The notes beneath the pieces were generated by a model. The model made no database searches. It was not told the DNA's origin and saw only the letters and a list, made by a program, of their open reading frames with translations. The position numbers and the translations under genes were made by a program. A stretch of 64,000 nucleotides of DNA from Methylobacterium sp. CB376 (GTDB lineage: Bacteria > Pseudomonadota > Alphaproteobacteria > Rhizobiales > Beijerinckiaceae): positions 4,849,001 through 4,913,000 of the forward strand of contig NZ_CP121648.1 of the NCBI RefSeq assembly GCF_029714205.1, written 5' to 3'. Numbering within the stretch: position 1 is the stretch's first letter; each line of letters begins with the position of its first letter. Positions 1-64,000 of the stretch are shown piece by piece.

Positions 1-2
1 AG

Positions 3-1196
3 GCCCGGGCGCTGGTCCAGGAGGCGCGGGCGCAGCTCTTCCCCACCGTGCTCGGCGCACCCGGCATCAGCCGGTCGCGCAGCGCCGGGATCGAGCGCAC
101 GACCCTGACGCTGCAGGGCTCGGCGAGCTGGGAGCTCGACCTGTTCGGGCGCGTGCGGCGCCAGATCGAGAGCGACGTCGCCGCCGCCCAGGCGAGCGCC
201 GCCGACATCGCCGCGGTGCGCCTCGCCACCCAGGCGGAACTCGCCAGCACCTATTTCCAGCTGCGCTACCAGGAATCGCTGCAGCGGCTCCTCGACCAGA
301 CGGTGCAGGCCTACCAGCGCTCGCTCGCCATCGCCGAGAACCAGTACGCCGCCGGAGTGGCGGCCCGCTCCGACGTGATCACCGCCCAGACGCAGCTCCA
401 GACCACCCAGGCCCAGGCCATCGCGGTCGGGTTGCAGCGGGCGATCTTCGAGCACGCCATCGCGACGCTGATCGGCAGGCCGCCCTCCGAGGTGTCGCTG
501 GCGCGGGCTCGCCTCGCCGCGGCGCCGCCGAGCGTGCCGGTGAGCCTGCCCTCCGACCTCCTGGAGCGGCGCCCGGACGTCGCCGCGGCCGAGCGCGCGG
601 TGCAGAGGCAGAGCGAGCAGATCGGCGTCGCCGTGGCGGCCTTCTACCCGACCGTCACGCTCTCGGCCAATGGCGGCATCGCGGGGGACCCGGCCCGCAA
701 CTTCTTCTCGGCCGCCAACACCTTCTGGTCGGTGGCGGCGAACGGCTCGCAGGTGCTGTTCGACGGCGGCGCCCGCGGCGCCGCCCTGCAGGCGGCCCGG
801 GCCGCCTACGACGCCAACGTCGCGACCTACCGGCAGACCGTGCTCACCGCCTTCCAGGAGGTCGAGAACGGCCTGTCCGGCCAGCGCATCCTGGCCCGCC
901 AGGCCGCCGCCCAGAACGTCGCCGTGGAGAGTTCCCGCCGGGCGGTCGAGATCGCCCTCAACGAGTACCGGGCCGGCACCCAGAACTACACGACGGTGGT
1001 GACCGCGCAGGCCCTGGCGCTCAGCAACGAGGTCACGGCGCTGCAGATCCTGCTCAACCGTTTCACCAACTCGGTCTCGCTGATCCGGGCGCTCGGCGGC
1101 GGCTGGGACATCCGGGCGCTCCCGAGCGGCGACGAGCTGAAGGGCTTCCGCACGCTGCCGATCGATACCGGGCAGGCGCTGCGCCCCGACGAGTAG
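3..1196 (+). CDS. RND efflux outer-membrane channel (OMF, NodT/TolC-like), 5' partial
   Basis: This is the C-terminal part of an outer membrane factor, the channel through which a tripartite RND pump exports substrates. The frame is open to the left edge, so the start and signal peptide lie outside. The first visible residues ARALVQEARAQLFPTV are the typical helical start of an OMF repeat. Two OMF halves follow: WELDLFGRVRR near the beginning, and after LPSDLLERRPDVAAAE a second half with YPTVTLSANGG and the long periplasmic helices. The membrane fusion and RND genes would be expected upstream. Substrate cannot be inferred. Family call is secure; the extent of the missing N-terminus is unknown. 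Confidence 0.93.
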   Translation, partial: ARALVQEARAQLFPTVLGAPGISRSRSAGIERTTLTLQGSASWELDLFGRVRRQIESDVAAAQASAADIAAVRLATQAELASTYFQLRYQESLQRLLDQTVQAYQRSLAIAENQYAAGVAARSDVITAQTQLQTTQAQAIAVGLQRAIFEHAIATLIGRPPSEVSLARARLAAAPPSVPVSLPSDLLERRPDVAAAERAVQRQSEQIGVAVAAFYPTVTLSANGGIAGDPARNFFSAANTFWSVAANGSQVLFDGGARGAALQAARAAYDANVATYRQTVLTAFQEVENGLSGQRILARQAAAQNVAVESSRRAVEIALNEYRAGTQNYTTVVTAQALALSNEVTALQILLNRFTNSVSLIRALGGGWDIRALPSGDELKGFRTLPIDTGQALRPDE

Positions 1197-1237
1197 CGCT
1201 TCCTCATCCCGGCCATCAGGGCCGATGACCGTTGCCG

Positions 1238-2149
1238 TCACTCGACCAGCCGCACGTCCCGGTCGACCTTGTTCGTGGTCGTGCAGGTCACGGAGTAGAC
1301 GAAATCCTGGTAGTTGAAATCGCCGCCATCCTCCCAGTACTGCGTCGAGCCGCCGGGGTCGTAGCATTTGCCCTGGATCCTGATCCACTGGGACGAATTC
1401 GAACTGTCTGAGTAGTAGACGGACGGGTTGACGTGCAGGCCGCGATAGCTCGGGTCCTTGTAGACGACCATCTTGAAGCCGTACGTCTTGTAGTTGCTGA
1501 CCGGCTGAGTGAAGGTCTGTGGAGGCGGCGGATTGTAGGATTTTGTGGCGGTTCCCCCGGCAGGATAGTTGTAATCATATTGCAGGACTAGGCTCTCGCT
1601 GAGGAGATTGCCGTTGCCGTCGCGCGTGAAGAAGTAGATGTCCTTGTCGAATGCGCCCTGCGCCGACAGAACCTTGAAGGTGATGGTGGAGATCTTGAGG
1701 GTCGTGGTTCCCTTCGCGGTGGATCTGAACGAGAGGTCGAGCGACCGCACTCCGATGATCGAGACGACGGTGGTCCTCATCGTGGCGGTCGCCTCGGCGG
1801 TGACAGTCCCGTCGGGATTCTGGGTGAAGGTCAGGCGCGTGATCGTCAGCGGGTCGCTTCCGGGCGCGGCGCCGTCGAGCGCGTAGGCGAAGCTGGCGCT
1901 GGTCTTGAAGGCTTGGCGGCCGAAATCCGCGTCGAAGCTGGTGTTGCCGACCACCGCCATGACCGCGCCGTCGAGGGCGGCCTGGACCTTGCCGCGGTAG
2001 GCCAGGGCCCTCTGCAGATCGATGCCGCACCCGATCGCCAGCAGCACGGCCGGCATCATCCCGGCGAACATGATCCCGATCGTGCCTCGCGCATCGCTGC
2101 GCCAGCCGGGCACGGCGCGTCGGACACGCACGGGGGACACCTCGATCAT
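1238..2149 (-). CDS. TadG-like protein (putative Flp pilus-assembly TadE/G family)
   Basis: The 303-residue protein begins with a basic stretch, then SDARGTIGIMFAGMMPAV and a single transmembrane helix ending in GCGIDLQRA. This arrangement is typical of the TadE/TadG-like N-terminal domain of Flp pilus pseudopilins. Next comes the common segment in which residues are counted out of the membrane (KVQAALDGAVMAVVG). The C-terminal half is rich in Tyr, Asn, Ser and Thr, has two Cys (GKCYD and SVTC), and uses visibly more A/T than the surrounding genes. A GAGG Shine-Dalgarno lies 8 bases before the ATG. No tad ATPase or secretin gene is adjacent, so it is an orphan. The role in pilus or surface assembly is inferred from the N-terminus only. 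Confidence 0.75.
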   Translation of the reverse strand: MIEVSPVRVRRAVPGWRSDARGTIGIMFAGMMPAVLLAIGCGIDLQRALAYRGKVQAALDGAVMAVVGNTSFDADFGRQAFKTSASFAYALDGAAPGSDPLTITRLTFTQNPDGTVTAEATATMRTTVVSIIGVRSLDLSFRSTAKGTTTLKISTITFKVLSAQGAFDKDIYFFTRDGNGNLLSESLVLQYDYNYPAGGTATKSYNPPPPQTFTQPVSNYKTYGFKMVVYKDPSYRGLHVNPSVYYSDSSNSSQWIRIQGKCYDPGGSTQYWEDGGDFNYQDFVYSVTCTTTNKVDRDVRLVE

Positions 2150-2680
2150 GCCGAATTCCTCACGTCAGACGCAGAGTTCGTGGTCGCACACGGCCTCGTT
2201 GCGCCCCGAGAATGAGATTAAAAGCTTGATCGATCCTTGATGGGCTGTCAGAGTCTCCGCCTTATCGGGAGTTTGATGCCGTCCTTATCGGCGAGTACAA
2301 GCAGAATGACCGCGGATAAAGCGGTGGTGCGTCGGCGGTCGAACCGAAGTCTAAGAGACTATATCGTAGACTTTGCGTCATCGATCGGCCGTTCGGATGG
2401 TCGACGCGATCACGGAGGGACGGCGCGGCGGCCGCGGGCGCGACGGGATCGCAGCGGGCCTCAATCGGGGAGGCGTGCCCAGCGATCGGATCGCGTCCGC
2501 CCGCGCGCAGCGGCCGACGAGGGGCCGTGCGCTCCCGTCGGGCCGGGCGTGCGATGCCGTTGTCCGGCGATCCGTTCGGCCCCTTGGTGGCACCCACCCC
2601 TCCCTCGTGCCGAGAGGGCGTGAGGACCATTACCGTGCGGCCTCACGATCCTGGGCTTCGCTCAGGCGCCGGCGGGCTCG
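2150..2680. other. Intergenic region without convincing gene
   Basis: This gap between the TadG-like gene and the nuclease gene has no reading frame with plausible codon use or a ribosome site. The part nearest the TadG-like start (2200-2380) is less GC-rich than the surroundings and probably carries its promoter. It contains a 7-bp inverted repeat, AAGTCTA (2347-2353) and TAGACTT (2367-2373), around an A/T-rich spacer. A fragment resembling the stop-codon-associated repeat described elsewhere (GGCTTCGCTCAGGCGCC) lies at 2653-2669. Confidence 0.5.
2347..2373. promoter_or_regulatory. Candidate operator: 7-bp inverted repeat
   Basis: AAGTCTA and TAGACTT are separated by 13 bases (AGAGACTATATCG) in an otherwise GC-rich region. 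The symmetry and A/T-rich spacer fit a dimeric regulator site upstream of the TadG-like gene. No known regulator consensus was recognised. Confidence 0.25.
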
Positions 2681-2781
2681 TGATCCGATGGGTCCCTTGC
2701 GGATGGCGGATGTGGGCTCCGGGCAAGGGCCGCGCGGGCGCGTGATCCGGGATCCGCTTCGATCGACCGGATCCCGGATCA
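2681..2781. repeat. Stop-codon-associated REP-like repeat, copy A
   Basis: The element starts TGATCCG and ends in a perfect 14-bp palindrome: TGATCCGGGATCCG (2743-2756), loop CTTCGATCGAC, CGGATCCCGGATCA (2768-2781). The middle holds GCGGATG and GCCGCGCGGGCGCG, shared with copies at 49026 and 55612. The final TCA is, on the minus strand, the TGA stop codon of the Mrr-like nuclease gene. A 14-bp GC-rich stem could stop or stabilise the 3' end of that transcript. Confidence 0.8.
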
Positions 2782-3528
2782 GCCCTCGTCCAGTTCCAGC
2801 ACCGCGAGGTCGTCGTGGTGGAGCAGGAGCACGTCGGTCGCCGCGGCGAGCTTGCGGGCGGCCGGGGTGAAGCCCGCATTCGAGACCACCGCCGCCCAGT
2901 CGGCGCTCCAGTAGCTGCGCGCCGCCACCACCTCCTGCACGGCGGCGTTGCCGACCGGCTTCGTGTAGCGCTTGCACTGCAGGACGAGGCGCACGCCGCG
3001 CTGCTCGGCGATCACGTCGGCGCCCTGGTCGCCCGAGGCGCGCGTCGCGCGCGCGGCCCAACCGGCGCGCTCCAGCAGCGCGGCGCAGTAGCGCTCGTAG
3101 GCGATCCCGTCGTCGGGCAGCTCCTCCTCGGGCCCGGCCGGCGCCAGCGAGGCCGCCTCCACGATCGCCACGAGGTCGGCGCGGCGCTCGGGGATCAGGT
3201 CGGCGTAGCCCTCCGCCTCCAGCCGCGGCACCAGGGTGCGGGCGATGTAGTAGGCGCGCTCGCGCTCCCACCCGTCGAGGATCAGGTTGTCGTAGGCGTC
3301 GAGGTAGCTCTCCTGGCGGCGGCGGAGGGCGAGCACCTCCCGGTGCCGGGCGACGAGGGCGCGCGCGCGTCGCCGGAAGCGGCGCCCGCGGCCGAGGCGG
3401 CGGACCAGGATGACCGCGAGCGCGAGGCCGCCCGCCGCCAGCGCCGCCCGCCCGATCCACAGGCTCGCGAGGGTGCCGGCCACCACGGGCCAGAAGGCGA
3501 GATCGGCGATGCTGCGCGGCGCGGCCAT
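2779..3528 (-). CDS. Membrane-anchored Mrr-type restriction-endonuclease-fold protein
   Basis: The 249-residue product has one or two N-terminal transmembrane helices (residues 10-42) followed by a basic patch and a helical linker. The C-terminal Mrr_cat-type nuclease domain covers residues 140-245. The PD-(D/E)xK pattern is visible as GDQGADVI (Asp171) and QCKRY (Gln185, Lys187), preceded by YERYCAALLERAGW. The start was placed at the ATG at 3528 because GAGGAG lies just upstream; the frame stays open further, but that part is arginine/proline-rich noise. Mrr-type domains cut (often modified) DNA, and membrane-tethered versions occur in defence and in DNA maintenance. No methyltransferase is nearby. 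Its TGA stop lies inside repeat copy A. Confidence 0.82.
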   Translation of the reverse strand: MAAPRSIADLAFWPVVAGTLASLWIGRAALAAGGLALAVILVRRLGRGRRFRRRARALVARHREVLALRRRQESYLDAYDNLILDGWERERAYYIARTLVPRLEAEGYADLIPERRADLVAIVEAASLAPAGPEEELPDDGIAYERYCAALLERAGWAARATRASGDQGADVIAEQRGVRLVLQCKRYTKPVGNAAVQEVVAARSYWSADWAAVVSNAGFTPAARKLAAATDVLLLHHDDLAVLELDEG

Positions 3529-3728
3529 GCGGGCTCCTCGGGCGGGAATCTGGCCGGGCGGGGCTGCGGGCGCCCTAAACCGGCGCGGATCCGGGCGGCC
3601 ATCCACAGGCGTCTTTCGCCCGGGACCGATCAGCGCAAGGGCGGTGGGCTCCCTTGCGCGGCTTCCGGCCATTTCCGATGCTCGCCGCTCCGGCCCCGCG
3701 ACTCCGCGCCCGGCCGAGGGAGCCCCCG

Positions 3729-4511
3729 ATGCGGCGATCGAGCCTCGCCTGTCTCGCCCTGCTCCTGTGCTGCGCCGTCGGGCGCAGCGCGGAGGCGCCG
3801 GTCGAGGTCGACGTCGCCCTCGTCCTCGCCGTCGACGTCTCGCTCTCGATGACGGCGGAGGAGCAGCTGGTCCAGCGCAGCGGCTACGTGGAGGCCTTCC
3901 GCTCGGCGGTGGTGCAGAGGGCGGTCGGCCTCGGCCAGATCGGGCGCATCGCGGTGACCTACGTGGAATGGGCCGGCGTCGGCAACCAGCGCGTCGTGGT
4001 GCCCTGGACGCTGATCGGCTCGCCCGAGGAGGCCGCCTCCTTCGCCGAGCGCCTCGCCCAGAGCCCGCCGCGCCGCTCGACCTGGACCTCGATCGCCAGC
4101 GCCATCGACTTCTCGGTCGGGCTGTTGTCGCATGGCGGCTTCGCGCCGCTGCGGCGGGTGATCGACGTGTCGGGCGACGGGCCCAACAACCAGGGGCGGC
4201 CCGTGACCCGCGCCCGCGACGACGCGGTCGACAGGGGCATCACCATCAACGGCCTGCCGCTGATGATCCGCGAGCCGTCCGGCCCCTGGGACATCAAGGA
4301 CCTCGACCTCTACTACCGCGACTGCGTGATCGGCGGCCCGGGCAGCTTCATGATCCCGGTGCGGGAGCGCGAGCAATTCGCCGAGGCGATCCGCGTGAAG
4401 ATCGTGCGCGAGGTCGCCGAGCGGGGCGCCGCCGCGCCCCTCCGGCGGACCCAGGCCGCCTCGCCGACGAACTGCCTCGTCGGCGATCGGCCGAGCCCTG
4501 ACTGGGATTAA
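3729..4511 (+). CDS. DUF1194 family secreted protein (von Willebrand A-like)
   Basis: The 260-residue protein carries a signal peptide (MRRSSLACLALLLCCAVG) and a single DUF1194 domain. The domain opens with LVLAVDVSLSM, whose DxSxS is the MIDAS metal-site pattern of von Willebrand A folds. Later motifs are TYVEWAG, GFAPLRRVIDVSGDG and NNQGRPVTRARD, the last two being family signatures. The ATG at 3729 is chosen because it begins the signal peptide and follows a GAGGGAG site; the longer frame upstream lacks both. It is divergent from the nuclease gene. The family has no established function; a secreted adhesion-like or metal-dependent binding role is inferred from the fold. Confidence 0.88.
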   Translation: MRRSSLACLALLLCCAVGRSAEAPVEVDVALVLAVDVSLSMTAEEQLVQRSGYVEAFRSAVVQRAVGLGQIGRIAVTYVEWAGVGNQRVVVPWTLIGSPEEAASFAERLAQSPPRRSTWTSIASAIDFSVGLLSHGGFAPLRRVIDVSGDGPNNQGRPVTRARDDAVDRGITINGLPLMIREPSGPWDIKDLDLYYRDCVIGGPGSFMIPVREREQFAEAIRVKIVREVAERGAAAPLRRTQAASPTNCLVGDRPSPDWD

Positions 4512-4542
4512 CGTCTTAGCTGGGCCGCGGCGGCGGAGCGGG

Positions 4543-4980
4543 TCAGGCGCCGTCGCGCCGGCCGCCCCCCGTGCGCCGCCGCTGCTGGCCGAGACCCATG
4601 GTCTTCGCCAGTTCGGACCGCGCCGCCGCATAGTTCGGCGCCACCATCGGATAATCCGGAGCAAGGTTCCACCGCGCCCGGTACTCCTCCGGCGTCAGAC
4701 CATATCGGCTGCGCAGATGGCGCTTCAGTGACTTGAACTTCTTCCCATCCTCGAGACAGATGAGATAGTCCGGGGTGATCGACTTCTTGATCGGCACGGC
4801 CGGGGTCAGAGGTTCGGGCTTTTCTTCTGCCGGATCCTTGCCGAGACGCCCGAGCGTCTCGTGAACCGAGGCGATCAGCGCCGGCAAATCCGCCATTGGC
4901 ACCGAGTTCTTGCTCACGAACGCCGACACAATGTCGGCGGCCAATTCGATGTAGTCCGTCGACGCCTCACTCTCACTCAT
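4543..4980 (-). CDS. mucR: MucR/Ros family transcriptional regulator
   Basis: The 145-residue protein matches MucR from end to end: an N-terminal helical oligomerisation part (YIELAADIVSAFVSKNSV), a linker, the Ros/MucR domain (YLICLEDGKKFKSLKRHL) and the family tail PNYAAARSELAKTMGLG. MucR-type proteins bind A/T-rich DNA and act as global, often repressing, regulators of exopolysaccharide, motility and cell-cycle genes in Rhizobiales, including their own promoter. The usual zinc ligands are largely missing: the second Cys is Asp78, and no His follows His88 (sequence HLRSRYG). The domain may therefore fold without zinc. The start is the second ATG (MSESEAS), the usual family start. Confidence 0.93.
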   Translation of the reverse strand: MSESEASTDYIELAADIVSAFVSKNSVPMADLPALIASVHETLGRLGKDPAEEKPEPLTPAVPIKKSITPDYLICLEDGKKFKSLKRHLRSRYGLTPEEYRARWNLAPDYPMVAPNYAAARSELAKTMGLGQQRRRTGGGRRDGA

Positions 4981-5648
4981 CCTGCCGATCCCCTGTACCG
5001 GATGCAACGCGCTCAGACACAGACGTTCCCCACATAACGTGCGCTTGCGTCAGGGATGGTCTGTCTCTTCCAGATCAACCGACTATTGCGTCCGCCGCGT
5101 TCACGCAAGAGGGTACTAGAACGACTCCCATAGTATTCCCAGCTTAGGCTGCGCGCGCGCATCAGCGTGGCCATGTCGCAACGTATGTAAGTCGCCCGAT
5201 TCTGTCGTCGCCACCTCAGCTGAGCCGATCTAGCCAAGGTCGGGCGTCATCGGCGGAAGGGCGGACCATTTTAGGATGGCCGCGCTCCGCGCCGCGGTCC
5301 CTCCGTGCCATTGTGCGGGATCGCCGCGGCCGGCGGGCGAGCGATCGCGGCATGTGTGGAAAAAAACCTATACACCGGTCCCGACGAACCAGAATGTAGT
5401 CTTTCACATAAGTTATTGCGGTCGGCCCGGAACTTCCAGTCGCCGCGGCGTCGCGCCCGGATCCGGCCACGACGCGCCGGTCCGGCGTCGTCCGGCGCGG
5501 CGCCGAGCACAGGGGTTGAACTTGGAGCGGGGGCCGGTCGCGGGCGCACCGCGCCCCGCGGGCGCGCCGAAGCTTGGCCTCATCTTCGGCGCGCCGGGCG
5601 CCGGCGGCCGGGCCGGGCTCCGCGCCGCTGCCGCGCGGCCGCCGTGAA
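4981..5648. other. Long intergenic region upstream of mucR, no gene seen
   Basis: About 650 bases separate mucR from the cyclase gene. No reading frame looks coding. The stretch 5350-5420 is unusually A/T-rich for this genome, with a run of seven A (5360-5366). Long A/T-rich leaders are expected at mucR genes, because MucR binds A/T-rich tracts and represses itself; that link is inference. No terminator or known RNA family was recognised. Confidence 0.45.
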
Positions 5649-6794
5649 TCAGCGGGCGGCCCGCATCCGTCCCGCCGCGCCGGATCCCGCGGCGGCCGCC
5701 TCGGGGAGCGCGTCGCGGGCGAGGGAGGCCACGGCCAGGGTCTGGTCCCGCCCGCGCAGGGTGTGCCGCCCGAGCGGCGTCGCGCGCACGCCCGGCGGCA
5801 GGTGGGGCAGCAGGTCGAGGAGATCGGCCGAGATCAGGACGGGCGCGTCCAGGGTGCGGCAAAGGGTCTCGATCCGCGCGGTCACGTTCACGGCGTCACC
5901 GAAATACGCGATCTTGTGCCGGTCGACCCCGACCTCGGCGGTGACCACCGAGCCGCCGTGCAGGGCGGCGCGCACCTCCGGCACGACGCCGAACCGCTCG
6001 CGCCACGCGGCCGAGTCCCGCGTCAGCGCTTCCCGAATCGCGAACACGCAGGCCACGCAGCGCGCATCCTGCAGGCCGCGGGCCATCGGCCAGGTGATCA
6101 TCGCCATGTCGCCGATGAAGTCGTCCGTCGAGCCCTGGTAGCGGCGGACGGGTTCGGCGACGGCCGCGAAGACGGCCGACAGGTACGCCTGCGCCTTCAG
6201 GTCGCCGCGGGTCTCCGCGTAGGCGGTGGACCCGACCACGTCGACGAACAGGAAGATGCGCTCCTCCTCGACCGGCCGGTGGTAGCGCCCGATCATCAGG
6301 TTGACGAAGACCTCGGCGCCGATCAGGTCGCGCATGCGGACCACGAAGACGAGCAGGGCCGACACCGCGAGGGCGTAGACGAGGGCGCGGGGTGAGGGGA
6401 TGACGGCGTCGACGAAGCGGTCGCGGCTGAGCCCCGTGCCCCACACGAGCAGGCCGCCGAGCCCGTGCCCGAGAGCGATCATCCCCACATAGGCCAGTTC
6501 GGCGAGGGGCACGTAGAGGAGGGTGGGCAGCTGCCGGCAGCGGGCCTGGAGGCGCGGCACCAGCAGGCCGCGCTCCAGGAGGAGGCCGCACACGCCGATG
6601 CAGAAGCCGTAGACCGCGGCGACGACCGGGATGCCGTTGCTGAAGAGCGCGTCGTACACGAGCCCCGCGCCGGTGCTGAGCGCCAGCATGGCGACCCAGA
6701 ACCAGACGTGGTGCGGGATCAGGCCGGGGGAGGCCTGGGACGGACGGCGTCGAGCCGTCGCGGCCGGGGTGTCGAGCGGAGCGGCGCGGGTCAC
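5649..6794 (-). CDS. Membrane class III adenylate/guanylate cyclase
   Basis: The 381-residue protein has an N-terminal integral membrane region with about five helices (residues 30-155) and a C-terminal class III nucleotide cyclase domain (about 175-350). The two metal-binding aspartates are visible in FLFVDVVGST (Asp185) and FIGDMAMITWP (Asp229). The conserved HGGSVV and YFGDAVNVTARIE segments follow. The protein would make cAMP (less likely cGMP) at the inner membrane in response to an unknown signal. It resembles the membrane-domain plus cyclase proteins common in Rhizobiales. No partner gene is adjacent. The C-terminal tail is Ala-rich and not conserved. Confidence 0.9.
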   Translation of the reverse strand: MTRAAPLDTPAATARRRPSQASPGLIPHHVWFWVAMLALSTGAGLVYDALFSNGIPVVAAVYGFCIGVCGLLLERGLLVPRLQARCRQLPTLLYVPLAELAYVGMIALGHGLGGLLVWGTGLSRDRFVDAVIPSPRALVYALAVSALLVFVVRMRDLIGAEVFVNLMIGRYHRPVEEERIFLFVDVVGSTAYAETRGDLKAQAYLSAVFAAVAEPVRRYQGSTDDFIGDMAMITWPMARGLQDARCVACVFAIREALTRDSAAWRERFGVVPEVRAALHGGSVVTAEVGVDRHKIAYFGDAVNVTARIETLCRTLDAPVLISADLLDLLPHLPPGVRATPLGRHTLRGRDQTLAVASLARDALPEAAAAGSGAAGRMRAAR

Positions 6795-6951
6795 CCGTGG
6801 GGTCTCCCTGAGACGGGGCGTGCGCCCATCCCCTGCCAGCGGATTGGGGCTGTTTTCGGAAGGTCACCCCCTCCGGGCCCCGCCCGCTCTGGAACCGTTG
6901 AGCCTAAGGCGACGTTTGAGCGGTCGAACAACCTTGACCCAGGAGCATCCC

Positions 6952-7185
6952 ATGCGCATCCGCAGCCTCTGCCTCGCGCTCGCCACCGCCCTCGCGGCGG
7001 GCCCGGCCCTCGCCGAGGACGTCACGATCATCCGCCGCGACCCGCCCCCGGTCGAGCGCTCGACCGTGATCGAGAAGCGCTCGGTCGAGAGCACCGGGTC
7101 GGTCGGCGGCTGCGAGACCAAGACCGTCCGCAAGGAGAACGAGTTCGGAGACTCGAAGACGGTGCGCAGCGAGCGCTGCGACTGA
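6952..7185 (+). CDS. Small secreted protein of unknown function
   Basis: The 77-residue product has a clear signal peptide (MRIRSLCLALATALAAGPALA) and a mature part of about 55 charged residues with two Cys (GGCETK and the penultimate SERCD), able to form one disulfide. The ATG at 6952 is supported by AGGAG ten bases upstream and by the signal peptide. It lies in a divergent arrangement with the cyclase gene. No family was recognised; similar short Val/Arg/Glu-rich periplasmic proteins are common in Methylobacterium. Function unknown. Confidence 0.75.
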   Translation: MRIRSLCLALATALAAGPALAEDVTIIRRDPPPVERSTVIEKRSVESTGSVGGCETKTVRKENEFGDSKTVRSERCD

Positions 7186-7241
7186 GGCGGACGGGGCGCC
7201 GGGCTCACGCCCGCGCCCACTCTCCCGAGCGGGGCGCCGGC

Positions 7242-7661
7242 TTACTTCAGGAGCCGCGCGAGCGCCTTGCCGGCCGGGGTGGCGAGTTCCTTGGCGTCGA
7301 GCGTGCCGTCAGTGTCCGGGTCCGCCGCCTTGAAGCGCGCCTCGACCAGGGCGAGGTACTCGTCCTTGGTGAGGGTGCCGTCATTGTCCGGGTCCGCCGC
7401 CTTCAGCTCCTTGCGGCTCAGCCGGCCCTTCAGCTCCGTGGCGTCGACCGTGCCGTCATTGTCCTTCTCGGCCGCCTCGAAGACCTTGGTGGCGGCCGCC
7501 TTGGCTTCGGTCAGGTCGATCGTGCCGTCCGAATCCGTGTCGACCGCCGTGATCGTGCGGTTTCCCGCCTTCGGCTTGGCCTCGGCCGCCCCGCAGGCCA
7601 GCAGCGGCGATACGGCCAGCAGACCCGCGAGCAGCACGGTCCGGTACGAAGACATCCTCAT
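7242..7661 (-). CDS. Secreted EF-hand calcium-binding protein
   Basis: The 139-residue protein has a signal peptide (ends near CGAAEA) and four EF-hand loops of near-identical form: DTDSDGTIDLTE, EKDNDGTVDATE, DPDNDGTLTKDE and DPDTDGTLDAKE. Each has Asp/Asn at positions 1, 3 and 5, Gly at 6 and Glu at 12, except that loop 2 begins with Glu. The repeats suggest internal duplication. It would bind calcium in the periplasm or outside the cell; a buffering or sensing role is inferred. In methylotrophs calcium and lanthanides serve PQQ dehydrogenases, so lanthanide binding is a possible alternative, but nothing here proves it. Confidence 0.88.
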   Translation of the reverse strand: MRMSSYRTVLLAGLLAVSPLLACGAAEAKPKAGNRTITAVDTDSDGTIDLTEAKAAATKVFEAAEKDNDGTVDATELKGRLSRKELKAADPDNDGTLTKDEYLALVEARFKAADPDTDGTLDAKELATPAGKALARLLK

Positions 7662-7772
7662 CGTCGCCTCTCTCGTCCCATCGGGCGGGTGACCGCGCTT
7701 CCCCGGCGTCGGATCGGGCTCCGCCCGACGTCACAAATAGGTCCGCCGCGCTGCGGTGCAACCGGTCTTCCG

Positions 7773-9095
7773 TCACGGCGAGGGCCGCTCCGCCAGCACC
7801 TTGTCGACCCGGCGGCCATCCATGTCGACCACCTCGAAGCGCCAGCCCTCGCGCTCGAACGTGTCGCCGGCGGTCGGGATGCGGCCGAGTTCGGAGATCA
7901 CGTAGCCGGCGAGGGTCGAGTACTCGTCGGTGTCGGGAGCTTGGCTGAAACCGAGGCGCTCGAAGGCCTCCACGGCCGGCATCATCCCGTCGATCAGGAG
8001 CGAGCCGTCCTGGCGCTCGACCACCATCGGCTCCTCGTCCTCGGCGTCCGGAATGTCGCCCGCGATCGCCTCCAGCAGGTCGGTCTGCGTCACGATCCCT
8101 TCGAGATTGCCGTACTCGTCGACGACGATCGCCATCCGGACCGGCTTGGCCTTGAAGGTCTCCAGCACCCGCAGGATCGGCATCGCCTCGTGGACGACGA
8201 TCGGCTCGCGGACCAGCCCGGCAATGTCCGGCTCGGCGCCGTCCAGGATCTGGTTGAGGATGTCCTGCTTGCGCAGCACGCCGACGATCTCGTGGATCTC
8301 GCCGCGGCTCGCCACCAGGGCCTCGTGGCGGCACGCGCGGACCGAGTCGAGGATCGCCTCCCGCGGCTCCTCGACATCGACCCAATCGACCTCGTGCCGC
8401 GGGGTCATGATGTCCCTGATGCGGCGCTCGCCGATCCCGAAGATCCTCGCCACCGCCTCCTGCTGCGCCTCCTGGATCAGCCCGGCCTCCTGGCTCGCCG
8501 CCACCAACAGGGTCAGTTCGGCGGGCGAGTGCAGCGAATCCTCGCCCGTGCCCGGCTGCAGGCCGCACAGGCGCAGCACGCCGTTGCCGAGCCCGTTCAG
8601 GAAGGCGATGGCCGGCCGGAACAGGATCAGGAACAGGCGCAGGGGGCGCACCACCACCAGGGCGGTGCGCTCGCTGCGCTGGAGGGCGAGGCTCTTGGGC
8701 GCCAGTTCGCCGAGCACGATGTGGAGGGCCGTGATCACCACGAAGGCGATCGCGACCGCGATCGCGTGGGCGCTCGCGATGCCGAGGGGGGAGGGCAGCC
8801 ACGCCAGCAGCGGCTCGATCAGGTGGGCCAGGGCCGGCTCGCCGACCCAGCCGAGGGCGAGCGACGAGATGGTGATGCCGAGTTGCGTCGCCGCGAGATG
8901 CGCGTCGAGGTGATCGGTCGCGCGCTGCAGGGCGGCGGCATTGGCCCTCCGCTCCGCCACGAGTTCCTGAACCCGGCTGCGCCGCACCGCCACCAGGGCG
9001 AATTCGGCCGCGACGAAGAACCCGTTCGCGAAGACGAGGAACACGACGGCGAACAGGCCGAGGCCGGTTCCCCAAGCGCTGTCGGAAAAAATCAC
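7773..9095 (-). CDS. HlyC/CorC (CNNM) family transporter-like protein with CBS pair
   Basis: The roughly 440-residue protein has the three parts of the family: an N-terminal CNNM/DUF21 membrane domain (ANGFFVAAEFALVAVRRSRV onward, with GWVGEPALAHLIEP), two CBS domains in the middle (DIMTPRHEVDWVD to VVDEYGNLEGIVTQTDLL) and the C-terminal CorC_HlyC domain (TLAGYVISELGRIPTAGD). Such proteins are linked to magnesium or cobalt efflux and respond to adenine nucleotides through CBS. The start is uncertain: I favour the GTG at 9095 (VIFSDSAWGTG), since the extension to the ATG at 9164 (MQSRYDGAC) is unlike the family. It probably stands alone. Confidence 0.9.
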   Translation of the reverse strand: MIFSDSAWGTGLGLFAVVFLVFANGFFVAAEFALVAVRRSRVQELVAERRANAAALQRATDHLDAHLAATQLGITISSLALGWVGEPALAHLIEPLLAWLPSPLGIASAHAIAVAIAFVVITALHIVLGELAPKSLALQRSERTALVVVRPLRLFLILFRPAIAFLNGLGNGVLRLCGLQPGTGEDSLHSPAELTLLVAASQEAGLIQEAQQEAVARIFGIGERRIRDIMTPRHEVDWVDVEEPREAILDSVRACRHEALVASRGEIHEIVGVLRKQDILNQILDGAEPDIAGLVREPIVVHEAMPILRVLETFKAKPVRMAIVVDEYGNLEGIVTQTDLLEAIAGDIPDAEDEEPMVVERQDGSLLIDGMMPAVEAFERLGFSQAPDTDEYSTLAGYVISELGRIPTAGDTFEREGWRFEVVDMDGRRVDKVLAERPSP

Positions 9096-9195
9096 CGCCT
9101 CCCGTGGCGTGGCGCAACGACACCTCGGCAGGTGGTCGCAGGCCCCGTCATACCGTGACTGCACCCACCGGGCTACGGCCCGCGGGACGGCGGGC

Positions 9196-9801
9196 TCACA
9201 GCACGACCTGGTCGTTGAAGGTCTCGGGCCGGAACGGCAGCTTGAACGCGACCGCGATGCCGCCGTCGAGGTGGCGCACCACCGTGGCGAAGCGCTTGCC
9301 GACCGTGACGGTGGCGCCCACGGCCGGGCGGGCCGCCATCGCCACGGCGGCGCCCGACATCGAGAGGTCGATCAGGGTGCCGGGCAGGAGCGCGCCGTCC
9401 GGCAGCTTCACCTCAACGGCCTTGGTCACCGGCACGATGCGCGCGTCGCTGCGCTGGTCGATGCGGCCGTTCGCCCGCGCCGCCAGCCAGTCGAGCCGGG
9501 CCGCGATCCGGGCGCGGCGCTCGGGCGACACCTCGATCGCGACGACGAAGCCGGTGGGCGTCAGGGACCGGATCACGCCCGTGATCGCCCCGATCGTGTC
9601 GAGGTAGATGGTGACCGGATCGCCGAGGAGCCCCGGCACGGCGGCGAGCAGGTCGGCCTCCGCCGGCGAGAGGCTCCGCGTCTCGCAGGCATGCTCGTCG
9701 CCGTTCGGCAGAAGGTAGCGGCCCGCGATCCGCAGGAGCACGGGCGCCGGTCCGGCCCGGCGGGAATCCGGTGAGCTGACCCGTTCTGACGTCTGCACCA
9801 T
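9196..9801 (-). CDS. PilZ domain protein, probable cyclic-di-GMP receptor
   Basis: The 201-residue protein ends with a canonical PilZ domain. The RxxxR motif is RSDAR (residues 117-121) and the DxSxxG motif is DLSMSG (145-150), the residues that clamp cyclic di-GMP. The N-terminal half (residues 20-95) looks like a second, degenerate PilZ-like barrel without these motifs. The start at 9801 (MVQTSERV) is preferred over upstream codons because everything upstream is Arg/Ala/Pro-rich. It is divergent from two diguanylate cyclase genes, suggesting a local module that makes and reads cyclic di-GMP. The output partner is unknown. Confidence 0.88.
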   Translation of the reverse strand: MVQTSERVSSPDSRRAGPAPVLLRIAGRYLLPNGDEHACETRSLSPAEADLLAAVPGLLGDPVTIYLDTIGAITGVIRSLTPTGFVVAIEVSPERRARIAARLDWLAARANGRIDQRSDARIVPVTKAVEVKLPDGALLPGTLIDLSMSGAAVAMAARPAVGATVTVGKRFATVVRHLDGGIAVAFKLPFRPETFNDQVVL

Positions 9802-10131
9802 GACACCCCGCCCGGTCCGAAGCGCCTCCCCGGACATCGACCCGCCGGCCGCCACGCCGGCAGCACCGGCCGGTCGCGGCCCGCCCCGACTCCGCGCGGT
9901 CACTCTGCCCGCCCGACGTTGCGAATTGGTTGTTGCGATCGCCGACTCGCGAGGCGGGCGCGCCGCCGGCCGCTCTCCGTCCATGCCCCAAGGGCGAACT
10001 CTCTCCCGGGATCCGTCCGCGCCCCCCTGCGGCGGTCGCGGCGGCGGCCCCGGCGATCCGGCCCGCATAAAGGATGTTCATCTTTGCCATGTTTCTTGCA
10101 GGACGCTGGGGAACGTGGAGAGAACCGGACG
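9802..10131. other. Divergent promoter region of the PilZ and GGDEF genes
   Basis: About 330 bases between two divergent starts. Most of it is very GC-rich and holds no convincing gene. The more A/T-rich patches, around 9905-9945 and 10067-10100 (ATAAAGGATG), are the likely promoter sites for the two directions. No operator symmetry was recognised. Confidence 0.4.
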
Positions 10132-11283
10132 ATGCTCGACGTGGCGACATTGCTGGCCGTCGCGACGTGCCTCTGTTTCATCGTCGGCCTGCTGTTCCTC
10201 CTGTCCTGGCGCCAAGCGCCCCGGACCCGGGCGCTCGCGATCTGGGGCGTCGGGCATCTGCTCGCGGCGGTTGCATCGGTCCTCCTCGCGGGGCAGGGCA
10301 CGCTGCCCGACCTGGTCTCCATCGGCCTCGCGAACGCGCTGATGCTGGGCGCCTTCGGCCTGATGTGGAGCGGCGCGCGCAGCTTCGAGGGGCGCCGGAC
10401 GCCCCTCGCCGCCCTGGCGGCCGCCCCCGCCCTCTGGTGCGCGGCCTGCGCGGTCCCGGCTTTCCTGGCGAGTTCCTCGGGGCGGGTGATGCTCGTCGCG
10501 GCCCTCGCGGCGGTGCCGTGCGGCCTCACCGCGCGCGAGATCTGGCGCGGGCGCGGGGAGCCGCTCGTCTCCCGCCTCCCGGCGGCCGCCCTGACGGCGA
10601 GCGAGGCGCTCCTCTTCGTGGTCCGGATCCCGCTCACCGCCCTGCGGCCGCCGAGCGAGCCCTATCCCCTCACGCTCCCGGGGATGGGCGCCCTGGTCCT
10701 GCTGGGCCTGCTCTACACGGTGGCGCTGGCCTTCCTGTTCCTGGCCCTGGCCAAGGAGCGGCTCGAATGGCAGCAGCGGCTCAGCGCGCTCACCGATCCG
10801 CTCACCGGGGCGCTCAACCGGCGCGGCCTGGAGCAGGCCGCCGCCTGCGTGCTGGCGGGCGGGCCGGCGACGCTCCTCCTCCTCGATCTCGATCACTTCA
10901 AGCGCGTGAACGACACCTACGGGCACGGGGTCGGGGACGAGGTGCTCGTCGCCTGCGCTGCCGCGATGCCGGGGTGTCTCCCGCCGCGGGCGGTGATCGG
11001 GCGCCTGGGCGGCGAGGAATTCGCCTGCCTGCTGCCGGACGGGGAGGGGGCGGGGGAGATCGCCGAAGCGATCCGGCGGGCCGTGGCGGCGCTGCGCCTG
11101 GAGCGCGCGCCGGACCTGCACGTGACGGCGAGCATCGGCGCCGCGCGGGGCGGTTCGGAGCTTCAATGCCTGATCGCCAGGGCCGATCGGGCGCTCTACC
11201 GCGCAAAGCGCGGCGGTCGCAACCGCGTCGCCTGGGATCCCGACCGCGTCGGGCCGCCTCCCGATCTCGACCTCGCGTCGTGA
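10132..11283 (+). CDS. Membrane diguanylate cyclase (GGDEF), first of a tandem pair
   Basis: The 383-residue protein has about six predicted membrane helices (residues 4-205), then [27 protein letters not shown] and a GGDEF domain. The active-site motif is GGEEF in [12 protein letters not shown], and the metal/substrate motif [14 protein letters not shown] is intact, so it should make cyclic di-GMP. The inhibitory I-site RxxD is absent (RAVI occupies the position), so product inhibition by that route is unlikely. The start MLDVATLL aligns exactly with the downstream paralogue at 11514. The N-terminal region is a short sensor-like membrane block shared only with that paralogue here. Its TGA stop coincides with the left end of repeat copy B. 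Confidence 0.92.
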   Translation: MLDVATLLAVATCLCFIVGLLFLLSWRQAPRTRALAIWGVGHLLAAVASVLLAGQGTLPDLVSIGLANALMLGAFGLMWSGARSFEGRRTPLAALAAAPALWCAACAVPAFLASSSGRVMLVAALAAVPCGLTAREIWRGRGEPLVSRLPAAALTASEALLFVVRIPLTALRPPSEPYPLTLPGMGALVLLGLLYTVALAFLFLALAKERLEWQQRLSALTDPLTGALNRRGLEQAAACVLAGGPATLLLLDLDHFKRVNDTYGHGVGDEVLVACAAAMPGCLPPRAVIGRLGGEEFACLLPDGEGAGEIAEAIRRAVAALRLERAPDLHVTASIGAARGGSELQCLIARADRALYRAKRGGRNRVAWDPDRVGPPPDLDLAS

Positions 11284-11360
11284 TCCGACATCCGACGGGT
11301 TGCGTCGCCATGCGGAGTTCGGCTTCGCTCAAGCGCCGCGCGGGCGAGGGAGCCTGGCCG
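11281..11360. repeat. Stop-codon-associated REP-like repeat, copy B (partial)
   Basis: Begins TGATCCGACATCCG, matching the left end of copy C (TCATCCGACATCCG), and continues through GGCTTCGCTCAAGCGCCGCGCGGGC, shared with copies A and C. The right-hand palindrome is missing. Its first three bases are the TGA stop codon of the upstream diguanylate cyclase. Unlike the other copies, the gene lies on its left side. Confidence 0.7.
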
Positions 11361-11513
11361 GCGCGCCTGCGGCCGGGGCCGATGCACCGCGGCATCGTTG
11401 CCGCGAAAACCACCGGCCCGCGCCCCGGATCGCTCGGAAATGCGGCCGGAGCCGTTGTCTCGGCGGCGGGATTGTATTGTTGATATCCTGCACGCAAGGA
11501 TACTCGCCTGCCG

Positions 11514-12668
11514 ATGGTGCTCGATGCCGCGACGCTGATGCTCGTGACGATGTTCGTCACGCTGATCGTCGGCCTGCTGTTCCTGCTGTCGTGGCGGCAG
11601 GCGCGGCAGACCCGGGCCCTGGCGATCTGGGGCTTCGCGCATCTCCTCGGGGCCGCGGGCTCGGCGCTGATCTCCGGGCGCGGCCTGATCCCGGACGCGC
11701 TGTCGGTCGGGCTCGCCAACGCCATCATGCTGGGCGCCTACGCGCTGATCTGGAGCGGCGCCCGCAGCTTCGAAGGGCGCGGGACCTCCCCGGCCGCGCT
11801 CCTCGCCGCGCCGCTCCTCTGGCTGGCCGCCTGCGCGGTACCTGATTTCTACGCCTCGATGACCGCGCGGATCGTCGGCGCCTCCGGCGCCGCCGCCCTG
11901 CTCTGCGGCCTGACCGCGTGGGAGATCTGGCGAGGGCGGGACGAGCCGCTGGTCTCGCGCGCGCCCGCCGCCGCGGTGGTGGGGAGCGAGGCGCTGCTCT
12001 ACGCCGTGCGCATCCCGGCCACCCTGACCTTCCCGGTCCCCGCCGGGAACCCGCTGGTCAGCCCCTGGGTGGCGGTGCTCTGCTTCGCGGCCCTGCTCTA
12101 CACGGTGGCGATCGCCTTCCTGTTCATGGCGCTGGCCAAGGAGCGGCTCGAATGGGAGCAGCGGCTGAGCGCCCTCTCCGACCCGCTCACCGGCGTTTGC
12201 AACCGCCGCGGCCTGGAGGTGCGGGCCGCCTCCCTCCTGGCGAGCGGGCGGGCGACGCTGCTGCTGTTCGACCTCGACCACTTCAAGCGCGTGAACGACA
12301 CCTACGGGCACGCGATCGGCGACGCGGTGCTGGTCGGCTTCTGCGCCGCCGCCCAGGCGCTGCTGCCGCCCCAGGCGGTGCTGGCGCGGCTCGGCGGCGA
12401 GGAATTCGCCTGCCTGCTCCCCGCCGACGCCGCGGCCGGCCCGATCGCCGAGACGATCCGGCGGGCGGTCGCGGCGCTGCGGCCGGATTGCGAGCCGGGC
12501 CTGCGCATCACGGTGAGCGTCGGCGCTGCCCGGGGCGGCACCAGCCTGGAGCGGCTTCTCGCGCGGGCGGACGCGGCGCTCTACGAGGCCAAGCGCCTCG
12601 GCCGCGACCGCGTGGTCTGGGCCGCGGGCGCCCGGCGGGGAGACCGCGCGCTCAGCGCGGCCTCGTGA
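11514..12668 (+). CDS. Membrane diguanylate cyclase (GGDEF), second of a tandem pair
   Basis: The 384-residue protein is a close paralogue of the gene 230 bases upstream. The same order of about six membrane helices is followed by [27 protein letters not shown], the [14 protein letters not shown] motif and an intact GGEEF. The I-site position reads QAVL, so it also lacks RxxD. Segments around the linker are nearly identical at DNA level. It should make cyclic di-GMP; the separate membrane halves have diverged more and could sense different cues. Its 3' end overlaps the convergent ccmH by 17 bases. The start is the ATG that aligns with the paralogue. Confidence 0.92.
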
Positions 12669-13110
12669 GCTCGGCGAGGGCCGCCTCCTCCTCCGGCGAC
12701 AGGGAGGCCGGCCGCGCGGGCCGGCGGCGCCGGGCGCGCAGCCACAGGCCGAGCCCGCCGAGGGCGAGCACCGCCGGGGGCGTGAGCCAGAGCACGGCCG
12801 TGTGCCACGCCAGGACGGGCCGCAGCAGCACGAATTCCCCGTAGCGCCGCACGACGTAGTCGACCACGGCCTGATCGTCGTCGCCCTGGCGCAGGCGCTC
12901 GCGCACGATCAGCCGCAGGTCGCGGGCGAGCGGCGCGTCGGAATCGTCGATCGACTGGTTCTGGCAGACGAGGCAGCGCAGGCCCGCCGAGATGTCGCGC
13001 GCCCGCGCCTCGAGCTGCGGGTCGGCCATCACCTCGTTCGGCTGCACCGCCCGGGCGGCGGGGGCGAAGGCGAGGAGCAGCAGGAGGGCGACGGGGAGGA
13101 GACGCGGCAT
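12652..13110 (-). CDS. ccmH: Cytochrome c maturation protein CcmH (CycL)
   Basis: The 152-residue protein has a signal peptide (to about ARA, residue 21), the CcmH domain with the thiol motif [11 protein letters not shown] (Cys46, Cys49), and a C-terminal membrane anchor (about residues 105-125) with a basic cytoplasmic tail. CcmH reduces or hands over apocytochrome thiols during covalent heme attachment in the periplasm. It is the last gene of ccmI-ccmE-ccmF-ccmH, four bases from ccmF, so co-translated. Its length and fusion state are those of the alphaproteobacterial short CcmH, with the CcmI part encoded separately. Confidence 0.96.
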
Positions 13111-13114
13111 CGGC

Positions 13115-15097
13115 CTACTCCGCCGGAACCGGCGCGGACTCGGCGGGCACCCGGCGCTGGGCAGGGGCGCCGATCCGGAAGCGCCGGTCGGTGAGGGAGA
13201 GCCCGCCGCCGAGCGCCATCACCACGGCGCCGAGCCAGATCAGCAGCACCAGCGGCTTGTAGTAGAGGCGGATGCCGAGCGCGCCGTCCGCCTGGCTCTC
13301 GCCGACGCTCGCGTAGACCTGGCTCACCCCGATCGTCAGCAGGCTCGCCTCGCTCACCGCCATGTTGCGGGCGCCGAAGAAGCGCTTGCCGGGGTCCAGC
13401 GTGCCGACGAGCGCGCCGTCCGGTCCCCGGATCGCGAGCTGGGCCACGGTCTCGGTGTAGTTCGGCCCGGTGCGCGGCACGATCCCGCTCAGGGTCGCCG
13501 TGTAGGGGCCGGCCGTGAGCTGACCGCCCCGCGGCACCGTGGCGAGCGCCTCGACGCTCCAGGCCTGGGCGGCGATGCCGATCACCGTGAGGCCGACGCC
13601 CGCATGCGCCATCGCGGTGCCCCAGGCCGAGCGCGGCAGGCCGGCGGCGCGGCGCAGCGACAGGCCGAGGGAGCGCCCCTTGGCGCGGGTCGCGATCTCC
13701 ATGGCGGCGCCGACCACCAGGTAGGCGCCGAGACCGATGCCGAGCGGCGCCGCCGCGGGCCCGCCGCGCCGCAGGGCGATCATCCCGAGCGTCGCCGCGA
13801 TCCCGGCACCGACGCCGATCAGCAGGCGCTGCGCCGCCGCCCCGAGGTCGCCCCGCTTCCAGGCCAGGGTCTGCCCGAAGGGGACGAGCAGGAGGAGGGG
13901 CACCGCGAGCGGCAGGAAGGTGAGGTTGAAGAACGGCGCCCCCACGGAGATCTTCTCGCCGGTCAGGGATTCGAGGACCAGCGGGTAGAGGGTGCCGACC
14001 AGCACCGTGGCGCAGGCCGCCGACAGGAAGAGGTTGTTGAGGACGAGCGCCCCCTCGCGGGAGATCGGCGCGAAGATCCCGCCCTGGCGCAGCAGCGGCG
14101 CCCGCCACGCGAACAGCGCCAGCGAGCCGCCGATGAACAGGACCAGGATGGCGAGGATGAAGGTGCCGCGCGCCGGGTCGGTCGCGAAGGTGTGGACCGA
14201 GGTGAGCACGCCCGAGCGCACCAGGAACGTGCCGAGCAGCGAGAGCGAGAAGGTCAGGATGGCGAGCAGCACCGTCCAGACCTTGAGCGCGTCGCGCTTC
14301 TCCATCACGACGGTGGAGTGGATCAGCGCGGTCCCGGCGAGCCAGGGCATCAGCGAGGCGTTCTCGACCGGGTCCCAGAACCACCAGCCGCCCCAGCCGA
14401 GCTCGTAATAGGCCCAGTACGAGCCCATCGCGATGCCGACCGTGAGGAAGCACCATGCCAGGAGCGTCCAGGGCCGCACCGCCCGGGCCCAGACCGCGTC
14501 GATGCGCCCCTCGAGGAGTGCCGCGATCGCGAAGGCGAAGGTGATCGAGAACCCGACATAGCCGAGGTAGAGGAGCGGCGGGTGGATCGCGAGGCCCGGA
14601 TCCTGGAGGATCGGGTTGAGGTCGCGTCCCTCGGCCGGGGCGGGGTCGAGCCGCGCGAAGGGGTTCGACGTCGTCAGGATGAAGAGCAGGAACACGAAGG
14701 TGACCGTGGCCTGCACGCCCAGCGTGTTGGCCCGCAGGGCCGCCGGAACCGAATCGCGGGCGAGCGCCACGATCGCCCCGAACAGCGCCAGGATCAGCAC
14801 CCAGAGGAGCATCGAGCCCTCGTGGTTCCCCCAGACGCCGGAGATCTTGTAGACGAGCGGCTTGAGCGAGTGGGAATTCTCGAACACGTTGAGGACCGAG
14901 AAGTCCGAGCGCACATGCGCCAGCGTGAGGGCGGCGAACGCGAAGGCGATGCAGGCGAAGGTCGCGAGCGCGGCCGGAACGGCGACGCTGCGCAGGATTG
15001 GGTCGCGGGCGCGGGCGGCCCAGGCCGGCATCACCGCCTGGGCGAGCGAGAGGGCGAGCGCGAGCGCCAGCGCGTAGTGACCAGCCTCGATCAGCAA
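13115..15097 (-). CDS. ccmF: Cytochrome c heme lyase subunit CcmF (CycK)
   Basis: The 660-residue multi-pass membrane protein carries the heme-handling WWD segment [20 protein letters not shown] and the early [13 protein letters not shown] motif, both diagnostic of CcmF. It transfers heme from CcmE to apocytochrome c together with CcmH and CcmI at the inner membrane. I choose the TTG at 15097 as start ([10 protein letters not shown]), because family members begin with this helix and GAGGCGAGG lies just upstream; the open frame to 15208 is unlike the family. It sits between ccmE and ccmH in the same direction. Confidence 0.95.
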
Positions 15098-15223
15098 GGG
15101 CCTCGCCTCATTCGTATCCCGGGCCGCATCCCGGCCCCCGCCGCCTTGTAGTCCGCTTGCGCGCGCCCGCCGCCACGATGTTTCGCCGCACGGACAACCC
15201 GCCGCCATCCGCCCGGGCGGCGC

Positions 15224-15715
15224 TCAGGGCGCGCGCGCCTCGCCGCTCGCCGTGCGCGGCGGAGCCGGCGCCGGATGGCCGGCGCCCTCCTGCCAGCGGC
15301 CCGACTTCTTGAGCGCGTCCGCGACCTCGCGCGGCATGTAGGTCTCGTCGTGCTTGGCCAGCACCGTGTCGGCGCGGAACACGCCGCCCGGCTCCATCGC
15401 CCCCTCCGCCACCACGCCCTGACCCTCGCGGAACAGGTCCGGCAACAGGCCCCGGTAGCGCACCGGCAGGCGGGCGGCGTTGTCGGTGACCGCGAAGGTG
15501 ACCTGGCTGTCGGGCCCGCGCACGACCGAGCCCGCCTCGACGAGGCCGCCGAGGCGGAAGCGCACGCCCGGCGCCACGGCCTCGCGGGCGATCTCGCTCG
15601 GGGAGCGGAAGAACACGATGGTGCCGCTCATCGCCCAGAGCACCAGCCCCAGCGCCACCGCGAGCACCGCCCCGCAAGTGCCGATGAAGACGAGCCGACG
15701 CTGCTTGCGGGTCAC
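15224..15715 (-). CDS. ccmE: Cytochrome c maturation heme chaperone CcmE (CycJ)
   Basis: The 163-residue protein begins MTRKQRRL, has one N-terminal membrane anchor (residues 9-30), then the OB-fold periplasmic domain. The heme-binding motif HDETYMP contains His122, which binds heme covalently, and Tyr126, the axial ligand. It carries heme from CcmC to CcmF. The start is a GTG at 15715. A 24-codon frame (MRTSREKL, 15712-15786) ends with GTGA overlapping this start; it could be a leader for translational coupling, but it has no ribosome site of its own. The C-terminal Pro/Ala tail is variable in the family. Confidence 0.96.
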
Positions 15716-15831
15716 GGGCGGGCCTCCGGCGGCTCTCCGGTACGACGGATCGGCATCATCCGGAGCTTCTCCCGGCTCGTTCTCATGCGCGCCACTCTAG
15801 AGCATTCGAAAGGTGACGGAAATCCGCGGCG

Positions 15832-17094
15832 TCAGGGCGCCGCGAGGCCGAGTTCGCGCGCCACCGCCTCGACCGGGCCGGCCTCTCCGCCGAGCGCCGC
15901 GCGGGCGCGGGCGAGGGCCTCGGCCGCCCTGTCGCGCTCGCCCATCACCCCGTAGGAGCGCACGAGACGCGCCCATTCCTCGGGGCTGCCGCCCTGCGCG
16001 GCGAGGCGGCGGTCGAGCCCCGCCACCATGCCGCGGATCGCGCCGCGCTGCTCCTCGGACAGGCCGGGTCCGGCCTCGCCCGGCGGCGTCCCGCCGCTCC
16101 CGGGCAGGGCAGGCTTCGCCCCGCCCTCGGGCTTCGCCTCGCCCTCGGGCCTCGCCCCGCTCTCGGGCCTGGGCCCGCCCGCGGGCGGCGTGCCGCCGAG
16201 GCGCTGGATGCTCTCGCGCAACAGAGGCATCCAGGGCGCGTCGGCCGGGGAGGCCTCGGCCAGCGCCGCGTAGCGCGAGAGGGCGAGCGCGCGGTCCCCG
16301 TCCTGCTCGGCCGCCCGCGCGAGGTAGAAGCGCGGCTTGACCCCGCTCGGATCCGCCGCGAGCGAGCGCTCGAAGGCGCCGCGCGCCTGGCCCGACACCA
16401 TGCCGTCCGCCGAGGCGACCAGCGCCTCCCCGTAATCGGCGAGGCGGGTCCCGCTGTCGCCGAGCAGGCGGAGGGCCGATTCGTAGGCCCTCACGGCGTC
16501 CTCGGTGCGGCCGAGGCGGAGATAGACCGGGGCCAGGACCTCCCAGCCGCGGCCGTCCTCCGGGTGCTTCGCGAGGTGAGTCTCGATCTGCGCGATGCCG
16601 GACGCCAGATCGCGGGTGGCCGAGTCGCGGGTGGCCGAGTCGCGGCCGGCCGGGTCGCGGGCGGAGTCGCGCGCCGCGGCGAGGCGCTCAGCCTGGGGCT
16701 GCGAGGGCAGGCTCGGCGCGCCGTAGAGGCCGTAGACGATCAGGGCCACCAGGGGCACGGTCGAGAGGGCGAAGGCCGAGGCCGCGCGGCGGTGCCGCAG
16801 GGCCGGCTCGCCCACCCGCGGCGCGTCCGCTGTGCCGAGCGTGCGGCTCGCCCGCAGCAGCCGCCGCGCCGCCTCCGCGCGGGCCGCCTCGGCCTCGCCG
16901 GGGCCGATGAGCCCGCGGGCCCGGTCGCGCTCGATGTCGCGGAGCTGGTCCTCGTAGAAGCCGGTCTCGGTGGCGAGGAGGGATTCGGCTCCCGCCTCCG
17001 GCAGGGCCGGGTTCGGGCGGCGCGACAGCGGCCAGAGCAGCGCGAGCACCGCCGCCCCGGTCATTGCTGCGAAGAGGAACCAGATCGCCGTCAT
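15832..17094 (-). CDS. ccmI: Cytochrome c biogenesis protein CcmI (CycH), TPR
   Basis: The 420-residue protein has the CcmI N-terminus (membrane helix, then LLATETGFYEDQLRDIERDRARGLIGPGEAEAAR), a second helix near residue 115, and a periplasmic TPR region (WEVLAPVYLRLGRTEDAVRAYESALRLL and similar). CcmI holds apocytochrome c for the heme lyase. Two low-complexity stretches are odd: RDSATRDSATRD between helix 2 and the TPRs, from a 15-bp DNA repeat (16610-16669), and SGARPEGEAKPEGGAKP nearer the C-terminus, from an 18-bp repeat. Both sit in linkers, so function need not suffer. It is the first gene of the ccm block. Confidence 0.94.
   Translation of the reverse strand: MTAIWFLFAAMTGAAVLALLWPLSRRPNPALPEAGAESLLATETGFYEDQLRDIERDRARGLIGPGEAEAARAEAARRLLRASRTLGTADAPRVGEPALRHRRAASAFALSTVPLVALIVYGLYGAPSLPSQPQAERLAAARDSARDPAGRDSATRDSATRDLASGIAQIETHLAKHPEDGRGWEVLAPVYLRLGRTEDAVRAYESALRLLGDSGTRLADYGEALVASADGMVSGQARGAFERSLAADPSGVKPRFYLARAAEQDGDRALALSRYAALAEASPADAPWMPLLRESIQRLGGTPPAGGPRPESGARPEGEAKPEGGAKPALPGSGGTPPGEAGPGLSEEQRGAIRGMVAGLDRRLAAQGGSPEEWARLVRSYGVMGERDRAAEALARARAALGGEAGPVEAVARELGLAAP
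16610..16669. repeat. 15-bp tandem repeat inside ccmI
   Basis: Four units of TCGCGGGTGGCCGAG-type sequence lie head to tail; the first two are identical and the last two have diverged. On the coding (minus) strand they encode repeated RDSAT-type pentapeptides in the linker between the second membrane helix and the TPR domain. The unit is a multiple of three, so copy changes keep the frame. Confidence 0.8.
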
Positions 17095-17207
17095 GTCGAT
17101 CGTCTAGCCGCCGGAACCGCCGGACACGATCGGACGGCGCGGCGACACGTCGTCACGCGATGAGGAGAGCCCCGCGCGGCGCAGGGCTGCTCTGTCGGGT
17201 CCTAAAC

Positions 17208-17240
17208 GCTGCATTGCGCAACGCGTGCTGCATTGCAACG
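17208..17240. promoter_or_regulatory. Candidate operator: GCTGCATTGC direct repeat
   Basis: GCTGCATTGC occurs at 17208-17217 and 17227-17236, offset by 19 bases, close to two DNA turns. The first is followed by GCAACG and the second by AACG, so each holds a TTGC/GCAA-like half-symmetry. The site lies in the divergent space between ccmI and the MFS gene, 62 bases before the MFS start, suiting a repressor of the exporter. No regulator gene is adjacent. Confidence 0.35.
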
Positions 17241-17301
17241 TTGGAGCCGCGGAGCCCCGGTCCCCTGCCGGACCCTCGTTCCTCGGAGCCGGCCAAGCCG
17301 C

Positions 17302-18528
17302 ATGCCCTCCGCCTTCCCCGATCCCGCCCGCCCCGCGGCGGCAGATCCGCGCGCGCGCCGTCCCGGTCTCGCGCTCCTGGCGCTCGCCACGGGCGGCTTC
17401 GCGATCGGCACGACCGAATTCGCCGCGATGAGCCTCGTCCCGGACTTCGCCCCGGATCTCGGCATCGACGCGCCGACCGCCGGCCACGTGATCAGCGCCT
17501 ACGCGCTCGGCGTGGTGGTGGGGGCACCGGTCATCGCCGTGCTGGCGGCCCGGATCGCGCGGCGCACGCTCCTGATCGGCCTGATGCTGCTCTTCGCGCT
17601 CGGCAACGGCCTCTCGGCCCTGGCGCCGGGCTACCCCAGCATGCTGGCTTGCCGCTTCCTGGCCGGCCTCCCGCACGGCGCCTATTTCGGCGTTGCGGCC
17701 CTGGTCGCCGCCTCCCTGGTCGCGCCCGCCCGCCGCGCGCAGGCGGTGGCGCGCGTGCTCGCCGGGCTCACGGTCGCCACCATCGTGGGCGTGCCGCTCG
17801 CGAACCTCGTCGGCCTCTGGATCGGTTGGCGCTGGAGCTTCGCCCTCGTGGCCGGGCTCGCCCTCCTCACCGCGCTCCTGGTGCGGCTCCTCGCGCCGCT
17901 CGGCCCGGCCGCCCCCGGCGCGAGCGCCCTGCGGGAGCTCGGGGCGCTGCGGCGGGGCCAGGTCTGGCTCACCCTCGCCACCGGGGCGATCGGCTTCGGC
18001 GGGCTGTTCGCGGTCTACACCTATCTCGCCTCGACGCTGCTCGGCGTCGCGCGGGCCGCGCCCGGGACGGTGCCGGTGCTGCTCGGCCTGTTCGGGCTCG
18101 GCCTCACCATCGGCAACCTCGTCTGCGCCTGGGCCGCCGACCGGTTCCAGATGCCGGCCGCGGGGGCCACGCTGGTCTGGAGCGCGGCGGCGCTCGCCCT
18201 CTACCCGGCCGCGACCGCAAGCCTGTGGACCCTGGCCCCGGTGGTGTTCCTGATCGGCTGCGGCGGCGGGCTCTCGACCATCCTGCAGACCCGCCTGATG
18301 GACGTGGCACAGGACGCGCAGACGCTGGCGGCGGCGCTCAACCACTCGGCCTTCAACGTCGCCAACGCGCTCGGCCCCTGGCTCGCGGGCCTCGTGCTGG
18401 CGCGGGGCTTCGGCCTGCCGGCGACCGGCTATGTCGGCGCGGCGCTCGCGCTCGGCGGGCTGGCGATCTGGGCCGTCTCGCTCGCGGCCGAGCGCGGGGA
18501 GGCGCGCGGCCTCCAGGCCGCGGAGTAG
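17302..18528 (+). CDS. MFS transporter, DHA1/AraJ-like efflux family
   Basis: The 408-residue protein has about twelve membrane helices. The first helix carries GGFAIGTTEFAAMSLVPDF, the signature of the AraJ/YdhP branch of drug:H+ antiporter-1 transporters, often annotated as sugar, nucleoside or arabinose efflux permeases. The helix 4-5 region RFLAGLPHGAYFGVAALVAA is also typical. It would export a small molecule by proton antiport; the substrate is unknown. The start at 17302 (MPSAFPD) leaves a short N-terminal tail; the upstream extension reads as non-coding. It is divergent from the ccm operon, with a possible operator between. Confidence 0.9.
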   Translation: MPSAFPDPARPAAADPRARRPGLALLALATGGFAIGTTEFAAMSLVPDFAPDLGIDAPTAGHVISAYALGVVVGAPVIAVLAARIARRTLLIGLMLLFALGNGLSALAPGYPSMLACRFLAGLPHGAYFGVAALVAASLVAPARRAQAVARVLAGLTVATIVGVPLANLVGLWIGWRWSFALVAGLALLTALLVRLLAPLGPAAPGASALRELGALRRGQVWLTLATGAIGFGGLFAVYTYLASTLLGVARAAPGTVPVLLGLFGLGLTIGNLVCAWAADRFQMPAAGATLVWSAAALALYPAATASLWTLAPVVFLIGCGGGLSTILQTRLMDVAQDAQTLAAALNHSAFNVANALGPWLAGLVLARGFGLPATGYVGAALALGGLAIWAVSLAAERGEARGLQAAE

Positions 18529-18863
18529 CGCGGCCGTGCTTCGCGCAAGCCGCCTGTCCGCGTCGCGCGCCGGCCGGTTGCGCGGCGAGATCGCCGCCCC
18601 GGCGCGCTCCCTCGCGCCGCGACACCGGTCGGATCATGGTGGCGCGTTCAGCGTCGGTGCGGCGAGGACGCCGCGCCCGGCTCGATGCGCCCGAGCGCCA
18701 GGTCACGCGCTGCGGCGCGACCCCGACGTGATCGACCGCTCCCGGGTGAGCGGCCCCGGCCGGCAGGTGCGGATCAACGCCATCCCGCGCGAGGCGCTGG
18801 CGCGCGGGTGAGGCGCCGGGACCCACTGCGACGCGGCGGCGCGCGACGGCTCCGGCCCCGCGC
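18529..18863. other. Intergenic region, possible gene remnant
   Basis: No intact gene is convincing. The frame ending at 18811 finishes DPDVIDRSRVSGPGRQVRINAIPREALARG, which looks more protein-like than the rest and could be the tail of a small or decayed gene, but no sound start or ribosome site was found. The remainder is Arg/Ala-rich noise. Confidence 0.3.
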
Positions 18864-20336
18864 TCAGGCCTTGGGGCTCGCATCCCCCGGGATCTCGACC
18901 ACCGCCCGCAGACCCCCGAGGCTCGCCGCTTCGAGGCGCAGCCGTCCGCGGTAGAGCGTGGCGAGGTCGGCGACGATCGAGAGGCCGAGCCCCGAGCCCG
19001 GCTTGGTCTCGTCGAGCCGCCGGCCGCGCTTGAGCACCGCGACGCGGGCCTCGGGCGGCAGGCCCGGCCCGTCATCCTCGACGGTGACGATCAGGTGCGG
19101 GTACTCGCCCTGGCCGATCACCTCCGCGCGGATCGCCACCCGGCCCGCCGCCCATTTCGAGGCGTTGTCGACGAGGTTGCCGATCATCTCCTCCAGATCC
19201 TGCCGCTCGCCCCGGAAGCGCAGGCCCGGGGTGATCGCGGCGTCGAAGGCCAGGGTCTTGTCCCGGTAGATCTTGCCGAAGGTGCGGATCAGCGCCGCCA
19301 CGACCGGTTCCACGTCCGTGAAGGTGCCGAGCGTGCCGGCGAGCGCGGCCGCGCGGGCGCGGTCGAGGTGGTAGTTGACTTGGTCGCGCATGATCGCGGC
19401 CTGCTCGCGGATCTTGCCGGCGAGCTCGCTCGACGCGTCCACCGCCTCGGCCTCGTTCACGATGATGCTCAGCGGGGTCTTGAGGGCGTGGGCGAGGTTG
19501 CCGACCTGGGTCCGCGCCCGCTCCAGGATCTCGCGGTTCGTCTCGATCAGCAGGTTCACCTCGCCGGCGAGCGGGGCGATGTCGTGCGGGTAATCGCCCG
19601 AGATCCGGTCGGCCTCGCCGCGGCGGATGGCGCCGAGCGCCGCGCGCAGCTTGGTGAGCGGGGCGAGACCGAATCGGATCTGCAGCAGGGTCGTGAGGCC
19701 GAGCGACAGGCCGAGCATCGAGAAGGTGGTGACCAGCGCCATGCTGAAGCGGCGCATGTCGGACTCGATCTCGTCCGAGGGGCCGGCGACCCGCACGACG
19801 TAGCGGCCCTCCTCGCCGAGATCGACCGTGCGCTCGATGATCCGCAGCGGCCGCTCGTCCTGGGCGCGGCCGTAGCCCTTGCGCAATTGCCCGGCGCCGG
19901 CCTCGCCCACCGCGTTGTCCGGGGGCGGCAGCGGCACCCCGACCAGGGAGCGCGAGGTGCGGATGTCGCGCGGCTTCGCGTTCGGGCGGCCGACCTGCCA
20001 GTACCAGCCGGAGAGCGGCAGGTCGAAGCGCGGATCCCCGAGCGTGCCGAGCGCCCTTCCCTCGCTGTCGCCGGGCGAGACGAGGTTGGTGGCGAGGTCG
20101 TTCGCGTAGACGATGAGGCGGCTGTCGAAGGCGCGCTCCGTCGTCTCGCGGTAGAGGGTCGACAGGATGAGGCCCGCGATCAGCAGGATCAGGGCGCTCG
20201 ACAGCAGCGCCGAGACCGCGAGGCGCACCGCGATCGAGCGCCGCCGCCACGGGCGCCAGGCCGGCGCGCGGGCCGGGGCGGCGGCCTCGGTCTCCGGGCC
20301 GACGCTGCCGGCGACGCCGCGGGCGGGCGCGTTCAT
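18864..20336 (-). CDS. Membrane sensor histidine kinase (PhoQ/EnvZ-like)
   Basis: The 490-residue kinase has two membrane helices (about 37-60 and 198-220) around a periplasmic sensor loop of about 140 residues, then a HAMP-like linker, a phospho-acceptor helix and an HATPase domain. The H-box is NLAHALKTPLS (His283), the N-box NLVDNASKWA, the G1 box DDGPGLP and the G2 box GSGLGLSI; all are intact. The order resembles PhoQ-type sensors of alphaproteobacteria. Its start overlaps the stop of the response regulator gene by four bases (ATGA), so the two are translationally coupled. The Ala/Pro-rich first 30 residues are not conserved. Confidence 0.95.
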   Translation of the reverse strand: MNAPARGVAGSVGPETEAAAPARAPAWRPWRRRSIAVRLAVSALLSSALILLIAGLILSTLYRETTERAFDSRLIVYANDLATNLVSPGDSEGRALGTLGDPRFDLPLSGWYWQVGRPNAKPRDIRTSRSLVGVPLPPPDNAVGEAGAGQLRKGYGRAQDERPLRIIERTVDLGEEGRYVVRVAGPSDEIESDMRRFSMALVTTFSMLGLSLGLTTLLQIRFGLAPLTKLRAALGAIRRGEADRISGDYPHDIAPLAGEVNLLIETNREILERARTQVGNLAHALKTPLSIIVNEAEAVDASSELAGKIREQAAIMRDQVNYHLDRARAAALAGTLGTFTDVEPVVAALIRTFGKIYRDKTLAFDAAITPGLRFRGERQDLEEMIGNLVDNASKWAAGRVAIRAEVIGQGEYPHLIVTVEDDGPGLPPEARVAVLKRGRRLDETKPGSGLGLSIVADLATLYRGRLRLEAASLGGLRAVVEIPGDASPKA

Positions 20337-21016
20337 GCGCCGCTCGCGCCAGACCCGCCGCCCGGATCGATCAGGTAGCCGAGGCCGCGCACGGTCTGGA
20401 TCAGGTCGACGGCGAGCTTCTTGCGCAGCCGCCCGACGAAGACCTCGATGGTGTTCGAGTCGCGGTCGAAATCCTGGTCGTAGAGGTGCTCGGTGAGCTC
20501 CGCCCGCGACACCACCCGGCCGGTATGGTGCATGAGGTAGGAGAGCAGCCGGTACTCGTGCGAGGTGAGCTTGACCGGGCTGCCGTTCACGAAGACCCGG
20601 CCCGAGCGGGTGTCGAGGGTGACCGGCCCGGCGCTGATCTGGCTCGACGCGTGGCCGGCCGCCCGGCGCAGGATCGCCCGCACCCGCGCGAGCAGCTCCT
20701 CCATGTGGAAGGGCTTGGTGACGTAGTCGTCGGCCCCGGCGTCGAAGCCGTTGACCTTGTCGCTCCAGCGGTCGCGGGCGGTCAGGATGATGACGGGGGT
20801 CTTCACCTGGGCCCGGCGCCAGCCCGACAGCACCGTCACGCCGTCCTGCTTGGGCAGGCCCATGTCGAGGATGATGCAGTCGTAGGGCTCGGTCTCGCCC
20901 AGATAGGCGCCCTCCTCGCCGTCGAAGGCCTTGTCCACCGCGTAGCCCGCCTGTTCCAGGGCGGTCACCACCTGCCGGTTGAGATCCCGGTCATCCTCGA
21001 CGATGAGCAGACGCAC
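20333..21016 (-). CDS. OmpR/PhoP-type response regulator
   Basis: The 227-residue protein has a receiver domain with acidic pocket MRLLIVEDD, phosphorylation site Asp51 (CIILDMGLP), TAR at the conserved Thr and the switch Lys in DDYVTKPFHMEELLARV. A winged-helix DNA-binding domain follows (LTSHEYRLLSYLMHHTGRVVSR, then VGRLRKKL). It is the partner of the overlapping histidine kinase. The PepSY gene 54 bases upstream is probably in the same operon, an arrangement seen with PhoPQ-like pairs that sense envelope or metal stress. Regulated genes cannot be inferred. Confidence 0.95.
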   Translation of the reverse strand: MRLLIVEDDRDLNRQVVTALEQAGYAVDKAFDGEEGAYLGETEPYDCIILDMGLPKQDGVTVLSGWRRAQVKTPVIILTARDRWSDKVNGFDAGADDYVTKPFHMEELLARVRAILRRAAGHASSQISAGPVTLDTRSGRVFVNGSPVKLTSHEYRLLSYLMHHTGRVVSRAELTEHLYDQDFDRDSNTIEVFVGRLRKKLAVDLIQTVRGLGYLIDPGGGSGASGA

Positions 21017-21070
21017 GGCAGGCCTCGCTGCGCTTCACCACACTCGGCTCCGGACGCGGCGTCCGGGGCC

Positions 21071-21448
21071 TCACCACTGGCCGGCCACTTGACCCGACCG
21101 GGCATCCACCACGACGTGCACGAACTGCCCGTCCCGGCGCAAGGCCGTGAGCATGTAGACCAGCGCCTCGTTGCGGCGGCAGAGATTGGCGCGCACGATG
21201 TCGGCCCGCGGCACCGCCGCCTGCGCGGCCCGGATCGCCGCCACCGGCTCGACGACGCGCTTCTCCGCCACGGCCTCGCGCAGGTCCCCGGGCGACAGGC
21301 AGGTCTGCCCCGCCTGCGACAGCCGGGTCGTCTGCGTCGGCGCCGCCACGGTCCCGGTCTCCGCCCTGTCCTGGGCGAGCGCGTACCAGCCCATCGCTCC
21401 GATGAGCCCGGCAGCCCCCAGGGCCGAGATGGCAACCGCGTGTCGCAT
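21071..21448 (-). CDS. PepSY-like secreted or membrane-anchored protein
   Basis: The 125-residue protein begins with a signal or anchor helix (MRHAVAISALGAAGLIGAMGWYALA). The rest resembles a PepSY-type domain: an LREAVAEKRVVEPVAAIRAAQAAVP helix, then VYMLTALRRDGQFVHVVVDARSGQVAGQW, the usual ending in which a strand pair closes on a conversion-like hairpin. PepSY domains are thought to inhibit or sense peptidases or metals in the periplasm. Its position just upstream of the two-component genes suggests it feeds signal to, or is controlled by, that system. The downstream ATG at 21448 is preferred over 21472, as it starts the signal peptide. Confidence 0.82.
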   Translation of the reverse strand: MRHAVAISALGAAGLIGAMGWYALAQDRAETGTVAAPTQTTRLSQAGQTCLSPGDLREAVAEKRVVEPVAAIRAAQAAVPRADIVRANLCRRNEALVYMLTALRRDGQFVHVVVDARSGQVAGQW

Positions 21449-21553
21449 GGCCGAACCATCTCGCCGAGGCACTGAATGCGGCCTGAATGGCGGGGCGTCG
21501 GCCCGCCACGCCGCGGCCGGCCGTGCCGAGACGCACCGAGGGATCCGTCAAGG

Positions 21554-21568
21554 TTAGCGATTGGTTAA
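21554..21568. promoter_or_regulatory. Candidate CtrA-like site TTAG-N7-TTAA
   Basis: TTAG (21554-21557), seven bases, then TTAA (21565-21568) match the alphaproteobacterial CtrA consensus TTAA-N7-TTAA with one mismatch. The site lies 43 bases before the small secreted protein gene and 106 bases from the divergent PepSY gene. In such a GC-rich genome the match is notable, but it is a single site. Confidence 0.3.
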
Positions 21569-21610
21569 GCGCTCGGGCCGAGCTTGGTCGGGATCGGCGG
21601 GGGAGGGGGC

Positions 21611-21922
21611 ATGGCGGAGACGGGGAACGGATCCGGGCGCGGGGCCGTCCGGCGGTGGGCCGCGGCCCTCGCCTGCGCGGTGCTGGCGGTGCCGGCTGCC
21701 CGCGCGCAGGAGGGCGAGGCGCCGCTCTTCCTGCGCATCCGCCCGCAGAGCGAGATCGGCGCGGGCGGGTCGGCCGACGCGCAGGCGCAGGCCGCGGCGG
21801 CGCGGGCCGCCTTCGAGGCGCGCATCACCGCGCGGGCCAACCGCGCGATCGCCTCGGTCTGCACCGGATGCCTCGTCCCCGACGCGGTCGTGGCGGGCGT
21901 GTTCGCCACGGGACCGAACTGA
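21611..21922 (+). CDS. Small secreted protein, unknown
   Basis: The 103-residue product has a signal peptide (basic start GRGAVRR, hydrophobic core WAAALACAVLAVPAARA) and a mature helical part rich in Ala and Gln (GSADAQAQAAAARAAFEARITARANRAIASV). A CTGC motif follows near the end and could make a small disulfide loop or metal site. The internal ATG at 21611 starts the signal peptide. It precedes two secreted serine proteases on the same strand, but the spacing to the first is over 100 bases, so co-transcription is uncertain. No family recognised. Confidence 0.65.
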   Translation: MAETGNGSGRGAVRRWAAALACAVLAVPAARAQEGEAPLFLRIRPQSEIGAGGSADAQAQAAAARAAFEARITARANRAIASVCTGCLVPDAVVAGVFATGPN

Positions 21923-22029
21923 CGAGCCCCCTCGCGGCGGGGAACGGCCGCAACCGGCTGTGGACGACCGGGCCCGCGACGGTGCAGAGGCGGGGTCCGG
22001 ACCTTCCCGCAGCCCGTCGGCGCCCCGCC

Positions 22030-22848
22030 ATGCCCTCAGCGACGCTCCTTTCCCTCCTCGCGGCGGCCGGCCGGCTCGCCGCCCTGGCGCCGGCCGCAGT
22101 GGCCGGCCGGCTCGCCGCCCTGGCGCCGGCCGCGGCGGCCTGCTGGCTCGCCGCCCTGGCACCCGCCGCGGCGGTGATCGGCGGGCGGGACGATCCCGGC
22201 GGCCCGCTCGCGGGCTCGGCCGTGATGGTGCTCTCCTCCCGCGGCGGCGTCTGCAGCGGCGTCGTGCTCGCCCCGACCGTGGTTCTCACGGCCGGCCATT
22301 GCGCCGCGCCCGGCGCGGAGCACCGGGTGCATTTCCGCGACGGCGCGGGCGAGCCCGTGCTGCTGCCGCTCGCCGAGGCGGCGGTGCATCCCGGCTTCGA
22401 CCCGGGCGCCGTCGCGGGGCGCCGCCGCTCGATCGACCTCGCGCTCCTGCGCCTGCCCGCCCCGCTGCCCGCCCGCTTCGCCCCGGCGCCGCTCTCCGCC
22501 GCCCCGCCCCGGGCCGGGGCCGCCCTCACCCTCGGCGGCTACGGCCTCGCCCGTCCGCGCGATCCGCGCAGCAGCGGCACCTACCGGGTCGCGGCGCTGC
22601 CGGCCGTCGAACCGCACGGGCCGAGCCGGATCCTGGTCTGGCTGCGGGCGGCGGACGGGGTCGCGGGCGCCTGCGAGGGCGATTCCGGCGGACCGATCAC
22701 CGCCGCGGACCGCGTCGTCGCGGTCACGACCTGGACCAGCGGTCCGGGAGGTTGCGGCGGTTTCTCCCAGGGCGTGCTTCTCGGGCCACAGCGCGCCTGG
22801 ATCGACGGGATCCTGTCGCGCTGGAGCGTCGTCGCGCGCTGGGAATGA
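22030..22848 (+). CDS. Secreted trypsin-like serine protease (S1), first of two
   Basis: The 272-residue protein has the chymotrypsin catalytic triad: His90 in LTAGHC, Asp136 in SIDLALL and Ser219 in GDSGGP. The mature domain probably begins at the classic VIGGRDDP (residues 49-56), so residues 1-48 act as signal and propeptide. This leader contains a 12-residue unit, GRLAALAPAAVA, repeated three times. Cys pairs around the His and the Ser fit the fold. The ATG at 22030 is the only start giving a signal-like N-terminus. It lies 156 bases upstream of a second S1 protease. The target proteins are unknown. Confidence 0.88.
   Translation: MPSATLLSLLAAAGRLAALAPAAVAGRLAALAPAAAACWLAALAPAAAVIGGRDDPGGPLAGSAVMVLSSRGGVCSGVVLAPTVVLTAGHCAAPGAEHRVHFRDGAGEPVLLPLAEAAVHPGFDPGAVAGRRRSIDLALLRLPAPLPARFAPAPLSAAPPRAGAALTLGGYGLARPRDPRSSGTYRVAALPAVEPHGPSRILVWLRAADGVAGACEGDSGGPITAADRVVAVTTWTSGPGGCGGFSQGVLLGPQRAWIDGILSRWSVVARWE
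22069..22176. repeat. 36-bp tandem repeat in the protease leader
   Basis: Three units of 36 bp encode GRLAALAPAAVA, GRLAALAPAAAA and CWLAALAPAAAV in the leader of the S1 protease. The first two are nearly identical in DNA; the third has diverged. In-frame copy changes would alter signal peptide length without touching the protease domain. Confidence 0.8.
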
Positions 22849-23004
22849 CCGGTTCTCGCCCGGTACACGGGAAGGCGGACGCTTCGACTTCGCGGTCGGA
22901 CGCCTCACGATCCTGTTTACGCTGCGCGCGGATTGTTTCGGAACCGGAAGCCGGCGGCGAGACTTCCCTTGTCGAGCGTGGCCGGAGGCCTCACAGTTCA
23001 CCAC

Positions 23005-23877
23005 ATGCGCTTCGTCTCGACCCGATTCCTGTCCGTCCTGGCCGCCGCGGCCGCGAGCCTTCCCGCCCTGTTCGGCGCAGGTGGAGCCGGGGCCGTCGTC
23101 CTCGGCGAGATCGAGCGCGACCCCAACGGCTTGCGCGGCTCGGTCGTGCGCATCGAGAGCACCACGGGCGAGATGTGCTCCGGCTCCCTGATCGACCAGG
23201 ATCTGGTGCTGACCGCCGCGCATTGCGTCATGCATCGGGCGGGCTACTGGGTCGTCGTGACCGACCGCGGCTTCCGCCAGCGGCGCCTGCGCGCGGTCGC
23301 GGCGGCGATGCATCCCGATTTCGTGTCCGGGACCACGCCCGAGGATCAGCCGGGCACCGATCTCGCCATCCTCAAGCTCAGCGAGCGGCTCGGGCCGGAC
23401 TTCCAGCCCCTGACGCTGCGGGGCGGCGGCGGGATCTCGGCCGGGGATCCGGTCTCCATCGCGGGCTACGGGGTCGTGGCCGAGAACCGGCGCGGCACCG
23501 CCCGGGTCCTGCGCCAGGCCCGGCTCGTGTCCCTCGGCGACCTCCAGGTCGCCAACACCGTGACCGTGGTGGCGGATCGCCGCAGCCTCGCCGAGACGGC
23601 GGGGGCCGGCGCCTGCCTGGGGGATTCCGGCGGCCCGATCCTCAAGGGCAGCGCGGGCAGCTACCAGCTGGTCGGGGTCGTGAGCTGGTCGAGCGGCGCC
23701 GCCCAGCAGGGCCGCGTGCGCACGGCCTGCGGGGGCTTCACCGCCGTGACCCCGATCGCCCGGCACACCGACTGGATCTCGGCCCGCGCCGCGGACCTCT
23801 CGCGCTACCAGCCGGGCGACGAGGCGGCGACCCGCAGCCTGCGCGGCAACCCGGCCGACTGGACGGGCGGCCGCTGA
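23005..23877 (+). CDS. Secreted trypsin-like serine protease (S1), second of two
   Basis: The 290-residue protein has a signal peptide (to about residue 30) and an S1 domain with His73 in LTAAHC, Asp119 in GTDLAIL and Ser208 in GDSGGP. A cysteine partner pattern (MCSGSLI, AHC, ACLGDSGG, TACGGF) fits the fold. The zymogen start is VVLGEIERDP rather than IVGG, so N-terminal activation may differ from trypsin. It is only distantly similar to the neighbouring protease, arguing against a recent duplication. The ATG at 23005 (MRFVSTRF) is chosen for the signal peptide; the longer frame to 22933 adds a non-signal stretch. Confidence 0.88.
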   Translation: MRFVSTRFLSVLAAAAASLPALFGAGGAGAVVLGEIERDPNGLRGSVVRIESTTGEMCSGSLIDQDLVLTAAHCVMHRAGYWVVVTDRGFRQRRLRAVAAAMHPDFVSGTTPEDQPGTDLAILKLSERLGPDFQPLTLRGGGGISAGDPVSIAGYGVVAENRRGTARVLRQARLVSLGDLQVANTVTVVADRRSLAETAGAGACLGDSGGPILKGSAGSYQLVGVVSWSSGAAQQGRVRTACGGFTAVTPIARHTDWISARAADLSRYQPGDEAATRSLRGNPADWTGGR

Positions 23878-23946
23878 GCGGTCCTACCCGAGCTTGACGG
23901 TGCGGCGACCGGGCTCCTATCCGGGCCCCGATCCGGAGGAGTCCCG

Positions 23947-24336
23947 ATGACCAACGCCGTGCTGCTCGTGGCCCGCCTCTGCGTGGTGGCCCTGTTCCTC
24001 TGGTCCGGTTTCGGGAAGCTCATGAACCCGGGCGGCGTGACCGCCGCGATCGCCGGCAAGGGCCTGCCGGCGCCCCAGATCCTCGCCTACCTCACCATCG
24101 CGGCCGAACTCGGCCTCGGCGCGTTGATCGCGCTCGGCCTCTACGCCCGCGCGGCGGCCGTCGCGCTCGCCGCCTTCACCGTGCTGACGGTCGTGTTCTT
24201 CCACAATTTCTGGGCCATGACTGGAGAAGCCGTGCGCACCAATCAGATTCAGGCCCTGAAAAATCTCTCGATCATCGGGGCGCTGTTGATGATCGCCGCA
24301 GTCGGTCCGGGGCGCCTCGCGGTCAACCAGCGTTAA
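23947..24336 (+). CDS. DoxX family membrane protein
   Basis: The 129-residue protein has four predicted membrane helices. It begins with a DoxX-type LVARLCVVALFLWSGFGKLMNPGG and includes ELGLGALIALGLYARAAA and FFHNFW. DoxX/DUF417-type proteins are small quinone-linked or redox-related inner membrane proteins; in other bacteria members associate with thiosulfate oxidation or with SodA and rhodanese-like partners. Nothing nearby names its role here. GGAGGAG precedes the ATG by four bases. Confidence 0.88.
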   Translation: MTNAVLLVARLCVVALFLWSGFGKLMNPGGVTAAIAGKGLPAPQILAYLTIAAELGLGALIALGLYARAAAVALAAFTVLTVVFFHNFWAMTGEAVRTNQIQALKNLSIIGALLMIAAVGPGRLAVNQR

Positions 24337-24422
24337 CGCCTGTTACACGCACGGAACGGCGGGGAGGCCGGCACGTTGACCGCGCTCCGAAGGAGACAAC
24401 CGGCAGAGCGGGCAAAACGGAC

Positions 24423-25451
24423 ATGGCCGCAGACACATCGTCGACCGGGGCGGCCGACCCGCTTGCCGCCGTGAGCCCGGCCTTCCGCCTCTTCGCGGAG
24501 GGAGCGGCGCTCCCGATCTGGCGCACCGACCCGCAGGCGCGCTGCATCTACGTCAATCCGGCCTGGCTCGCCTTCCGGGGCCGCGAGGCGGCGGAGGAGC
24601 TCGGCCACGGCTGGCGGGACGGCGTGCACCCGGAGGATCGCGGCGCCCACGACGACCTGGTCTCGGCGGCCCACACGGACCGCACCAGCTTCACCTCCGA
24701 GTACCGCCTGCGCCGCCACGACGGCGACTTCCGCTGGATGCTCGGCCAGGGCACGCCTCTCTTCGAGGACGGCACCTTCCAGGGCTATTGCGGAACCTGC
24801 TTCGACATCACCGACCGGCGCCGGGCCGAGGAGCACGCCGCCCACGCCGCGGCCGAGAAGGAGGCGCTGCTTGCGGAAGTCTACCACCGCGTGCGCAACA
24901 ACCTTCAGGTGATGGTGAGCCTGATCGGCCTCTACGGCCGCGCGGCGCCGCAGCCGTGCCGGCCGGCCTTCGACGCGCTGGGGCAGCGGGTGCGGGCGAT
25001 CGCGCTGGTCCAGCAGCACCTGCACGAGGCGCCGGCCATCGCCAGCATCGATCTCGCCGAGTACCTGCAGCGGCTCGGCCGCGGCCTCGCGCAGCTGCGC
25101 CGGGCAGGGCGGATCGTGGTCGAGGTGGCGGCGGAGCGCTCGGCCCTGCTCCAGCCGCGCACCGCCAACGCGCTGGGCATGATCCTGGCCGAGGTGGTGG
25201 CGGAGGGCCTCGACGCGACGCCCGAGAGCGCGACCTGCTTCACCTCGGTGCTGATCCCCGACGCCCCGCCCGGCGAGCCGGTCCGGGTCCGGGTGATCTC
25301 GGGCGGGATCGGCAACGGCGCGGTCACCGTCGCGCCGCCGAAGCTCGGCCCGCGGCTGATCGCGGCCTATGCCGGGCAGGCGGAGATCGTGGCGTCCGGC
25401 GAGGCGACCGCCGAGGCGCCCCTCGAATTGCTGCTGCCGGTGCCCGCGTGA
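24423..25451 (+). CDS. PAS-containing sensor kinase (HisKA_2 type) with degenerate ATPase
   Basis: The 342-residue soluble protein has an N-terminal PAS fold of the PAS_3 type (residues 23-130: YVNPAWLAFRG, RLRRHDGDFRWM, GYCGTCFDITDRRRAEE) and a HisKA_2 phospho-acceptor helix, EVYHRVRNNLQVMVSLIGL, with His155. Such kinases usually act in the general stress or light responses of alphaproteobacteria. The C-terminal region where an HATPase should sit lacks a recognisable N-box and glycine boxes; TANALGMILAEVVAEGLD is in the N-box position without the Asn. It may therefore bind ATP poorly or act as a phospho-acceptor or sink. No response regulator is adjacent. Confidence 0.82.
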   Translation: MAADTSSTGAADPLAAVSPAFRLFAEGAALPIWRTDPQARCIYVNPAWLAFRGREAAEELGHGWRDGVHPEDRGAHDDLVSAAHTDRTSFTSEYRLRRHDGDFRWMLGQGTPLFEDGTFQGYCGTCFDITDRRRAEEHAAHAAAEKEALLAEVYHRVRNNLQVMVSLIGLYGRAAPQPCRPAFDALGQRVRAIALVQQHLHEAPAIASIDLAEYLQRLGRGLAQLRRAGRIVVEVAAERSALLQPRTANALGMILAEVVAEGLDATPESATCFTSVLIPDAPPGEPVRVRVISGGIGNGAVTVAPPKLGPRLIAAYAGQAEIVASGEATAEAPLELLLPVPA

Positions 25452-25517
25452 CGTCCGGGTGGCGTGGCCGGCCGCTCGTCCCTATATCCCGGCCATCGAC
25501 CCGGAACCCTTCCCGCC

Positions 25518-25940
25518 ATGCTGCCGCCCATCGCCGAGATCGTGGACAATTTCGCGTTCCTGGAGGAGTGGGAGGACCGCCACCAGTACCTGATGGAACT
25601 CGGCCGCAAGCTGCCGCCGATGCCCGCCGAGGCGCGGAGCGACGCCAACAAGGTGCGGGGCTGCGTCAGCCAGGTCTGGCTCGAGACCCTGGTCGATCGA
25701 TCGGACGGCACGCCCCGCCTGCATTTCCTGGGCGATTCGGACGCGCACATCACCAAGGGCGTGGTCGCCGTGCTGATCGCCTTCTTCGACGGCCGCACGG
25801 CGGTGGACGCCGCGCGGGCGGACGCGCTCGGCCTGTTCCAGCAGCTCGGCCTCTCCGAGCACCTGACCGCGCAGCGCTCCAACGGCGCGCGGGCCATGAT
25901 GGAGCGCATCCGCTCCGACGCGGCGCGGCTGGCAGCCTGA
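25518..25940 (+). CDS. sufE: SufE family sulfur-acceptor protein
   Basis: The 140-residue protein matches SufE over its length: IVDNFAFLEEWEDRHQYLMELGRKLPPMP, then the active-site loop KVRGCVSQVWL with Cys49, the residue that takes persulfide sulfur from the desulfurase SufS. FFDGRTAVDA and the C-terminal helix LTAQRSNGARAMMERIR complete the fold. It works in iron-sulfur cluster assembly. No suf operon gene is adjacent, so this is a stand-alone copy, common in Rhizobiales. The ATG at 25518 (MLPPIAEI) is the family start. Confidence 0.92.
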   Translation: MLPPIAEIVDNFAFLEEWEDRHQYLMELGRKLPPMPAEARSDANKVRGCVSQVWLETLVDRSDGTPRLHFLGDSDAHITKGVVAVLIAFFDGRTAVDAARADALGLFQQLGLSEHLTAQRSNGARAMMERIRSDAARLAA

Positions 25941-26038
25941 TCCCGCTCGCGCGAAGGCAGCCGTTTCCGCGAGGAAGCGGGTGAGCCGTCCGGGCATGCG
26001 GTCGCACGGCTTGCACCGGCGGGCCTCCGGCGGCACAT

Positions 26039-26102
26039 GGCACTGGTTGATTCTGGCACCGGTTGACTCTGGCACCGATGGCCTCCGGCACCGATTGCCT
26101 CT
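26039..26102. repeat. 16-bp degenerate tandem repeat
   Basis: Four units of a GGCACCGGTTGACTCT-like sequence lie between sufE and the oligopeptidase gene, ending ten bases before its ATG. The units share GGCAC(C/T)G; the middle bases drift. Function is unknown; the last unit could affect ribosome access to the start. Confidence 0.7.
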
Positions 26103-26111
26103 CACGCGGTA

Positions 26112-28256
26112 ATGTCCATGACTTCGTCCCTTCGGCCGAGCTTGCCTTCCCCGACGGCGCCCGCGCGGCCCCACAGCTTCACCGTTCACGGGCGCACCGT
26201 CGAGGACCCCTATGCCTGGCTGAAGGCGGCGAATTGGCGGGAGGTGCTCAAGGATCCGGCGGCCCTGCCGGCGGAGATCCGGACCTACCTGGAGGCGGAG
26301 AACGCCTACGCGGAGGCGGCGCTCGGCCCGACCGCGTCCCTGCGCAAGACCCTCGTCGCCGAGATGCGCGCGCGGATCCGCGAGGATGAGAGCAGCGTCC
26401 CCAACGTCGACGGTCCCTTCGCCTACTACACCCGTCACCGGGAGGGGGGGCAGCATCCCCTGGTCTGCCGCCGTCCCGCCGCCGGGATCGAGGCGGTGCC
26501 GGTCGAGCGCCTCGCGGGCGAGGGCGAGGAGATCCTGATCGACGGCGACCGCGAGGGCGAGGGCCACGCCTTCTTCGATCTGTCGAGCGTGGCCCATTCG
26601 GACGACCATCGCCTGCTGGCCTGGAGCGCCGACACCAAGGGATCCGAACTCTACACGATCCGGGTGCGCGACCTCGCCTCCGGCCGGGACCGCGAGGACG
26701 CCGTCCTGGCGACGACCGGGGAGGCGGTCTGGAGCGCGGACGGCGCGGCCTTCTGGTACGTCGCCGTCGACGAGAACCACCGGCCGGCCAAGGTGATGCT
26801 GCACCGGCTCGGCACCCCCCAGGTCGACGACGAGACGGTCTACGAGGAGCCCGATTCCGGCTTCTTCGTCGGCATCGAGGAGACCCAGTCCGGCGCCTTC
26901 CTGGCCATCACGGCCAACGACCACGAGACCTCCGAGGTCCACCTGATCGACAGGGCGCGGCCGGGCACCTTCTACCGGACCGTCGCGCCGCGGACCGACA
27001 AGCTGATCTACTCGGTGGAGCACCGCGGCGACGAGCTCTTCATCCGCACCAACGCGGACGGGGCGGAGGATTTCAAGATCGTGGTGGCGCCGCTCGCCGA
27101 TCCGGGCCGGGCAAACTGGCGCGACCTCATCCCGCACCGCCCGGGCGTGATGATCCGCTTCCTACACGTGCTGGCGCGGCACCTCGTGCGGCTGGAACTG
27201 GAGAATGCGCGGCCGCGGCTGATCGTCCGGGACGCGGCCGGCGACGAGCACGCGGTGGCCTTCGAGGAGGAGGCCTACTCGCTCGGCCTGCTGCCGGGCC
27301 TGGCCTTCGACACCGACGAGGCGCGCTTCGTCTACTCGTCCCTGACCACGCCGGCGGAGATCTACGATTACGACCTCTCGACCCGCACCCGGCGCCTGCG
27401 CAAGCGCCAGGAGGTGCCGAGCGGCCACGACCCGGCGCGCTACGTGACCCGCCGCCTGTTCGCGACCGCGCCGGACGGGGAGCGCGTGCCGATCTCGCTC
27501 TTCCACCGCCGCGACTGCCCGCTCGACGGCACGGCGCCGCTCCTCCTCTACGGCTACGGCTCCTACGGCTCGCTGATGTCGGCGAGCTTCCGCACCAACC
27601 CGCTCTCGCTCGTGGACCGCGGCTTCGTCTACGCCATCGCGCATGTCCGCGGCGGCACCGAGAAGGGCTGGCGCTGGTACCTCGACGGCAAGCGCGAGAA
27701 GAAGCCGAACACTTTCTCGGATTTCGTCGCCTGCGCCGGCGCGCTGATCGAGGCCCGCTATACCTCGGCCGGCAGGATCGTCGCCCATGGCGGCAGCGCG
27801 GGCGGGATGCTGATGGGGGCGGTGGCCAACCTCGCGCCCGAGCTCTTCGCCGGCATCGTGGCGGACGTGCCCTTCGTGGACGTGCTCAACACGATGCTCG
27901 ACGGCGACCTGCCGCTGACCCCGCCGGAATGGCCCGAATGGGGCAATCCGGGCGCGGACCCGAAGGCCTTCGAGACCATCCTGTCCTACTCGCCCTACGA
28001 CAACCTGCGGGCCGCCGCCTATCCGGCGATCCTGGCGCTGGGGGGCCTGACGGATCCCCGGGTGACCTACTGGGAGCCCGCGAAATGGGTGGCGCGCCTG
28101 CGCGCCACCATGACCGGGGGCGGTCCGGTCCTGCTGCGCATCAACATGGAGGCGGGGCACGGGGGCGCGGCCGGGCGCTTCGACCGGCTGGAAGAGGTGG
28201 CGCTGATCTACGCCTTCGCGCTCGCCGTGGCCGGCAAGGCGGGGGAGGCCGCCTGA
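26112..28256 (+). CDS. ptrB: Oligopeptidase B (S9 serine peptidase)
   Basis: The 714-residue enzyme has an N-terminal seven-bladed propeller (from DPYAWLKAANW) and a C-terminal alpha/beta hydrolase domain. Signatures are YGYGSYGSLMSASF, HVRGGTEKGW, KKPNTFSDFVACA, the nucleophile elbow GGSAGGMLMGA with Ser562, PFVDVLNTMLD and LPLTPPEWPEWGNP, which together define oligopeptidase B. The His lies in MEAGHGGAAGR near the C-terminus. It cleaves short peptides after basic residues in the cytoplasm. The length matches the family. A second ATG two codons later is an alternative start. It appears to be monocistronic. Confidence 0.93.
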   Translation: MSMTSSLRPSLPSPTAPARPHSFTVHGRTVEDPYAWLKAANWREVLKDPAALPAEIRTYLEAENAYAEAALGPTASLRKTLVAEMRARIREDESSVPNVDGPFAYYTRHREGGQHPLVCRRPAAGIEAVPVERLAGEGEEILIDGDREGEGHAFFDLSSVAHSDDHRLLAWSADTKGSELYTIRVRDLASGRDREDAVLATTGEAVWSADGAAFWYVAVDENHRPAKVMLHRLGTPQVDDETVYEEPDSGFFVGIEETQSGAFLAITANDHETSEVHLIDRARPGTFYRTVAPRTDKLIYSVEHRGDELFIRTNADGAEDFKIVVAPLADPGRANWRDLIPHRPGVMIRFLHVLARHLVRLELENARPRLIVRDAAGDEHAVAFEEEAYSLGLLPGLAFDTDEARFVYSSLTTPAEIYDYDLSTRTRRLRKRQEVPSGHDPARYVTRRLFATAPDGERVPISLFHRRDCPLDGTAPLLLYGYGSYGSLMSASFRTNPLSLVDRGFVYAIAHVRGGTEKGWRWYLDGKREKKPNTFSDFVACAGALIEARYTSAGRIVAHGGSAGGMLMGAVANLAPELFAGIVADVPFVDVLNTMLDGDLPLTPPEWPEWGNPGADPKAFETILSYSPYDNLRAAAYPAILALGGLTDPRVTYWEPAKWVARLRATMTGGGPVLLRINMEAGHGGAAGRFDRLEEVALIYAFALAVAGKAGEAA

Positions 28257-28262
28257 TTCGCC

Positions 28263-28952
28263 TCAGGGCAGCGCGACCCCGAAGGCCTCGCGGTAGCCGC
28301 GCCGGCCTTCGGGCGTGATGAGCAGGGCCCGCGACCCGGCCTCGCGCCGGATCCAGCCCTGATCGAGGCCGTGCGCGCAGAGGGCGGCGCCGAGGCGCCC
28401 TGCGAGGTGCGGCCGCCGCTCGCTCCAGTCGAGGCAGGGGCGGCACAGGGGGGCACCGCGCGCGGGGCCGGTCACCGGGAGGGCGACGCCGAGGGCCGTG
28501 AGCCGGGCCAGCCCGGTCGGCGTGACGAGCCCCGCCTCCTCCGCGATCTCGATCCAGCCCGCCGCGGCCAGGGCCTCGGCGAGCGCGACGCCGAGCCGCC
28601 CGGCGATGTGGTCGTAGCAGGTGCGGGCGAGGCGCAGGCGCGCGTCGCGCGGTCCGGTGGGGGGCCCGGGGGCGGCCTCCCCGGCGACCTGCATCAGGCC
28701 CTCGATCAGGTGCGCGACGGCCGGACCGGCGAGGCGGTGGTAGCGGTGGCGGCCCTGGCGGGCGACGACGAGGAGGCCGGCCCGGGTCAGCTGCGCGAGG
28801 TGGCCGCTCGCGGTCTGGGGCGTGATCCCGGCGACCCCGGCGAGTTCGCCCGCCGTGAGCGCGCGCCCGTCCATGAGCGCCTGCATCATCGCCGCCCGGG
28901 CGGGATCGCCGATCAGGGCGCCGAGCTGCGCGATCGTGGCGGTGGTGACCAT
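28263..28952 (-). CDS. ArsR-type winged-helix regulator with C-terminal domain
   Basis: The 229-residue protein begins with an ArsR-like HTH (IAQLGALIGDPARAAMMQALMDGRALTAGELAGVAGITPQTASGHLAQLTRAGLL, then the wing VARQGRHRYHRLAG). A C-terminal extension of about 130 residues contains two close cysteines (LCRPCLDWSERRPHLAGRLGAALCAHGLDQGW), typical of a longer ArsR subgroup in Rhizobiales. The cysteines could sense metal or thiol stress. The start at 28952 (MVTTATI) is the last ATG before the HTH. It is divergent from a DUF1127 gene, a pairing that suggests control of that gene. The ligand is unknown. Confidence 0.85.
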   Translation of the reverse strand: MVTTATIAQLGALIGDPARAAMMQALMDGRALTAGELAGVAGITPQTASGHLAQLTRAGLLVVARQGRHRYHRLAGPAVAHLIEGLMQVAGEAAPGPPTGPRDARLRLARTCYDHIAGRLGVALAEALAAAGWIEIAEEAGLVTPTGLARLTALGVALPVTGPARGAPLCRPCLDWSERRPHLAGRLGAALCAHGLDQGWIRREAGSRALLITPEGRRGYREAFGVALP

Positions 28953-29053
28953 CCGGAAGCCCTCCTGCCCGAGAGGTAGCACGGGAGGACGCGCCACGCT
29001 TCGGCCGCGGCCGCAGCATCGGGCGCGGGCCGGCGGCAGGGTGAGGCCAGGAG

Positions 29054-29113
29054 CCAGCCCGCTATGGGCCAGCCCGCTATGAGCCAGCCCGCCGTGATCC
29101 AGCCCGACAGGAC
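29054..29113. repeat. 15-bp tandem repeat at the DUF1127 gene start
   Basis: Four units of CCAGCCCGCTATGGG type lie head to tail across the translation start. They give the N-terminal MGQPA, MSQPA, VIQPD pentapeptides and two in-frame ATG codons 15 bases apart, so copy number changes move or duplicate the start. Confidence 0.75.
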
Positions 29114-29294
29114 CCACCCCGCGCCGCTCGCTGCTCCGTTGCGCGCGCGGCTGCGCGCGCTCCTCGTGCTCTGCCTGCGGCACCACCGCACCCGCTGGGA
29201 GCTGCGCGACCTGAGCCCGCACCTCCTGGCGGATATCGGCCTCGACGAGGATCGACGGCAGGCGGAATGCGCGAAGCCGTTCTGGCGCGGTTGA
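29064..29294 (+). CDS. DUF1127 (YjiS-like) small protein
   Basis: The 76-residue protein has an Arg-rich helix (LRARLRALLVLCLRHHRTRWELRDL) followed by the DUF1127 core SPHLLADIGLDEDRRQAECAKPFW. DUF1127 proteins are short Arg-rich proteins of alphaproteobacteria, in some cases linked to small-RNA-mediated phosphate and carbon control. AGGAG precedes the ATG at 29064 by about ten bases; the ATG at 29079 is an alternative. The first 15 residues come from a tandem DNA repeat. It is divergent from an ArsR-type regulator that may control it. Confidence 0.85.
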   Translation: MGQPAMSQPAVIQPDRTHPAPLAAPLRARLRALLVLCLRHHRTRWELRDLSPHLLADIGLDEDRRQAECAKPFWRG

Positions 29295-29606
29295 GCGGGC
29301 AGCCGGAGCGGAGAGGGCGCGGTCAGTACGGGCAGGCGAGACCGGCGGTCATGGCCCAGGACCGTTGGTTCCGTTCGCGAATCGCCGCCGAGCCCTGGGC
29401 TTGGTGCCGACGATTGGTAAGGGCCGACGGCCCGACGCGTCCGCATGCTGGGCCGCCGGTGTGACCCCACCCCTCACGGCGCGGTCCCGTGCTCGCCCCC
29501 GGACCGGCATGAGCCATGCCGGGCGTCGCGCGCGAGGACGCGGCGAGCCCCGCTTCGGCGGCCGGAGCGGCGCGGTTGATCGGCCTCGGCGGCGAGGGGG
29601 CGGGGA
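29295..29606. other. Intergenic region, nothing recognised
   Basis: About 310 bases between the DUF1127 gene and the 3' end of gyrA (convergent). Reading frames here are GC-driven noise. No clear terminator hairpin with a T-run was found for either gene. Confidence 0.4.
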
Positions 29607-32351
<2,745 letters not shown>

Positions 32352-32717
32352 ACTCTCGCGGGGGCCGACGGGGCCACGGGGAAACTAGCCGATTTCGGGT
32401 GCCGCCGCCAGCAGCGCGGCAGTGGCCGGAATGGATGCGCCAGCAATGATTTAGATGGGGTTTCCGGGTCCCCCGCGCAACCCGGATCCGGCCGCTGCGC
32501 GCCCCGCCGGACGCGACGGCCCGGACCGACGGATCCGGGTCGTGGTCGTGGCCGCGCCGCGATGGGCCGCGACGCCGCGTGGCCGAGATCCCGGAGCCGC
32601 GCCCGATCCGGTTGCGATCGGGCGCGGCTCCAAGTCATTGAGCTTGGTCAGTAATCTTGGTCAGCGATCCCGCCGCATCGTCCTCGACGAACCGGCATCC
32701 CCTTCGTCGCACATGCG
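32352..32717. other. Intergenic region between ssb and gyrA
   Basis: About 365 bases without a gene. It holds a strong hairpin at 32593-32631 and, nearer gyrA, the A/T-richer patch around 32440-32460 that may contain the gyrA promoter. Nothing else was recognised. Confidence 0.45.
32593..32631 (-). terminator. Perfect 16-bp hairpin downstream of ssb
   Basis: GGAGCCGCGCCCGATC (32593-32608) pairs perfectly with GATCGGGCGCGGCTCC (32616-32631) around a 7-base loop. It lies 87 bases past the ssb stop and well before gyrA. There is no T-run, so it is more likely an RNA-stabilising or Rho-assisted 3' end than a classic intrinsic terminator. Confidence 0.55.
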
Positions 32718-33233
32718 CTAGAACGGGATGTCGTCGTCCAGGTCGTCGTAGCGCTTCTGGCCGCCGCCCGCCGGGGCCGGCCGGCGCTCGCCGCCCGAGG
32801 AGCGGCCGCCGCCGCCGAAATCGCCGCCGCGGCTGATCTGACCGCCGCCCATGTCGTCGGCCGCGCCCATCTCGCCGCCGCCGCGCCCGTCGAGGATCGT
32901 CAGCTCGCCCCGGAAACGCTGCAGCACCACCTCGGTCGTGTACTTCTCGACGCCGGACTGGTCCTGCCACTTGCGGGTCTGGAGCTGCCCCTCGACGTAG
33001 ACCTTAGAGCCCTTGCGCAGGTACTGCTCGGCCACGCGGGCCAGATTCTCGTTGTAGATCACGACCGAGTGCCACTCGGTCTTCTCCTTGCGCTCCCCGG
33101 ACTGCTTGTCCTTCCAGGATTCCGAGGTCGCGAGCCGGAGATTCACCACCGGGTCGCCGGAGGCGAGGCGGCGCACCTCGGGGTCGCGCCCGAGATTGCC
33201 CACCAGGATCACCTTGTTCACGCTGCCCGCCAT
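32718..33233 (-). CDS. ssb: Single-stranded DNA-binding protein
   Basis: The 171-residue protein has the OB fold of SSB ([23 protein letters not shown], then [39 protein letters not shown]), a Gly-rich flexible linker, and the acidic C-terminal tip DDLDDDIPF, through which SSB recruits replication and repair proteins. The ATG at 33233 follows AAGGAGA and begins the conserved MAGSVNK. A GTTC-N7-GTTC SOS box lies 158 bases upstream, so LexA control is expected, as for ssb in many alphaproteobacteria. A terminator for the small RNA on the same strand isolates it from upstream transcription. Confidence 0.97.
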
Positions 33234-33390
33234 CACGCTCTCCTTGCCGTCCATCTCTCTCGGGCTGCCGCGCCCGGCCCTGGGCCGCGCACCGTCCGCG
33301 GGACGGCGCGAGGGTGGGCCGAACGGATCCGCACCGGCAAGGCCGACGGGCCGCCTGTGCCCGGAACACACAGCCGGTGGGATCGCTCTT

Positions 33391-33405
33391 GTTCTATATT
33401 TGTTC
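33391..33405. promoter_or_regulatory. LexA-type SOS box GTTC-N7-GTTC (ssb)
   Basis: GTTC (33391-33394), TATATTT, GTTC (33402-33405) is an exact match to the direct-repeat SOS box of alphaproteobacterial LexA. It is located upstream of ssb on the opposite strand and overlaps the most A/T-rich point of this gap, where a promoter is expected. LexA would repress ssb until DNA damage. Confidence 0.75.
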
Positions 33406-33458
33406 GGCGTTTCGGGCAAGGGGGCGCGCCCTCGCCGGCCGGAGAACGACCCCCAAAG

Positions 33459-33485
33459 AAAAAAGGCCACACGCGCGGTGTGGCC
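33459..33485 (-). terminator. Intrinsic terminator of the MmgR-type small RNA
   Basis: Read on the minus strand, an 8-bp perfect stem (GGCCACAC / GTGTGGCC) with loop CGCGC is followed at once by six T. This is a textbook Rho-independent terminator and ends the small RNA that starts near 33547. Confidence 0.88.
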
Positions 33486-33547
33486 CAAGTCTAGGGAGGA
33501 AACGCCCAAAGAGGGCAGCAGAACGACGACGCCATCGCCGTGCTGCA
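33459..33547 (-). ncRNA. suhB/MmgR (alpha-r8) family small RNA
   Basis: The minus strand gives an RNA of about 85-90 bases. It has a 5' hairpin (GCAGCA ... TGCTGC, 33512-33546), a single-stranded core GGGCGTTTCCTCCCTAGAC with the UUUCCUCCC anti-Shine-Dalgarno-like stretch, and a terminator hairpin followed by T6. This order and core are the hallmark of the suhB/MmgR family of Hyphomicrobiales. In Sinorhizobium meliloti, MmgR binds Hfq and limits polyhydroxybutyrate granule protein and polymer when nitrogen is low. A promoter with TTGCCC and TATATT spaced by 18 bases lies just upstream. Targets here are unknown; the family call rests on motif memory, not a covariance search. Confidence 0.8.
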
Positions 33548-33553
33548 ACGCCA

Positions 33554-33583
33554 AATATAGGCTCGCGCCATTGCTCGGGGCAA
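33554..33583 (-). promoter_or_regulatory. Promoter of the MmgR-type small RNA
   Basis: On the minus strand, TTGCCC (complement of 33578-33583) and TATATT (complement of 33554-33559) are separated by 18 bases, fitting a sigma-70 promoter. A start near 33547 would place the first base just before the 5' hairpin of the small RNA. Confidence 0.65.
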
Positions 33584-33803
33584 GTGCCTCGAAGGTCTCG
33601 TCAAGGGATTGGTGGCAGCTGATGCAGAGAAGCCACGCGCTGTGCTGAACGGCCGGTTGACGCCGGCCGCGGACGAGGGCCGATCAGGCCGGCGACGTGC
33701 CGCAGAGGAGCCCGCGCTGCCCGGCGGAGGATCGGGGCGGCCGCCGGATCCGGAGGCGGCGCACCCCGTTCTCGTTGCGGAGCCGGCCGCCGTGGAGGAA
33801 CCC

Positions 33804-34685
33804 GTGCTGACAGACCTGCCTGAGGTGACGACGCGGGCGATCCGGGTCCGCGGGACGGTGCTGCACCTCGCCGAGGCCGGGCCGCCGGACGGGCCGCTCA
33901 CGCTGCTGCTGCACGGATTCCCGGAATTCTGGTACGGCTGGCGCCACCAGATCGGCCCGCTCGCCGCCGCGGGCCTGCGGGTGGTCGCGCCCGACCAGCG
34001 CGGCTACGGGGCGAGCGGCAAGCCGAAGGATCTCGGAGCCTATCACCTGGACGAGCTGGCGGCGGACGTGATCGGCCTCGCCGACGCGTTCGCGCGGGAC
34101 AGGATCCGGCTCGTCGGTCACGATTGGGGAGGCGTCGTGGCGTGGCAATGCGCGGCCCGGTACGCCGAGCGGGTCGAGCGCGCCGCGATCCTCAATGCGC
34201 CGCACCCGGACGTGTTCTTCGGCTATGTCGGGCGCCATCCGACCCAGATCCTGCGCAGCAGCTACATGGGCCTGTTCCAGCTGCCCTGGCTGCCCGAGGC
34301 GCTGCTGCGCGCGGGCGATTTCGCGCTGCTGCGCCGCGCGCTAGCGGGATCGAGCCGCCCCGGGACCTTCGACGCGGCCGCGCTCGACCGCTACGCCCGG
34401 GCTTGGAGCGAGCCCGGAGCCCTCACCGGCATGCTCAACTGGTACCGCGGGCTGCGCCTGCCCCGGCGCCCGCTCCCGGATCCCGTCCGACCGCCGGTTC
34501 TGATCCTGTGGGGCGAGCGGGACACCGCGCTCGAAGCGGGGCTCGCCGAGGCCAGCCTCGCGCGCTGCGCCGCGGGGGAGATCCGGCACTTTCCGGAGGC
34601 CACGCACTGGGTCCAGCACGAGGAAGCGGCGGAGGTGAACCGCGCCCTCCTGACCTTCCTGACCGGCGCCGCCGCGACCGCGTGA
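33804..34685 (+). CDS. Alpha/beta hydrolase, epoxide hydrolase-like
   Basis: The 293-residue enzyme has the epoxide hydrolase/haloalkane dehalogenase plan: oxyanion motif HGFPEFWYGWR (residues 38-47), nucleophile elbow VGHDWGG with Asp107, a helical cap, a later acid in LWGERDT, and the catalytic His in THWVQHE. The HGFPEFW and GHDWGG forms favour soluble epoxide hydrolase; without the two cap tyrosines being certain, a related dehalogenase or fluoroacetate-type hydrolase remains possible. The GTG start at 33804 is chosen because GGAGGA lies just before it; upstream codons are Arg/Pro noise. It is monocistronic and divergent from the small RNA and ssb. Confidence 0.88.
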   Translation: MLTDLPEVTTRAIRVRGTVLHLAEAGPPDGPLTLLLHGFPEFWYGWRHQIGPLAAAGLRVVAPDQRGYGASGKPKDLGAYHLDELAADVIGLADAFARDRIRLVGHDWGGVVAWQCAARYAERVERAAILNAPHPDVFFGYVGRHPTQILRSSYMGLFQLPWLPEALLRAGDFALLRRALAGSSRPGTFDAAALDRYARAWSEPGALTGMLNWYRGLRLPRRPLPDPVRPPVLILWGERDTALEAGLAEASLARCAAGEIRHFPEATHWVQHEEAAEVNRALLTFLTGAAATA

Positions 34686-34807
34686 GCCTGTGGCGGGAAA
34701 GCGTCACCTGCCGGCGCACGTACGCGCCTGGGTTGACCGGCCCGACTCCCCTCGGCCATCCCGGCGCTTCCGCGCCGCCCGGCGGCGCTCCCGCGGAGGA
34801 GGGGACG

Positions 34808-35380
34808 ATGACGCCTCGCATCCTGGCGCCGCTCTGCGGCGCCGCCCTGCTGGCCCTGGCCGGCACCATGCCCGGCCACGCCGCCAGCCTGCTCGACAGC
34901 GGGCCGCTCGCCGATTTCCTGACGGTCTTCCGCCAGCAGGCGGTGCCCCGCCAGACCATCGGCTGGAACAGCCCCTACAAGCCCGGCACGGTCGTGGTCT
35001 CGACCAGCCAGCGGCGGCTCTACTACATCCTGCCGAACCAGGAGGCGATCCAGTACGGCGTCGGCGTGGGCCGCGACGGGTTCTCCTGGTCGGGCACCAA
35101 GACCGTGACGATGAAGAAGGAATGGCCGGCCTGGCGCCCGCCCGAGCAGATGCTCAGGCGCCGCCCGGACCTTCCGCGCTACATGGCCGGCGGCATGGAC
35201 AACCCGCTCGGCGCCCGGGCGCTGTATCTCGGCTCGTCGCTCTACCGCATCCACGGCTCGAACGAGCCCGAGACGATCGGGGCGGCGGTGTCCTCGGGAT
35301 GCATCCGCATGACGAACCGGGACGTCATCGACCTCTACGGCCGGGTGAAGGTCGGCACGAAGGTGGTGGTGCTGCCGTAG
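34808..35380 (+). CDS. L,D-transpeptidase (YkuD), convergent paralogue 1
   Basis: The 190-residue protein has a signal peptide (to about HAA, residue 26) and a YkuD domain with the catalytic motif HGSNEPETIGAAVSSGCIRM, the nucleophile being Cys165 and the His being His149. Such enzymes make 3-3 cross-links in peptidoglycan or attach outer-membrane proteins to it. The conserved upstream segments PGTVVVST, WSGTKTV and RYMAGGMDNPLGARALY identify the Rhizobiales group. GGAGGA precedes the ATG. It lies convergent with a paralogue 250 bases away. Confidence 0.94.
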   Translation: MTPRILAPLCGAALLALAGTMPGHAASLLDSGPLADFLTVFRQQAVPRQTIGWNSPYKPGTVVVSTSQRRLYYILPNQEAIQYGVGVGRDGFSWSGTKTVTMKKEWPAWRPPEQMLRRRPDLPRYMAGGMDNPLGARALYLGSSLYRIHGSNEPETIGAAVSSGCIRMTNRDVIDLYGRVKVGTKVVVLP

Positions 35381-35632
35381 GGACGGGGCGCGTCCCGCGG
35401 GCGTGTCGCCGAGCGGCCGCGGGGATCCCGCCCGGCGCCCTCCGGAGCGACTTCGCAGGCGGGGTGCCTCGCGGCGGGCACCCGAAGCGACGGGCCCGGC
35501 CGGGCGACCGCCCCGCGACCCGCGCGCATCGCGACCAACTCCCATGCGGAACGGGCCGCCCTCCCGGTGGAGAACGGCCCGTCGCACGCTCGCTGATCCG
35601 CCCGTCTCCGAAGAGCGTGACGGATCGGATTG

Positions 35633-36277
35633 TCAGTTGAGGACGACGACCCTGGAGCCGACCTTGACGCGCTCGTAGAGGTCGGTGACGTCGTCGTTGG
35701 TCATGCGGATGCACCCGGAGGAGACCGCCTGGCCGATCGTGTCGGGCTCGTTCGAGCCGTGGATGCGGTAGAGCGTGCCGCCGATGTACATGGCGCGGGC
35801 GCCGAGCGGGTTGTCGATGCCGCCGGCCATGTAGCGCGGCAGGTCGGGGCGGCGGGCCAGCATCTCCTTCGGGGGCGTCCAGGACGGCCACTCCTTCTTG
35901 GCGACGATCGTCTTCGTGCCCGACCAGGTGAAGCCCGGGCGGCCGACGCCGACCCCGTAGCGGATCGCCATGCCGTCGCCGAGCACGTAGTAGAGGCGGC
36001 GCTCGGCCGTCGAGACCACGACCGTGCCCGGAGCGTAGCGGCCGTCGAAGGGCACGAGCTCCCGCGGGATCGGGGCGACCTGCGCTTGGTCGGTGCTCCC
36101 GGCGGCCTGCCCCCGTCCGTAGGGAGCGGCGGAGAAGGGCGCCCCGTAGGGCCGGCTCGCGTAGTACTCCTCGCCGGGATTGACATCGAACGGGTCGTAG
36201 GGGGCCGCCTTGACCGGGGCCGAGGCGAGCACGCAGGCACCGAGGACGCCCGCGAGGGCGGAGGCGAAGATCTTCAT
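35633..36277 (-). CDS. L,D-transpeptidase (YkuD), convergent paralogue 2
   Basis: The 214-residue protein has a signal peptide (MKIFASALAGVLGACVLA) and an N-terminal Tyr/Pro/Gly-rich segment (residues 27-65) absent from the paralogue at 34808. The YkuD domain that follows has motif HGSNEPDTIGQAVSSGCIRM with Cys189 and matching flanks (PGTVVVST, WSGTKTI, RYMAGGIDNPLGARAMY). The two enzymes are clearly paralogous over the catalytic domain and arranged tail to tail. The role in peptidoglycan 3-3 cross-linking is inferred from the family. The start at 36277 is the only one giving a signal peptide. Confidence 0.94.
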   Translation of the reverse strand: MKIFASALAGVLGACVLASAPVKAAPYDPFDVNPGEEYYASRPYGAPFSAAPYGRGQAAGSTDQAQVAPIPRELVPFDGRYAPGTVVVSTAERRLYYVLGDGMAIRYGVGVGRPGFTWSGTKTIVAKKEWPSWTPPKEMLARRPDLPRYMAGGIDNPLGARAMYIGGTLYRIHGSNEPDTIGQAVSSGCIRMTNDDVTDLYERVKVGSRVVVLN

Positions 36278-36798
36278 GAGCGGGAGCCTTACCTCAGCAG
36301 TTACCTTTGCAGTTAAGAATGTTCGACGGCGACTTCGGTTCCCGGGAAAAGCCGCGCTTCGTGCTGTGGTGAACCGCTGAGCCGTCGCTGTGCGGGTTTC
36401 TGCTTGGCCCGGGCCGGCGGATGCTGCGGTGCGCCGGCGCACCTTGGCCGTTGGCGGGGCGGCGTCTGGGCTTCGTCTTTCCGGCTTGGCCGTGAGGGGG
36501 ACGCGTCGCTCCGCGACGGGCCGGGGCGGAGCGCGTCGCGCCCGTGCCTGCCGCCCGGCGACGTCGCAAGCTCGGCGTTTGATGCAGACACCACCTGCGC
36601 GGCACGCATGGATGCGCCGATCGGCGCGACCGCGTCCACGCAGCGCGCGGGGTCGTCGCGTCCGCCCCGCGGCGGGCGGCGCGAGGATCGCGGAGGGGTG
36701 CAGGCTCGCCCGGCGGTCCGCGCAGCCGCGCGGCCGCGTCGGGCCCCGGGGGGATCGCGATCGGCCCTGCCGTCGGGGGAGAGGCCCGCTCCGCGCCC
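36278..36798. other. Intergenic region upstream of the second L,D-transpeptidase
   Basis: About 520 bases. Frames in it are Arg/Pro-rich and lack ribosome sites. Next to the transpeptidase start, GCAGTTA occurs twice 12 bases apart (36299-36305 and 36311-36317) in an A/T-richer patch, which is the likely promoter/operator zone. Nothing else recognised. Confidence 0.4.
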
Positions 36799-37050
36799 TC
36801 AGTTCGGGCCGCGAGCCCGGGCCTCGAAGGCTTCCGCCATGGTATCGTCGGCGCGGCCCAGCGATTCGAGGTGCTCGGCCCGGCGCGTCTGCGCGGCGCG
36901 GTCCTCGCCCTGGCTCATGTCGGCCGTCACGCGCGCCCGGGCGGCCTCGCGCCGGTGACGCTCCGCCTGCTCGCGGAAGAACGCCGCCTGCTGCCCGGCG
37001 GTGTCGGCGTACTCGCGTGCGTAGGAGTCCGAATCGTCCTTCGCGGCCAT
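36799..37050 (-). CDS. Small charged helical protein, unknown
   Basis: The 83-residue cytoplasmic protein is almost entirely helical and charged (REYADTAGQQAAFFREQAERHRREAARARVTADMSQGEDRAAQTRRAEHLESLGRADDTMAEAFEARARGPN). It has no signal peptide or Cys and could form a coiled coil. The ATG at 37050 follows GAGGAG with good spacing; the ATG at 37062 does not. It is not obviously part of an operon. No family recognised. Confidence 0.6.
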   Translation of the reverse strand: MAAKDDSDSYAREYADTAGQQAAFFREQAERHRREAARARVTADMSQGEDRAAQTRRAEHLESLGRADDTMAEAFEARARGPN

Positions 37051-37182
37051 CGCGCTCCTCATCTGCCTCTGCGCGGCATCCTCCCGTCCGCCCCGCCGGC
37101 TAATGCGCGGGCGTGGCGGGTCCGGCCCTCGGCCGGACGAGGGGAGGTTAGGGCAGCCGGGAGGCGGGTCAAACGGGTCCGT

Positions 37183-38265
37183 TCAGGGGGTCTGCGCGGC
37201 CGCGTAGGCCATCACGCCCATCAGCGCGCCGACGTCCCGGTAGCGGTCGCCGCGGGTCGTCATCATCGCCTCGAACTTGTCGTGCACCTGCGCCACCGTC
37301 AGGCTGCGCGCCTTCCGGCGCCCGACCCGCTCGTAGAAGATCGGCTTGTTGGCCTTGGCGGGCTTCGGCAGCAGGGCGGCGGCCTCCGCCTTCGGCTCCT
37401 CGACGACCTTCGCCATGAAGCGCTCGGCGTCGTCGGGTCCGAGGAAGTGCGCGAGGTAGGTCTCGCCCACCGAGAGCGAGCGGCCGATGCGGGCGGCGAT
37501 CCGGGTGCTGTCGCGCTTGAGCATCTCCCCGGCCAGCAGGGCCGAGAGGGCCGGGTCCCGGCGCATGTCGAGGATGCGGGCCTTCTCGGCCGCATCCGCC
37601 ACCGTGTTGTCCTCGGCGATCAGCGACGCCTCGCGGGCGAGGCCGTGCTGGGCGCCGAACTCGCGCATCACCTGGAGCCAGGTGCGCTCGATGAACTGGT
37701 AGAGGCCGGTCGCCGAGGAGGTGCGGGCCTGGACCTCGGTGGCGAAGCTCGACTCCTTGTCGGCGATCGCCATCAGCAGGACCGGATCCATGCCGACCCT
37801 GTAGGCGGCCTTGACGATGGTCTGGACGATGTGGCGGCGCACCCGCATCGGCCCGAAGGCCAGCACCTCGTTCGGGTCGCCGCCCGTCGTCGCCGAGAGC
37901 AGGTCGTCGTAGGAGACCCGGTCGACGCCGTCCGCCCCGAGCGCGGTGTCGAGGTCGTGCACCGGCATGCTGATCGGCGCCTCCTTGGGCGCGGCCTGCA
38001 GGCGGGGCTTGGGCATCACCTTGGGCATCACCAGGAGGTCGGCCATCAGGGCGACCGGCGGGCCGGCCGAACTCACGAGGTCCGGACCGTAGCGGTGCAG
38101 GAGCGACCCCAGCCCCGCCGCCAGGCAGGCGGCGGTGAGGATGGTGCGGGCCAGGACCGGAACGCCGCCCGGGGCGGCCCGGCCGCCGACCACCAGCGCG
38201 TCCCGCGGACCGGCGGGGGCCCAGCGGACGACCTGGGCCGACGGTCCGATCGCGCGATGCGTCAT
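37183..38265 (-). CDS. Lytic transglycosylase (SLT domain)
   Basis: The 360-residue protein has a hydrophobic N-terminal anchor (about residues 37-56), a Pro/Lys linker and a SLT domain. The catalytic glutamate is Glu171 in MAIADKESSFATEVQARTSSATGLYQFIERTWLQVM, the segment that defines family 1 lytic transglycosylases. The rest (RDPALSALLAGEMLK, YLAHFLGPDDAERFM) matches the Rhizobiales transglycosylase SLT proteins. It would cleave peptidoglycan glycan strands in the periplasm. It stands alone, but L,D-transpeptidases lie 1-3 kb away. Confidence 0.9.
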   Translation of the reverse strand: MTHRAIGPSAQVVRWAPAGPRDALVVGGRAAPGGVPVLARTILTAACLAAGLGSLLHRYGPDLVSSAGPPVALMADLLVMPKVMPKPRLQAAPKEAPISMPVHDLDTALGADGVDRVSYDDLLSATTGGDPNEVLAFGPMRVRRHIVQTIVKAAYRVGMDPVLLMAIADKESSFATEVQARTSSATGLYQFIERTWLQVMREFGAQHGLAREASLIAEDNTVADAAEKARILDMRRDPALSALLAGEMLKRDSTRIAARIGRSLSVGETYLAHFLGPDDAERFMAKVVEEPKAEAAALLPKPAKANKPIFYERVGRRKARSLTVAQVHDKFEAMMTTRGDRYRDVGALMGVMAYAAAQTP

Positions 38266-38418
38266 GAAGGGTCATCCCCGAGCTGGGCCGAATGTGTCCG
38301 GCGCGTTTCGGCCAGGAAGCCGGGGAGTTGTGGCGATAAGACGGCGCCGCTCGCGCCGCCGTGATCTTGTGCGGGACAAGGCTTGGCCGATGGAGCCGCG
38401 ACTCGCCCGGCGCCGAAC

Positions 38419-38457
38419 GGCCAAGCTTAACTTGGAGCAAGCCGGGAAAGCTTGGCC
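38419..38457. terminator. 10-bp inverted repeat downstream of glycine-zipper gene
   Basis: GGCCAAGCTT (38419-38428) and AAGCTTGGCC (38448-38457) are perfect inverses around a 19-base spacer, 37 bases past the end of the glycine-zipper gene. It could form a 3'-end hairpin. There is no T-run, and a third partial copy (AAGGCTTGGCC, 38378-38388) lies nearby. Confidence 0.35.
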
Positions 38458-38494
38458 AGGGGCGTGCTGCGCCGCGGCACAGGGGCGGCGCGGC

Positions 38495-38719
38495 TCAGCG
38501 CGAGACCGGCTGCTGCTGCGGAGCGGCGCGGTCGCGCTTGTTGGCCTGGTGGCGGCCGATGGCGCACCCGGCCGCCGCGCCCGCCAGGGTGTGGCCGCCC
38601 GCGTAATGCCCGGCGACCCCGCCGGCGATCGCGCCCTTGATGCAACCCTTCGCCTCGGCGGCACCGCTCGCGGCCGCGAGGCCGGCCGCGACGGACGCGG
38701 CGATCAGGATCTGTCTCAT
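38495..38719 (-). CDS. Small glycine-zipper envelope protein
   Basis: The 74-residue product has a signal peptide (MRQILIAASVAAGLAAASGAAEA), then KGCIKGAIAGGVAGHYAGGHTLAGAAAGCAIGRHQANK. The Gly-x3-Gly spacing is a glycine-zipper segment that likely packs in or on a membrane; two Cys flank it. Similar small proteins occur throughout Rhizobiales without a known role. GGAGGAGA precedes the ATG. Confidence 0.75.
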   Translation of the reverse strand: MRQILIAASVAAGLAAASGAAEAKGCIKGAIAGGVAGHYAGGHTLAGAAAGCAIGRHQANKRDRAAPQQQPVSR

Positions 38720-38880
38720 CGCTTCTCCTCCGGAAACCCGCGCGGTCGCGGCCACCCGACCCGGGCGGCCGCCGCAACCGTGGCGGGTGAGAGGAGGAAC
38801 CCGGATCCCGGCGCCCGGTTCCCGGGAGCGGCGCCCGACGCCAGGGGAAGCGCAGTCCAGGCGGCGCCGCGGGCGCCGGG

Positions 38881-39894
38881 TCAGAGTTTCACCACGAGCT
38901 TCCCGAAGTTGCGGCCCTTCAGGAGGCCGATGAAGGCCTCGGGCGCCTGTTCGAGACCTTCCACGATGTCCTCCCGGTAGCGGATCCGCCCGTCGCGGAG
39001 CCATTCGGCGACGTCGCGCAGGAAGGCGGGCTCCTGGTCGGCGAAGTCCCAGACGATGAAGCCCCGGAAGGTGAGGCGCTTGCTCAAGGTGGCGCGCATC
39101 AGCGCCGGCACCCGGTCCGGGCCGGGAGGGAGCTCGGTCATGTTGTAGTTCGCCACCAGGCCGCAGACCGGGATCCGGGCGAAATCGTTGAGGAGCGGCA
39201 GCACCGCGTCGAAGACGGCGCCGCCGACATTCTCGAAATAGACGTCGATCCCGTTCGGGCAGGCCGCCGCCAGCGCCCCCGGCAGGTCGGCGCTGCGGTG
39301 GTCGATCGCGGCGTCGAAGCCGAGCTCCTCCGTGAGGTGGCGGCACTTGTCGGGGCCGCCCGCGATCCCGACCGCCCGCGCGCCCTTCAGCTTGGCGATC
39401 TGACCGACCAGGGAGCCCACCGGCCCGGTCGCGGCCGCCACCACGACCGTCTCGCCGGGCTTGGGAGCGCCGATGGTGAGCAGGCCCGTGTAGGCGGTCA
39501 TCCCCGGCATGCCGAGGATCCCGAGCGCGGTGGTGACCGGGGCGACCGCGGGATCGAGCTTGCGCAGGCCTCTCCCATCCGAGACCGCGAAATCCTGCCA
39601 GCCGCCATAGGCCAGCACCGTGTCGCCGGCCGCGAAGCCGGGATTGTGGGAGGCCACCACCTCCGCGACCGTGCCGCCGACCATGACCTCGTTGATCTCG
39701 ACCGGCTTGGCGTAGGATTTCGCCGCGCTCATCCGGCCGCGCATGTAGGGATCGAGGGACAGGTAGCGGTTGCGCAGCAGCACCTCGCCCTCCCGCGGGA
39801 CCGGCACGGCGCCCCGTTCGAGCCGGAAATGCGCCGGGTTCGGCTCGCCGTGCGGGCGGGCGGCGAGGACGATGCGGCGGTTGAGGTCTGACAT
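38881..39894 (-). CDS. NADP-dependent oxidoreductase, MDR superfamily (YncB/curcumin reductase-like)
   Basis: The 337-residue enzyme is a zinc-independent medium-chain reductase. The N-terminal part (NRRIVLAARPHGEPNPAHFRLE, RYLSLDPYMRGRM) and the Rossmann segment TVVVAAATGPVGSLVGQIAKLKGARAVGIAGG (binding NADPH) identify the leukotriene B4 dehydrogenase/curcumin reductase branch. It reduces the double bond of alpha,beta-unsaturated ketones or aldehydes, usually in detoxification. YFENVGG and RGFIVWDFADQ are family landmarks. The ATG at 39894 (MSDLNRRI) is the usual start. It appears monocistronic. Confidence 0.92.
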   Translation of the reverse strand: MSDLNRRIVLAARPHGEPNPAHFRLERGAVPVPREGEVLLRNRYLSLDPYMRGRMSAAKSYAKPVEINEVMVGGTVAEVVASHNPGFAAGDTVLAYGGWQDFAVSDGRGLRKLDPAVAPVTTALGILGMPGMTAYTGLLTIGAPKPGETVVVAAATGPVGSLVGQIAKLKGARAVGIAGGPDKCRHLTEELGFDAAIDHRSADLPGALAAACPNGIDVYFENVGGAVFDAVLPLLNDFARIPVCGLVANYNMTELPPGPDRVPALMRATLSKRLTFRGFIVWDFADQEPAFLRDVAEWLRDGRIRYREDIVEGLEQAPEAFIGLLKGRNFGKLVVKL

Positions 39895-40087
39895 GGGGGT
39901 CTCCCTGGCATGGCCGCCGGCGGGCGCGGCGTGCGCGACGCCCCGGACTTGGTGCCCGGGCGGCTTCGGGTCAACGCCACGCTTGCCCGGGGCGGGCCGA
40001 GGGCGCGGCCGGCGCGCCCGCCGCCTCCCCTGGCCCCCGGGGCGCCCGGATCTATTTCCGCGCCGAGCCCCTCGCCGGACCGTTCCG

Positions 40088-40489
40088 ATGATCCTGACCA
40101 CGCTCCTGCCGGCCGCGCTCGCCGCCGCCGCGCTCGCGCCGACGCCCGCCGCCGGCTCACCCCTGGACCGCTACCGCTGGAAGGCGCGCCTGCTCGTGGT
40201 CGCCGCAACCCCGGACGACCCGCGCGTCGCGGCGCAGCGGCGCGTCCTCGCGCGGCACGAGGCCGGGGCGGCGGAGCGGAACCTCGTCCTCGTCGAGGCG
40301 GTCGGTGCGGGTCCGCAGGCAGCGGCGATCCGGCGGGCGCTCGCCCTGCCGGCGCAGGAGTTTCGCGCCGTGCTGGTGGGCAAGGACGGCACCGCCAAGC
40401 TCAGGGCCGCCGCGCCGATCCCCGCCGAGACGCTCTTCGCCACCATCGACGCCATGCCGATGCGCCGCGACGAGGCCGGCCGGCGCTGA
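40088..40489 (+). CDS. DUF4174 family periplasmic protein
   Basis: The 133-residue protein has a signal peptide (MILTTLLPAALAAAALAPTPAAG) and a single DUF4174 domain: LDRYRWKARLLVVAATPDDPRVAAQRRVLA, then ERNLVLVEAVG and the ending FRAVLVGKDGTAKLRAAAPIPAETLFATIDAMPMRRDE. The fold resembles a thioredoxin-like beta-alpha unit without Cys. Function unknown; family members are widespread in alphaproteobacteria as secreted single-domain proteins. No clear operon partner. Confidence 0.88.
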   Translation: MILTTLLPAALAAAALAPTPAAGSPLDRYRWKARLLVVAATPDDPRVAAQRRVLARHEAGAAERNLVLVEAVGAGPQAAAIRRALALPAQEFRAVLVGKDGTAKLRAAAPIPAETLFATIDAMPMRRDEAGRR

Positions 40490-40538
40490 GGCGGGGCCGC
40501 CCGAGGACGGCCCCGCTGTGACGGCCCCGCTGTCGCGG

Positions 40539-41108
40539 TCAGTAATCGCAGCGGGTCACCAGGACGCGCCGGTAGCCGTAGGGCGTCCAGCGCACCCGAG
40601 GCACTTGGTAACAGCCGCCGTAATCGTCGTAGCCGTAGCCGTAATAGCTCGCCGGGTAGTAGCCCCCGTAATAGTACGGGTAGGCCGAGGCGGCCGCGAG
40701 GCCGAGTCCGAGGCCGAGGCCCAGGCCGGCGGCGCCGTAGCCGTAGCCCCGGCGGTAACCGTAGCCGCGGTAGCCGTAGCCGCGATAGCCGTAGCCCCCG
40801 TAGCCGAACCGGGCGCCGCGGAAGCCGTAGCCGCCGCCGAAGGCCGGCCGTCCGAGACCGGCGCCGAAGCCCGCATTCCGGAAGCCGCCCCCGAAGCCGG
40901 CGCCGCGGAACCCGCCTCCCGCGAACCCGCCGCGGAACCCGCCCCCGCCGAGGCCGCCGCGGAATCCGCCCCCGCCGAGGCCGCCGCGGAAGCCGCCGCC
41001 ACCGCCGTGGAAGCCGCCGCCGCCAAAGCCGCCGCGCGCCTCCGCCATCGTCGGGGCCAGCATAAGCGCGCCCACCAGGGCTGCCGACGCCACCATCACG
41101 CGTGTCAT
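40539..41108 (-). CDS. Secreted Gly/Tyr-rich repeat protein
   Basis: The 189-residue protein has a signal peptide (ends at AEA, residue 24). An FRGGLGGGG repeat region (residues 25-80) is followed by GYGYRG repeats, a hydrophobic GLGLGLGLGLAAA stretch, and a Tyr-rich tail with Cys (GGCYQVP, VTRCDY). Such proteins are probably surface or envelope structural proteins; composition, not homology, drives the call. The Gly repeats come from a roughly 27-bp DNA repeat with unit FRGGLGGGG, so length is probably variable between strains. Confidence 0.78.
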   Translation of the reverse strand: MTRVMVASAALVGALMLAPTMAEARGGFGGGGFHGGGGGFRGGLGGGGFRGGLGGGGFRGGFAGGGFRGAGFGGGFRNAGFGAGLGRPAFGGGYGFRGARFGYGGYGYRGYGYRGYGYRRGYGYGAAGLGLGLGLGLAAASAYPYYYGGYYPASYYGYGYDDYGGCYQVPRVRWTPYGYRRVLVTRCDY

Positions 41109-41234
41109 GTCGTCATCTCCGAATTGCGACCTGTCCCAAAAGGAAACGCGGCTGCGAGGGTTTCGGTCCCCGCTGCACAGGAAGGTGATCGCGTGCTACC
41201 GAGCGGCCCGGCGAGGCGAACGCGAGGGCCGGAC

Positions 41235-41975
41235 ATGCTTGGTTGGGGCGGGGCGAGGGCGTGGACCGCGGGGGCGCTGCTGCTCTGGGCCGTCGCGGCG
41301 CGCGCGGCCGAGCCCTGCGTGCCGGTCAGCCACGAGGGCGAGCGCTTCGTCGCCTGCACGGTGGACCTGCGCAGGAGCCGGATCAAGCTGTTCTGGCGCG
41401 GCGCCGACGGGCAGCCCTACGCCTCCCTCGGCCGCCTCGCCGCCGCGCAGGGCAAGGGGCTCAGCTTCGCGATGAATGCCGGCATGTACGATGCCGGTCT
41501 CGCGCCGGTCGGCCTCTACGTGGAGGAGGGGCGCGAGCTCAAAGCCGCCAACACGGCGAACGGCCCCGGCAATTTCCACCTCAAGCCGAACGGCGTCTTC
41601 TACGTCAGCGGCGACCGGGCCGGCGTGCTGGAGACCGGCCGCTACCTGCGCGCCCGCGTGCGGGCCGAGTACGCGACCCAGTCCGGGCCGATGCTGGTGC
41701 TCGCCGGCCGCATCCACCCGAAGATCTCGACGAACGGTCCCTCGCTGAAGATCCGCAACGGCGTCGGGGTGAGGCCCGACGGGCACGTCGCCGTCTTCGC
41801 CATCTCGGAGGCGCCGGTCACCTTCGGGGCCTTCGCCCGGCTGTTCCGCGACGCGCTCGGCTGCCCGAACGCGCTCTTCCTCGACGGCAGCGTGTCGAGC
41901 CTCTACGCGCCCGCGCTCAACCGCCAGGACCTGAGCCGCCCCCTCGGGCCGCTCGTCGGCGCGGTCCCGCGCTGA
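41235..41975 (+). CDS. Phosphodiester glycosidase (NAGPA/DUF2233) family protein
   Basis: The 246-residue protein has a signal peptide (to about ARA, residue 25) and a NAGPA-type domain: [54 protein letters not shown], then [24 protein letters not shown] and [15 protein letters not shown]. The family includes the uncovering enzyme that removes GlcNAc from phosphodiesters; bacterial members act on cell wall or polysaccharide links. The acidic DG in LFLDGS is the likely active site. It is a single gene upstream of coaD, with 43 bases between them, so co-transcription is possible. Confidence 0.9.
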
Positions 41976-42018
41976 GGCCCATTTCCTTCCCGCGGCCGAT
42001 GGTCTACCTGACGCCGCG

Positions 42019-42519
42019 ATGAACCGCACCGCGCTCTATGCCGGGTCCTTCGATCCGGTGACCAACGGCCACGTGGACGTGATCCGGCAGGCCTGCCGGC
42101 TGGTCCCGCGGCTCGTCATCGCCATCGGGGTTCATCCGGGCAAGACGCCCCTGTTCGGCGCCGAGGAGCGGGCGGAGCTGCTGCGGGAGATCTGCGCGCC
42201 CCTCGCCGCCGCGGAGGGCGCGGCGCTCGACGTGGTCACCTTCGACGATCTCGCGGTCTCGGCGGCGCGGCGGGTCGGGGCGAGCCTGTTCATCCGCGGC
42301 CTGCGCGACGGGACCGACCTCGACTACGAGATGCAGCTCGCGGGGATGAACGGCGCCATGGCCCCGGAGGTGCAGACGGTCTTCCTGCCGGCCTCGACCG
42401 GCGTGCGCCCGATCACCGCCACGCTGGTGCGCCAGATCGCCGCGATGGGGGGCGACGTGCGGCCCTTCGTGCCCGATCTCGTGGCCGAGCGCCTGCGCGC
42501 CCGCTTCGCCAAGCCGTGA
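42019..42519 (+). CDS. coaD: Phosphopantetheine adenylyltransferase
   Basis: The 166-residue enzyme makes dephospho-CoA from 4'-phosphopantetheine and ATP, the penultimate step of CoA synthesis. The nucleotidyl-transferase motif TNGH (residues 15-18) follows AGSFDPV, and the phosphate-binding motif appears as [12 protein letters not shown] in place of the usual ISST form. The hexamer core [21 protein letters not shown] is typical. Its stop codon sits in the first of five 15-bp tandem units. The gene directly precedes the cyclophilin operon. Confidence 0.97.
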
Positions 42520-42579
42520 TTTTCCAAGCCTTGATTCGCCAAGCCTTGATTCGCCAAGCCTTGTTTCGCCAAGCCCTGG
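42505..42579. repeat. 15-bp tandem repeat spanning the coaD stop
   Basis: Five units of TTCGCCAAGCCTTGA lie head to tail. The first (42505-42519) encodes the last residues FAKP and the stop codon of coaD; units 2 and 3 repeat an in-frame TGA, while units 4 and 5 read TGT and TGG. The unit is five codons long, so the frame is kept. Confidence 0.85.
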
Positions 42580-42620
42580 GCCGATCCCGGCCGCATTCCC
42601 CAGCTGAAGGAGATTTCCCG

Positions 42621-43160
42621 ATGATCCGCTGGCTCGTCGCCCTGGCGTTCACCGTCGCGGCATCCTTCGGCGCCGCCGCGGCGCCGGACGCCAACACGGT
42701 CTACCTCGACACCAAGGACGGCCGCATCACCATCCAGCTGCGGCCCGAACTCGCGCCCAAGCACGCGCAGCAGATCAAGACGCTGGTCCGGCAGGGCTTC
42801 TACAACGGCGTGCCGTTCCACCGGGTGATCGACGGGTTCATGGCCCAGACCGGCGACCCGACCGGCACCGGCACCGGCAAGTCGAAGCTGCCCGACCTGC
42901 CGGCCGAATTCACGCCGACGCCGTTCAAGCGCGGCACGGTCGGCATGGCCCGCTCGCAGGACCCGAACTCCGCCAACTCGCAGTTCTTCATCTGCTTCGA
43001 CGAGGCGCCCTTCCTCAACAACCAGTACACGGTGGTGGGCACCGTCACCGCCGGCATGGACGTGGTCGACAAGATCAAGAAGGGCGCGAAGTCCGCCAAC
43101 GGCCAAGTGCAGAACCCCGACAAGATCGTCCGGATGACGCTGGCCCAGGATGGTCAGTAG
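42621..43160 (+). CDS. Periplasmic cyclophilin (peptidyl-prolyl isomerase A type)
   Basis: The 179-residue protein has a signal peptide (MIRWLVALAFTVAASFGAAAA) and a cyclophilin domain with FHRVIDGFMAQTGDPTGTGTG (catalytic Arg and Gln region), ANSQFFICFDEAPFLNNQYTVVG. It catalyses proline isomerisation in periplasmic proteins. AAGGAGA precedes the ATG at 42621. Its end overlaps the next gene by 11 bases. A stretch of 88 bases (42791-42878) differs at one base from the downstream cyclophilin (43738-43825), much more similar than the rest of the two genes. Confidence 0.93.
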   Translation: MIRWLVALAFTVAASFGAAAAPDANTVYLDTKDGRITIQLRPELAPKHAQQIKTLVRQGFYNGVPFHRVIDGFMAQTGDPTGTGTGKSKLPDLPAEFTPTPFKRGTVGMARSQDPNSANSQFFICFDEAPFLNNQYTVVGTVTAGMDVVDKIKKGAKSANGQVQNPDKIVRMTLAQDGQ

Positions 43161-43635
43161 CGGGCCCGGACCGGCGGGGCTGATCGCCGCGGCGGCGGCG
43201 CTCGCCCTGGCGGCCGGCCCGGCCGCCGCCCAGTTCGAGGACGACGAGGCCCCGCTGCTGCCCTCGCTGCCCACGACCCTGCGGGCGACGGTGCGGGTGC
43301 CGGTCGACCGCGCCGCCCTGGTCTCTCCCGCCGACACGCTGGTCCAGCTCTACCCGGCGCTGGCCGCCTGCTGGGACCCGCCGCCCGGCCTCGGGCGCGG
43401 CCAGGTCACCCTGCGGCTGAGCCTCACCCGCGACGGGCGCCTCGCAGGCGTGCCGCGCGTGACCTTCGCCAGCCTGCCGCCCGAGCGGCGCCGGCCGCTC
43501 GTCGAGGCGGCGCAGCGGGCGGTCCGGGCCTGCACCCCGGTCGCCCTCACGGCGGCCCTGGGCGGGGCCGTCGCGGGCCGCCCCATCGCCCTGCGTTTCG
43601 TGTATTCCGGAGAAAAGGAGACCCGGCATGAGTGA
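43150..43635 (+). CDS. Periplasmic protein of unknown function between two cyclophilins
   Basis: The 161-residue product has a signal peptide (ends AAAQ, residue 28) and a mature part of about 130 residues. This includes a helix-strand segment, CWDPPPGLGRGQVTLRLSLTRDGRLAGVPRVTFASLPPERRRPLVEAAQRAVRAC, resembling the TonB/TolA C-terminal fold (strand, helix with conserved Pro and Cys). It overlaps the upstream cyclophilin by 11 bases and the downstream one by 8, so all three are translationally linked. A helper role in envelope protein folding is inferred from position only. Confidence 0.82.
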   Translation: MVSSGPGPAGLIAAAAALALAAGPAAAQFEDDEAPLLPSLPTTLRATVRVPVDRAALVSPADTLVQLYPALAACWDPPPGLGRGQVTLRLSLTRDGRLAGVPRVTFASLPPERRRPLVEAAQRAVRACTPVALTAALGGAVAGRPIALRFVYSGEKETRHE

Positions 43636-44089
43636 CCAGAACACCCTCGTGATGGAGACGACCAAGGGCCGCGTCGTCATCCAGCTGCGCCCCGACCTCG
43701 CCCCGAACCACGTCGAGCGGATCCGCACCCTGGCGGAGCAGGGCTTCTACGACGGCGTGCCGTTCCACCGGGTGATCGACGGGTTCATGGCCCAGACCGG
43801 CGACCCGACCGGCACCGGCACCGGCGGCTCGGACCTGCCCGACCTCAAGGCCGAGTTCAACGCCGAGCCGCACGTGCGCGGCACCTGCTCGATGGCCCGC
43901 ACCAGCTTCCCGCACTCGGCGAATTCGCAGTTCTTCATCTGCTTCGCGGACGCGCCCTTCCTCAACCGCCAGTACACTGTCTGGGGCAAGGTGACCGAGG
44001 GCATGGAGGTGGTCGACCAGATCAAGCGCGGCGAGCCCGTGCGCGACCCGGACAAGATCGTCTCGATGCGGGTGAAGCAGGCCGCCTGA
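43628..44089 (+). CDS. Cytoplasmic cyclophilin (peptidyl-prolyl isomerase B type)
   Basis: The 153-residue protein lacks a signal peptide and is a complete cyclophilin: FHRVIDGFMAQTGDPTGTGTGG, SANSQFFICFADAPFLNRQYTVWG. It catalyses proline isomerisation in the cytoplasm. It is the third gene of the overlapping operon that starts with the secreted cyclophilin. An 88-base core segment is nearly identical to that gene including third codon positions, suggesting gene conversion. GGAGA precedes the ATG inside the upstream gene. Confidence 0.95.
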   Translation: MSDQNTLVMETTKGRVVIQLRPDLAPNHVERIRTLAEQGFYDGVPFHRVIDGFMAQTGDPTGTGTGGSDLPDLKAEFNAEPHVRGTCSMARTSFPHSANSQFFICFADAPFLNRQYTVWGKVTEGMEVVDQIKRGEPVRDPDKIVSMRVKQAA

Positions 44090-44120
44090 GCGGCACTCCG
44101 CGCCGCCTGAGCGGCGATCC

Positions 44121-44147
44121 GGCGCCGGTCCCGCAGGGGCCGGCGCC
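44121..44147. terminator. GC-rich hairpin between convergent genes
   Basis: GGCGCCGG (44121-44128) and CCGGCGCC (44140-44147), with an extra CCC/GGG pairing inside, form a stable stem in the 125-base space between the second cyclophilin and the convergent Lon-N protein. No T-run. It could serve both transcripts. Confidence 0.5.
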
Positions 44148-44214
44148 ACCCCGCGCCCTGGACGATGCCGCGCAGGGCCGTCCGGATCAGCGCCCGCCCC
44201 GGGCGCCCCGCGGG

Positions 44215-44883
44215 TCACTGCAGCGTCGGCTCGCTCCCCGATCCCCGCACGAGTTCCATCTCAGTGACGGCGATCAGCACCTCGGCGCGGGTCTTCAGGT
44301 CCGGCGCCTCGAGCATCGCCTGCTTCTCGCGCGGGCCGAACGGGCTCATCATGCAGAGCGCGTTGACCAGCGCCTCGTTGGGCGCCTCCTCGATCCCGGC
44401 CCAGTCGACCTTGAGGTCGTTGGCCTCCACGAAATCCTTGAGCGCCCGCAGCACGCCCGCCCGGTCGACCCGCTCCTCGCCCGCCCGCGCGTGGAAATCC
44501 GCCGTGAAGGGATCGAAGCTCACCCGGCAGAGCCGGTAGGGCGTGGTCGTCGCCATCTCCTCCTCGACCCGGAACCGGGCGATGCCGGTGAGCGAGATCA
44601 GGTAGCGGCCGTCGCCGGTCTCGGCGAACTGGGTGATCCGCCCGGCGCAGCCGACCCGGTAGAGCTTCGGGGCGAGGGGCTGCTCGCTCGCGTCGACGTC
44701 GGGCTGGATCATCCCGATCACCCGGTCGGAGCGCAGCGCGTCGTCCACCATGGCGAGGTAGCGCGGCTCGAAGATGTTGAGCGGCATCTGGCCGCGGGGC
44801 AGCAGCAGCGCCCCCGGAAGCGGAAAGACCGGGATCACGGTCGGGCAATCGCCGGGACCCTTGTACGCCACGTTCATGCTCAT
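44215..44883 (-). CDS. LON peptidase substrate-binding-domain protein
   Basis: The 222-residue protein is a single Lon N-terminal (LON_substr_bdg) domain: VIPVFPLPGALLLPRGQMPLNIFEPRYLAMVDDALRSDRVIGMIQPD, then GCAGRITQFAETGDGRYLISLTGIARFRV. No AAA+ or protease part follows, so it acts as a stand-alone domain of unknown target. The ATG at 44883 (MSMNVAYK) is preferred. It lies 66 bases downstream of the thioredoxin-TPR gene on the same strand, a pairing conserved in Rhizobiales, suggesting a shared protein-quality role. Confidence 0.92.
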   Translation of the reverse strand: MSMNVAYKGPGDCPTVIPVFPLPGALLLPRGQMPLNIFEPRYLAMVDDALRSDRVIGMIQPDVDASEQPLAPKLYRVGCAGRITQFAETGDGRYLISLTGIARFRVEEEMATTTPYRLCRVSFDPFTADFHARAGEERVDRAGVLRALKDFVEANDLKVDWAGIEEAPNEALVNALCMMSPFGPREKQAMLEAPDLKTRAEVLIAVTEMELVRGSGSEPTLQ

Positions 44884-44949
44884 CGCGCCGCCCCCGCCCC
44901 TGTCCGCGGCCGGCCCCCGGGGCGCGTGTCGCCCCGGCCGGCCTGTCAC

Positions 44950-45858
44950 TTACGAGAACATCAGCGACGACAGCTTGCGCCGGCCCCGGATGGTCATCGG
45001 GTCCATCGGGCCCCAGGCCTCGAAGAACTGCAGCAGCTGCTTGCGCGCGGCGTCCTCGTTCCAGCCCCGGTCGCGCCGCACGATCTCGATCAGGTGGTTG
45101 ACCGCATCCTCCTGGCGGCCCCGAGCGTTGAGCCCGAGCGCCAGATCGAAACGCGCCTGGTGGTCGGACGGCTCCGACTCCACCTGCCGCTGCAGCGCGC
45201 CGAGATCGCCCAGGGAGGCGGCCTGCTCGGCGAGGTCGATGGCGGCGCGCACGCTGGCCACCGCGGCGCTCTTGGCCGCCTCCGGCGGGGCCGCGTCGAG
45301 GAACTGGCGCGCGCCCTCGACGTCGCCGCGGTCGAGGACGAGCTTGGCCAGGGCGGCGATCGCGCCCGCGTGGCCGGGCTCCTGCGCCAGGACGGCGCTG
45401 TAGATCTCGGCGGCCGCGTCGGAATCGCCCTCCTGGGCCACGGCCTCCGCCTCGGCCATCAGGGCCTCGACGTCGGTCGGCCCGAGCGGGCCGACGAGGC
45501 GCTCGATGAAGGCCTTCACCTGGCCCTCGGGCAGGGCGCCCATGAAGCCGTCGACCGGCTGGCCGCGCTGGAAGGCGATCACGGCCGGGATCGACTGGAT
45601 GCCGAGCTGGCCGGCGATCTGCGGGTGCTCGTCGATGTTCATCTTGACGAGCTTCACCTTGCCGCCGGCATTCTTGACCGCCTTCTCGAGGATCGGCGTC
45701 AGCTGCTTGCAGGGGCCGCACCAGGGCGCCCAGAAGTCGACCAGCACGGGCTGCCGCAGGGACTCCTGCATGACGTCCTGGCGGAAGGCGTTGGTGGTGG
45801 TGTCCTTGATCAGGGCGTCCGCGGGCGCTTGGCCGGCCGCGGGGGTGTCGGTGAGCAT
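44950..45858 (-). CDS. Thioredoxin-TPR co-chaperone (YbbN/CnoX-like)
   Basis: The 302-residue protein has an N-terminal thioredoxin domain with the intact active site WCGPC (residues 46-50), followed by a C-terminal TPR region: DVEALMAEAEAVAQEGDSDAAAEIYSAVL, then the conserved DHQARFDLALGLNARGRQEDAVNHLIEIVRRDRGWNEDAARKQLLQFFEAWG. This is the YbbN/CnoX design, proteins that guard clients against oxidation and pass them to GroEL or DnaK. The E. coli protein has SXXC; this one keeps the redox pair, so it should be an active thioredoxin. The ATG at 45858 (MLTDTPAAG) starts the domain; the longer open frame upstream runs antisense to the ABC gene. Confidence 0.94.
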   Translation of the reverse strand: MLTDTPAAGQAPADALIKDTTTNAFRQDVMQESLRQPVLVDFWAPWCGPCKQLTPILEKAVKNAGGKVKLVKMNIDEHPQIAGQLGIQSIPAVIAFQRGQPVDGFMGALPEGQVKAFIERLVGPLGPTDVEALMAEAEAVAQEGDSDAAAEIYSAVLAQEPGHAGAIAALAKLVLDRGDVEGARQFLDAAPPEAAKSAAVASVRAAIDLAEQAASLGDLGALQRQVESEPSDHQARFDLALGLNARGRQEDAVNHLIEIVRRDRGWNEDAARKQLLQFFEAWGPMDPMTIRGRRKLSSLMFS

Positions 45859-45980
45859 GAAGACCTCGGGGAAACGACGGGCGTTTCGACGGTTCCGGAT
45901 AGTCCGGTGGAGTGTGACCGCCAAGACATGGGGTCGCACCGCCAGCCTGACTAGTGCGCCGGCACCACCGCCGCCAAGCA

Positions 45981-46032
45981 AAATCCTGCGGCGAAATCCT
46001 GCGGCGAAATCCTGCGGCGACTCCCTGCGGGG
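45981..46032. repeat. 13-bp tandem repeat upstream of the ABC transporter
   Basis: AAATCCTGCGGCG is repeated three times exactly (45981-46019), with a diverged fourth unit to 46032. It lies in the gap between the thioredoxin-TPR gene and the divergent ABC exporter, where both promoters are expected. Confidence 0.8.
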
Positions 46033-46098
46033 GCCGGCCCGGGGCGCCTCGCCGCGAGGCTTGCCTGTCCGGTCCCGCCCGCGTAGGCGCGGGGCACC

Positions 46099-47856
46099 AT
46101 GCGCGCGCTGATCGACCTTCTCCGCGTGATGCGGCCGCCGGAGCGGCGGCGCATCACCCTGCTCGCCCTCGGCCTCGCCGCGTCGGGCCTGCTGGAGATC
46201 GCCGGGGTCGCCTCGGTCGTGCCCTTCCTCACCCTGGTCGGCGATCCCGGCGCGGCCTCCCGCCAGCCCGTGGTGGCGGCCCTGCGCGCGACGCTCGGTC
46301 TCACCGACGACCGCGCCTTCCTGATGGCGACCGGGCTCTCGGCGCTCGGCGCGATCCTCACCGTCAGCGTCGTGAATGCGGGCCTCACCTACGCGCAGCT
46401 CCTGTTCGCGCACCTCACCGGCTACGGCCTCGCCCGGCGCCTGCTCGCCCGCTACGTCACCCGCGACCGGCTCTTCTTCGCCCGCACCAACAGCGCCGAA
46501 CTCGCCAAGAACGTGCTCAGCGAGACCGACCGGCTCGTGATCGGGGTGCTGACGCCGGGCTTCGTCATCGCCTCGCGGGCGGTCTCGGCCGGGGCGGTCG
46601 CGCTCTTCCTCCTCCTCTACGCGCCAGCGCTGGCGCTGATCCTGGGGGCCGGGTTCGGCAGCCTCTACGTCGGGCTCTACCTGCTCGTGCGCGCGCGCCT
46701 CGCCCGGATCGGCGCCCGGGCCACGGCCGACAACGAGACGCGCTTCCGCGTCGTGCAGGAGACCTTCGGGGCCCTGACGGAACTCTCGCTCTACGGCCGG
46801 GTCGGGTCGTTCACGGCCCGCTTCGACGCGCCCGCCCGGGCCTATGCGCGCGCCAGCGCGGCGAGCCTCGTGACCGGGCAGCTGCCGCGCTACGTCATCG
46901 AGGCGCTCGCCTTCGGCGGGGTCATCGTGGTGGTGCTCTACGCCCTGGCGCGCGGGCTCGACACGGCCGCGCTCCTCCCGCTCCTCGGCCTGTTCGCCTT
47001 CGCGGGCTACCGGATGCTCCCGGCCTTCCAGAACATCTTCAACTCCCTGGCGCAGCTGCGCTTCTACCTGCCGGCACTGGGCCGGATCGTGGACGAGCTC
47101 GCCCGCGAGCACCCGCTGCCGCCCCGGCCCGCCGAGCGCCTGCCCTTCCGCGAGGCGATCCGCTTCGAGGGCGTCTCCTTCGCGTACGAGCCCGGGCGGC
47201 CGGTGCTGCGCGGCCTCGACCTCGCCATCGCGGCCCACACCACCGTCGGGCTCGTCGGGCGCACCGGCTCGGGCAAGTCGACCCTGGTCGGGCTGCTCCT
47301 CGGCCTCGTCGTCCCGGGCGAGGGCGCGATCCGGATCGACGGCGTTCCCCTCGACGCGGCGCGCCTGCCCGCGTGGCAGAACCGGATCGGCTACGTGCCG
47401 CAGGACGTGTTCCTGATCGACGGCACCGTCGCCGAGAACATCGCCCTCGGCGTCGCCGCGCCCGATCCCGCCGCGATCGCGCGGGCCGCGCGCCTCGCGG
47501 GGCTCGACCCGGTCGTCGCCGCCCTGCCGGCGGGCTTCGAGACCGCCGTCGGCGAGCGCGGCGCGCGCCTGTCGGGGGGGCAGCGCCAGCGCATCGGCAT
47601 CGCCCGCGCGCTCTACCACGACCCGGACGTGATCGTGTTCGACGAGGCGACCTCCGCCCTCGACGGCGAGACCGAGGCCGCCGTGATGGCCGCCATCGCG
47701 GCTCTGGCGGGCACCCGCACCATCGTGATGGTCGCCCACCGCCTCACCAGCCTCGCCCGCGCGAACGTGGTCCACGTGCTCGAGGACGGCCGCGTCGCCG
47801 AGTCCGGCCCGCCCGAGACGGTGCTGCCGCGGCTCGGGCGCCTCAAACCGGCGTGA
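46099..47856 (+). CDS. ABC exporter, fused permease and ATPase
   Basis: The 585-residue half-transporter has six membrane helices (residues 20-310) and an ATPase domain. Walker A is GRTGSGKS (387-394), the signature is LSGGQRQR, Walker B is VIVFDEATSALD, and the H-loop VAHRL is intact. The N-terminus SGLLEIAGVASVVPFLTLVGDP resembles PglK/WlaB-type lipid-linked oligosaccharide flippases more than MsbA. It would work as a homodimer, exporting a lipid or lipid-linked saccharide; the substrate is not proven. It is a single gene divergent from the thioredoxin-TPR gene. Confidence 0.93.
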   Translation: MRALIDLLRVMRPPERRRITLLALGLAASGLLEIAGVASVVPFLTLVGDPGAASRQPVVAALRATLGLTDDRAFLMATGLSALGAILTVSVVNAGLTYAQLLFAHLTGYGLARRLLARYVTRDRLFFARTNSAELAKNVLSETDRLVIGVLTPGFVIASRAVSAGAVALFLLLYAPALALILGAGFGSLYVGLYLLVRARLARIGARATADNETRFRVVQETFGALTELSLYGRVGSFTARFDAPARAYARASAASLVTGQLPRYVIEALAFGGVIVVVLYALARGLDTAALLPLLGLFAFAGYRMLPAFQNIFNSLAQLRFYLPALGRIVDELAREHPLPPRPAERLPFREAIRFEGVSFAYEPGRPVLRGLDLAIAAHTTVGLVGRTGSGKSTLVGLLLGLVVPGEGAIRIDGVPLDAARLPAWQNRIGYVPQDVFLIDGTVAENIALGVAAPDPAAIARAARLAGLDPVVAALPAGFETAVGERGARLSGGQRQRIGIARALYHDPDVIVFDEATSALDGETEAAVMAAIAALAGTRTIVMVAHRLTSLARANVVHVLEDGRVAESGPPETVLPRLGRLKPA

Positions 47857-47874
47857 TCGCCTCGCGGGCGCCAA

Positions 47875-47912
47875 TTTCACAGTTGAAAAATGTATAACCT
47901 CTTATATCTCGA
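47875..47912 (+). promoter_or_regulatory. Probable cysK promoter region
   Basis: An A/T-rich island (TTGAAA at 47883-47888, then TATAAC and TATATC nearby) sits about 85-120 bases before cysK in an otherwise GC-rich gap. The exact -10 element is ambiguous because several TATA-like hexamers overlap. Confidence 0.45.
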
Positions 47913-47996
47913 CGTCAGCTCGGATTTAGGCTAGGCGTGAGGCGGAGCCGGCTCAGGGAGCCGCTGCGTCATCTTCGCCGCCCAGGAGATATCCAC

Positions 47997-48980
<984 letters not shown>

Positions 48981-49025
48981 CCGCGGAGCGGTCCGGCCTC
49001 CCGCGCCCGCGGGCGGCCGGCCGCC

Positions 49026-49229
49026 TCATCCGACATCCGGTTGATCGCTTCGCGATGTGGATGTCGGCTTCGCTCAGGCGCCGCGCGGGCTTGGCATACG
49101 ACATCCGGTTGATCGCTTCGCCATCTCGCATTTCGGCGATGCGGATGTCGGCTTCGCTCAGGCGCCGCGCTCAGGCGCCGCGCGGGCTCGTGAGCCGGGA
49201 CCCGCTTCGATCGAGCGGATCCCGGATCA
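49026..49229. repeat. Stop-codon-associated REP-like repeat, copy C (internally duplicated)
   Basis: The longest copy starts TCATCCGACATCCG and ends TGAGCCGGGACCCG, loop CTTCGATCGAG, CGGATCCCGGATCA (two mismatches in the palindrome). Its interior is tandemly duplicated: CATCCGGTTGATCGCTTCGC occurs twice, GATGTCGGCTTCGCTCAGG twice and TCAGGCGCCGCGC three times. The terminal TCA gives the TGA stop of the 97-residue minus-strand gene. Confidence 0.85.
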
Positions 49230-49520
49230 GGCGACCAATTCGGGCTTGCCGGCCGTGCAATCCGGCACCGAGCGCCGGAACAGGGCCGCGCAGCGCGATT
49301 CCCGGTGCACGCTCAGGATCGAGGCCCGGTCGATATCCGGGTTCTCGGCCAGGATCCGGCGCACATCCTCGACGAGCTGCCCGTAGCGCGCCGGATCGTA
49401 GCCGCTCTCCAGCGGGCTCACGGCGATGTAGGCCTCGACGACCAGAACCTTCTCGGCCGTCTCCCGCGTGACCTCCGCGGCGATCCAGGCGGATTTCACG
49501 AGGCGGTTCGGCATGACCAT
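49227..49520 (-). CDS. Small conserved-looking protein, unknown
   Basis: The 97-residue soluble protein starts MVMPNRLVKSAWIAAEVTRETAEKVLVVEAYIAVSP, then a helical middle (YDPARYGQLVEDVRRILAENPDIDRASILSVH) and two Cys. It has normal codon use for this genome. ATG at 49520 or 49514 can be the start; GGAGG is just upstream. The TGA stop is contributed by repeat copy C, so the original C-terminus may have been changed by the insertion. No family recognised. Confidence 0.65.
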   Translation of the reverse strand: MVMPNRLVKSAWIAAEVTRETAEKVLVVEAYIAVSPLESGYDPARYGQLVEDVRRILAENPDIDRASILSVHRESRCAALFRRSVPDCTAGKPELVA

Positions 49521-49745
49521 GGCATACCTCCAGGATCGGGAGCCGCTCTCCCGGCGGCTTGTCTCCGCCCGAGACTGCGACAGGACGCGGCGGGATGAAA
49601 GAGGGTGGGCCGGGTTTCGCCCCGTTTCGCTCCGTCACCGGGCCCGGCGGAAGGCCGAATCCTCGTGAATGCGGATCGCGCCAGGCAACTTCGCGCCGCG
49701 CCGCCTGTTGAACCCGGATCGCGACACCAGCCGCAGGAGCCGAGC

Positions 49746-49952
49746 ATGGGGCCGGGCATGACGAGGACCGACGGAACGGACCGGGACTTCGACCGCGAGT
49801 CGGATCGCGCCGGCGCGGCGGGCCGGGACCGCCAGCCGCCGCGCGGGCGCCCGGAGGGGGCCGGACGCCCGGCCGACGCTCCGCCGCCCGCGGCGAAGGA
49901 GGCGATCGCGCGGGCCACCGCCGCCCTCGGCGACGAGGAGGACGGCCGATGA
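49746..49952 (+). CDS. Small acidic/Arg-rich protein, first of a coupled pair
   Basis: The 68-residue product (MGPGMTRTDGTDRDFDRESDRAGAAGRDRQPPRG and so on) is highly charged, Gly/Pro/Arg/Asp-rich and probably disordered. It ends with a helix AKEAIARATAALGDEEDGR. CAGGAG precedes the ATG. Its stop overlaps the start of the next small gene as ATGA. No family recognised; it may be a stress or disordered protein specific to Methylobacterium. Confidence 0.55.
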   Translation: MGPGMTRTDGTDRDFDRESDRAGAAGRDRQPPRGRPEGAGRPADAPPPAAKEAIARATAALGDEEDGR

Positions 49953-50122
49953 GCGACGAGACCCGGGAGCAGGCCCGTCCGGCGCGCACCGACCGGCCGG
50001 TGACGGCCGAGGATCTGAAGGGCGTGGCGGCGGTGCCGCAGGACGGCAAGGGAGCGGAGAACCGCTCGGGTGCAGACGCGTCCGACCGGCAGGGCGACGA
50101 GACCGATCCCGGCACCGGCTGA
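49949..50122 (+). CDS. Small charged protein, second of a coupled pair
   Basis: A 57-residue frame begins at the ATGA overlap with the upstream gene: MSDETREQARPARTDRPVTA, then EDLKGVAAVPQDGKG and a Gly/Asp/Arg-rich tail. It is charged and probably disordered, like its partner. The four-base overlap supports translation by coupling. Not recognised. Confidence 0.5.
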   Translation: MSDETREQARPARTDRPVTAEDLKGVAAVPQDGKGAENRSGADASDRQGDETDPGTG

Positions 50123-50203
50123 CGTCTCGACGGCGGCGCGCCCGCACCCCATCTTGGCCCGGTTCCGCGGGGCGTCTCGGCCTCGCCCGACCAGGAGAGC
50201 GCG

Positions 50204-50809
50204 ATGGCGACGCGGGGGTTCACGGGCCGGCGCCCGTCACGGCCTGTCGAGGAGCGGCTGCCGCCCGGGCAGTACCTGACCGAGGATTTCCCGGTCCTGC
50301 AGCTCGGCCCGACCCCCCGCATCGCGCTGCGGGACTGGCGCTTCACCCTCTGGCAGGGCCCCAGGCCGCTGAAGAGCTGGACCTGGGAGGAGTTCCAGAC
50401 CCTGCCGCGCAGCGGATGGCGCGGGGACATCCATTGCGTGACGAAGTGGTCGAAGTTCGACACGGGCTGGGAGGGAGTTCGCGTCGACGACCTGCTGACG
50501 GCGGCCGGGATCGCGGCCCCGACCGCCTTCGTGCTCGCCGAGGGCTACGACGACTACACCACCAACGTCCCCTTCGCCGATCTCGCGGGCGACCGGGCGA
50601 TGGTGGCGACCCACTACGACGGCGCGCCGATCGCGCCCGACCACGGCGGCCCGGCCCGGCTCCTGGTGCCGCACCTGTACTTCTGGAAGAGCGCCAAGTG
50701 GGTGAAGGGCCTGCGCTTCACCCCGAAGGACGAGGCCGGGTTCTGGGAGCTGCGCGGCTACCACATGTACGGCGACCCCTGGCGCGAGCAGCGCTTCTCG
50801 GACGATTGA
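50204..50809 (+). CDS. Sulfite oxidase-like molybdenum oxidoreductase
   Basis: The 201-residue protein is a short Moco-domain enzyme of the sulfite oxidase family. The likely molybdenum-binding cysteine is Cys78 in DIHCVTKWSKFD, with PHLYFWKSAKWVKGLRF and YHMYGDPWREQRFSDD as C-terminal landmarks. No signal or Tat peptide is seen, so it is cytoplasmic, unlike MsrP/YedY. It is one base from a flavin reductase gene, a pair found in many bacteria in which the flavoprotein is thought to supply or take electrons. The substrate is unknown. Arg-rich start MATRGFTGRRPSRP is normal for the group. Confidence 0.93.
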   Translation: MATRGFTGRRPSRPVEERLPPGQYLTEDFPVLQLGPTPRIALRDWRFTLWQGPRPLKSWTWEEFQTLPRSGWRGDIHCVTKWSKFDTGWEGVRVDDLLTAAGIAAPTAFVLAEGYDDYTTNVPFADLAGDRAMVATHYDGAPIAPDHGGPARLLVPHLYFWKSAKWVKGLRFTPKDEAGFWELRGYHMYGDPWREQRFSDD

Positions 50810-50810
50810 G

Positions 50811-51511
50811 GTGGTCCTCGCCTGGCAGGAGGCGGTGATCACCGGCATCGCCGCCGAGACGCCGCGGGTGAAGCGCTTCACGCTGCGGCCCGACCGACCC
50901 TTCGCCTTCCGGGCCGGCCAGCACGTGGACGTGCGCCTGACCGCCCCCGACGGCTACCAGGCGCAGCGCAGCTACTCGATCGCCTCCGCGCCGGGCTCCG
51001 ACGCCTTCGACCTGATGATCGAGCGCCTCGACGCCGGCGAGGTCTCGACCTTCTTCGCGGACGTGGCGGAGGCCGGCGACCGGATCGAGCTGCGCGGGCC
51101 GATCGGCGCCTTCGCCTGGGGGGCGGGGAGGGCGGACCCCTCCTGCTGGTCGGGGGCGGCTCGGGCGTGGTGCCGCTCCTGTCGATGCTGCGCCACCGCG
51201 CCGCGGCCGCGCCGGGCGTGCCCGCGCTCCTCGTCTACTCGGCGCGCACGCCCGACGAGGTCATCGCCCGCGAGGAATTGCTGCGGCGGGACGCGGACGA
51301 GCCGCATTTTCAGCTGATGCTGACCCTCACCCGCGTGCCCGGAGGGCGGCGCCTGGACGCGGCGCGCGTGGCGGAGGCGCTGGCCCGCCTCGGCCCGCCC
51401 GCGCACGCCTTCGTGTGCGGCGGCAACCCGTTCGTGAGCGCCGCGAGCGACCTCCTGATCGATGCGGGCGTCGCGCGCGGCCTCATCCGCACGGAGCGGT
51501 TCGGGGGCTGA
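50811..51511 (+). pseudogene. Ferredoxin-NADP reductase-like flavoprotein, frameshifted
   Basis: The two halves of one flavoprotein are in different frames. Residues from 50811 give the FAD domain (GQHVDVRLTAPDGYQAQRSYSIASAPG, with RSYS binding FAD). After the run of G at 51118-51123 the correct continuation GEGGPLLLVGGGSGVVPLLSMLRHRA is in another frame. It then reaches FVCGGNPFVSAASDLLIDAG, the NAD(P)-binding C-terminus, ending at 51511. One missing G in the GGGGGG or GGGG run would restore a protein of about 233 residues. It partners the sulfite oxidase-like gene. A sequencing error is as likely as real decay; a programmed shift is less likely. Confidence 0.85.
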
Positions 51512-51604
51512 GGCGATGGTCCCGCCGCGGCGGCTCGGCCGCGCTTGACCGGCGGCGGCATCCGCGCCACGGCGGGCGCCTCGCAAGCCCCGGAGACCGC
51601 CCCG

Positions 51605-52999
51605 ATGAGCCCGGAGACGAATCACGACCTCGTCGCGCGCCTCGCCGCCCGCCTCGGCCCGGCCGGGCTCCTCACGGCGGAGAGCGACGTCGCGCCCTAC
51701 GCCGTCGATTGGCGCCGGCTCTTTCCCGGGCGCCCGGCCTGCGTCGCCCGCCCGGCCTCGACCGGGGAGGTCGCCGAGGTCGTGCGGCTGTGCCGCGAGG
51801 CCGGCGCGGCGATCGTGCCCCAGGGCGGCAATACCGGGCTCGCGGGCGGTGCCGCGCCGGATCGGTCCGGCACGCAGGTCGTGCTCTCCCTCGGCCGCAT
51901 GGCGGCGATCCGGGCGGTCGATCCGGTCGGGCTGACCCTCACGGCCGAGGCCGGCTGCGTGCTCAGGACCGCGCAGGACGCCGCCGCCGCCGTGAACCGC
52001 GTCCTGCCGATCAGCTTCGCGGCCGAGGGCTCGGCCATGGTCGGGGGCGTCGTCGCCACCAATGCGGGCGGGCTCAACGTCGTGCGCCACGGCATGACCC
52101 GCGCCAACGTGCTGGGGCTCGAAGTCGTGCTCGCCGACGGCAGCGTCGTCGCGGGCCTGCGCGCCCTGCGCAAGGACAATGCCGGCTACGACTGGAAGCA
52201 GCTCTTCGTCGGCTCGGAGGGCACGCTCGGCGTGATCACCGCCGCGGTGCTGCGGCTCGCCGCGCGCCCGCGCCACGTGGCGACGGCGCTCCTCGCCGTG
52301 CCGGATCCCGAGGCGGCGCTTCGCCTCTTCACCCTCGCCCAGGACGAACTCGGCGAGGCCATCCAGGCCTTCGAGCTGATCTCCGGCCTCTCCCTCGCCC
52401 TGGTCGCCCGTCACGGCGGCCCGCGCAACCCGCTCGGCCCGAGCCCCTGGTACGTCCTCGTCGAGGCCGCCTCCTCGCTTCCCGCCCTGCGCGAGGCGGC
52501 CGAGGCCGTGCTCGGCGCGGCGCTGGAGCAGGGTGACGCGCAGGACGGCGTGCTGGCCGAGTCGGGCCAGCAGGCGGCCGGGCTGTGGGCCCTGCGCGAG
52601 GGCATCACCGAGGCCGAGGCGAAGGAGGGGCGGGGCGTCAAGCACGACGTCTCGGTGCCGATCGCCGCCATCCCGGCCTTCCTGGCCGCGGCGGACCGGG
52701 CCCTCGCGGACAAGCTGCCCGGCGCGCGGCCTAACGCCTTCGGCCACATGGGCGACGGCAACATCCATTACAACGTGCTGGCGACGGCCGACCAAGCGGG
52801 CGAGGCGGTCAACGCCGTCGTCCACGACGTGGTCGAGGCCTTCGGCGGCAGCATCTCGGCCGAGCACGGCATCGGCCAGTACCGGGCGGCGGAACTGGTC
52901 CGGCGCCGCACCCCGGAGGAGATCGCCCTCGCGCGCCGGATCAAGGCCGCCCTGGACCCGGAGGGCCTGCTCAACCCGGGCAAGGTGCTGCCCCTCTGA
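51605..52999 (+). CDS. FAD-linked dehydrogenase (D-2-hydroxyglutarate/D-lactate type)
   Basis: The 464-residue enzyme has a VAO-type FAD domain (PQGGNTGLAGGAAP, then SEGTLGVITAAVL) and the FAD-oxidase C-domain, with HDVSVP and FGHMGDGNIHYNVL (metal/substrate ligands) and AEHGIGQ. This is the D-2-hydroxyglutarate/D-lactate dehydrogenase (GlcD/DLD-like) family, oxidising a D-2-hydroxyacid and passing electrons to an acceptor. The exact substrate is not decided by sequence. The ATG at 51605 (MSPETNHDLV) is the family start. It may share a transcript with the flavin reductase upstream, as the gap is about 90 bases. Confidence 0.92.
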   Translation: MSPETNHDLVARLAARLGPAGLLTAESDVAPYAVDWRRLFPGRPACVARPASTGEVAEVVRLCREAGAAIVPQGGNTGLAGGAAPDRSGTQVVLSLGRMAAIRAVDPVGLTLTAEAGCVLRTAQDAAAAVNRVLPISFAAEGSAMVGGVVATNAGGLNVVRHGMTRANVLGLEVVLADGSVVAGLRALRKDNAGYDWKQLFVGSEGTLGVITAAVLRLAARPRHVATALLAVPDPEAALRLFTLAQDELGEAIQAFELISGLSLALVARHGGPRNPLGPSPWYVLVEAASSLPALREAAEAVLGAALEQGDAQDGVLAESGQQAAGLWALREGITEAEAKEGRGVKHDVSVPIAAIPAFLAAADRALADKLPGARPNAFGHMGDGNIHYNVLATADQAGEAVNAVVHDVVEAFGGSISAEHGIGQYRAAELVRRRTPEEIALARRIKAALDPEGLLNPGKVLPL

Positions 53000-53055
53000 A
53001 GGGCGGCGCGACTCGGGGGAGAGGGAGACCGCCCGACGCGACGCCCGGACCGGGG

Positions 53056-53838
53056 TCAGTTCACCGGCTGCTCGTCGAGGCGGAACGCGAAGGTCGCGCT
53101 GTACTCGTCGCGGTCGGCGAGGTCGGGCGTCGCCGAGGGGCTGACGCTGTGGCGCGCCGTGATCAGCTGCGCCCCCGCCTTGCGGATCGGCACCGTCGCC
53201 ACGCCCTCCGCGTCCGTGAGGACGCGCGGCGCCTGCGCCGGGTCGAGGTCGGCGCTGCCCTCGCCGTAATTCACCACCGCCCCGGCGAGGGGCTCGGAGC
53301 GGAACAGCACGCGCACCCGGATCGCCCCGGCGGTGGCGGCCGGCACTTCGAGCGGCACGATCTCCAGCGTGTGGCCCACAACCTTCGACCAGGGGGCGGC
53401 GGGGCCGAGGGCGGCCTTGGCGAAGCGCACGGCCCAGCGGCTGTCCCGGGCGTCCGGGACGAGGCGGCGGCTGGTGTTGCGGCCGCTCCCGTCCATGAGC
53501 GTCACCCAGTAGCCGCTGTCGTAGGTCGCGGCGAGGAGCGTGCGGGCGGCCTTGGTCGGCAGGGCGGCCACGAGCGCGGGCGGCACCTCCGGCGGGCTCG
53601 GCGTCAGGGGCGCCACCAGGCTGACGGTCTGGTCGGGCGTGATCGCCTGCAGGTCGATCACCTTGGGCTTGGCCGGGGCCAAGCGCTGCCGCGGAGAGCC
53701 GAAATTCACCCGGACCTGCGGCCCCGCCTCCGGCGTGCTCAGGGTCAGCCACAGGTCGTGCGCGCGGGCCGGCGCGGTGAGCACCGCCAGGGCCGCCACC
53801 GCCACCGCCACCGGCCGCGGGCTGCGGAAAGGAAACAT
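53056..53838 (-). CDS. DUF4198 periplasmic protein
   Basis: The 260-residue protein has a signal peptide ending in ARA, and the mature chain begins HDLWLTLSTPEAG, a His-first start that is typical of DUF4198 and similar to copper- or nickel-binding N-termini. A beta-sandwich region follows, with a Ig-like C-part (VNYGEGSADLDPAQAPRVLTDAEGVATVPIRKAGAQLITARHSV). Family members are often near nickel/cobalt or iron uptake genes; none lies adjacent here. Metal binding is inferred from the free N-terminal His. Confidence 0.87.
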   Translation of the reverse strand: MFPFRSPRPVAVAVAALAVLTAPARAHDLWLTLSTPEAGPQVRVNFGSPRQRLAPAKPKVIDLQAITPDQTVSLVAPLTPSPPEVPPALVAALPTKAARTLLAATYDSGYWVTLMDGSGRNTSRRLVPDARDSRWAVRFAKAALGPAAPWSKVVGHTLEIVPLEVPAATAGAIRVRVLFRSEPLAGAVVNYGEGSADLDPAQAPRVLTDAEGVATVPIRKAGAQLITARHSVSPSATPDLADRDEYSATFAFRLDEQPVN

Positions 53839-54282
53839 CGGCCGCTCTGCCTCCTGGCGCGTGGGGAGAACCGCTCACACGTGGGGTTCGCGAACGCGAG
53901 GTCAAGCGGGAGCGCGCCGTCCGGGAGGGGCGCGGACGGCCTCCGACGCGGCTTTCAGGCGCGGCGCCCCCCGGGCTGCGCCGCCCCGAGGCCCGCGCCC
54001 GCAAGTCGCGATCGAGCGCCCGTTCATGAACGATACCACATCCGCGCCGGTCGCATCTTGCCGAAACTGTGCAGACACTTTCGCCTCGTGCGAAATCGCA
54101 CCTCACGGGCGCATAGCGGCCGTGCTGTGCCCGCGAGGTCTTGCCGAGCAGCCCAGAAAGATACCAGAGTTCCGCCCGGCCGATTGGGGATGATCGGTCT
54201 TTCTCCAGGTCGATGCTTCGGCCCCCCCGCCTCGGGGGAGCGCCCCCGCACGCCTGGGCCGCAGCCGCCGGGGGGCACCGTC
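53839..54282. other. Intergenic region before the LuxR-type gene
   Basis: About 440 bases between two divergent genes. The A/T-richer stretch 54020-54190 is the probable promoter zone. Reading frames here have no ribosome sites or recognisable protein. No operator symmetry was recognised. Confidence 0.4.
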
Positions 54283-55477
54283 ATGCCGCTGTCGCAGGGC
54301 GAATTCTCTGATCTGGTCGGCCGCATCTACGATTGCGGGCGCGATCCGGAGCTCTGGCCGGACACGCTCGCGCGGCTCGTCGAGGCGCTCGGCGCCGTGG
54401 CAGGCTGGATCGGCGTGCACGATGCCGAGACCGGAACCGGGCGGCTCGCCGTCGATGTCGGGCTGTCGCCGGATCACCGCTCCCTCTACGCGGAGCGCTT
54501 CGCCGGCCTCTCCCCGCTCGCCCTGGGCACGTGGTTCACGCAGGTCGGCGACGTGGTCGGCCTCTCGGAGCTCATCGACCGGGACGCGTTCCGCGGCACG
54601 CATTTCTACCGGGAATGGTGCCGGCCGCAGCAGGTCGAGGACCTGATCGCCGGCGTGCTGACCAAGGCCTCGGGGGGATGCGGCAGCCTGTCGGCCTCCT
54701 TCGACCGGCCGGTCTCGCTGGAGGCGCGGGAGCTGATGACGCTCCTGCTGCCGCACGTGCGCCGGGCCGTCGAGACGGGCCAGCTCCTCGCCGAGCAGTG
54801 CGGCGAGGCGGAGGGCCTGTCCTCGGCCATGGACGCGCTCAGCCTGGGCGTGTTCCTGCTCGACGCGGCGGGCCGGGTGCTGCGCGCGAACGCCGCCGCC
54901 GAGGCGATCCTGCGCCAGGGCGACGCCCTGCGGCGCCTGCCGGCGGGCACGCTGGCCACGGCGGAGCCCTGGTCGCAGGGGGCGCTCGAGGGGCCCTCGC
55001 GGCCTGCCGCGACGACGACCGCACCCGCTGCCGCGCGGCGCTGCCGTTCCCCTCGCGCCGCGGGTCCGGTCCGCGGGGCGGCCTCGTCGGGCAGATCGTC
55101 CCGGTCCGCGGCGCGGCATGCGGGTCCCGGGCGGGGCGGGGGGCGAGGGGGAACGCCAGCCGGTGGCGGCCCTGTTCGTGCAGGATCCCGACGCGGCCGT
55201 GTCGATTCCGAGCGAGGCGCTGGAGCGCCTCTACGGGCTGACCCAGGGCGAATTGCGGGTGCTGCGGGGCCTGATGCAGGACATGACCCTGAGCGAGATC
55301 GCCGAGGCCTACGGCATCGGCGTGGCGACGGTGCGCACGCACCTCGCGCGCCTGTTCGACAAGACCGGGACCCGCCGGCAGGCCGAGCTGCTGCGGGCGG
55401 TGATGGCCGCCGCCCCGGCTTTGCGCCCCGCCGAGGCGCGCCCCGGCCCGGCCGGGCGCCTCGCCGCGACCGCGTGA
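54283..55477 (+). pseudogene. LuxR-type HTH regulator, frameshifted
   Basis: The N-terminal part in one frame (MPLSQGEFSDLVGRIYDCGRDPELWPDTLARLVEALGAVAGWIGVHD to about 54975) is the sensor half of a Rhizobiales LuxR-type regulator. It includes RPQQVEDLIAGVLTKASG and a PAS-like LSLGVFLLDAAGRVLRANAAAEAIL. After GGGG at 54981-54984 the chain continues in another frame (GALAACRDDDRTRC). Near 55100-55140 it moves to a third frame that ends with an intact LuxR HTH: LTQGELRVLRGLMQDMTLSEIAEAYGIGVATVRTHLARLFDKTG. Two lost G would give a full protein of about 398 residues. Either errors or early decay explain it. Confidence 0.82.
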
Positions 55478-55611
55478 GCCCGGGACGCTGACGCACCGGG
55501 CCGGCGACGCTCTCGCATGGTCAACACGCGCCAAGGGCTCGACGGCCCTTCGTGAACCGAACCGGCGGTCACGCCTCGTCACCGCCGGTCTGGCGAAGGC
55601 CGGTCACCTAC
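55478..55611. other. Short gap between LuxR-type gene and repeat copy D
   Basis: Nothing coding was seen. The gap separates two convergent genes and continues into repeat copy D. Confidence 0.35.
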
Positions 55612-55702
55612 CCACTCCGCTTGATCCCTTCGGGACGGCGGTTGGGGGCGTCGCTCACGCGCCGCGCGGGCGCGTGAGACGGGATCCGCCTGGATAGGAT
55701 CA
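55612..55702. repeat. Stop-codon-associated REP-like repeat, copy D (decayed)
   Basis: The element contains GCTTGATC, CGTCGCTCACGCGCCGCGCGGGCGCG, TGAGACGGGATCCG and a worn right arm ending GGATCA. The match to copies A and C is clear over the GCGCCGCGCGGGC core and the palindrome's left arm. The final TCA is again the TGA stop codon of a minus-strand gene, here cca. Confidence 0.7.
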
Positions 55703-56956
55703 GCCATCGGAGGCCCGCGCCGCCTCCAGCGCCAGCCTCACCAGCCGCTGGCGGGCGGGGGCGTCGGAGGGGCAGCCCTCGGCGAGCCACGCCGCCCGCG
55801 CCGCGGCCAGCGCCCGCCCGAGCCCCGGTCCCGGGGTGGCCCCGCCGGCCACGAGCTGCGCCCCCGTCACCGGGAAAAGCGGCACCGCGATGCGGCCCGC
55901 CGCGAGGGAGGCGAGCAGCTCCCGTGCCTCCTCGTCGAGGATGGGGCGGGGCTCGCCCGCGAGGATCATCGTCGCGTCGATGATTGCCGGAAGGCCGTGC
56001 CGGGCGACCTGCCGGCGGAGCGCGGCGGCGTCGATCGCCTCCGTCGCCCCGTGCAGCGCCGCGAGGGCGGCCGCGGCGCCCGCGAGCCGCGCGTGCTCGG
56101 CCTTGGAGAGCCGCAGCCCCTCGCGCAGCCGGTCGGCATCCGCCTCCGACTGCACCGCCAGGGCGGCGAGCCGGCGCACCGGGTCGGGCGGGTCGTCGCG
56201 GGAGCGCAGCCGCGCGAGGCGGCCGAGATCGCCGATCCCGCCGAGGAGCCGCTGCAGCAGCCCGGTCGCGGACATGACCGCGACCACCTCGGGCGCGCCC
56301 GGCGCCGCGACGAGCTTCAGCATCTCGACCCGGACCCTCTCCCGGGACAGGGTGGCGAGGCCGTCGCGCGCGGCGATCGCGGCGGCGAGGCCGGCGGGAT
56401 CGAGGGGACCGCGCCCGTAGCGGGCGTGGAAGCGGAAGAAGCGCAGGATCCGGAGGTAATCCTCGCGGATGCGCTGGGCCGGATCGCCGATGAAGCGCAC
56501 CCGCCCGGCCGCGAGGTCGGGCAGGCCGCCGACGGGGTCGTGCAGGTGCCCGCCCGCATCCGCGAACAGCGCGTTGATGGTGAAGTCGCGCCGCGCCGCG
56601 TCCCGGCCGAAATCCCGGCCGTAGCGCACCACCGCGTGGCGGCCGTCCGTCTCCACATCCTCGCGCAGGGTCGTGACCTCGAAGGGCTCGCCGTGGGCCA
56701 CCACCGTGACGGTGCCGTGGCTGATCCCGGTCGGGACCGGCTTCAGCCCCGACGCGGCGGCGCGCCGCATCACCGTCTCGGGCAGGAGCGTCGTGGCGAG
56801 GTCCACATCCGCCACGGCGCGGCCGAGCAGCGCGTCCCGCACCGCCCCGCCGACGAGGCGGGTCTCCTCGCCGGGCAGGGCGAGGGCGTCCAGCACCTTG
56901 CGCAGGGGGGCGCGGGCCAGCAGGGCCGCGAGGCCGCCCGCGTCGCGCAGGCTCAT
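55700..56956 (-). CDS. cca: CCA-adding tRNA nucleotidyltransferase
   Basis: The 418-residue enzyme has the class II nucleotidyltransferase head LVGGAVRDALLGRAVADVDLATT with GG, RD and the catalytic pair Asp50 and Asp52. Downstream motifs are RRDFTINALF and RIREDYLRILRFFRFHARYG, then a helical tail. It adds or repairs the CCA end of tRNA (a poly(A) polymerase of the same family is the alternative, less likely in this lineage). Its 5' end overlaps the DUF6111 gene by four bases, making it the last gene of a tight operon. Its TGA stop lies in repeat copy D, and the tail (ALEAARASDG) may be shaped by it. Confidence 0.94.
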   Translation of the reverse strand: MSLRDAGGLAALLARAPLRKVLDALALPGEETRLVGGAVRDALLGRAVADVDLATTLLPETVMRRAAASGLKPVPTGISHGTVTVVAHGEPFEVTTLREDVETDGRHAVVRYGRDFGRDAARRDFTINALFADAGGHLHDPVGGLPDLAAGRVRFIGDPAQRIREDYLRILRFFRFHARYGRGPLDPAGLAAAIAARDGLATLSRERVRVEMLKLVAAPGAPEVVAVMSATGLLQRLLGGIGDLGRLARLRSRDDPPDPVRRLAALAVQSEADADRLREGLRLSKAEHARLAGAAAALAALHGATEAIDAAALRRQVARHGLPAIIDATMILAGEPRPILDEEARELLASLAAGRIAVPLFPVTGAQLVAGGATPGPGLGRALAAARAAWLAEGCPSDAPARQRLVRLALEAARASDG

Positions 56957-57210
56957 CGGAACTGTCCGGGCACGACCCGGCCGTTCTCGATGTGGGTCGG
57001 GACGAAGCCGTGCCCGTGCCGCTCGGCGAACAGGCCCGCCGCCAGGAGCGAGCCCACCACGAGGACCGCGCCCGCCAGCGCGAGCCGCAGGGCGTGGTCG
57101 CTCCAGTGGAGCCAGACCAGCGGGCTGCGCCGGCTGAGCACGAGGTAGATCCCGAACAGCGCGAAGGGCAGGAAGAACAGGATCAGGTCGTCGGCAACGG
57201 CGCGGATCAT
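56953..57210 (-). CDS. DUF6111 small membrane protein
   Basis: The 85-residue protein has two membrane helices (DLILFFLPFALFGIYLVLS and LALAGAVLVVGSLLAAGLFA) and ends HGHGFVPTHIENGRVVPGQFR, the conserved tail of DUF6111. It is found only in alphaproteobacteria, always next to cca and a NUDIX gene. Starts and stops overlap with both neighbours by four bases, so it is strongly coupled. Function unknown. The ATG at 57210 overlaps the end of the NUDIX gene. Confidence 0.9.
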   Translation of the reverse strand: MIRAVADDLILFFLPFALFGIYLVLSRRSPLVWLHWSDHALRLALAGAVLVVGSLLAAGLFAERHGHGFVPTHIENGRVVPGQFR

Positions 57211-57908
57211 CGCGGGGCAGCCTGGCCGGGGCCGGAAGGAGCGGCCGCCGGCGCCCCGGCGAGCCGGTCGGAGAAGTTGCGCAGGATGCCGGCCGTCACG
57301 CCCCAGATGTAGCGCTCGCCGAACGGGATCGCGTAGTAGCGCCGCTGGCGCCCGCGCCATTCCCGGCTGTGCAGGGCGTGGTTGGCGAGGTCCATCAGGA
57401 AGGCGAGCGGCACCTCGAAGGCCTCCGCCACCTCGTTCGGGTTGAGGCTGAGCGGCGCGGCCGGATCGACCAGGCCGACGACCGGCGTCACCAGGAAGCC
57501 GGTGCCCGACAGGTAGGCGTCGAGGTAGCCGAGCGGGCGCACGAAGCCGCGCAGCAGGCCGATCTCCTCCTCGGCCTCGCGCAGGGCCGCCGCCAGCGGG
57601 GAGGGGTCGGCCGGGTCGATCTTGCCGCCCGGGAAGGCGATCTGCCCGGAATGGTCGCGCAGGTGGGCCGCGCGCTGCGTGAACAGGACGGTGACGCCCT
57701 CCGGCCGGGCCAGGACCGGCACCAGCACGGCGGCGGCCCGCGGCGGGCGCGCGAGCGCGGCCGTCAGCACGTCGGGCTCGACGTCGTGGTCGCCGCGCGG
57801 ATTCGAGGTCGGCTCGAGGGGGCCGGGCGGCTCGGCCCGCAGCCCCGCCGCGGCCCGCGCCAGGAAGAGCTCGACCGCGGAGGGATGCGGCGCGGGGGAG
57901 GCGCTCAC
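57207..57908 (-). CDS. NUDIX hydrolase, CoA pyrophosphatase type
   Basis: The 233-residue protein has the CoA-pyrophosphatase signature: AAVLVPVLARPEGVTVLFTQRAAHLRDHSGQIAFPGGKIDP, then the NUDIX box with AALREAEEEIGL. It likely cleaves CoA or its derivatives into 3',5'-ADP and phosphopantetheine. It starts at a GTG (57908) that overlaps the stop of the DUF1285 gene. The frame stays open far upstream antisense to later genes, which is not meaningful. It forms a conserved cluster with DUF6111, cca and DUF1285. Confidence 0.93.
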   Translation of the reverse strand: MSASPAPHPSAVELFLARAAAGLRAEPPGPLEPTSNPRGDHDVEPDVLTAALARPPRAAAVLVPVLARPEGVTVLFTQRAAHLRDHSGQIAFPGGKIDPADPSPLAAALREAEEEIGLLRGFVRPLGYLDAYLSGTGFLVTPVVGLVDPAAPLSLNPNEVAEAFEVPLAFLMDLANHALHSREWRGRQRRYYAIPFGERYIWGVTAGILRNFSDRLAGAPAAAPSGPGQAAPR

Positions 57909-58519
57909 GACAGCTCCGCGGCCGGCAGGATCGAGTGGAAGCGCCCGCCCGCCGCGAGGCCGAACCAGCGCGCGCCCTCGACCTCGCGCTCCTCGCAGAG
58001 ATCGACGAGGTCGTAGACGAGGGCGCGGGTCACCAGCGCCCAGAGCCCGTGGCGGACGTGGATGTAGGGCTTGAGGCCGCCCTCGGCGTCGCGCTCGAAG
58101 CGCATTCCGTGCGCCTCGTCGAGCGGCACGAGGTCGTCGAGGTTGGTGCGGAAGGCGAGGCGGCGCGCCTCGCCCTCGCCCTCCACAGCCATCTCGACGG
58201 CCAGGAAGGGCGCGTCCTCGACCTCGATCCCGACCCGCTCGACCGGGGTGACGAGCACGATCCGCCCGTCCGGGTCCCGCCGCAGGATCGAGGCGAAGAG
58301 GCGCACCAGGGCCGGCCGCGCGATCGGGCTGCCGTTGTAGTGCCAGGTGCCGTCCGCGGCGATCCGCATCGGGATCTCGCCGCAATAGGCCGGATTCCAG
58401 CGCTCGACCGGGGGCGGCCCGCGCCGGCCCGCCTCCGGCCCGAGGGCGGCGGCGAGGCGCGCGAGCGGGCCCGGCGAGGGGGATTCCGGTGAGGCGGGGC
58501 CGGACGAAGTCTGCGTCAT
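57905..58519 (-). CDS. DUF1285 family protein
   Basis: The 204-residue protein is a single DUF1285 domain: VERWNPAYCGEIPMRIAADGTWHYNGSPIARPALVRLFASILRRD, VLVTPVERVGIEVEDAPFLAVEM, and the ending YIHVRHGLWALVTRALVYDLVDL. Structures of the family show a two-subdomain fold with a deep pocket; the function is not established. It begins the overlapping block DUF1285-NUDIX-DUF6111-cca. The first 35 residues are Pro/Ser-rich and variable. Confidence 0.92.
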   Translation of the reverse strand: MTQTSSGPASPESPSPGPLARLAAALGPEAGRRGPPPVERWNPAYCGEIPMRIAADGTWHYNGSPIARPALVRLFASILRRDPDGRIVLVTPVERVGIEVEDAPFLAVEMAVEGEGEARRLAFRTNLDDLVPLDEAHGMRFERDAEGGLKPYIHVRHGLWALVTRALVYDLVDLCEEREVEGARWFGLAAGGRFHSILPAAELS

Positions 58520-58558
58520 GCGCTGAAGATAGGCGAGGCGCGACGGTTTTGAACGTCC

Positions 58559-58984
58559 TCAGCTGGCCGGATCGGGCCGCCGCCGCAGGATCTTCCACAC
58601 GCCCGTGCAGGTCGCCGCGACCCGGCCCCGGCTCGTCACGTCGCCGCGCAGGAAGACCAGGGTGCCGGTGCGCTGGACGACCTGCGGCACCAGCGTCGCC
58701 ACCTCGCCGATGCGCAGGGCCGCGATGAACTGCATCTCGAACTGCACGGTGACGCAGTTCGCGCCCTCGGCCGCCGCCATCGCGGTCACGCCGAGCGCCC
58801 GGTCCGCGAAGGTCATCAGCATCCCGCCCTGCACGACCCCGATCAGGTTGGCGTGCTTGGGCTCGGCCCGGAACGCGTAGGAGGCCGGCCCCTCGCCCTC
58901 GCGCACGAAGATCGGGCCGACGAGGTCGACGAAGCCGGGATCCGTGAAGGGATGCCAGCCCTGGGAGGGGTCGAGGTCGCTCAT
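58559..58984 (-). CDS. Hotdog-fold thioesterase (PaaI-like)
   Basis: The 141-residue protein has a hotdog fold with HANLIGVVQGGMLMTFADRALGVTAM, where the Gly-Gly-Met and Asp are the PaaI-type active-site pattern, and FEMQFIAALRIGEVATLVPQVVQRTGTLVFLRGDV. It would hydrolyse an acyl-CoA; the acyl group is unknown. It stands 39 bases upstream of the DUF1285 gene in the same direction and may be in the same transcript. Start MSDLDPSQGW is the first ATG. Confidence 0.92.
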   Translation of the reverse strand: MSDLDPSQGWHPFTDPGFVDLVGPIFVREGEGPASYAFRAEPKHANLIGVVQGGMLMTFADRALGVTAMAAAEGANCVTVQFEMQFIAALRIGEVATLVPQVVQRTGTLVFLRGDVTSRGRVAATCTGVWKILRRRPDPAS

Positions 58985-59150
58985 GGCGAGGGCTTACCCG
59001 AGCCGGCGCGCCTCCCGCAACGCCGCCCCGCCCGGCGCCCTGCCCTGCGTCGTCTCGCCGACCTTGCCTCCGGCAGGGCAGGGTTCCAAACTCCACGGTC
59101 TGGTGCGGATCGGGGCGGATCCGGGAACCACCGCGAGCAGAGGATCCCCC

Positions 59151-60161
<1,011 letters not shown>

Positions 60162-60169
60162 GGCGCGGC

Positions 60170-61081
60170 ATGCCCTCGACCCGCGTCCTCGACGCGACGC
60201 AGCGCGCCCCCGGGCGGCGCGAGACCGAGGGCGCCCTCGCCCTCGCCCAGCGGATGCCGCGCCTGATCCTCGAGGCGCGGCGGGTGGCCTCGACCCTGGC
60301 GCACGGGCTGCACGGGCGGCGGCGGGCCGGGCCCGGCGAGAGCTTCTGGCAGTTCCGCCCCTTCGTGGCGGGCGAGGCGGCCGGCCGCATCGACTGGCGC
60401 CGCTCCGCCCGGGACGGGCGCCTCTACGTCCGCGAGCGCGAGTGGGAGGCGGCCCACACGGTCTGGATCTGGGTCGATCGCTCGGCCTCGATGGGCTTCG
60501 CCTCCAGCCTGGCCCAGGCCCCGAAGGTCGAGCGCGCCCTCGTGCTCGGCCTCGCCCTGGCGGATTCCTTCGTGGAGGCGGGCGAGCGGGTGGGGCTGCT
60601 CGGCCTCGCCCGGCCGCAGGCCTCGCGCGCGATCGTGGAGCGCGTCGCCGAGGCCCTGGCCGCCGATGCGGCCGGGCTCGACGAGGACCTGCCGCCGCGC
60701 GCGCCCGTCGCCCGCTTCGACGAGGTGGTGCTGATCGGCGACTTCCTGAGCCCGCCCGAGGAGCTGCGCGCCACGGTGGCGGGCATCGCCGGCGCGGGCG
60801 GGCGCGGGCACCTCGTCGCCGTCGTGGATCCGGTGGAGGAGACCTTCCCGTTCGCGGGCGAGGCCGAGCTGCACGACCTGGAGGCCGGGATCTCCCTGCG
60901 GGTCGGCGACGCCGCGGCCTGGGGCGAGGCCTACCGGGCGCGGATCCGGGCCCACCGGGACGCGCTGGCCGAGATCGCCCGCGGTCACGGCTGGACCTTC
61001 AGCCTCCACCGCACCGACCGTCCGGCGAGCGAGGCGGCGCTGCGCGTGCTGACGCTCGTGGCGGCGCGCGGCGCCGGTTGA
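60170..61081 (+). CDS. DUF58 protein (von Willebrand A-like partner of MoxR)
   Basis: The 303-residue protein holds the DUF58 signature FRPFVAGEAAGRIDWRRSARDGRLYVRE followed by a von Willebrand A-type segment WIWVDRSASMGF, with the MIDAS-like DxSxS at Asp103, Ser105 and Ser107. It is the usual second partner of a MoxR ATPase. It lies between the MoxR gene (8 bases) and the BatA/DUF4159 gene (13 bases). The start at 60170 is the ATG straight after the MoxR stop; the much longer frame is antisense noise. Role: assembly or metal-dependent stabilisation, inferred. Confidence 0.92.
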   Translation: MPSTRVLDATQRAPGRRETEGALALAQRMPRLILEARRVASTLAHGLHGRRRAGPGESFWQFRPFVAGEAAGRIDWRRSARDGRLYVREREWEAAHTVWIWVDRSASMGFASSLAQAPKVERALVLGLALADSFVEAGERVGLLGLARPQASRAIVERVAEALAADAAGLDEDLPPRAPVARFDEVVLIGDFLSPPEELRATVAGIAGAGGRGHLVAVVDPVEETFPFAGEAELHDLEAGISLRVGDAAAWGEAYRARIRAHRDALAEIARGHGWTFSLHRTDRPASEAALRVLTLVAARGAG

Positions 61082-61094
61082 GGAGGCGGACCGG

Positions 61095-63920
61095 ATGTTC
61101 GGACTTCCCCTGACCTTCGCCGCGCCGCTCGCCCTGGCGGCCCTGCTCGCCCTGCCGGCCCTCTGGTACCTGCTGCGGGTGACGCCGCCGCGGCCGCGGC
61201 GGATCGACTTCCCGCCGCTGCGCATCCTGGCCGACCTGCTGCCCGAGCGGGAGACCCCCGCCCGCACGCCGCCCTGGCTGATGATCCTGCGCCTCCTCGC
61301 GGCGGCCTGCCTGATCCTCGCGGTGGCGGGGCCGGTCTGGAACCCGGCCGCCCCGGCGGTCGGCGACGGGCGCGCGCCCCTCGTCCTCGTCCTCGACAAC
61401 GGCGCCACCGCCGCGCAGGATTGGCGCGACCGGGTGCGGGTCGCGGGCGAGGAGGTCGAGGCCGCCGCCCGGGCCGGGCGGCCGGTGGCGCTGCTCGCCA
61501 CGGCGGCGGCGCCCGCCGGCCTGGAGGCGACCGGCCCCGGCCCGGCGCTGGAGCGCCTGCGCGCGGTCAAGCCCCAGCCCCACCTCGCGGCGCGGGACGC
61601 GCACCTGCCCGCCCTGACGGGGTTCCTCGAGCGCAATCCCGGCAGCGCCGTGGTCTGGATCAGCGACGGGGTCGCCGGGGTCGACGAGGGCCGCTTCCCG
61701 GCCGGCCTCGCGGAGGCGGCCTCCCGCACCGGCGCCGCCGTCACGGTGCTGAAGGGCGACCGCGCCCCGGCCCTGGCGCTCGCCGGGCCGGAGGGGAGCG
61801 GCGGGCGGATCGGCGTCCGGGTGCTGCGCGCCGAGCCGAACGGCCGCGACTCCGGCACCGTGCGGGCCCTCGACGCCAAGGGCCTGCCGCTCGCCGAGGG
61901 GGCCTTCGCCTTCGCGTCGGGCGCCACCGAGGCGGAGACCGGCTTCGACCTGCCGGTCGAGATCCGCAACGCCATCGCGCGCTTCGAGGTCGCGGGCGAG
62001 CGCTCGGCCGCCGCCGTGACCCTCGCGGACGAGCGCGGGCGCCGCCGGCGGGTCGGCCTCGTCTTCGGCGGAACCAGCGACCAGGCCCAGCCCCTGCTGT
62101 CCCCGGTCTACTACCTGTCGCGCGCGCTCTCGCCCTTCGCGGACGTGCAGGAGCCGCGGGGCGGCAAGGGCGTGGCGGAAGCGATCGGGCAGATGCTCGA
62201 TGCGCAGGTCTCGGTGCTGATGCTCGCCGATGTCGGCGCCCTCGACCCGGCCACGCAGGAGCGCGTCGCGGGCTTCGTCGACAAGGGCGGGCTCCTCCTG
62301 CGCTTCGCGGGGCCGCGCCTCGCGGCGGGCAGCGACGACCTCGTGCCGGTGCGCCTGCGCCGCGGCGGCCGCGTGCTCGGCGGCGCCCTCTCCTGGGACA
62401 GCCCCAAGACCCTGGCTCCCTTCCTGCCCGAGAGCCCCTTCGCGGGATTGCGGGCCCCGGCCGATATCGGGGTGCGGCGGCAGATCCTCGCCGAGCCGGA
62501 CGGCGACCTCGCCCGCCGGACCTGGGCGTCGCTGCAGGACGGCACGCCGATCGTGACCGCGGCGAAGCGCGGGGAGGGGCTGATGGTTCTCGTCCACGTC
62601 ACGGCCGACACGACCTGGTCGAACCTGCCGCTCTCGGGCCTCTTCGTCGACATGCTGCGCCGGACGGTGGCGCTCGCCGGCTCCGCGCCGCCGCCCGACG
62701 GCGGCGCCCAGGCGGGACCGCCGCCGGTCCTGGCGCCGCGCCTCGCCCTCGACGGCTTCGGCGCCCTCGCCCCGCCCCCCGCTACCGCGCGGGCGATCCC
62801 CGCCACCTACACCGACCGGGCCAGCGCGGAGCACCCGCCCGGCTTCTACGGGCCGCTCGACGGCGGCCTCGCGGTGAACGCCCTCCGGCCCGACGACCGG
62901 CTGCACGCCCTCGACTTCGCCCCGCTCGGGGCGGCGCGGTTCGGCGGCCTGTCGGAGGCGGCGCGGCGCGACCTGCGCGGGCCGCTCTTCCTGCTCGGGC
63001 TGCTGCTCCTCGTCCTCGACACGCTGGCCACGCTGTGGCTCGGCGGGTTCCTCGGCCTGATGGCGGCCCGGCTGCGCCGGCCCGCCGCGGCGGCGCTGCT
63101 GCTGCCGGCCCTCCTCGCGGGCCTCCCGGGCGCGCCCGATCCCGCCCGGGCGGCGGAGCCGGCCGCGAACCGGCCGAACGGCATCGAATCCGCCCTCGTC
63201 ACCCGCATCGGCTACGTGCTGACCGGCGACGCCACCGTGGACGAGACCAGCCGGGCGGGCCTGACCGGCCTCACCCAGATGCTGGCGAGCCGCACGGCCC
63301 TCGAACCCGGCGAGCCCGCCGGCATCGACCCGGCGCGGGACGAACTCGCCTTCTATCCGCTGATCTACTGGCCGGTCGTGCCGAGCCGCCCGCAGCCGGG
63401 CGAGCAGGCGATCCGGCGCATCGACGCCTTCATGAAGAACGGCGGCACCGTGATCTTCGACACGCGCGACGCCATGATGGCGCGCTCCGGCGGCCCGCCC
63501 ACCGCCGAGGCGCTCTATCTCCAGCGCATGCTCTCGACCCTCGAAGTGCCCGAACTGGAGCCGGTGCCGCGCGACCACGTGCTCACCAAGGCCTTCTACC
63601 TCGTGGATTCCTTCCCGGGCCGCTACGCCAACGGCCAGACCTGGGTCGAGGCGCTGCCGCCGGCCGGCGACGGGGCCGAGCGGCGGCCGGCCCGCGCGGG
63701 CGACGGCGTCTCGCCGATCGTCATCACCGGCAACGACCTCGCCTCCGCCTGGGCGGTGGGGCGCCGGGGCGAGGCGCTCTATCCGGTGGTGGGGGGCGAC
63801 CCGCGCCAGCGCGAGATGGCGTTCCGGGGCGGGGTCAACCTCGTGATGTACGCCCTCACGGGCAACTACAAGGCCGACCAGGTGCATGTCCCGGCCCTGC
63901 TGGAGCGGCTCGGCCAGTGA
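61095..63920 (+). CDS. BatA/DUF4159 double-domain membrane protein
   Basis: The 941-residue protein begins with the BatA/aerotolerance N-terminus (two helices, TFAAPLALAALLALPALWYLLRVTPPRPRRIDFPPLRIL, then PPWLMILRLLAAACLILAVAGPVW). A large periplasmic von Willebrand-like region is followed by helices near residues 632-684 and a C-terminal DUF4159 domain (about 695-940: ESALVTRIGYVLTGDATVDETSRAGL to VYALTGNYKADQVHVPALLERLGQ). DUF4159 resembles a glutamine-amidotransferase/ThuA-like fold. It likely forms the envelope-exposed arm of the MoxR-DUF58 system. Its TGA overlaps a GTG that may start the next gene. Confidence 0.92.
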   Translation: MFGLPLTFAAPLALAALLALPALWYLLRVTPPRPRRIDFPPLRILADLLPERETPARTPPWLMILRLLAAACLILAVAGPVWNPAAPAVGDGRAPLVLVLDNGATAAQDWRDRVRVAGEEVEAAARAGRPVALLATAAAPAGLEATGPGPALERLRAVKPQPHLAARDAHLPALTGFLERNPGSAVVWISDGVAGVDEGRFPAGLAEAASRTGAAVTVLKGDRAPALALAGPEGSGGRIGVRVLRAEPNGRDSGTVRALDAKGLPLAEGAFAFASGATEAETGFDLPVEIRNAIARFEVAGERSAAAVTLADERGRRRRVGLVFGGTSDQAQPLLSPVYYLSRALSPFADVQEPRGGKGVAEAIGQMLDAQVSVLMLADVGALDPATQERVAGFVDKGGLLLRFAGPRLAAGSDDLVPVRLRRGGRVLGGALSWDSPKTLAPFLPESPFAGLRAPADIGVRRQILAEPDGDLARRTWASLQDGTPIVTAAKRGEGLMVLVHVTADTTWSNLPLSGLFVDMLRRTVALAGSAPPPDGGAQAGPPPVLAPRLALDGFGALAPPPATARAIPATYTDRASAEHPPGFYGPLDGGLAVNALRPDDRLHALDFAPLGAARFGGLSEAARRDLRGPLFLLGLLLLVLDTLATLWLGGFLGLMAARLRRPAAAALLLPALLAGLPGAPDPARAAEPAANRPNGIESALVTRIGYVLTGDATVDETSRAGLTGLTQMLASRTALEPGEPAGIDPARDELAFYPLIYWPVVPSRPQPGEQAIRRIDAFMKNGGTVIFDTRDAMMARSGGPPTAEALYLQRMLSTLEVPELEPVPRDHVLTKAFYLVDSFPGRYANGQTWVEALPPAGDGAERRPARAGDGVSPIVITGNDLASAWAVGRRGEALYPVVGGDPRQREMAFRGGVNLVMYALTGNYKADQVHVPALLERLGQ

Positions 63921-64000
63921 GGGCGGGCGCGATCGGGGCGGCCGGGCCGGGTGCCCGCCCGCGCGCCCGCGGCCGGGCCGGCGGAGCTGAGGACCATCGA
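63917..64000 (+). CDS. Possible start of the next operon gene, 3' partial
   Basis: A GTG at 63917 overlaps the stop of the DUF4159 gene (GTGA) and opens a frame of 28 codons to the edge (VRAGAIGAAGPGARPRARGR). Overlap supports coupling, but the visible residues are not diagnostic and could be a non-coding stretch. In related genomes the operon continues with a large membrane protein here. Confidence 0.25.
   Translation, partial: MRAGAIGAAGPGARPRARGRAGGAEDHR

Follow-up and report, generated by a model that had tools for sequence, protein, structure and literature searches.

REPINs and BIMEs consist of paired hairpins with a spacer between them, and in E. coli a REP lying close to a stop codon reportedly affects ribosomes. 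Single-strand transposition of the HUH type is that of IS200/IS605 or REP-like elements, and in IS200/IS605 elements a guide sequence pairs with the cleavage site. Here we analyze a repeat family of Methylobacterium sp. CB376, four copies of which lie in the window, that is, the whole stretch of 64,000 nucleotides under study. With the RAYT-associated REPINs and BIMEs, as presented in part of PMC2817692, the family shares paired hairpins with a spacer, an extragenic location and hundreds of copies; unlike them, it has end triplets that are direct instead of inverted, a conserved spacer between variable hairpins, and no RAYT gene in the window's genome or in 12 congeners. GTAG- and CGTC-tagged REPs are likewise short, palindromic, present in high copy number and located mostly between convergent or tandem genes, and GTAG REP termini often supply a TAG stop codon, according to the sections of PMC3733652 that treat them. 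In contrast to these REPs, the element described here is flanked by a direct TGA triplet that varies with the site, bears neither a GTAG nor a CGTC tag, has two different hairpins and a conserved linker, and is accompanied by no Y1 gene in the same 13 genomes.

The CIR elements of Caulobacter and Brucella, also Alphaproteobacteria, resemble the family in their size of about 110 bp, their two arms plus linker and their intergenic position (portions of PMC2229807 and PMC10969869). Membership in CIR was nevertheless rejected: the GANTC motif, given as conserved in CIR in that portion of PMC2229807, occurs in 9 of the 115 bodies with both ends placed. CIR target duplication is marked with a question mark in a table of the same paper, and it is by description that the element is set apart from CIR. 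Finally, the IS1031 subgroup of the IS5 family and its derived MITEs show the same 3-bp TNA target duplication, in our case TGA (PMC12016507, in its part on this subgroup). Unlike IS1031-type MITEs, however, the element has ends that differ from theirs, a polarity and no parent among the transposase loci examined; the 3-bp TNA duplication is found, and IS1031-like terminal repeats are not. The family combines traits of GTAG-REPs, CIR elements and IS1031-type elements and fits none of them fully. Neither a stop-codon-duplicating element nor a Methylobacterium REP or MITE family was found among the literature matches listed, and the M. extorquens genome paper, in the part that bears on such repeats, reports one MITE, MiniMdi3, of about 400 bp.

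Anatomy of the repeat and its copies in the window

The repeat, about 100 bp in length, is probably a non-autonomous mobile element composed of a left hairpin, a conserved linker of 25 bases (the core) and a right hairpin, a degree of confidence that applies to the whole of the explanation developed below, TGA duplication included. The hairpin-plus-core unit can occur in tandem repeats. All four copies noted in a preliminary description (A to D) were confirmed in place, and the terminal TGA/TCA of each is the stop codon of a called gene (4/4); coordinates and Pfam matches agree with the earlier naming of these genes as Mrr-like, diguanylate cyclase (GGDEF), a 97-residue unknown and cca. That description also saw a perfect end palindrome in copy A and worn ones in C and D. 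As a correction, only C is intact, whereas A has no left hairpin, B has no right end and D is worn.

The body of copy C (49029-49226, plus strand) holds two hairpin-plus-core units, with cores at 49066-49090 and 49150-49174, the second of them partly duplicated as 49163-49187, followed by a right hairpin of the R1 type at 49191-49226. The same triplet stands at both ends: TCA 49026-49028 would be the distal copy of a duplicated 3-bp target, and TCA 49227-49229, which on the minus strand is the TGA stop of the 97-residue gene, would be the gene-side copy. This gene (49227-49520, minus strand) ends in ...PELVA, has no Pfam match and was assigned no function. In Methylobacterium sp. WSM2598 (G303), which belongs to the same species, the copy C locus has one unit more than in the window's genome. 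Copy A (2654-2778, plus strand) retains two worn cores and the right hairpin, having lost the left one, and abuts TGA 2779-2781, the stop of the Mrr-like gene (2779-3528, Pfam Mrr_cat; both on the minus strand). Copy B (11284-11345, plus strand), made of a left hairpin and a core, begins directly after TGA 11281-11283, the stop of the GGDEF gene (10132-11283, Pfam GGDEF; both on the plus strand). Copy D (55612-55699, plus strand) comprises a left hairpin with a worn end, a core at 55647-55671 and a shortened right hairpin, next to TGA 55700-55702, the stop of cca (55700-56956, Pfam PolyA_pol; both on the minus strand). Contact with the gene is thus made by the right end in copies A and D and by the left end in copy B.

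At 82 of 180 loci the arms of the right hairpin are perfectly paired for 8 or more bases, as opposed to 1 of 180 when the place is shifted, and they vary from genome to genome with the pairing maintained. Folding z-scores range from -3.8 to -5.9 on four strands of three loci, the fold being two hairpin arms plus linker. No Rfam covariance model matched an element in the window or at 10 loci. The sole window match at the gathering threshold is the suhB/mmgR sRNA (RF00519; 33449-33523, minus strand, 69.7 bits). Solo hairpins were also considered as the mobile unit and rejected, the 29 R2-pattern matches off cores looking like noise by eye; away from a core, 8 R1 matches as scored and 0 left hairpins were recorded.

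End triplets and contact with stop codons

The core (GGCTTCGCTCAGGCGCCGCGCGGGC, 25 bases) has 403 matches at up to 3 mismatches, 195 forward and 208 reverse, in the 7.69-Mb genome to which the window belongs (G000), where the reversed core, used as a control, has 0 at the same threshold. The sample analyzed comprises 152 clusters from 142 islands (555,593 bp), picked by core, full-element or hairpin matches among the matches listed, to which the window and four stretches of 20 kb were added; the tolerance for cluster cores was 5 mismatches, and at least 2 chance matches (816784 and window 7239) are included. Both ends could be placed in 115 of these clusters, and in 81 of the 115 the two ends have an identical triplet when read on one strand. 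Read in core orientation, the 115 end pairs are TCA/TCA (64), TGA/TGA (17), TGA/TCA (4), TCA/TGA (2) and other (28), and among the last group 18 are one base off a matching pair, in 16 cases at the left end. The TCA or TGA identity of one end agrees with that of the other (Fisher P = 2e-12), with discordant ends in 6 of the 87 TGA- or TCA-ended copies of this genome. Since mostly the same triplet is found at both ends, and since it differs between sites beside a constant element, it is read as a duplicated 3-bp target, TGA. Matching pairs are all TGA or TCA (81/81), as opposed to 164 of 204 intergenic TNAs with a middle G or C (P = 2e-8), and hence TSA is the preferred target in the window's genome and TNA is rejected as its target there. 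The preference for a G or C middle base holds among the 26 non-stop copies alone (P = 0.003), and no TAA/TAA, TTA/TTA or TAG pairs occur among the 115 two-ended clusters.

The element ends read TGA followed by TCCG on the left and GGA followed by TGA on the right, with variants. It had been proposed that the element targets TGATC at stops. The TGA of this proposal stands, but the following bases are not required, as TGAGAC, TGATAC and TGATCC are all found and the target widens to TNA in a more distant host (G393); no other obvious conserved sequence surrounds it. In this genome from another family, 8 copies have a like core and different hairpins, and their end pairs TAA/TAA (L306, L311), TGA/TGA (L309) and TTA/TTA (L314) are, judging from the sequence, characteristic of target-site duplication at TNA, 3 bp in length. 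The other 4 copies, which are decayed, rearranged or without these hairpins, show CCA/TCA (L315), TTG/ATA (L308), no normal right end (L300) or other hairpins in place of the usual ones, which are absent (L313).

We therefore favor, with considerable though not full confidence, a non-autonomous element of about 100 bp that inserts at TGA and duplicates the triplet. Insertion would leave TGA on both sides, or TNA in the more distant host, and an enzyme supplied in trans would move the element. A stop codon would be a harmless landing site because the duplicated TGA restores an in-frame stop and leaves the protein unchanged, whereas insertions inside genes or promoters would be lost through selection. 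Copies would consequently pile up on stops as a result of selection elsewhere and of the few other TGAs available in GC-rich intergenic space. Small size, high copy number and presence/absence between strains, as expected of a MITE, are all observed, and target-site duplication is seen in 81 of 115 copies, with the polarity discussed below and the 6 discordant copies as a caveat.

The contact with stops was quantified with genes called by a codon-usage script, by which some genes were missed. In core orientation, coding stops concentrate at positions that equal the lengths of the hairpin types: for genes that converge from the right these are exactly +39 or +40, and for genes that come from the left exactly 37 or 53. 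A coding stop falls exactly at a recognized end in 88 of 147 clusters, and 55 of 81 intact copies are on a coding stop, against 25% expected (P = 4e-16), the baseline being the stops among the window's non-genic TGAs (54/218, counting TGAs inside the four copies). The claim of a REP-like family placed exactly at stops far above chance is therefore upheld. A region-conditioned test with the element removed, which drops 6 of the 81 copies (5 at stretch edges and 1 inside a called gene), finds 54 of 75 copies on stops against 41.4 expected (P = 3e-5); the excess is real, but much of what had been taken as improbable by chance follows from a TGA target in GC-rich space. The leftover lies mainly between tandem genes (23 observed against 15.2 expected), where start regions downstream could be under selection. 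Taken together, a TGA target, the few TGAs in GC-rich spacers and the loss of harmful insertions explain most, but not all, of the stop coincidence, and the part of the residual excess that is not fully accounted for weighs against our preferred explanation. The remaining 26 of 81 intact copies are at TGAs not scored as stops, some of which probably belong to missed genes. A replication-strand bias was considered and set aside, the complete list of 86 places having no clear pattern.

At up to 2 mismatches, the core matches 16 of 248 genomes of the family, 11 of them in the genus (11 of the 16 genus genomes drawn, the window's own included) and 5 in other genera; G008, G068, G149, G181 and G194 are congeners with no core match in this search. 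A class-wide scan, through which G393 came to light, matches 17 of 385 genomes, mostly with single matches, and the reversed control gives single matches in 6 genomes. A family-wide panel of 27 distinct loci, in which two of 28 loci proved to be the same array and two without recognizable ends (L189, L190) are counted, has a stop exactly at the element end in 17 (one TAA) and the same triplet at both ends in at least 13. Three further species rich in the element (G127, G231 and G262) were represented by 90 of 168 exact-pattern places, 6 of these loci being common with the panel. There, 74 of the 90 loci are two-ended, with TCA/TCA in 50, TGA/TGA in 0, TGA/TCA in 4 and other pairs in 20, and 40 of 90 lie exactly on a coding stop. 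One congener carries five cores in tandem with a 105-bp period (L187; G011:C9 near 58,500-58,970). Two distant genomes (L290, L307) share the core within a longer similar stretch, with flanks unlike those of this repeat family.

Element-free sites and the origin of the stops

The preliminary description had suggested, as an alternative to targeting, that the element comes with a stop of its own and redefines where genes end. The exact overlap of the element end with the stop speaks for such a process, and GTAG-type REPs are reported, in the relevant part of PMC3733652, to give TAG stops to flanking ORFs. Element-free orthologues nonetheless contradict it at the four loci tested. In all 12 Methylobacterium genomes that lack the element at locus C (11 named species plus strain DB0501, found via the neighboring 97-residue protein and free of a core for 400 bases around), the protein has the same last residue, in ...PELVA, followed by TGA in 11 and by TAG in 1; the thirteenth orthologue, in G303, carries the element. 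The stop was thus present at locus C before insertion; it did not come with the element, which left the protein as it was. Likewise, G287, which is 84-90% identical to the window's genome at locus C, lacks the element at three orthologous sites, and at each of them the stop occupies the same codon. A redefinition of gene ends by the element is accordingly very unlikely.

The three copies compared with these G287 sites include, in the window's genome, one discordant pair (TGA/TCA) and one with a changed left triplet (TTA/TCA), which counts against duplication. Five such comparisons were made, two of them uninformative, one owing to the hairpin TGAGACGCTC...GAGCGTCTCA. This different hairpin occupies the element's place in G287 near 3,311,900 of the window's genome (L257), which suggests a second family with the same habit.

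Between the window's genome and G303, which are 97-99% identical at locus C, one compound insertion (hairpin plus element) is present only in the former. Another site is filled in G303 and element-free in the window's genome, with a diverged flank, and at the 5.06-Mb site the empty allele reads CCA and the filled one TCA, a further point against duplication. In G303, one site holds a second full element that shares a TCA with the first (TCA-E-TCA-E-TCA). These comparisons bear on the idea that the repeat is not mobile at all and constitutes a conserved RNA structure of the 3' end, a terminator or stability element, held at stops by selection. The pairing kept between differing arms (82/180 against 1/180 shifted) and the place directly after a gene are in line with it. 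Presence and absence between strains and species, the nested copy, the 26 intact copies at TGAs not scored as stops (some of them probably next to missed genes), the patchy distribution in the genus and the lack of an Rfam family matching an element make this interpretation very improbable.

Polarity, possible mobilization and consequences

A difficulty for TGA duplication is polarity. R1-type copies of the window's genome include 48 TCA/TCA and 0 TGA/TGA, the inner foot of the right hairpin being usually TGA, and the corresponding figures in G127, G231 and G262 are 50 and 0, a bias unexpected of a simple staggered-cut duplication. In these three species a constant, element-borne terminal TCA fits as well as duplication does, and at 3 of the 4 TGA/TCA loci the left TGA is the gene stop, which duplication does not predict. 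R2-type copies, in turn, include 14 TGA/TGA and 9 TCA/TCA, with a TCA or GCA foot in 17 of 23; because they carry either triplet, the element does not come with a set triplet there. In 63 of 71 copies the middle base of the inner foot is complementary to that of the outer triplet (Fisher P = 6e-10, middle G versus C), middle-G feet going with one orientation only (49:0) and middle-C feet mostly with the other (14:7). If the inner arm later served to correct the outer one, reversed copies could end up as TGA/TCA, yet only three R1 copies read so.

R1 polarity is not explained by a plain duplicating transposase and, by analogy, resembles the pairing of guide and cleavage site in IS200/IS605 elements. 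It is conceivable, though doubtful, that the inner-foot triplet selects and orients the target by base pairing and so steers the repeat to TGA stops; feet that are exactly TCA (4 TGA/TGA against 6 TCA/TCA) go against such a guide rule. If true, a hairpin-guided mobile element that duplicates stop codons would be a mode of targeting not found described in the literature examined. A slightly better, but still unlikely, possibility is single-strand transposition of the HUH type, in which the element would join 3' of a TGA, bring its own terminal TGA and use the foot triplet as guide, with no duplication. Strict R1 polarity, middle-base complementarity and hairpins at both ends speak for such a mechanism. 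It is at odds with R2-type copies that go both ways (14:9), with the exact TCA feet, with the G393 end pairs, which co-vary (TAA/TAA, TTA/TTA, TGA/TGA) unlike an element-borne end, and with the G393 inner feet, which by eye do not pair with the triplet. The RAYT-type transposase sought elsewhere in the genome was not encountered either: PF01797 (Y1_Tnp) has 0 matches in the window's genome and 12 congeners, in a search with matches in 3 of 21 genomes, all outside the genus, and controls positive in 5 of 14.

Under the preferred duplication of TGA, the enzyme acting in trans might be an IS5-family transposase of the IS1031 type, an assignment that we put forward only tentatively. In the corresponding part of PMC12016507, TNA is the preferred target of the IS1031 group, the repeat made is exclusively of 3 bp, and TGA is among the examples; in addition, one IS5-type copy of the window's genome is flanked by a TGA duplication, and its GAGCCGG ends agree at 12 of 16 positions. 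These ends are, however, unlike the TCCG/TACG/GACG of the element, no end pair fits the element in 32 transposase loci, several of which represent one and the same IS, a loose filter let through three more weak pairs flanked by TNA that do not match it either, and polarity would stay unexplained. Because their ends do not match, the IS5-type transposases of these loci were rejected as parents, and no transposase-bearing element with matching ends was found among the IS5-type (PF13340) and DDE_Tnp_1 (PF01609) loci examined. The IS5-family copy with the GAGCCGG inverted ends (L277, 1366-2291; G000:C1 near 7,575,700) is the only convincing TNA-flanked IS among these loci. Near 3,184,430 of the same contig (L043/L330), an element lies directly after what looks like an IS5-type transposase truncated at ...RWVVERSFGW, possibly as an insertion inside the transposase gene.

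For annotators, gene ends that touch such repeats are original, and not acquired, at the loci tested. The occurrence of so-called extragenic repeats that abut stops becomes a testable question of targeting, with the prediction that empty sites have one TGA and filled sites two. With a strong hairpin placed at the stops of many genes, termination and the decay of mRNA could be influenced; beginning at the stop codon, such a hairpin may, within the mRNA, shield the transcript or bring it to an end. More generally, the family suggests that a mobile repeat can be harmless by copying the stop codon on which it lands.
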